Source: a virus. From it: DNA of 23,649 bases. Shown here one piece after another: positions 1-23,649 of the stretch. The translations under genes and the position numbers were made by a program. Below the pieces are notes generated by a model. It did no database searches. It saw only the letters and a list, made by a program, of their open reading frames with translations, and had not been told where the DNA came from. The stretch covers positions 1 to 23,649 of the IMG/VR virus record IMGVR_UViG_3300037963_001894. One strand, given 5' to 3'. Positions within the stretch are counted from its first letter, which is position 1; every line of letters begins with the position of its first letter.

Positions 1-2273
1 GTAGAAGGAATACTTGATAGGCTAGAATAAGCACCATCAAAAGAACTTGTTCCAGCACCTATATTACTTCTTATACTTCCTTTATCTGAATTACTTATTG
101 AACTAGAAGCAACCAAAGCAGCAGTAACATTGGTTGCATCTGCTGTGACTTTAGCATTGTTTGCAGTTATATTGTTTGCTTGTGTACTTGTTATTCCTGT
201 TTTTGCTGTATTGGCTGCTACTGCTGATTCTAAATCACTAATGTTAGGTATTGCTATTGTTCCTGTAAATGTAGGAGATGCAAACATAGTTGCTTTACTT
301 TCATTTGTTACATTACCTAATCCAACATTTGCTGCTGTAGTTCCTGCTCTAATATCTGATGCTGATAAGTTATCTACATTACCTAATCCAACATCAGACT
401 TTGTTGTATTTGAATTTAATAATAATGCTTCTGTTGCTTTAGTGCTACCATCTTCTAATAGAATATTTCCACCAGAACCTAATGTTCCTCCAACAGTAGC
501 ACCACTAGCAGGTAATGTTGTAAATACAGTTCCTGTTCCAGAACCGCTACTAATTAATTCATCAGCAGTTATTTTAGTTAATATATTTTTATAATTTACT
601 TTTTTATATGCGGTAGCATCTGCATCATATACAGGAATAAAGTCATTAGAAGCATGGCCTCCAGAACCTAAATCTGTTAAAGCATTAAAGTTTAAAGAAA
701 CTGTTCCAGATGAATTTAATAGTCCGGTTGCAAAGGTTAAAGCATCTTGTTTAGCATTCCATGTAGAAGCACTAGCAATAAAACTATCAGCAAATGTTCC
801 CGATGTTATTTTAGATGTAGGAAGACTTGGAATATCCGAAGCAGATAAACCACCGTCTAATACATTTAATTCTGTTGTGCTTAAAGTAGCACCTTCAAGA
901 ATACCTAATTCTGTTTCTGAAACATTAACAGAACCAATACCTATTTCACCTGTAAAGGTAGGATTTGCTATTGGTGCATATGTAGATGCTGCTGTAGCAG
1001 TTGCTAATTTAGCATCCATTTGAGTTTGAATTCCTGATGTTACACCATCAATATAATTTAGTTCAGCAACAGTAGCAGTTACACCCAAATTAGTTAATAC
1101 ATTTGTTTTTTGTGTGTTAGTTAAAGATTGATTATTTACATCTATTCTCAATCTGTTGCCTAAAGCAGTAGAAGTTGTTGTAGAAAAGTTTGCATCATCT
1201 CCTAATGCTGCTGCTAATTCGTTTAATGTATCTAAAGCACCAGGAGCAGAATCAACTAAACCTGTAACTTGACCATCAACATAAGCCTTTATTGATTGTT
1301 GGCTTGCTGCTGCTGTTGCACTATTTGAAGACATATCATCTTCATCTAATAGAGTTAATTGAGTTCCTGTTGCTACTAAATCTATAGTTCCATCACTATC
1401 CTCATAAGTAGCAGTTATGTTTGTTTCAGTATTACCTGTAAACATTGCACCTACAATATCTTGAACCTGTTCTGTTGATAATTGAGTATTTGTTGTTGTA
1501 ACAGAACCACCCAATGAAACAGAAGTACCATCAACAGTAATTGATGAATTAGCAAGTTTAGCATTCGCAATAGAACCCGCTAATTTATCATTAGAAATAG
1601 AACCTGCTAATTTATCATTAGCAATAGAACCTGCTAACATTGTATTTGTTACAGTTCCTGTATCTCCTGATGTAATTAAATTTACGTTATTACTACTAGG
1701 GTCTGGGAATGATATCTTTCCTGTACTACTACCAACTAAAACCTTACCTTCTTTATTTATTCTTAATGTTTTAGTTTCGTTATTAACTGCAGTAAACTCA
1801 GAATCTAATTTCTTTATTCCATAGAATTGTATTGGTCTTGCTCCTGCACTTGAACCTGCAGAAACTTTAATTAAACATACAGGAATATCACCTGCGGTTA
1901 AACTAGCAACCTTAACAGTAGTTGAACCAGCACTAGCATGAACTCTTAATGCTAAAGCCGAAGAATCTTTTGGTATTACTAAAAATGCATAGTGGTCTTT
2001 AGAACCAGAAGAATTTAAATTATCATTTACAGCAGTAGGAGTTCCTGTTTTATATTCTCCTTTATCAAACCAACCACCAGAACTTACAGCAAATGTGCTT
2101 CCATTCTGTGTTACATTTAATCCATGTGCAACAAAAGAACCTGCTGTTTGTTGATTTAAAGACTTAAGAATACCAGTATGAATACTATCAGTTCCGTCTA
2201 TAAGGTCGCCTAAGTTACTTGCTGTCCCTAATGTGCTAATACCAAAGTTAGTATCTCTTGTATTTGTTCCCAT
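1..2273 (-). CDS. Tail fibre protein, N-terminal part (runs off left edge)
   Basis: The frame is open from an ATG at 2273 to the left edge, giving at least 757 residues with no stop. The product is rich in Ser, Thr, Ala, Asn and Gly and is built from short phage-fibre modules: an N-terminal region (MGTNTRDTNFGI), three copies of a 9-residue AGSI(A/S)NDKL unit near residues 211-237, then segments such as QLSTEQVQDIVGAMF, PGALDTLNELAAALGDD, AELNYIDGVTSG, LGNVDNLSASDIRAGT and SPTFTG. These segments recur in tail fibres of many marine tailed phages (family knowledge, not searched here). It probably forms a trimeric receptor-binding fibre at the tail tip. The start overlaps the stop of the upstream 120-residue gene by one base (TAATG), so translation is probably coupled. 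The C-terminal receptor-binding tip lies outside the window. Confidence 0.88.
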   Translation of the reverse strand, partial: MGTNTRDTNFGISTLGTASNLGDLIDGTDSIHTGILKSLNQQTAGSFVAHGLNVTQNGSTFAVSSGGWFDKGEYKTGTPTAVNDNLNSSGSKDHYAFLVIPKDSSALALRVHASAGSTTVKVASLTAGDIPVCLIKVSAGSSAGARPIQFYGIKKLDSEFTAVNNETKTLRINKEGKVLVGSSTGKISFPDPSSNNVNLITSGDTGTVTNTMLAGSIANDKLAGSISNDKLAGSIANAKLANSSITVDGTSVSLGGSVTTTNTQLSTEQVQDIVGAMFTGNTETNITATYEDSDGTIDLVATGTQLTLLDEDDMSSNSATAAASQQSIKAYVDGQVTGLVDSAPGALDTLNELAAALGDDANFSTTTSTALGNRLRIDVNNQSLTNTQKTNVLTNLGVTATVAELNYIDGVTSGIQTQMDAKLATATAASTYAPIANPTFTGEIGIGSVNVSETELGILEGATLSTTELNVLDGGLSASDIPSLPTSKITSGTFADSFIASASTWNAKQDALTFATGLLNSSGTVSLNFNALTDLGSGGHASNDFIPVYDADATAYKKVNYKNILTKITADELISSGSGTGTVFTTLPASGATVGGTLGSGGNILLEDGSTKATEALLLNSNTTKSDVGLGNVDNLSASDIRAGTTAANVGLGNVTNESKATMFASPTFTGTIAIPNISDLESAVAANTAKTGITSTQANNITANNAKVTADATNVTAALVASSSISNSDKGSIRSNIGAGTSSFDGAYSSLSSIPS
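1561..1641 (-). repeat. Three 27-base tandem repeats inside the tail fibre gene
   Basis: Units at 1561-1587, 1588-1614 and 1615-1641 are near-identical 27-mers. Each encodes a 9-residue AGSI(A/S)N(D/A)KL-type unit. The middle and last units are closest and differ mainly near their ends. Such in-frame repeats are usual in fibre shafts and can change copy number by recombination. Confidence 0.85.
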
Positions 2274-2635
2274 TATTCTACCTCAATTCTAAGTGTAAAA
2301 GTTATTGACTCCGATGCAGTTAATGGCCCTATATCATCAAAAACTATTCTTGATAACATATTTCCTCCTGTTGAAGCATCGAAGATTCCTATTTCTGAAA
2401 TGGTGTTTGATGATATATCTGCACCTGTGTATGTTACTGTATAAACTAAACTGTTTCCTACTAATGTTGGAGTTGCGGTTTTTGTTGCTCCTACTTGATT
2501 ATCTAATGTTGTTTGAGATGATGATGTGTTATCTCCACCATTTCCTACTCTTATAAAAGTAAATTTAGTGGATGAATTAGATTGAAGTCCTGTAAATAAT
2601 TCTGCAACTCTTTTCTTACCCGCATCAACTATCAT
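2273..2635 (-). CDS. Small tail fibre/tip-associated structural protein
   Basis: This gene encodes 120 residues and starts at an ATG preceded by AAAGGAGATTAAAAT, a good ribosome binding site. The N-terminus (VDAGKKRVAELFTG) leads into an all-beta sequence with FTFIRVGNGG, a Thr/Ser-rich stretch, ISEIGIFDAS near residues 80-90 and a C-terminal strand FTLRIEVE. Small proteins of this type often sit between the tail hub gene and the fibre gene in tailed phages, where they link fibre to tip or act as fibre-like proteins. That role is inferred from gene order and composition. The gene is 57 bases downstream of the hub gene stop and overlaps the fibre start by one base. Confidence 0.7.
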   Translation of the reverse strand: MIVDAGKKRVAELFTGLQSNSSTKFTFIRVGNGGDNTSSSQTTLDNQVGATKTATPTLVGNSLVYTVTYTGADISSNTISEIGIFDASTGGNMLSRIVFDDIGPLTASESITFTLRIEVE

Positions 2636-2692
2636 ATTTTAATCTCCTTTCTGGTAATAGTTTCTTCAGGAAACGTCATTATTGTGCTAAAA

Positions 2693-5600
2693 CTAATCAA
2701 AGCCAAGTGTGCTACCTCCTGTTGTTGATGTTAATGCGTAATGTAAAGTTTTTTCTTTTGGTATTAAATTATCTATAAGCACTTTACCTGTTAGTGTTTT
2801 ATTTATATTGCGTGTAAATAGAGTAGTAAATCCTTTATTTTGTTGTAGATTGAGTTCACTTAATCTTTCTGCTATTGATTTATTAAATGTTCCTACTGTT
2901 ATTTTAGAGATTGTTGACATTACATTTTCTATTTCAAAAACAATATAATCATCTGCAGGAATATTATGATTTGGGAAATCTAAGTGTATTATATCTCCTG
3001 CCTCCATCAATTCAAATCCGGTTCTTTCCATTGTTAATGTAATCTTTTTAAAGTCCTTTCTATGAACTTCCAATATAGAATGCGCTTTAATTCTGGCTTC
3101 TTCAGTATTTTTTATATTAGCGTCTAAATGCCTTATTGTTCTTTTAATTTTACTAGGTATTTCGACTTCTGCTTTCACATTATCTCCTATTACTACTATT
3201 TTATTTGCTCTATCGAAAAGGCTTTTATTGCTATCTACCGAAATTAAATTAGAACCGTCTCTATATTTTAAACTAAATCTTCTTTTGCTAGAATAGTTCT
3301 CCATGTCTTTTATTTGTATTTTATCATCAACGAATTTGTAGTCTAAATTTTGTTTAGCCCCTAAATAATTAAGAGAGGAAAACACATCTTGCTCGTTAAA
3401 ATTAGTATTTAGAATAAATGGTTTGCGTTCATATTTGACCAATTCATCATTCTTTTTTGGTTTATAATAAATATTGCTAACCGAGAGACTTGACCCTGCA
3501 TTCGCAGTAGTCACCTTGCCTATAAGCCTGCCGTCTTGGTTATAGATAATATCACCTAATGCGATATTACTATGCGAAGTCGTCAATGCTATGCTTGTTC
3601 CTGTAGTATCAGAATCAACTATATTACCAGTATAAGTTATGTTTTTAATTGTATTATCTACCTTTATTTCGTTTTCTTCCAAGATTTCTACCATTGCTTG
3701 TTCGGCATCTGTTCCTATTGAAATAGTAGTTCCGATGAATGCTTCTATAGGGTTTTTATTATCTGGTGTTCCACTTGATTCTATATTAAATATTTCACCA
3801 AAGGACACTACACCATATCCTGTTAATTTACCATCATATGAAAATCTAAGATTATTTGTTGTTTTCGATACAATTAGATTCTTTTCTATTTTATTTTTAC
3901 CATCTGTTATAAAACATTCTAATGAATCTCCATCATTAAATGTTGCCTTTGCATCATTCAAAGTTCTTCTATCTATATGAGTATTAAATGTATCTATATC
4001 TAGTAATAAATACATAGCATATAATCCTTCTTGATATGTTAGATATTCAGTTTCTGCTTCTGAGCCACCAGAATCTTCTTCTGTAGTTGTAAAATTTTGA
4101 GTAATAACATCATATTTAAGACCTGTATCAAACATTTTATTTAATTCAAAATAATCAGGAGTGTCTTCAAATGTTGTTTCTGATATTCTCATTAACCTAA
4201 AAGTATATCCGACTGTAGTAGTATTTATATCATTATCTACCTTTATGTTATGTCTTGTATAATTTCCATTTGTATCGGTAGTATGGGAAGTAATTTTTCC
4301 TATATAGATTGGTTCACCTTTTGGAATTTGATTAGTTGAAACATATTTATTAGGTAAATAACTATGCGGGGTATCATCGGCATCAGTAAAATCTCCATCG
4401 CTGTTAGCATCTACACCATCATTTATTTTGTCTGAAACTAAATAATAGCCTTCTAAATTAGGGGCAAAGTCTAACCAATTATTGTTACTATTATCGTCTA
4501 ACGTAATTCCATTAGAACTAGTTATATTTTTACCATAGTTTGTTGATGCGGTTAAAGTTAATCTTGGTTTAATAACCGTCTGTGCTTGGAACAATTGACC
4601 TGAGTTATCAGAAGCGGTTTCGTGAGTTGCTACTCTACCTCCAAAATCTCTATCATTCGGGCTTTCAGAATAAATATGTTTAACAGTTTTTGTTCCGCAT
4701 AAAGCGTATTTATCACCAGGATGAAGTTGCATTGTAATATTCTTTGCTCTTTGTTCTAAATTCATCGTAAATAAATCAGCATAAGAAATCCATTTTGCTA
4801 AAGTACCATGCGTTCCATCTCCTACTATTGCAGATGTAGGTTTAGTAAAGGCAGTTTCATCATTTTGCGTTGATGTTTTCATGCCTTTAAATAACATAGT
4901 AGAATCACCAAACAAATTAACTTTATTACTTATCTTATATTGTGGGCTACCGTCTTCTACTAGAGTATTTGCCGGAGTATCATCTCTTGTTGTGGGATAT
5001 GCTAAAGCATTAATAATCTTAGACGGGTGATACCAAATTGGGTTAGTAGTTCCTGAATCCCAATGTTTTGCTTGGTGAAATAAAGAATAATAATCGTCAT
5101 AGTTACCCTCTCCACTATCATATTCCATACTAGAAATAATGGGTATAAAAGTATTTTGTGCATCAAATTTATCACCACCACTTTCCAGTAAACGAAATTG
5201 AAGATAGTCTTTATTTATTCCTGGAACAATAATATAATTATATATCATTCTAAAATCATTATTGTTTAATGTATCCATTCCCCAATCAGGGTCAGCATAA
5301 AGAGTAAATAGTTTTTGTCTAACTACATATATTTCATCTTCATATGTAACGCTTAACATATCTAAAGCATGAATTGTAGATGAACTACCAGCACCAGTAT
5401 TGCTTGTTATTCTTCCAACAATAGTTCCGTCATTTTTATATATTACATCATCAATAGCAAATGTAATACTACTGTCTAAAGTAGCACCGCCTATACCATT
5501 GTCTGTTATAGAACCCTGTGCTATTATTTTCATTCTAGGATATTTAAATGTAGTAATTTTATCAAAAACATCATTATCAGGAAGACTTTCGTAATCAACA

Positions 5601-8600
5601 GGATTCATATGCCAATCAAATGTTGCTTCTACTAACCTCATTACCCCAAATCTCTTTAATTGATTTGTTGTTTTATTTGATGATGTTATCTCTATTCTTT
5701 CATAATCTGAATCTCTATAATCTGTTTGTGTATTAGTTCCTGTAAAATTCTCATGACTTACAGATGAACCATCAGAACCTTCATTCTTTAACATAATACC
5801 ATAATTATCAAAGTCTTTTGTGTTAAATTGTAAATTATTCCATCTCAACTTTGAATCTGGATAAATATCTCCTGTTGCTAATAGTTGATAATTTTTACAT
5901 CTGTAATCTATATTTTCTAATTGATTCCAATGTGTTGTTATTTTTGCTGAATCCCAATACTCAACAGGTGCTAACTTATTTCCTGTTAATCCTAAATCTG
6001 TTCCAGACCATATATTTGAACCAGACAAAGGCTTTAATCCTGGAGTTAAATCTCCACTAGCAGGGGTTTGTTTTTCTCCTAATGTATTTACTTTATACAT
6101 TGGAGATGCTGCAGTTATTCTTTGGGTTTTACTAGAATTATCATAAACAGTATCATGTGTTTCTTTTATTGTGCCTTCTTGAAATCTTTGAAGACCCCAA
6201 TATCTAAACGTATTTTCTGGAGTATAAAATGTAGTAGGGTCATTTTGTAATGAATGTATAAAACCCCCAGAAGGTATATTTGAATTTACCATATATAAAT
6301 ATCTCATATCAGACCCATAACCATTAGAATCAGATGTATTTGTATCTATACTTCCTAAAACTACAGGGAAAGAAGGGGCTAATCTTATTGATGTGTTTTC
6401 ATCTCTTGATGTATTGATTGATAAAACATTAAAATACATAGAAGAAACAGTATGTATTTTGTTATATTCTATAGACGCTTTGTTTTCTCTAGAAGGTTTT
6501 AAAGCAAAGGCAGAATCTGAATTTTCTTCTATTGATTTAATTTTAGATATATCATATCCTATTGTATTATCTATATCATAAGAACCTGTTGCTGATGTAT
6601 TTAATAAATTGCTAAAACTAAAAGATGAAGAATATTCTATTTTTTCTCCGTCATTAAATATTAGACCGCTTGAACCAACACTACTAAAATCAGTAGGGTG
6701 TTTAGTTTGTTTAATATTAGCAGATATAGCCTTTGTTCCAGTTAGGTAGTTTTCTAAACCTCCAAATGTCTTAATATGATATAATGTATTTGTTCCTGCC
6801 TGTCCTTTAGTAAAATCAAAACCTCCTAAAGTTACTGCTGTATTTGAACCACTAGCAGTATCAGATACTGCTTCTCCTATAAGTTCACCATTACTGTTTA
6901 AAAACAAATCATATTTTTCAACCGCTACAGTACCTGTAAGAGTTAATACTCCAGCACTAGTAATACTATGCCTAGTAACTGTTGTTGTTGGTGCATCAAA
7001 AACAGGAGCAATAGTTGAATAAATAATATCATTAGACCTGTTTAAATTCTTATTAATAGTTCCATTCAATAATGCAGCAGTATCATCTCTTCCTGTTATT
7101 GTATATGTAATTATACCATCTTGGTTTTTAGATTCTATATCTTCAACTAGTCCTTTAAATACATCCTTTTCTATACAATATGCACCTTTGTAATAATACA
7201 TATAATGTACTGGTGTAGGTTGGTATAATACTTTAGTTGTTAATAACTTTATATGTTCATGTATCTTATCACCATAATTTATATCAATATCCATACCATA
7301 AAATTCTGGATTTAATAAAGTTAATTTCTTTTTGTATAGTGAATTTTCTTTTGTAGATATTGTATTTTCATTCATTGTAAGCCGCTGCAATGTTTTAGTT
7401 CCGCTTATAGTTTCATAAACTGCCTCTGTATCTATGGGACATTTAGTATTAAGTCCACCATTAAAGGGCATTAAATATACATCTTCACTCGTAAATATAT
7501 CTAAATGAGATTGACTTGCAAGTGTAGTCCATTTTTTATCCTTTATATCTTTTTTATGAGTTACTGCAATAACTTGTTCATGGTTAGCAGTTGCACTTAT
7601 TGTTCCAATTCTATAATAAGTATCTTTTATTCTAATAATACTATCAGCATTTAAAACGTCATTTAATCCATAGTCCTTGTTTGGTGTCCAATCATCTGAA
7701 TCAGTTTCATGCATATTTATTAAAATGATTTGAAAACTTGGGCCTGAACTTACATAATTACTTCTAGCCGGATATGGTAATTTTATTTCTTTAGTATTTG
7801 ATGTATGAATAGAACTAGATATAGTATATTTAGAATTTTCCTTTACCTTTAAAAATTGTATTCCATTATTATCTAAAAGTTTAGTAGTGGCTAACTGACT
7901 AATCTTATTTTTAGGACTATTTACATTGGCTTCTAATATAGGATTTATAGCATTATTTTTCCTATTAGATTTTTTATAATGTAAATATCTTATAGGGCCG
8001 GATAGATTACCATGAATATTATTTGTTTCAGTATTTGAATTTAAATCAGAAGAATGCCTTCTTGCGTTTCTAAAAGCATCATTCCAATATGCTGGGTTAA
8101 AAGAATATGTTCCATCTAATTCATAATCAGTAGGGCTATTAGAACTTCCTAATTCTCCATCTTTAATATGCATATTATCTACTAAAACCGCATCTTGGTT
8201 TAGTGTTCCATAATCTTTTATAGCAGTTCCAAATTCTCTTTCTGTTCTAAATACAGATTGATGTATTGTTCTTCCAACATATAACGTTTCGCTATTTAAC
8301 GCAGTTATTCCATTTATTGTTTCTCTTGCATAATCTAATGTAATAGTATTGCTTGTTGTAGCAGTAACATTACCTAAATAAGTTTTATCAGCAGAAAAAA
8401 CACTTTGGCCTTTTAATAAAGTAGCACCCACAGGATTCCAATTAAGAGTAGCAGAAGCAAATTGAGTATCCGAACTAGTATTATAATAACTACCTTTGGG
8501 TGTAAAATCTGTATCCCAACATCTACAAGTAGTTAGATTATATTTAGTGTTGAAATCTAATTGGTTTTCATTCTGAAGTCTATCATTATAAAAATACCAA

Positions 8601-9352
8601 GTAGGTCTTGAAACTTCATTAGAACCGTCATATTTGTCTGTTATAAAATCAAAATTAGTATCATCAGAAGTATTAGGGTTTATCTCATTACCATCACCAC
8701 GAAGACCATAACTTACAGCAATAACACTAGTATCATTAACTGCTGGCCCTTTATATATTTCAAAATTAGTGTTCTTTGATAGTGCTTCTGGGTATTTAGG
8801 TTCAAATTCAAACCCATCACCATATTCATCAAAACTAATTATATCAGTTATTTTTGCAAAGTGTGGTCTTGAAGCAGGGTGCTTATCAGAAGACCCATGT
8901 GATATTTCAGGATTAATTAATACAAAGTAATCATAAGAATCTAAATCCATATTTATACTAGAAGAACCAATTAATAATTGATTAGAGAATGTGTTGCTTT
9001 GTGCATCACTTGTTGAGGAGTGTGTTCTAATTTTAAATGAAGCAGTTTGTTGTTTATTAGTACCGTAATATCCAATATCTACTGCATTGTTAGAAGGAAA
9101 TACTCTATTAACAATAGCAGTATTGCTATCATTAGAAATTCTACCATTATAATGATTATTTCTAATCTCGAAAAAATTAGCAGAAACTCCGTTGTGTTCT
9201 TCTGCTATGTTAGTACATTTAATTATGGGATTAACTGATGTGTTTTTAAATGCTAAATTTCCTGTAAAAGCATTACCTTTATTGGCAAAAGTATAGTCAA
9301 CATTTGCATTACTATATTTATCGGAATTCATAACGTAAACATAACGTTCCAC
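2693..9352 (-). CDS. Giant tail hub / tail tip protein (2219 residues)
   Basis: This is the largest gene of the window. It starts with GTG at 9352, four bases into a TAGTG overlap with the previous gene, and GGTGAT stands 6 bases upstream. Two regions look like baseplate-hub (gp27/gpJ-like) domains. About residues 670-780 end with GLVEDIESKNQDG and a YTITGRDDTAALL motif. About residues 1980-2170 contain NLDYKFVDDKIQIKD, KIVVIGDNVKAEVEI and MEAGDIIHLDFPN followed by DDYIVFEIENV. The roughly 1,200 residues between them and the 660-residue N-terminal region are Asn/Asp/Thr/Ser-rich, beta-type and unassigned. A short module like NxDGxxIGxVT recurs near residues 315, 812, 1305 and 1935. The protein probably closes the tail tube and displays adhesion domains. 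No peptidase or lysozyme motif was recognised. Confidence 0.8.
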   Translation of the reverse strand: MERYVYVMNSDKYSNANVDYTFANKGNAFTGNLAFKNTSVNPIIKCTNIAEEHNGVSANFFEIRNNHYNGRISNDSNTAIVNRVFPSNNAVDIGYYGTNKQQTASFKIRTHSSTSDAQSNTFSNQLLIGSSSINMDLDSYDYFVLINPEISHGSSDKHPASRPHFAKITDIISFDEYGDGFEFEPKYPEALSKNTNFEIYKGPAVNDTSVIAVSYGLRGDGNEINPNTSDDTNFDFITDKYDGSNEVSRPTWYFYNDRLQNENQLDFNTKYNLTTCRCWDTDFTPKGSYYNTSSDTQFASATLNWNPVGATLLKGQSVFSADKTYLGNVTATTSNTITLDYARETINGITALNSETLYVGRTIHQSVFRTEREFGTAIKDYGTLNQDAVLVDNMHIKDGELGSSNSPTDYELDGTYSFNPAYWNDAFRNARRHSSDLNSNTETNNIHGNLSGPIRYLHYKKSNRKNNAINPILEANVNSPKNKISQLATTKLLDNNGIQFLKVKENSKYTISSSIHTSNTKEIKLPYPARSNYVSSGPSFQIILINMHETDSDDWTPNKDYGLNDVLNADSIIRIKDTYYRIGTISATANHEQVIAVTHKKDIKDKKWTTLASQSHLDIFTSEDVYLMPFNGGLNTKCPIDTEAVYETISGTKTLQRLTMNENTISTKENSLYKKKLTLLNPEFYGMDIDINYGDKIHEHIKLLTTKVLYQPTPVHYMYYYKGAYCIEKDVFKGLVEDIESKNQDGIITYTITGRDDTAALLNGTINKNLNRSNDIIYSTIAPVFDAPTTTVTRHSITSAGVLTLTGTVAVEKYDLFLNSNGELIGEAVSDTASGSNTAVTLGGFDFTKGQAGTNTLYHIKTFGGLENYLTGTKAISANIKQTKHPTDFSSVGSSGLIFNDGEKIEYSSSFSFSNLLNTSATGSYDIDNTIGYDISKIKSIEENSDSAFALKPSRENKASIEYNKIHTVSSMYFNVLSINTSRDENTSIRLAPSFPVVLGSIDTNTSDSNGYGSDMRYLYMVNSNIPSGGFIHSLQNDPTTFYTPENTFRYWGLQRFQEGTIKETHDTVYDNSSKTQRITAASPMYKVNTLGEKQTPASGDLTPGLKPLSGSNIWSGTDLGLTGNKLAPVEYWDSAKITTHWNQLENIDYRCKNYQLLATGDIYPDSKLRWNNLQFNTKDFDNYGIMLKNEGSDGSSVSHENFTGTNTQTDYRDSDYERIEITSSNKTTNQLKRFGVMRLVEATFDWHMNPVDYESLPDNDVFDKITTFKYPRMKIIAQGSITDNGIGGATLDSSITFAIDDVIYKNDGTIVGRITSNTGAGSSSTIHALDMLSVTYEDEIYVVRQKLFTLYADPDWGMDTLNNNDFRMIYNYIIVPGINKDYLQFRLLESGGDKFDAQNTFIPIISSMEYDSGEGNYDDYYSLFHQAKHWDSGTTNPIWYHPSKIINALAYPTTRDDTPANTLVEDGSPQYKISNKVNLFGDSTMLFKGMKTSTQNDETAFTKPTSAIVGDGTHGTLAKWISYADLFTMNLEQRAKNITMQLHPGDKYALCGTKTVKHIYSESPNDRDFGGRVATHETASDNSGQLFQAQTVIKPRLTLTASTNYGKNITSSNGITLDDNSNNNWLDFAPNLEGYYLVSDKINDGVDANSDGDFTDADDTPHSYLPNKYVSTNQIPKGEPIYIGKITSHTTDTNGNYTRHNIKVDNDINTTTVGYTFRLMRISETTFEDTPDYFELNKMFDTGLKYDVITQNFTTTEEDSGGSEAETEYLTYQEGLYAMYLLLDIDTFNTHIDRRTLNDAKATFNDGDSLECFITDGKNKIEKNLIVSKTTNNLRFSYDGKLTGYGVVSFGEIFNIESSGTPDNKNPIEAFIGTTISIGTDAEQAMVEILEENEIKVDNTIKNITYTGNIVDSDTTGTSIALTTSHSNIALGDIIYNQDGRLIGKVTTANAGSSLSVSNIYYKPKKNDELVKYERKPFILNTNFNEQDVFSSLNYLGAKQNLDYKFVDDKIQIKDMENYSSKRRFSLKYRDGSNLISVDSNKSLFDRANKIVVIGDNVKAEVEIPSKIKRTIRHLDANIKNTEEARIKAHSILEVHRKDFKKITLTMERTGFELMEAGDIIHLDFPNHNIPADDYIVFEIENVMSTISKITVGTFNKSIAERLSELNLQQNKGFTTLFTRNINKTLTGKVLIDNLIPKEKTLHYALTSTTGGSTLGFD

Positions 9353-10395
9353 TATTCATCACCAAACCTATAGTAAAAAATGATATCATTGTATCCAATG
9401 TTTAAAGTAGTTGTATGCATTGAAGGTTGTTGTCTTTTATACATTGCTATTTCATATAACTCTCCCATAAATTGGGTATTAGCAGTAGCGGGGTCTTTAC
9501 CAATATAGCAATCTGTTGTTCCAAAACTAAAATCTGAAATTGTAACAGTGGATTCTACTAATAGATTGTTGTTTAAATATAATCTAATTTTACCATTTAC
9601 ATCTAAACAACAGGTAATTTTATACATAGTTTCCAAATATGTGGCCTCTTTAGGCTGAGAATAATATACATCTCTAGTTGATTGAGGTTTGTCCAATGTG
9701 AGTTTACCATCATCTGTATCTACATTAGTTATTTTACCTATTGATGTTCCTGTTTCATCAAATAATTCAGTTCCTACACCCACTTTATTTGTATTGCTTA
9801 CGGTTGTTAAATCTATAATATTTCCACTATCTAATACAGCAGCATCCAATTTTCTTAATGAAGTATCTATACCATCATAAAGAGCAGTAGAATCGTAATA
9901 ACCATATAAAGAATTTCTAGCAGATATTATTGTATCTGTTTCTATTGCAGATTCGCTCCCTACCTTTGCACATAATTTATATTCAGCAGGTTGATTAAAA
10001 TTATTTGGTGTAGTATTTTCCAAATATAACTCAAAACCATCACTATGAAATAGCATCATTTTATGAGAAAATCTAAAATTGGTACTTCCATCTGAAAAAT
10101 ATTGTTCACTCTGATAATTATCTTTACTAGAATTATCTTCGTTTACACTAGGGGGTGTTTTTTCAGAAGTAGTAACACCTGTTGAAGTGCTACCCCTTGA
10201 ACCAAAACCATTTACATCATACGGTGTAATGATTGCTTCAATAGTAAAAGATGAGTTATGCCCCCATACTCCTTGTCTTAAATCAACATGAGTTCCCGTG
10301 CTTGCGTTTTTATCAGCATATTTTAATTGTAAATAACCATCACACATTACAGGAAACACTAATGATTTAGTATCCCCTACAAATACTCCTGGCAT
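9352..10395 (-). CDS. LamG/concanavalin-like lectin-fold tail protein
   Basis: The gene encodes 347 residues from an ATG with GAGGAGTAAAT just upstream. The sequence fits a laminin-G/concanavalin-A jelly roll: an early strand SSFTIEAIITPYD (residues 48-60), HKMMLFHSDGFELYLEN in the middle, and near the end KIRLYLNNNLLVES, DCYIGKDP and FMGELYEIAMYKR. Such domains bind sugars or form adhesion surfaces, so a host-attachment role at the tail tip is likely by inference. A loop near residues 205-235 carries the GTSIGKIT module also seen in the adjacent hub protein. The stop overlaps the hub start (TAGTG), so the two are probably made in fixed proportion. Confidence 0.75.
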   Translation of the reverse strand: MPGVFVGDTKSLVFPVMCDGYLQLKYADKNASTGTHVDLRQGVWGHNSSFTIEAIITPYDVNGFGSRGSTSTGVTTSEKTPPSVNEDNSSKDNYQSEQYFSDGSTNFRFSHKMMLFHSDGFELYLENTTPNNFNQPAEYKLCAKVGSESAIETDTIISARNSLYGYYDSTALYDGIDTSLRKLDAAVLDSGNIIDLTTVSNTNKVGVGTELFDETGTSIGKITNVDTDDGKLTLDKPQSTRDVYYSQPKEATYLETMYKITCCLDVNGKIRLYLNNNLLVESTVTISDFSFGTTDCYIGKDPATANTQFMGELYEIAMYKRQQPSMHTTTLNIGYNDIIFYYRFGDE

Positions 10396-10404
10396 ATTTA
10401 CTCC

Positions 10405-11145
10405 TCAGAATGTTGTGTTGATAAAGTCTGAAACTACTGTTGATGACTGAATGAAAGTCATACTAAATTTAATATTAGGAGTTTCTGCCCCAGCAATATC
10501 TGTTGAGAAATCACTTATGAATCCTCTAACTCCTTCTATTTCATCATTAGTATTTTGTAAATAATCAAACGTTCCTTTTGTTTGACCGTAAGAAAATGAC
10601 TTTACATCATATGTTCTATTAGCAAAATGGAATGGTATAAGAGGTAAGTCCTCTAATGGAGTATCAGCATTAATAACTGAATTTGCTGTAGGTGGGTCTG
10701 AAGCAGAACTTCTATAATCAAAATTATTATCTGCTCTACTAGGAATTAACATAATAAGTTTACTTATGTTTTGGTCTTCATGAACAAAGGAAGAATCTAC
10801 ATAAGAATGAATTAATTGTGCTACTTCATAAGAAGTTAATTTAACTGTTTTGGGTGTTTCGTCTTGTCCGCCTTTGAACTTAGTTACGCTTTGTTCATAT
10901 ATAATTCCATTAATGGTTATTTGTTTTCTTGCTGCTCCTAAGTCCATAACTATGGTAGAAGATTCACCAGCAATAACACCAGAGAATGGAATATCAATGG
11001 GGAAAGCAGATTTTGTTGTGCTTACAGAAATACTTTCGCATAATAAAGATATTCTGTTTGTAGAAATAGTATTAGCATTAGATGGACTTTCAGCAGATGC
11101 TCGTCTACCTAATTCTAACATTACTCTATTTGTTGCTTCTACCAT
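10405..11145 (-). CDS. Distal tail (Dit-like) or baseplate protein candidate
   Basis: The gene encodes 246 residues. Its ATG overlaps the tape measure stop by one base (TAATG). No family is recognised with confidence. Visible features are PIDIPFSGVIAGESSTI followed by MDLGAARKQITINGIIYEQ (about residues 47-85), a pattern of a beta-sandwich that carries internal axis information in distal tail proteins, and a C-terminal strand region with IKFSMTFIQSSTVV. Its position directly after the tape measure gene and before the lectin and hub genes is where distal tail proteins are encoded in long-tailed phages. The functional call therefore rests mainly on gene order. Confidence 0.6.
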   Translation of the reverse strand: MVEATNRVMLELGRRASAESPSNANTISTNRISLLCESISVSTTKSAFPIDIPFSGVIAGESSTIVMDLGAARKQITINGIIYEQSVTKFKGGQDETPKTVKLTSYEVAQLIHSYVDSSFVHEDQNISKLIMLIPSRADNNFDYRSSASDPPTANSVINADTPLEDLPLIPFHFANRTYDVKSFSYGQTKGTFDYLQNTNDEIEGVRGFISDFSTDIAGAETPNIKFSMTFIQSSTVVSDFINTTF

Positions 11146-12602
11146 TAGAACCTAGCCCCCGTTGTTGCAGTTCTATTCATTCTAAGATTGATTTCTCTAG
11201 CAACCTTATTTGCTATGTCCTTTATTTCGGCATCAGAAGCACCCACTCTTCCACTCACATTTACATTAATCACCGTACTTCCTCCCATTCTTCTTGATTG
11301 GTTATTTGTATAAACTCTTGAACCTGCTGGTAAAGAAACTAATTCTGGCCCTCTTTCTCCTACTAAAGTCATTCCTTCATTTACAACTCCTCCAGTAGCC
11401 CTCCCTAAAACAGCATTAGCAAACGCTGCAACAAAAGCAACTATTAAGAATGGTATCCAAGTACCACTCATAAACCAAAGTATTCCTGCTGCTATAAGAG
11501 AACCTATCATAACAATTTGTAAAAAGCCTCTAGCAATTGCTTTAACTGAATTCCAACCATCTAATCCATTTTTATATATATCAGTAATAGCAGTTATCAT
11601 CGGGCCTGCAACTAAAGCAATCAACCCACCAAGAACACCTATTAATAATGCTCCTGCCCCAAATACAATAGTACCAAATAATCCTGCGATAGTGAAACCA
11701 AGCCCTTCTAATATCATTGCTAAATCTCCACCAAATAACCCTCTTACCATTAAACTAATCCCGTCAACTAACCAACCAAGAGATTGCATCATATATCCTA
11801 ATGCTTCGCTTGTTTTGCCCCAAACTACCTTTAAAGCAGGCATTGCATTCTTGAATACTTGAAATAAAACATAAAACACAACAAACCCGAATGCTAAAAA
11901 TTTAAGAGCCGATAATGCAAACTTACCCAAAGCCTGTAAATTTTTAGGTATGCTTTTAATCATATTTGTAATTTGAACCTTTTTCTTTATAAAATACTTT
12001 CTAAGGGTGTCGTCTTCTGCAATACCGAATTTATCATATTGTTCTTGTAACTGCTTTTGAAATTCTCTTCTTTTCTTTATTTGTTCTTTTCTTTTTTGTA
12101 TTGCTGCATGTTGAGGAGATAGTAATGTTCTTATTTCTTTTAATACATATGTCATTTCTTTATCTGTTTCTGGTGCTTTATCCCCAAAAATAGCCTGTTC
12201 ATATAAACCAAAATCCTTTATGCTATTTGCTATTTGCTCGTATTCATAACCAACATCAACAATACCACTTGCTAAATCTTGAAAATAACCTTCTTCAAAT
12301 AATTGGGTTGGCATAGCGCCTTCCATTATTCCTAAACTTTTTAATGCTTTCATATTTTTTATTAATGCTTTAGAAGATTTTTCTTGTGATTTATAATACA
12401 TTTCGGCAACATCGAAAACTGCTCTTATCTTATTCTGTATAGACCAAAATCCTGGAAAAATACCAGAAGATAATCTACTAATTACAGTTAATCCTTTTGA
12501 TTTAGCAAGACCAGTTAATGCTTCTTCTAACCCCGATGCTGTATCTGCAACTGCTTCTGCTGCTTCAGCAATATCATATAATTCTCTTGCGGGGTCTGAC
12601 AT
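11145..12602 (-). CDS. Tape measure protein (short)
   Basis: The product is 485 residues from the ATG at 12602, chosen because GAAGTGAT lies 4 bases before it. A GTG at 12611 overlapping the upstream stop is the alternative and would add three residues. The N-terminal half is helical and charged, with a Lys/Arg/Gln-rich coiled segment near residues 168-190. Hydrophobic stretches follow near residues 227-249, 300-335, 358-378 and 381-399. The C-terminus has the tape-measure signature GGVVNEG, TLVGERGPELVSLPAGSRVY near residues 404-431, then a Gly/Val/Asn-rich end. Tape measure proteins set tail length and enter the host membrane during DNA ejection. At about 0.15 nm per residue this would specify a tail near 70 nm. 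It follows the tail chaperone, as expected. Confidence 0.9.
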   Translation of the reverse strand: MSDPARELYDIAEAAEAVADTASGLEEALTGLAKSKGLTVISRLSSGIFPGFWSIQNKIRAVFDVAEMYYKSQEKSSKALIKNMKALKSLGIMEGAMPTQLFEEGYFQDLASGIVDVGYEYEQIANSIKDFGLYEQAIFGDKAPETDKEMTYVLKEIRTLLSPQHAAIQKRKEQIKKRREFQKQLQEQYDKFGIAEDDTLRKYFIKKKVQITNMIKSIPKNLQALGKFALSALKFLAFGFVVFYVLFQVFKNAMPALKVVWGKTSEALGYMMQSLGWLVDGISLMVRGLFGGDLAMILEGLGFTIAGLFGTIVFGAGALLIGVLGGLIALVAGPMITAITDIYKNGLDGWNSVKAIARGFLQIVMIGSLIAAGILWFMSGTWIPFLIVAFVAAFANAVLGRATGGVVNEGMTLVGERGPELVSLPAGSRVYTNNQSRRMGGSTVINVNVSGRVGASDAEIKDIANKVAREINLRMNRTATTGARF

Positions 12603-12607
12603 AAATA

Positions 12608-13182
12608 TCACTTCAATTGTTTTTGTGCTTTATCCATTTCTTCTTGTTCTATTTCAGTAGCAACTGATTGTATTATTAACATTTTTTTCATTAATGATAC
12701 TGGAGTGTGTAATGCATCTACAGGATTAACATTATATGCTTTGCAATAACTATAAAACATAACATCAGTTATTATATTCATATCATCTACTTTGTTTCCT
12801 TTAAATGCTCTTTTGTAATCTATTCGTTTCCCAATTCATCCCCCATTAAATCCGTAAATGGATTAGGTAGGATTTCTTTCAATTGGCCGCCAACATATGG
12901 AGAGAGTCTTAATAACTCTATTCCAGATAACTGCGGTTCTGTTTTTTCTACAAAGTTTTCAACCATGAATCTATACATTGCATTCATGTCCAAATCCAAA
13001 CTTTGCGTTTGTGCATCTAGTTTCATAACACTAGATAAGGCTTTTTCTACTTCAAGCCAAGTTGGTTCTTTAACCCAAACCTTTAGGTATTCTTCTCTAT
13101 CGGGTGCTACTTTAATGTAATGGCACTCCGTTTCTACTTGTGCAAATAGCACATTCTTATCATTTAATATTGGTTTTTCCAT
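12608..13182 (-). CDS. Tail assembly chaperone, -1 frameshift fusion (G-T type)
   Basis: This is the long form. Residues 1-119 come from the upstream frame, then a -1 slip at GGGAAAC (12826-12832) continues into an open frame for 72 more residues ending at TGA 12610-12608, 191 residues in all. The extension (RIDYKRAFKGNKVDDMNIIT at its start, ending EEMDKAQKQLK) has no strong start codon of its own; an internal ATG at 12781 is the only alternative. In lambda-like tails the short form (G) and fusion (GT) coat the tape measure and recruit tail tube subunits. The extension stops 6 bases before the tape measure ATG, in the normal order. The annotation has a programmed ribosomal slippage, so the listed span is not a single uninterrupted frame. 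Confidence 0.85.
12820..13182 (-). CDS. Tail assembly chaperone, short form (G type)
   Basis: The unshifted product is 120 residues, from an ATG preceded by GTAGGTGGAAAA (ribosome binding site AGGTGG) to TAG at 12822-12820. The sequence is acidic and alpha/beta, with a central EYLKVWVKEPTWLEVEKAL segment and a C-terminus DLMGDELGNE, the usual size for a lambda gpG-like chaperone. Identification rests on its place between tail tube and tape measure genes, its size, and the slippery heptamer just before its stop codon. It is the first gene after the long non-coding gap and may have its own promoter. Confidence 0.82.
   Translation of the reverse strand: MEKPILNDKNVLFAQVETECHYIKVAPDREEYLKVWVKEPTWLEVEKALSSVMKLDAQTQSLDLDMNAMYRFMVENFVEKTEPQLSGIELLRLSPYVGGQLKEILPNPFTDLMGDELGNE
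12826..12832 (-). promoter_or_regulatory. Programmed -1 ribosomal frameshift site GGGAAAC
   Basis: The heptamer is in phase as G GGA AAC (pattern X XXY YYZ) with the zero-frame TAG only one codon downstream (12822-12820). Lambda uses the closely related GGGAAAG at the same place in gene G. The -1 frame is open for a further 72 residues. No obvious strong stimulatory hairpin was seen downstream. Confidence 0.85.
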
Positions 13183-13396
13183 TTTTCCACCTACAATTTA
13201 ATACTAACAAACAAACGATTGTTAGTGGAATGTTATAATAAAAAGCATTTAATCTTTTTTTATGCCCTCCTATGGCGGCCAAAATTTGACCCCATATATG
13301 GGAATAGACCCCCATGTTCGTGAAAACTTCTCAAAAATTTGCCCTCCTGCTCCTGTAAAATGTTTTATAATCTATCTTTAACCGTTTAAGATGGGT
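13183..13396 (-). other. 214-base non-coding gap with GC-rich island
   Basis: This is the only gap over 80 bases in the window. After the tail tube stop comes an imperfect palindrome (13374-13392) and a TTTTT tract on the minus strand near 13336, which could end transcription in an archaeal manner. Positions 13261-13320 are 50% G+C in otherwise AT-rich DNA. This island holds the palindrome CCCATATATGGG (13291-13302), two direct copies of ATGGGG(G)TC on the minus strand, and two copies of AGGAGGGCA (near 13264 and 13343). Short open frames exist at 13315-13160 (51 codons) and at 13334-13260 (TTG start with GGAGGG seven bases upstream, 24 codons). Neither has convincing protein character. Confidence 0.6.
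13203..13244 (-). promoter_or_regulatory. Candidate archaeal promoter with inverted-repeat operator
   Basis: On the minus strand a TTTTTATTATAACA box (13244-13231) resembles an archaeal TATA element with a purine-rich stretch upstream. About 25 bases downstream, where transcription would begin, lies a perfect 8-base inverted repeat ACTAACAA/TTGTTAGT (13203-13210 and 13219-13226) with an 8-base spacer. It could be an operator or a leader hairpin. The next gene is the tail chaperone (ATG at 13182), so this would drive the chaperone-to-fibre group. Confidence 0.4.
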
Positions 13397-15535
13397 TTAC
13401 CCCTGTATAATCCATTTACCAGTATATTGGCAGGTGTCTAAAGTGCGAGCCTGAGCAGTTAGATTTACCTCAAGTGGGCCTTTGTCTGTTGGAAATGGCA
13501 TATCAACAGAAGTTGTAATATAATCATTAAACTTAAACACAATCTTATCATTATCTGATTTAGAAAACTCTATTTCAAGTAACAAATCATTACTAGATGT
13601 ATCTGTTGTTTCTGTTTGTTTTCTTAACTCATCCCAAATTGTTCTATCTGTAATCATTAAGTTAAGTTGTATTTCATATGTTCTTTGTCCTGCAGTATGA
13701 GCAGCAGTAATTGTTCTGTCATAATTTCCTACATATTTATGTGGGGTTAATGTATTTGCTATAGTAATACTACCACTCTTAATTCTAGCAAGAGTTTGCC
13801 CATACATTTTGATTGTACCATCAGAATACATGTATGGTACATTATCATTTACATCTGATGGATAATTGAACAATGAAGTTGTGGTTCTAACTTGTCTCTT
13901 TGGTTTATAGTTATCATTAACATCATGTGCTTTTCTTGCTTGAGCAGATACAGAAGCCTTTACTTCCATTCCTTCTTCAAAGTTTAAAGTTAAAGTATTT
14001 ACTTGACAACCTGTATAAACCTTAGACATTACTTTTTGTTTATCGCTATCTTGGAAATATTCAGCATCTGTGATGTTTCCTTTTTCATTTGTTACTTCTA
14101 AAGCAAAAGAAGGTAAATCACCAGAATTATTTTCTGTAAATGTATAAGCAACTGGGCCTGTAACTTGTTTATAATCTGCTAAACCACCTGCTCCTTTAAC
14201 TGCTGTAAATGTAGCATTTGTAGAACCTGTTGTAATATTAGCAATAGTTGGTGTTCCTGTATAACCACTTCCACCTGCAGTTACTGTTACTGCGTCTATT
14301 TCTCCACCTTCAACTAATTGAGTAACTGTTAATGGGGGTGAACTTGCTTGTGTAACTGCACCAACTGCACCACCATTAGTTGATTCAACAATAATTTCAT
14401 CACCTGAAGCAGTTGCAGTTAATCCTGTTTGTGCGTTAATAACAGCAGCAAGTTTTGTAGCAACTGTTTCTGCTCCATCACCTGTGTTTATTGTACTAAC
14501 TTCAACAACCGTTGCTCCACTTACTCCGTGTGAAGGAACAGATTCACCTGCATTATCTATATCAAACCAAAATACATATTTTATTGTTGTAGAAGCAGCA
14601 GCCTCAATTTTAATCCATTTATCATCATAATTTGCTCCAACTACAGTAACAGTAGTAATTTCATGTTTATCTTTAGTTAAGGTATAACTTGCTGCAGCCC
14701 CGCTACCACTACCACCAGAAAATGATAATGTTTGAGATGCACTAAAAGGAATACCTGCACCATCATCTGTAACTGTAACTGAAACAACTTGATTGCTATC
14801 TGTTACACTAGAAATAAATGGAGGATAAATTTTTGTATCTTCTACACGATAGATTTTACTACCGCTAGATGCAATAGCAAAAGAATTGCCGTTATGTCCT
14901 GAATCAATAGAAGATAAATTGTCTGTTCCTAAACTACCAGCAGTATAACTCATTTTTCCTAATGCGTAATAAAGCCAAGAACCATTATTTAGAGATACAT
15001 CAATAGATGCTTCTCCGATATCTTCTGTTCCATGAAATTGAAAACCAAAGTTTCTTGTTCCACCTAATGCTAAGTTCAATTGTTTTAGTTGTGGTGTAAC
15101 AGTTGGTGCAGTAAATGATTCTACTAATCCTAACCAATTATCTGATAAAAGACATTGTTTTCCATCTATGGCCTGTGCATGAATAGGCGCACCAAATGCT
15201 AAAACTGTTATTTTATATTTATCAGTTGAAACTGTTGATAAAGCCTGTGAAAAGGTAATAGAGTTGGAATCGTTACTTTCAATTAATAATATTTGGTCTT
15301 CATCTGTTTGGTATACATTGCTAGAATTATATTTTTCTAATTTAGCCATACAACCTCTATAAATATTAGTCTCTAAATTAGGACTATTATTTGCCAATTC
15401 AACCGTTCTTTCATTATTTGATGTTGCACATAATTTATGTGTATTATCACCAAAATGCTCAGACAATTTTAAATCCATTTCTGGAATTAAAGTTACTGAC
15501 GCTCCGCTTCCTGTATATATCTCATTACTTACCAT
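13397..15535 (-). CDS. Major tail tube protein with inserted beta domains
   Basis: The gene encodes 712 residues, starting at an ATG preceded by GGTGAAAAATA. The N-terminal part (about 1-230, with FGFQFHGTEDIGEASIDVSL and WLYYALGKMSY) and the C-terminal part (about 470-712, with TLTLNFEEGMEVKASVSAQA and a final barrel ending in EVNLTAQARTLDT) look like the two halves of a tail tube fold. Between them, about residues 237-455, are Gly/Ser/Thr-rich inserted domains. One carries YVFWFDIDNAG, VATKLAAVINAQTG and IIVESTNGGAVGAV. Another carries AVTVTAGGSGYTGTPTI, a motif common in phage virion decorations. The protein is much longer than a plain tube protein (150-250 residues), so it probably shows surface decorations along the tail. 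It lies just upstream of the chaperone pair, as a tube gene should. Confidence 0.78.
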   Translation of the reverse strand: MVSNEIYTGSGASVTLIPEMDLKLSEHFGDNTHKLCATSNNERTVELANNSPNLETNIYRGCMAKLEKYNSSNVYQTDEDQILLIESNDSNSITFSQALSTVSTDKYKITVLAFGAPIHAQAIDGKQCLLSDNWLGLVESFTAPTVTPQLKQLNLALGGTRNFGFQFHGTEDIGEASIDVSLNNGSWLYYALGKMSYTAGSLGTDNLSSIDSGHNGNSFAIASSGSKIYRVEDTKIYPPFISSVTDSNQVVSVTVTDDGAGIPFSASQTLSFSGGSGSGAAASYTLTKDKHEITTVTVVGANYDDKWIKIEAAASTTIKYVFWFDIDNAGESVPSHGVSGATVVEVSTINTGDGAETVATKLAAVINAQTGLTATASGDEIIVESTNGGAVGAVTQASSPPLTVTQLVEGGEIDAVTVTAGGSGYTGTPTIANITTGSTNATFTAVKGAGGLADYKQVTGPVAYTFTENNSGDLPSFALEVTNEKGNITDAEYFQDSDKQKVMSKVYTGCQVNTLTLNFEEGMEVKASVSAQARKAHDVNDNYKPKRQVRTTTSLFNYPSDVNDNVPYMYSDGTIKMYGQTLARIKSGSITIANTLTPHKYVGNYDRTITAAHTAGQRTYEIQLNLMITDRTIWDELRKQTETTDTSSNDLLLEIEFSKSDNDKIVFKFNDYITTSVDMPFPTDKGPLEVNLTAQARTLDTCQYTGKWIIQG

Positions 15536-15556
15536 TATTTTTCACCAACTTACAAA

Positions 15557-16063
15557 CTATGTGGTTCTTCCGAACCTTTTCATGGTAACACCCATTTTAT
15601 AACCTAATAATCGTTTACCTCTGTCATTAGCCTCACTTCTGGATGTAATCTCAATTGTTTCTGCTGAATATGTATTTCCTCCAACAGTTATTTTGGGTCT
15701 TAGCCCGTTCTTCTCTATGATGCTACGCACTATCTGATATAAACTTTGTAGTCTATCCCTTGAATATGTTAGGACAGTCCAATCTTTTTGATGTAAAACT
15801 CGCAAATGCACTGTAAAACTATATTCTTCATTTCTAACTCCCCAATCAATAGTAGGGTGTGTTATACTTGCACTATCCTCATAAACAATAATTATCGCCT
15901 TTTCGTCTGCATCTACCCTTCTTCCTTTTTGTGGTTCTATTGACCTAACATCAATAAAATTGACAGAAGTAGATGCTGGCTTATGCCCATCTAATCCAGC
16001 AGAAAGATTAGAAGTCCAGTTATCTTCTAATAACTTTAAAACAAATGTAACTTCATCTACCAT
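15557..16063 (-). CDS. Tail terminator / tail completion-like protein
   Basis: The product is 168 residues from the ATG at 16063. An in-frame start at 16090 would add nine residues but overlaps the previous gene further. The sequence is alpha/beta: a helix at the start (VTFVLKLLEDNW), then RVDADEKAIIIVYED, a strand SFTVHLRVLHQ, a helix DRLQSLYQIVRSIIE and a C-terminal strand LGYKMGVTMKRFGRT. This matches the layout of lambda gpU/gp10-like terminators that cap the tail tube and join it to the head. Its place between the adaptor and tube genes supports this. The call is structural inference, not a recognised signature. Confidence 0.65.
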   Translation of the reverse strand: MVDEVTFVLKLLEDNWTSNLSAGLDGHKPASTSVNFIDVRSIEPQKGRRVDADEKAIIIVYEDSASITHPTIDWGVRNEEYSFTVHLRVLHQKDWTVLTYSRDRLQSLYQIVRSIIEKNGLRPKITVGGNTYSAETIEITSRSEANDRGKRLLGYKMGVTMKRFGRTT

Positions 16064-16268
16064 ATAACATACCCATTGTTTCTTTAACATTTTTTAATAT
16101 GTCGTTTCCTAAATTTTCTGGTAAATCTTCAATAATAAATTGATAAGTAAGTGCATCTGATGTAGGAATACCTAATGATTCTTCAATTTTTTGCCTCTCT
16201 TCCCATTTTTGTGCTATTTCTCTAAATACAGGAGAGAGCCTTTTGAGTGCTTCTATTTTATCACGCAT
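16053..16268 (-). CDS. Small neck-region protein of unknown function
   Basis: The gene encodes 71 residues from the ATG at 16268, which sits two bases after the adaptor stop. A TTG at 16277 would add three residues. The sequence is helical and charged (RDKIEALKRLSPVFREIAQK, EERQKIEESLG), ending MGMLYGR. No family is recognised. It overlaps the start of the terminator-like gene by 11 bases. Its position suggests a head-closure or neck-assembly part. Confidence 0.6.
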   Translation of the reverse strand: MRDKIEALKRLSPVFREIAQKWEERQKIEESLGIPTSDALTYQFIIEDLPENLGNDILKNVKETMGMLYGR

Positions 16269-16269
16269 A

Positions 16270-17361
16270 TTAATCAATCAAATAAACCAAGTTTTTCTTT
16301 CCGTCTATTATTTCTTTTGCTTCTGCAACTAAAATTTCATGTTTCTTATTAATATCAATATTTCCTGTTTCTGCAATCAGTATAGTATTATCATCTGTTA
16401 AGAGTATTTCTGCAGCAACTAGTTTAGTTGTTGCTTCGTGAATAGCAGCAGGTATTCTTGAACTGCCTCTAATATAAGTTATTCTGACAGAATGTTGAGT
16501 TAAATAAGGATAATTAGTCCTGAAAAATAATTTACCTTCATCTCTTATTGTCCAAAATTCTTCATTTCTTCCGCCTGTTTCGTTATCAACAAAGGAAAAA
16601 GTTTGACTTGTTCCATCAATAGTTTCAACTAAATTACAAATTGTTCCTGCATCAGATGGTAATTTAGAGGAAATATAAACAGATTTTCCATCTTCTGTAG
16701 GACAAGCATAGAAAAAATCAGAAATATTTCCTGAACCTGTTGAAGCAGATGTTGATTTTGCTGATGTTTGTTGTGTAAAATCAGCAGTAGCATCAGGGAA
16801 TCTTTCATTAATCGCAGCACATATTTCTAATACTGTTGTTTTCTGCCCAAATTGGTCATAAAAACCATTAGCAGTGTTTTCTGTTAAAGTAAAAGAAACG
16901 GTAACAGGACTACCAATATCGAATCTTAAAGTATATGCTGCAGTTTGTGCAGTTGTAGGTGGTGTGTAAATACAAGATGCAGAAGCCATATCCACATAAT
17001 TATCTCCTTGCCAGACTTCTAATCTTAAAATTTTTCTAACCTTTTCACTATTCATTTGAATAAAACCAACATAATCCTTATACGGAATCACAGGATATTG
17101 GCTTTGAATAAATGGGTCAAAATTGTGAACTTCTTTTTCAATGATTTCAGGTCTATGTGATACCTTTAAACTGTCATCTATTTTACCTTCCACCCTTTTT
17201 ATAATTTTACCAATTGCTGATAAATCTGGAGTGGTAGAATTAGAAAATGCTCCACATTGCAATAAATCAGATACATCAGTGTGTGTAGTATAATACCCTA
17301 TTCCGTTAGAATAGTTTGCTGCACTTCCTACTACATAATCACTTCTAGATAATTTCCCCAC
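16270..17361 (-). CDS. Head-tail adaptor (connector) with inserted beta domain
   Basis: The gene encodes 363 residues from a GTG at 17361 with GGAGGG about eight bases upstream; it overlaps the previous gene by 17 bases. The outer parts (about 25-125 and 265-363) look like a gp6/gp15-type adaptor: TDVSDLLQCGAF, IGKIIKRVEGKIDDSL (a helix that packs in the ring), FIQMNSEKVRKILRLEVW, then EFWTIRDEGKLFFRTNYPY, VRITYIRG and a C-terminal helix bundle with ATTKLVAAEILL. A domain of about 130 residues is inserted between them, with YTLRFDIG, TTVLEICAAINERFPDATA and GKSVYISSK, similar in pattern to one in the tail tube protein. The adaptor would dock under the portal. The portal itself is outside the window. 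Confidence 0.7.
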   Translation of the reverse strand: MGKLSRSDYVVGSAANYSNGIGYYTTHTDVSDLLQCGAFSNSTTPDLSAIGKIIKRVEGKIDDSLKVSHRPEIIEKEVHNFDPFIQSQYPVIPYKDYVGFIQMNSEKVRKILRLEVWQGDNYVDMASASCIYTPPTTAQTAAYTLRFDIGSPVTVSFTLTENTANGFYDQFGQKTTVLEICAAINERFPDATADFTQQTSAKSTSASTGSGNISDFFYACPTEDGKSVYISSKLPSDAGTICNLVETIDGTSQTFSFVDNETGGRNEEFWTIRDEGKLFFRTNYPYLTQHSVRITYIRGSSRIPAAIHEATTKLVAAEILLTDDNTILIAETGNIDINKKHEILVAEAKEIIDGKKNLVYLID

Positions 17362-19195
17362 CTAATTTTCCCTCCAATTTGTTTGTTTGTCTCATAATAT
17401 AATAAATAAAAGCGTTTAAATCAGAACTAAAGTTAGTAGAAGGCAATCCAGCATCAAGTATTCCTCTTGCCTTTTCTCTTGCTATTGTTTCTCCGCCTTT
17501 ATCTTTTGAATCTCTTACTTGAACCTTTCCTTGTTTGCTAGGTAATTTTAATTTTAAATTTTCTTGTTCAAGTTTACTACCTCTAGTTTCAAAGGATGGT
17601 CTAATTTCCCTTAATGGAGTAGCATCATATTTTTTACTTTCAAATTCATAATCTTTATCAACTCTAACTACATCTAAATAAGAATCTATTAGTTTCTTTT
17701 TATCTTCATCTGTAAGGTTTTTGGTACTATAAGACTGTCTATTTTTTTCAGCAACAAAAAAAGATAATATTAATGTGCTATCACTAGGAATAAGTAATTT
17801 CTTAAATACATCATTGAGTTCTCTATTATATTTTAATGCATCAAAATTTAGTTTAACTTCGTCTGGTGTTTTCCAACTTTCATCAATAAAGAATTGCCTT
17901 TCCGAATAAGCAGATTCAGATGTAGCACTTATTACTGAAGATTGCTCAATTCTAGCATCTCTTGTTATTTCTGCTCTAGTTCTTGCAGCAGACTTTCTTT
18001 GAAATAATAATTCTATATCATTATAATATTCTGATGGGGATTTATCTTTATTTTCTGGTAGATTTCTTTTGAAGTCTATATTCAATTGAACAAAATTAAG
18101 TAGGTCTTTATCTACAGGAAATGATGTAAATCTTTTACCATTTTTAAAATCTACATAAGTTTTATTTGATATTAAATTCTGTTCCTTAAGTTTTTCAAAC
18201 TTTTTCATTTCAATTTCAAAATCCCCTTCTTTAATTGCATTTCTTCTTTGTTCTTCTGTGTATCTAAGACCATCTTCATCAGAATCAAATGTTCCTTGTC
18301 TTAATATATCATTAAATTCATATATAGAATTTATTTTATCTTCTACAATTTCTGATTTAATGTTATTATCTGGATGAAATTTAAACTTACTAAATGCTTT
18401 CATTAATGAATTATAACTTTTTGCAATGTAAGAAAGACCTTGTTCTTGTGCAATTTCTTCAAATACTTTACCCATATCTATTGTTAATGTAAAAACAGTA
18501 ATATCTAATTCTAATAGCGTTTTTCTATCTGGTAACTTAACCTCCCATTTATATTTTCTATCATCTTTTTCAAAAACAATAACTCCTTCTATATCTTCTA
18601 AATTTTCTGTATCTTCATTTCTTTCATACTTACTGCTTTTGTGTCCTCTATCAACAAAGTATTGTAAAGCAGGATAATAAGGTAAGTCTCTTCTTATTGC
18701 TTGATTTATTTTAGCAGAAACCTCACCTTTTACATTAAAACTTAAGGCTTTTTGCCTACCACCAAGATTACTAAAATCTGATATTGAAGTATCTAAACCT
18801 TCTTTTTGTGTGCCTCTTATATTTGCACTAATCCATTTTTTGTTTTCGCTCCCAACATAAGGCTTTAATTTTAAAATTAAAGTTTCTAACGTCAGTTCTT
18901 TCATATATTTTTTTACAGAAGATAGATGTTTATCATATTCTTCTTTATTAAAATCAAATTCAGAATCATCATTAGCAATTCTTTCCATTAGACCAGAATC
19001 TAAATAATTCCCAAAATGGTCTTCAATTTGAGAATATAGACCTGATGAAACAGGCGAAGCAATATACTTCAGACAATACACCACAAGAGGATGTTTTTCA
19101 TCTGCTGGCAAATCAGCATCATCAAGTTTAATGGCTTCTCCTATCCCGTAATCTCTTCTATTCAAGGTAATATTAGAAGGGATAGAAATAGCCAT
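17345..19195 (-). CDS. Large charged protein of unknown function
   Basis: The gene encodes 616 residues from an ATG with GAGTGAGTTAA upstream. I recognise no family. It is rich in Lys, Glu, Asp, Asn and Ser, without signal peptide, membrane segment, cysteine motif or obvious repeats. It appears largely helical in the middle (EEQRRNAIKEGDFEIEMKKF, EKLKEQNLISN) and has a Lys/Arg/Glu-rich stretch near residues 540-580. The start MAISIPSNITLNRRDYGIG is followed by an acidic region. It lies between the Gln/Met-rich gene and the adaptor gene, in the same transcription unit, so a virion or assembly role is possible, such as a minor head, inner-body or portal-associated protein. This is inference from location only. 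Confidence 0.6.
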   Translation of the reverse strand: MAISIPSNITLNRRDYGIGEAIKLDDADLPADEKHPLVVYCLKYIASPVSSGLYSQIEDHFGNYLDSGLMERIANDDSEFDFNKEEYDKHLSSVKKYMKELTLETLILKLKPYVGSENKKWISANIRGTQKEGLDTSISDFSNLGGRQKALSFNVKGEVSAKINQAIRRDLPYYPALQYFVDRGHKSSKYERNEDTENLEDIEGVIVFEKDDRKYKWEVKLPDRKTLLELDITVFTLTIDMGKVFEEIAQEQGLSYIAKSYNSLMKAFSKFKFHPDNNIKSEIVEDKINSIYEFNDILRQGTFDSDEDGLRYTEEQRRNAIKEGDFEIEMKKFEKLKEQNLISNKTYVDFKNGKRFTSFPVDKDLLNFVQLNIDFKRNLPENKDKSPSEYYNDIELLFQRKSAARTRAEITRDARIEQSSVISATSESAYSERQFFIDESWKTPDEVKLNFDALKYNRELNDVFKKLLIPSDSTLILSFFVAEKNRQSYSTKNLTDEDKKKLIDSYLDVVRVDKDYEFESKKYDATPLREIRPSFETRGSKLEQENLKLKLPSKQGKVQVRDSKDKGGETIAREKARGILDAGLPSTNFSSDLNAFIYYIMRQTNKLEGKLGGEII

Positions 19196-19204
19196 TTAAC
19201 TCAC

Positions 19205-19924
19205 TCATGCTAACCAAGCCGCCCATGCAGCACCTTTCTGTATAAGGTTAGTTAATCCAACACCTGAACCTGGAGGTGTATATGTGGGTTGTCCGGTATT
19301 AGGGTCAATCCAATATGGGTTATTCATAGTATCATAACCCGCAGGTGGAACAGGATAACCAGAAGGATTATTGAATGCTGCTTGTTGTTGCATCATCATA
19401 TTATTTGCTTGCATAACAGGATTACCGCCACTAATCTGAGAAGGATTTAATCCTGTAGGATTTGCTTGTCCACCCATTGATGGATTCATTTGTTGTTGTG
19501 GCATTTGTTGTTGTTGTGGCATTTGCGCCTGGAAACCTTGTGTTTCTAAATATTGTTGTTTAGCCATCTTTCTTTGCATAATCACTTCTGTATTCAAACA
19601 TGCTGCTAACATATTTTGAATATCTAACTGAATGTTTTCTTGCGTTATTGTTTCATATTCTCTTAAACAATCTGAATGAACTACTAATTCACCACTACTT
19701 CCTTGACTGAATCTTAATTTTGATAACATCTGGCTTACTACTCTTTCTGTTATATCTTCCATCATTTTTTCTAATGCAACAAAAAAGTATTGTCCATGAT
19801 ATTCAAAAAATTCTTCAACATGATTTGTTTGTAATGTTAATAAATTATTTGTTACTTTAAATTGGTTCTGCTGTTGAGCATCCAATTGCTTTGCTAAATC
19901 TGAGTTACTCGTTCCCCAAGCCAT
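19205..19924 (-). CDS. Gln/Met/Pro-rich low-complexity protein
   Basis: The gene encodes 239 residues from an ATG with AGAGGTAGAATAAT upstream. Residues 1-125 are mostly helical (QTNHVEEFFEYHGQYFFVAL, EKMMEDITERVVSQMLSKL) and could form an oligomer. Residues about 132-222 are a low-complexity tract of Gln, Met, Pro, Asn and Gly (QMPQQQQMPQQQM, NNMMMQQQ, PPAGYDTMNNPYW). The end, LTNLIQKGAAWAAWLA, is a short amphipathic hydrophobic helix. The tract resembles prion-like or flexible linkers rather than an enzyme. No known family is recognised. It starts one base after the zinc-binding-type gene ends. Confidence 0.65.
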   Translation of the reverse strand: MAWGTSNSDLAKQLDAQQQNQFKVTNNLLTLQTNHVEEFFEYHGQYFFVALEKMMEDITERVVSQMLSKLRFSQGSSGELVVHSDCLREYETITQENIQLDIQNMLAACLNTEVIMQRKMAKQQYLETQGFQAQMPQQQQMPQQQMNPSMGGQANPTGLNPSQISGGNPVMQANNMMMQQQAAFNNPSGYPVPPAGYDTMNNPYWIDPNTGQPTYTPPGSGVGLTNLIQKGAAWAAWLA

Positions 19925-19925
19925 A

Positions 19926-20600
19926 TTATTCTACCTCTAATTCTTTAATTTCTTTTGCGACCACTTTTGTTCCACTAGTCATTAACTCTAATACTCTATT
20001 ATTGATTGCATGACTCTCCATTGTTAATCTAAATAATTCATCTTCAGATGATTCAACAGACATTGAAGGTGGTCTTATTGTCCATCCTGCCGCAGACAAT
20101 GTTTCAATGTCGGCTTTCCTTAATGAAGTTAGCGGAGAGGATTCTAAAATTTTAGGCATCTTAGGCTTAGGAACATAAGCACTAAAAGAAAGCCCATGTT
20201 CTTCTGCTAATATTTGTTGTTCTAACATTTCATATTGTTTATGAATTGCTGCATGTTTCTCACAATAAGTTCCTCTCATTGGATAACCTTTTCTAACTTT
20301 ATGTAAAGGTATTGTTGGTCTTGCAGGGTCTGAATAATCCCATACTTTATGTGTTCCACAAACAACACATCTATCTTTAGCATTAAATTTATAACCAAAA
20401 GGAAACTTTAAAAAAGTTTTTTTCTCAGGCCAAAGAACTTTAATTAATTCTTTGAGTTGTTTTTTTGGTTTTGTACTTTTATATTCATATTTTATAATAG
20501 AGCCTGGTGCTCTTGCATATTTTAATGGAGGTAAAAAAGAGTTAGCAACACTAGCATTTGTTGCTCCAATCAAATTATTGGGTTGATATTGTAAACTCAT
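19926..20600 (-). CDS. Putative zinc-binding protein (CxxC...CxxH)
   Basis: The product is 224 residues from the ATG at 20600, chosen because GGAGG lies eight bases upstream; the in-frame GTG at 20618 lies inside the preceding microprotein gene. Cys78-x2-Cys81 (DRCVVCGTHK) and Cys113-x2-His116 (TYCEKHAAIH), 31 residues apart, form a likely single zinc site of the kind seen in zinc ribbons and HNH-like folds. The HNH catalytic histidine pattern is not evident. Residues 40-62 are Lys-rich and basic. The second half is helical (YEMLEQQILAEEHG, HAINNRVLELM). It could be a nucleic acid-binding or assembly protein. The role is unknown. Confidence 0.65.
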   Translation of the reverse strand: MSLQYQPNNLIGATNASVANSFLPPLKYARAPGSIIKYEYKSTKPKKQLKELIKVLWPEKKTFLKFPFGYKFNAKDRCVVCGTHKVWDYSDPARPTIPLHKVRKGYPMRGTYCEKHAAIHKQYEMLEQQILAEEHGLSFSAYVPKPKMPKILESSPLTSLRKADIETLSAAGWTIRPPSMSVESSEDELFRLTMESHAINNRVLELMTSGTKVVAKEIKELEVE

Positions 20601-20668
20601 ATATCTTCCTCCATACACTTACAGTTTGTTATTTCACAAACTATTCCGAATGAACAATTTTCTTCCAT
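20597..20668 (-). CDS. Cysteine-rich microprotein (23 residues)
   Basis: The short frame starts with ATG at 20668, preceded by TTAGGAG eight bases upstream, and ends with TGA overlapping the next start (ATGA). The product begins MEENCSFGIVCEI and ends NCKCMEEDI, with four cysteines at residues 5, 11, 16 and 18 in a strongly acidic context. Its own ribosome binding site overlaps the GTPase stop codon and its stop overlaps the next ATG, which argues for a translated gene rather than chance. Four cysteines could bind a metal ion or form disulphides. Function is unknown; a leader peptide that couples translation of the downstream gene is an alternative. Confidence 0.55.
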   Translation of the reverse strand: MEENCSFGIVCEITNCKCMEEDI

Positions 20669-20679
20669 ATTGTTTTCTC

Positions 20680-21348
20680 CTAATAATCTTCTATCATTGT
20701 TGTGATTCCTCTATAGACCATTTCTGAATCTGATTTTGCACTAACTATGTATTTATGTGTAGGTATTCCTTTATCATTTAATTTTTGTAGTCCGTCTTCA
20801 AATGCACCAAATATTGGATGTTTATTTATACTTTCATAAGGATATTTATCTTTCCATAAATCAAATTTATTTGCCCATATACCTATACCTTTTGGATAAT
20901 CGTTTCTATGTTTTTTTTGTCTTTTATTAATCATATCCCAATAAGGCGAAACTATTGTATCCACTAAAAATTTCCAACATAATTGTTGTTCTATATCTAT
21001 ATGTTTTGCTAAATGTCTATCATCAATCATAAAAATAATGTATTCTACTTTTCTATTTTTCATGTCTTGTAGCCATTCTCCCCAATAAAGTGATTCTCCT
21101 CCTACATCAGCCGTTTTAATTGTATGTGAATCTCCATCAATTTTAATTGTTTTTCTTGTTGCTTTTTGTCTTCCAACAGTTCTATTTTTTATTTCTGGAA
21201 CATCTCCTCTAGTTCTTAATTGATGATGTAATGTTGTTTTTCCAACTTGTGTTGCTCCATATACTCCAAAAGGATGAGGATTTAGTTTTGTCCATAATAA
21301 TCCCAATTGTTCTATACAAACAATAACAAAGCCAGTCATTAAGGACAT
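20680..21348 (-). CDS. Ras/Arf-like small GTPase with hydrophobic N-terminus
   Basis: The gene encodes 222 residues from an ATG with GAGGTGATTAA upstream. All five G motifs are visible: G1 GATQVGKTT (31-39, Lys37, Thr38), a switch I candidate Thr near 65, G3 DVGGE (81-85), G4 NKFD (160-163) and G5 SAK (203-205). The fold order is that of the TRAFAC Ras-like class. The DVGG wording resembles Arf, but Glu85 stands where Ras and Arf carry the catalytic Gln. Residues 1-22 are hydrophobic (MSLMTGFVIVCIEQLGLLW) and could bind the membrane. It sits directly after two small membrane protein genes. GTPases of this type are not standard virion-module genes. Its role is unknown; a membrane-linked switch, assembly aid or effector on host trafficking are possibilities. 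Confidence 0.8.
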   Translation of the reverse strand: MSLMTGFVIVCIEQLGLLWTKLNPHPFGVYGATQVGKTTLHHQLRTRGDVPEIKNRTVGRQKATRKTIKIDGDSHTIKTADVGGESLYWGEWLQDMKNRKVEYIIFMIDDRHLAKHIDIEQQLCWKFLVDTIVSPYWDMINKRQKKHRNDYPKGIGIWANKFDLWKDKYPYESINKHPIFGAFEDGLQKLNDKGIPTHKYIVSAKSDSEMVYRGITTMIEDY

Positions 21349-21357
21349 TTAATCACC

Positions 21358-21579
21358 TCAAAAACTGTAAACAAATTGCCAAAAACCCTCCCAAGCAGAC
21401 CAAACAAAGTTGATATTAAACAATGCTAAAGTCTGACCTAATATAAAAGAAACTATTGTAGACACAGTTCCCCAAATTAAAAATCTGGCTCTCAAAAACC
21501 AAACATCAGCAGAATGTGCTCTTTGTAAGTCATATGCTAATGTTGTTTCATCAAATCCCATTGTTAGTGCTTCTAGCAT
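21358..21579 (-). CDS. Small membrane protein next to the GTPase
   Basis: The product is 73 residues from the ATG at 21579, chosen because AGATGAT lies four bases upstream; an ATG at 21588 would add MIF. An N-terminal polar part (FDETTLAYDLQRAHSADVWF) is followed by one clear membrane helix at about residues 32-54 (FLIWGTVSTIVSFILGQTLA) and an aromatic, amphipathic end (VWSAWEGFWQFVYSF). No known family is recognised. The three consecutive genes 22001-20680 are tightly spaced and probably made together, so it may be a partner or anchor of the GTPase. Confidence 0.65.
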   Translation of the reverse strand: MLEALTMGFDETTLAYDLQRAHSADVWFLRARFLIWGTVSTIVSFILGQTLALFNINFVWSAWEGFWQFVYSF

Positions 21580-21590
21580 AAAAATCATCT

Positions 21591-22001
21591 TTATTGTATC
21601 TTAGGAAACTCAAAGAAAGAAGTTTCAACAGTTGGTTCTTGAGGGGCAGGGCTTAAAAATGCATTATTTGTAGGCATTGTCCCCCATTGTTGATTGTACT
21701 GAGCAAGGCTTTGTCTAATCCTTTCTCTTTGTTTTTCATCTTTTTGTCTTTTTGCCCAATAACCAGAAATTCTTCTATCAAGTAAAGTCATTTCTATATA
21801 GTCATTTAAGGCTAAGTCAAATATTGCTTTCATCACTAATATTCCACCAATAGTCATCAATGAGAAAACTACTGCGTGTGAATAGTGATTAAAAGCCAAT
21901 AAATGACCAAACTCAGCGTAAAAGAAAACATTTACGCCACATATTGCTCCAACGAACAATATTGTCATTACTAATTTTGTGTCTTTTTCTAATGCTGGCA
22001 T
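21591..22001 (-). CDS. Two-helix membrane protein with charged C-terminal tail
   Basis: The gene encodes 136 residues from an ATG with TTAGGTGAAATA upstream. Two membrane segments stand out: about residues 9-29 (LVMTILFVGAICGVNVFF) and 43-63 (AVVFSLMTIGGILVMKAIF). A basic, helical stretch follows (DRRISGYWAKRQKDEKQRER, about 75-94), then a Pro/Gln-rich end. The hairpin layout resembles small holins, but the long basic C-terminal region and the GTPase neighbour do not fit well. Membrane anchoring of a complex is equally possible. Confidence 0.65.
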   Translation of the reverse strand: MPALEKDTKLVMTILFVGAICGVNVFFYAEFGHLLAFNHYSHAVVFSLMTIGGILVMKAIFDLALNDYIEMTLLDRRISGYWAKRQKDEKQRERIRQSLAQYNQQWGTMPTNNAFLSPAPQEPTVETSFFEFPKIQ

Positions 22002-22009
22002 TATTTCAC

Positions 22010-22357
22010 CTAATTATATTGAGCAGAAACTGATACATTTACTTTAGTTCCTGCCCCACTAACTAGAACATATAACCCTTCATTTACAACAGACCCGTGA
22101 AAATCAAAATCTAAGTTTTCTCTAACTGCACCAACATGAACTCTATGAATTAATTTACCATTATAGGCTGATGCACCTGCACCATCATAGAAATCAACAG
22201 TCATAGCAGTTGTTTGATTATTACTTATTTTTAATGATTGAACTTTTTGTCTTCCTGTAAACAGTTGTTTTGCTTGTCTTCCTGCTGTACCATCTATTGT
22301 TGTATCAGATGAAGCAGAAGAAAAAGCGTGTGTTTTAGTACATACACTACCACTCAT
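22010..22357 (-). CDS. Small beta-rich virion protein
   Basis: The product is 115 residues from the ATG at 22357. GGAGGG lies about ten bases upstream of it, whereas the longer reading from 22402 begins inside the previous gene's stop region. The sequence is all-beta: QKVQSLKISNNQTTAMTVDF, YDGAGASAYNGKLIHRVHVG, NEGLYVLVSGAGTKVNVSVS. Its strand spacing and final YN resemble small capsid-decoration or spike proteins of tailed phages. It was identified by pattern and place, not by a named family. Confidence 0.6.
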   Translation of the reverse strand: MSGSVCTKTHAFSSASSDTTIDGTAGRQAKQLFTGRQKVQSLKISNNQTTAMTVDFYDGAGASAYNGKLIHRVHVGAVRENLDFDFHGSVVNEGLYVLVSGAGTKVNVSVSAQYN

Positions 22358-22385
22358 ATATCCGTTCCCTCCTATCTCGTTCACA

Positions 22386-22406
22386 AGCGTTGAGTATATC
22401 AACGTT
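22386..22406 (-). promoter_or_regulatory. Stem-loop over a stop codon
   Basis: Perfect arms CGTTGA/TCAACG (22388-22393 and 22399-22404) flank a 5-base loop and extend by two weaker pairs. The stop TGA of the lysine-rich gene lies within one arm, and the next ribosome binding site starts about 20 bases downstream. No U-tract follows, so a simple terminator is unlikely. It may affect mRNA stability or the ratio of the two proteins. Confidence 0.45.
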
Positions 22407-22800
22407 CCGTAGCCGAATCAGTTTTCTTCGGTATTATTGCTTCTTTCTGTGGTTTTTCTTCTTTTTTAGCAGGCTTAACAGTTGTTGTTTTCTTAACTGT
22501 CTTTTCTACTTTAGGGGCTTTTGGTTTGAAAACAGTGGTTTTTGGTTTTGGATACATTTTATCTAAAACCTCATCTAATGTTTTACAATCAAACTCGTCA
22601 ATAAGTCTCTTTTCTTGTCCCCTACTACAAGATTCTAATGCTTTTTTGTCTGATGCTTCAAAAATTATTTTAAAATCATCATCACCTAAATATGTTAAAG
22701 CGTGAATCGGATTAATGTCTATAGTCTCTTCTTTACCAATAGACATTCTTTTAATTAATGAGCGTTTTCGCTCCGTTCCTAAATATGTTAATTTTGCCAT
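22399..22800 (-). CDS. Small protein with lysine-rich tail
   Basis: The gene encodes 133 residues from an ATG with AGGTGATTAA upstream. Residues 1-75 form a compact alpha/beta part (GKEETIDINPIHALTYLGDD, FKIIFEASDKKAL, a final helix to DKMYPK). Residues about 84-130 are a Lys/Pro/Thr/Val/Ala-rich tail with repeated KPK, VKK and PAKKEEK units, like histone H1-type or other nucleic acid-contacting tails. The N-terminal part resembles small proteins encoded beside capsid genes in other tailed viruses, but I cannot name the family. A virion-internal, DNA-contacting or scaffold-like role is speculative. Confidence 0.6.
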   Translation of the reverse strand: MAKLTYLGTERKRSLIKRMSIGKEETIDINPIHALTYLGDDDFKIIFEASDKKALESCSRGQEKRLIDEFDCKTLDEVLDKMYPKPKTTVFKPKAPKVEKTVKKTTTVKPAKKEEKPQKEAIIPKKTDSATER

Positions 22801-22812
22801 TTAATCACCTAA

Positions 22813-22880
22813 TGGGTGTGAGTCTTGCCCCTTTATTTCTAAAGAGGCAAAACCCACTTATTTCTCTGGGAATCAGAGAA
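22813..22880 (-). promoter_or_regulatory. Two consecutive hairpins after the decoration gene
   Basis: The first hairpin has 7-base arms TTCTCTG/CAGAGAA (22862-22868, 22874-22880) around a 5-base loop and covers the decoration gene's stop codon. The second has arms of about ten pairs (22825-22834 with 22841-22850), with a G-U pair only in the minus-strand RNA and an outer TGGGT/ACCCA pairing (22813-22817, 22852-22856). The G-U pair fits an RNA made from the minus strand. They probably limit read-through or protect the capsid mRNA; no clean U-tract follows. Confidence 0.5.
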
Positions 22881-23220
22881 CTCCGTAAACACGGACTCTT
22901 ACTGTTGTGTCGGTAATGTTTCCGGTTGCTGCTGCGTTTGTTCCATCCATTGCTGTAAAAAGCAAGGCAAAACTTGTTCCGCTTTCATAAGCACCCGTAG
23001 CAGACACCTCTACATCAACATCGTAGGTTGCAGGTAGGCTGTTACCAGTTAATAATACTGCATTAACCCTGCTTAAACCTAGTGAAGAAGCCGTTACAAC
23101 TTCTCCACCGCTCGTTGCAGTAGTCACTACAATATAGGCATCAACGAAATACTCGTCACCATGCACTCTTGGAGTGGTCATGCCTTTATGGTCAGCCAAC
23201 AATGTTACTGTATGTGCCAT
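22873..23220 (-). CDS. Capsid decoration / head-associated protein
   Basis: The gene encodes 115 residues from an ATG with AAGGTGATTAAGA upstream. The sequence is all-beta and Ala/Thr/Val-rich: MAHTVTLLADHKGMTTPRVH, GDEYFVDAYIVVTTATSGGE, VVTASSLGLSRVNAVLLTG, then a final RVRVYGVL strand. Proteins with this start and the ASSLGLSRV motif are typically encoded right after capsid genes in marine tailed viruses and are thought to coat the head (family knowledge). The gene follows the capsid gene by 12 bases. Two hairpins follow its stop, consistent with high expression of the capsid pair. Confidence 0.7.
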   Translation of the reverse strand: MAHTVTLLADHKGMTTPRVHGDEYFVDAYIVVTTATSGGEVVTASSLGLSRVNAVLLTGNSLPATYDVDVEVSATGAYESGTSFALLFTAMDGTNAAATGNITDTTVRVRVYGVL

Positions 23221-23232
23221 TCTTAATCACCT

Positions 23233-23649
23233 TCAACTACTTGTGATGTTGGTAATCTTACCTTGTCCTTTAAAGAACGAACATCCTGTTTCAGCAATTG
23301 TTCTATACATTGCTTGATTACCTAGTGTTCCAACACCAAATGGGTTTCCGTTGTCAATTCCATCCTCAAAGTATTGGGTTGGCTTTAGAACAGATAACCA
23401 TAGATGGTCGGTATCTAGGATTAGCATATCACTAAGTTTGTTTGAACCGTTTCCGGTCTTTGGCATATCCTTACAGGGAATCAAAGGAATATCATAATAA
23501 GTTGCTACTCTAAATCCTACTTCTGAACCCTTTACGCCTCTAACTCCACCATGAGTAGGTATAATTTCCTTTCGGTCTAAAAACCTCTCTTGGCTTTGTA
23601 GTAGGTCTCCTAAGTGTTGAATGGTATCATACCCAGTTAAAATAACCTT
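23233..23649 (-). CDS. HK97-fold major capsid protein, C-terminal 138 residues (runs off right edge)
   Basis: The frame is open from the right edge to TGA at 23235-23233, and the N-terminal part of the gene is cut off. Visible motifs are VILTGYDTIQHLGDLLQ at the start, GFRVATYYDIPLIPCKD, LILDTDHLWLSVLKPTQYFE and TIAETGCSFFKGQGKITNI at the end. The LDTDHLW...VLKP...QGKI pattern is that of the A-domain and final strands in HK97-type capsid proteins, especially of archaeal tailed viruses. An apparent shorter frame from 23484 is an internal TTG and not a start. It lies upstream of decoration and connector genes, as expected. Confidence 0.82.
   Translation of the reverse strand, partial: KVILTGYDTIQHLGDLLQSQERFLDRKEIIPTHGGVRGVKGSEVGFRVATYYDIPLIPCKDMPKTGNGSNKLSDMLILDTDHLWLSVLKPTQYFEDGIDNGNPFGVGTLGNQAMYRTIAETGCSFFKGQGKITNITSS

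Follow-up and report, generated by a model that had tools for sequence, protein, structure and literature searches.

A putative lambda G/GT-type -1 frameshift and a Shine-Dalgarno-like element in the tail assembly chaperone gene of magrovirus-like viruses

Introduction

Does a short gene lying ahead of a viral tape measure gene encode one tail assembly chaperone or two? The question is raised by the sequence GGGAAAC, found just before the end of such a gene in a virus record (IMGVR_UViG_3300037963_001894, positions 1 to 23,649), the whole of which is called the window hereafter. This fragment of 23.6 kb has 32% G+C and carries structural genes only. The original prediction, made from these letters alone, was that a programmed -1 frameshift yields a long form of the chaperone, in an arrangement similar to lambda G/GT but with a variant heptamer, and in a virus that seems archaeal.

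In lambda, a single gene with the heptamer G_GGA_AAG gives rise to a short and a long chaperone ahead of the tape measure gene. Comparable heptamers are known from the chaperone genes of haloarchaeal viruses: G_GGA_AAC in HCTV-1, A_AAA_AAC in HCTV-2 and G_GGA_AAG in HVTV-1 and HCTV-5 (PMC5009743), to which Hardycor1 adds G GGA AAT (PMC7911831). In archaeal cells themselves, a 2021 review listed one reported -1 shift, that of fucA1 in Saccharolobus solfataricus (PMC8211752). Comparison of the window with its relatives indicates that its gene very probably makes two tail assembly chaperones through a -1 frameshift of the lambda type.

The shift site and its two reading frames

The short frame, or G part, runs from 13182 to 12820 (minus strand, as for all features of this locus) and encodes 120 amino acids. 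It is preceded by the Shine-Dalgarno (SD) sequence AGGTGG at 13192-13187, 7 nt from the register base to the ATG, which is also the commonest spacing at other starts. Its 3' end reads GAT GAA TTG GGA AAC GAA TAG. GGGAAAC, at 12832-12826, is therein in the X_XXY_YYZ phase, and a single sense codon (GAA) separates it from the frame-0 TAG at 12822-12820. Past the heptamer, 72 codons (RIDYK...QLK) can be read in the -1 frame before a stop at 12610-12608, and this extension, the T part, occupies 12826-12608. The sequence thus bears out both the phase of the heptamer one codon ahead of the stop and the 72 open residues that had been predicted to end near the tape measure start, 5 nt lying between the T stop and the ATG at 12602. 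Of the 17 ORFs on the minus strand that reach 100 amino acids, no other has both an in-phase heptamer within its final 30 nt and a long -1 ORF leading on from it, and none of 10,812 positions tested inside genes opened 72 codons in a wrong frame. The predicted marker peptides are EILPNPFTDLMGDELGNR for the -1 product and EILPNPFTDLMGDELGNE for the short form.

The gene sits between a tail tube gene upstream (13397-15535; PF18906 Phage_tube_2, E 5e-7) and the tape measure gene (11145-12602; phrog_1538, E 4e-7). For the latter, the ATG at 12602, with an SD GTGAT at 12611-12607, is preferred over the GTG at 12611, which overlaps the T stop codon. Farther downstream lies a 2,219-codon ORF (2693-9352, minus strand).

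Matches to the PHROG tail assembly chaperone families were obtained for the G part in 40 of 43 relatives (phrog_25860) and for the T part in 59 of 78 (phrog_9001); the window's own T, searched alone, had no match. Profile comparison related G to the chaperones of HCTV-2 (E 6e-8) and HVTV-1 (E 5e-6), whose deposited records both have joined chaperone forms annotated, and its AlphaFold model (pLDDT 84) matched the fold of the HHTV-2 chaperone (E 2.6e-7) and of Bacillus phage chaperones. T is modelled as a helical domain (pLDDT 96). Foldseek against the PDB returned nothing significant for G, the HK97 chaperone 2ob9 coming top at E 1.0, and no match for T. A tblastn search of a phage collection found none for the G protein or for the window ORF 17345-19195; the tape measure protein matched bacterial phages over short C-terminal stretches only. 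Judged by these family and profile matches, both halves are related to known tail assembly chaperones.

Relatives, conservation and host

Scans of viral contigs and genome contigs yielded 221 loci carrying both parts, window included, of which 146 are distinct; clustering at 85% nucleotide identity gave 79 groups. An in-phase A- or G-type heptamer stands at the end of G in every one of the 146. AAAAAAC (77) and GGGAAAC (39) are the most frequent, followed by AAAAAAG (13), AAAAAAA (7), GGGAAAA and GGGAAAG (4 each) and GGGAAAT and AAAAAAT (1 each). The -1 frame encodes T in 141 of these sequences, the -2 (=+1) frame in the other 5. In a tree built from G and T with the site excluded, A-type and G-type heptamers form two clades with one exception. 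The comparison across relatives, which had been proposed as a check, thus places the site and its phase on a conserved footing, and no relative had intact frames lacking a slippery heptamer, a case that had been named as one that would refute the prediction.

Relatives of about 95 kb encode a PolB split in two, a clamp loader, an ATP-dependent ligase, an ERCC4 nuclease and GroEL. Such genes appear in the ICTV account of the magrovirus family Aoguangviridae, whose genome map lists a tail assembly chaperone, and these relatives were compared with the Magrovirales features described there (about 90-110 kb, low G+C, own replisome; PMC10768690). They look like magroviruses, which are associated with Poseidoniales, and this gene content makes an archaeal host likely. 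The archaeal nature assigned to the virus is therefore supported indirectly, through its relatives, the window itself being a fragment of structural genes; its nearest long relative (49 kb) carries capsid, tail and ligase genes and no PolB within that part. The only genome-contig match was a virus-like contig (G+C 35.5%) in a Maricaulis MAG, which is most likely a misbinned virus contig and was for that reason dropped as host evidence. Two further observations concern individual genomes. One magrovirus-like genome (G015, loci L090-L094) has Pfam matches to an mRNA capping enzyme, an RNA ligase and a viral superfamily 1 helicase; in a contig of 184,733 bases (G007, locus L015), PolB matches fall into two sets separated by about 91 kb, so that it probably represents a dimer or two genomes joined in assembly.

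Selection on the site and on the -1 frame

Between the window and its two nearest relatives, dN/dS over T is 0.53-0.55 when read in the -1 frame, and the remaining two frames have values of 0.98 and 2.03. By this comparison the -1 frame of T, and no other, is coding and subject to purifying selection. Selection is also visible within the heptamer. AAC is the dominant second codon (63 of 79 clusters), and where the A-site codon specifies Asn, AAC is used in 63 clusters and AAT in 2, while elsewhere in the gene AAT is twice as common as AAC. Both G_GGA_AAN and A_AAA_AAA, when in phase, occur less often in other viral genes than in synonymous shuffles of them (ratios 0.32-0.65), suggesting a cost there. 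C_CCA_AAC is over-represented in the coding sequences of the relatives (10 versus 4.5).

A Shine-Dalgarno-like element upstream of the heptamer

An internal SD-like GGGGG, followed by ATGA, lies at 12844-12840, 7 nt 5' of the heptamer, and is predicted to pair with the archaeal anti-SD at -10.5 kcal/mol. Relatives carry GG[A/G]GG, usually followed by ATGA, and the distance of 7 nt is kept in 55 of 79 clusters with this strict motif and in 64 of 79 with the looser G[A/G]GG. The third base of codon -3 is G in 70 of 79 clusters: Gly is written GGG in 36 of 40 and Glu GAG in 34 of 37, codons whose general usage is 0.09-0.18 of their family, and at no other conserved Glu position does the share of GAG exceed 0.50. 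Binomial treatment of these codon counts takes related clusters as independent, and the tree provides a better guard: codon -3 goes from Glu to Gly or back at least 15 times, and its third base needs 4 changes. Mean anti-SD pairing is -10.8 kcal/mol versus -6.9 in synonymous recodings, and 0 of 200 recodings reach it. The codon usage, the tree and the recodings all indicate that the element is selected at the nucleotide level.

The spacing suggests how the element may act. The ATG starts of these viruses most often lie 7 nt from the same register. Where the shift takes place in the model, the frame-0 P-site codon is 8 nt from this register, and the -1 codon therefore 7 nt. The -1 P-site codon is thus placed at the commonest start spacing, so that the element may re-phase the ribosome directly. 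It would favour shifting by pairing, during translation, with the 16S tail of the ribosome. For -1 shifting in E. coli, the SD distance is 9-14 nt (PMC5009743); the 7 nt found in the window and in 55 of 79 clusters fall short of this dnaX-type range.

A predicted downstream hairpin among A-type relatives

Folds of the RNA 3' of the heptamer are more stable in the A-type clade than in synonymous recodings (mean z -3.0), and would give a hairpin with a 15-bp stem and an inner GGG/CCC helix. RNAalifold found no consensus structure in either of the two divergent clade alignments, and single-sequence folds averaged over the alignment were therefore used together with pair counts. These gave 118 double-changed cells, against 53.5 +/- 7.7 in shuffled and 38-58 in slid versions of the stem, the choice of which leans on the same sequences. 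As judged from this covariation, sequences of the A-type clade carry a downstream hairpin. Results for the G-type clade are mixed (mean z -0.9). No significant hairpin is seen in the window (z +0.57) or in the two relatives nearest to it (z +1.45 and -0.09).

Proposed mechanism and rival explanations

In the mechanism that we propose, most ribosomes would terminate at the TAG at 12822-12820 and release the short protein G. A minority would slip by -1 with Gly (GGA) in the P site and Asn (AAC) in the A site, re-pair on GGG AAA and continue to 12608, yielding the long fusion G-T. Pairing of the GGGGG element with the 16S tail would promote the shift, and the hairpin of A-type relatives would add to the stimulation. 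By analogy with lambda, G would bind the tape measure protein, and T would recruit tail tube subunits. Slippage, its efficiency and these protein roles are what we infer.

A few observations weigh against a -1 shift, namely the missing hairpin of the window, a spacing below the 9-14 nt of E. coli and the different framing of T in five relatives. One rival is a T made as a separate protein, from an internal start codon or by reinitiation past the G stop. An SD-like element before the end of G does resemble translationally coupled genes (PMC5009743), and some relatives, including the five just mentioned, have an ATG in T near the G stop. What stands 7 nt past the element, however, is the heptamer (AAA or GGG) and no start codon. 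The candidate ATG in the window (12781-12779), whose use for a separate protein had been named as a refuting case, has no SD upstream and is absent from the nearest relatives (L003/L218 and L002/L180); it was rejected as a start. Separate translation also leaves the in-phase heptamer of all 146 sequences unexplained, and we regard it as very unlikely.

Slippage of the RNA polymerase on a homopolymer, producing mRNAs of mixed frame with no need for a ribosomal shift, draws on the runs of six to eight A in many relatives. About one third of the distinct relatives, the window among them, nevertheless have GGGAAAN and no long run, and the X_XXY_YYZ phase and the preference for AAC over AAT follow the rules of ribosomal pairing; its probability appears slightly lower still. 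An assembly error or a pseudogene, in which G and T are one broken frame, would account for the frame break alone. As the same break recurs in 146 distinct sequences from many metagenomes, with T under purifying selection, this is the least credible of the three. On the grounds of conservation, phase and selection, we therefore rejected an internal start, slippage of the transcript and a sequencing error. The -1 frameshift into a long chaperone gains its support from the heptamers, the chaperone matches, selection in the -1 frame and the want of a conserved start for a separate T.

Relatives with T in the -2/+1 frame

The five distinct exceptions are L220 (with L050, L052 and L053; 464-567), L237 (4339-4442), L225, L219 (4339-4442) and L215, with the site sequence GAAAAAAAGGATGATTAR. 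Their T follows an A7G run with one base fewer than in the -1 relatives, and each of the five heptamers ends in G. Slippage by -2 on A7 is the somewhat favoured route to T: it allows full re-pairing of both tRNAs (AAA to AAA, AAG to AAA) in each of them, and the tree calls for two frame changes, hence apparently two origins, although branch support is modest. The alternatives are +1 slippage and reinitiation at an ATG overlapping the stop (ATGATTAR), whose position fits the latter. A -2 frameshift is known from a tail assembly gene of phage Mu, whose FS-gp41 gave a weak fold match (E 0.03); the slippery sequence of Mu is another one, and for the five relatives -2 is a candidate direction. That archaeal ribosomes use an internal SD, closer than in bacteria, to drive a -1 shift, and that -2 later replaced -1 in some lineages, is a scenario to which we give even chances.

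Known systems and implications

The lambda mechanism and the G_GGA_AAC of HCTV-1 make this a known type of frameshift. The lambda-like arrangement of the original prediction therefore stands, with a window heptamer that ends in C and an internal SD-like element as differences from lambda, while the novelty of the heptamer does not. The haloarchaeal viruses share the gene order, the position of the -1 site where G ends and the heptamers themselves, and G has profile matches with HCTV-2 and HVTV-1 and a fold match with HHTV-2. They differ from the present set, which is magrovirus-like and marine, with AAC as dominant second codon; HVTV-1 has GGAGG at 10 nt and HCTV-2 a weak SD match, in contrast to the fixed 7 nt found here. 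E. coli dnaX likewise combines an SD-like element, an A-rich heptamer and a downstream hairpin, as the A-type clade does, but in another gene and another domain of life, with the longer spacing; the window has no hairpin. In fucA1, archaeal ribosomes shift -1 at an A-rich heptamer, in this case in a host metabolic gene.

The original prediction had missed the haloarchaeal precedent, the SD-like element, the A-type hairpin and the -2/+1 relatives. What appears new is the GG[A/G]GG element 7 nt upstream of the heptamer, a dnaX-like signal in archaeal-type viruses, of which no description was found in the literature searched. No report of magrovirus frameshifting was found either, which is weak evidence as key magrovirus papers lie outside the coverage of that search.

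For these genomes, annotation by ORF calling alone misses the long chaperone. More broadly, well over one hundred distinct viral sites with evidence of codon-level selection can now be set beside the single -1 shift that the 2021 review accepts for archaeal cells (PMC8211752), and they raise the question whether archaeal ribosomes, while translating, detect internal SD elements through their anti-SD.
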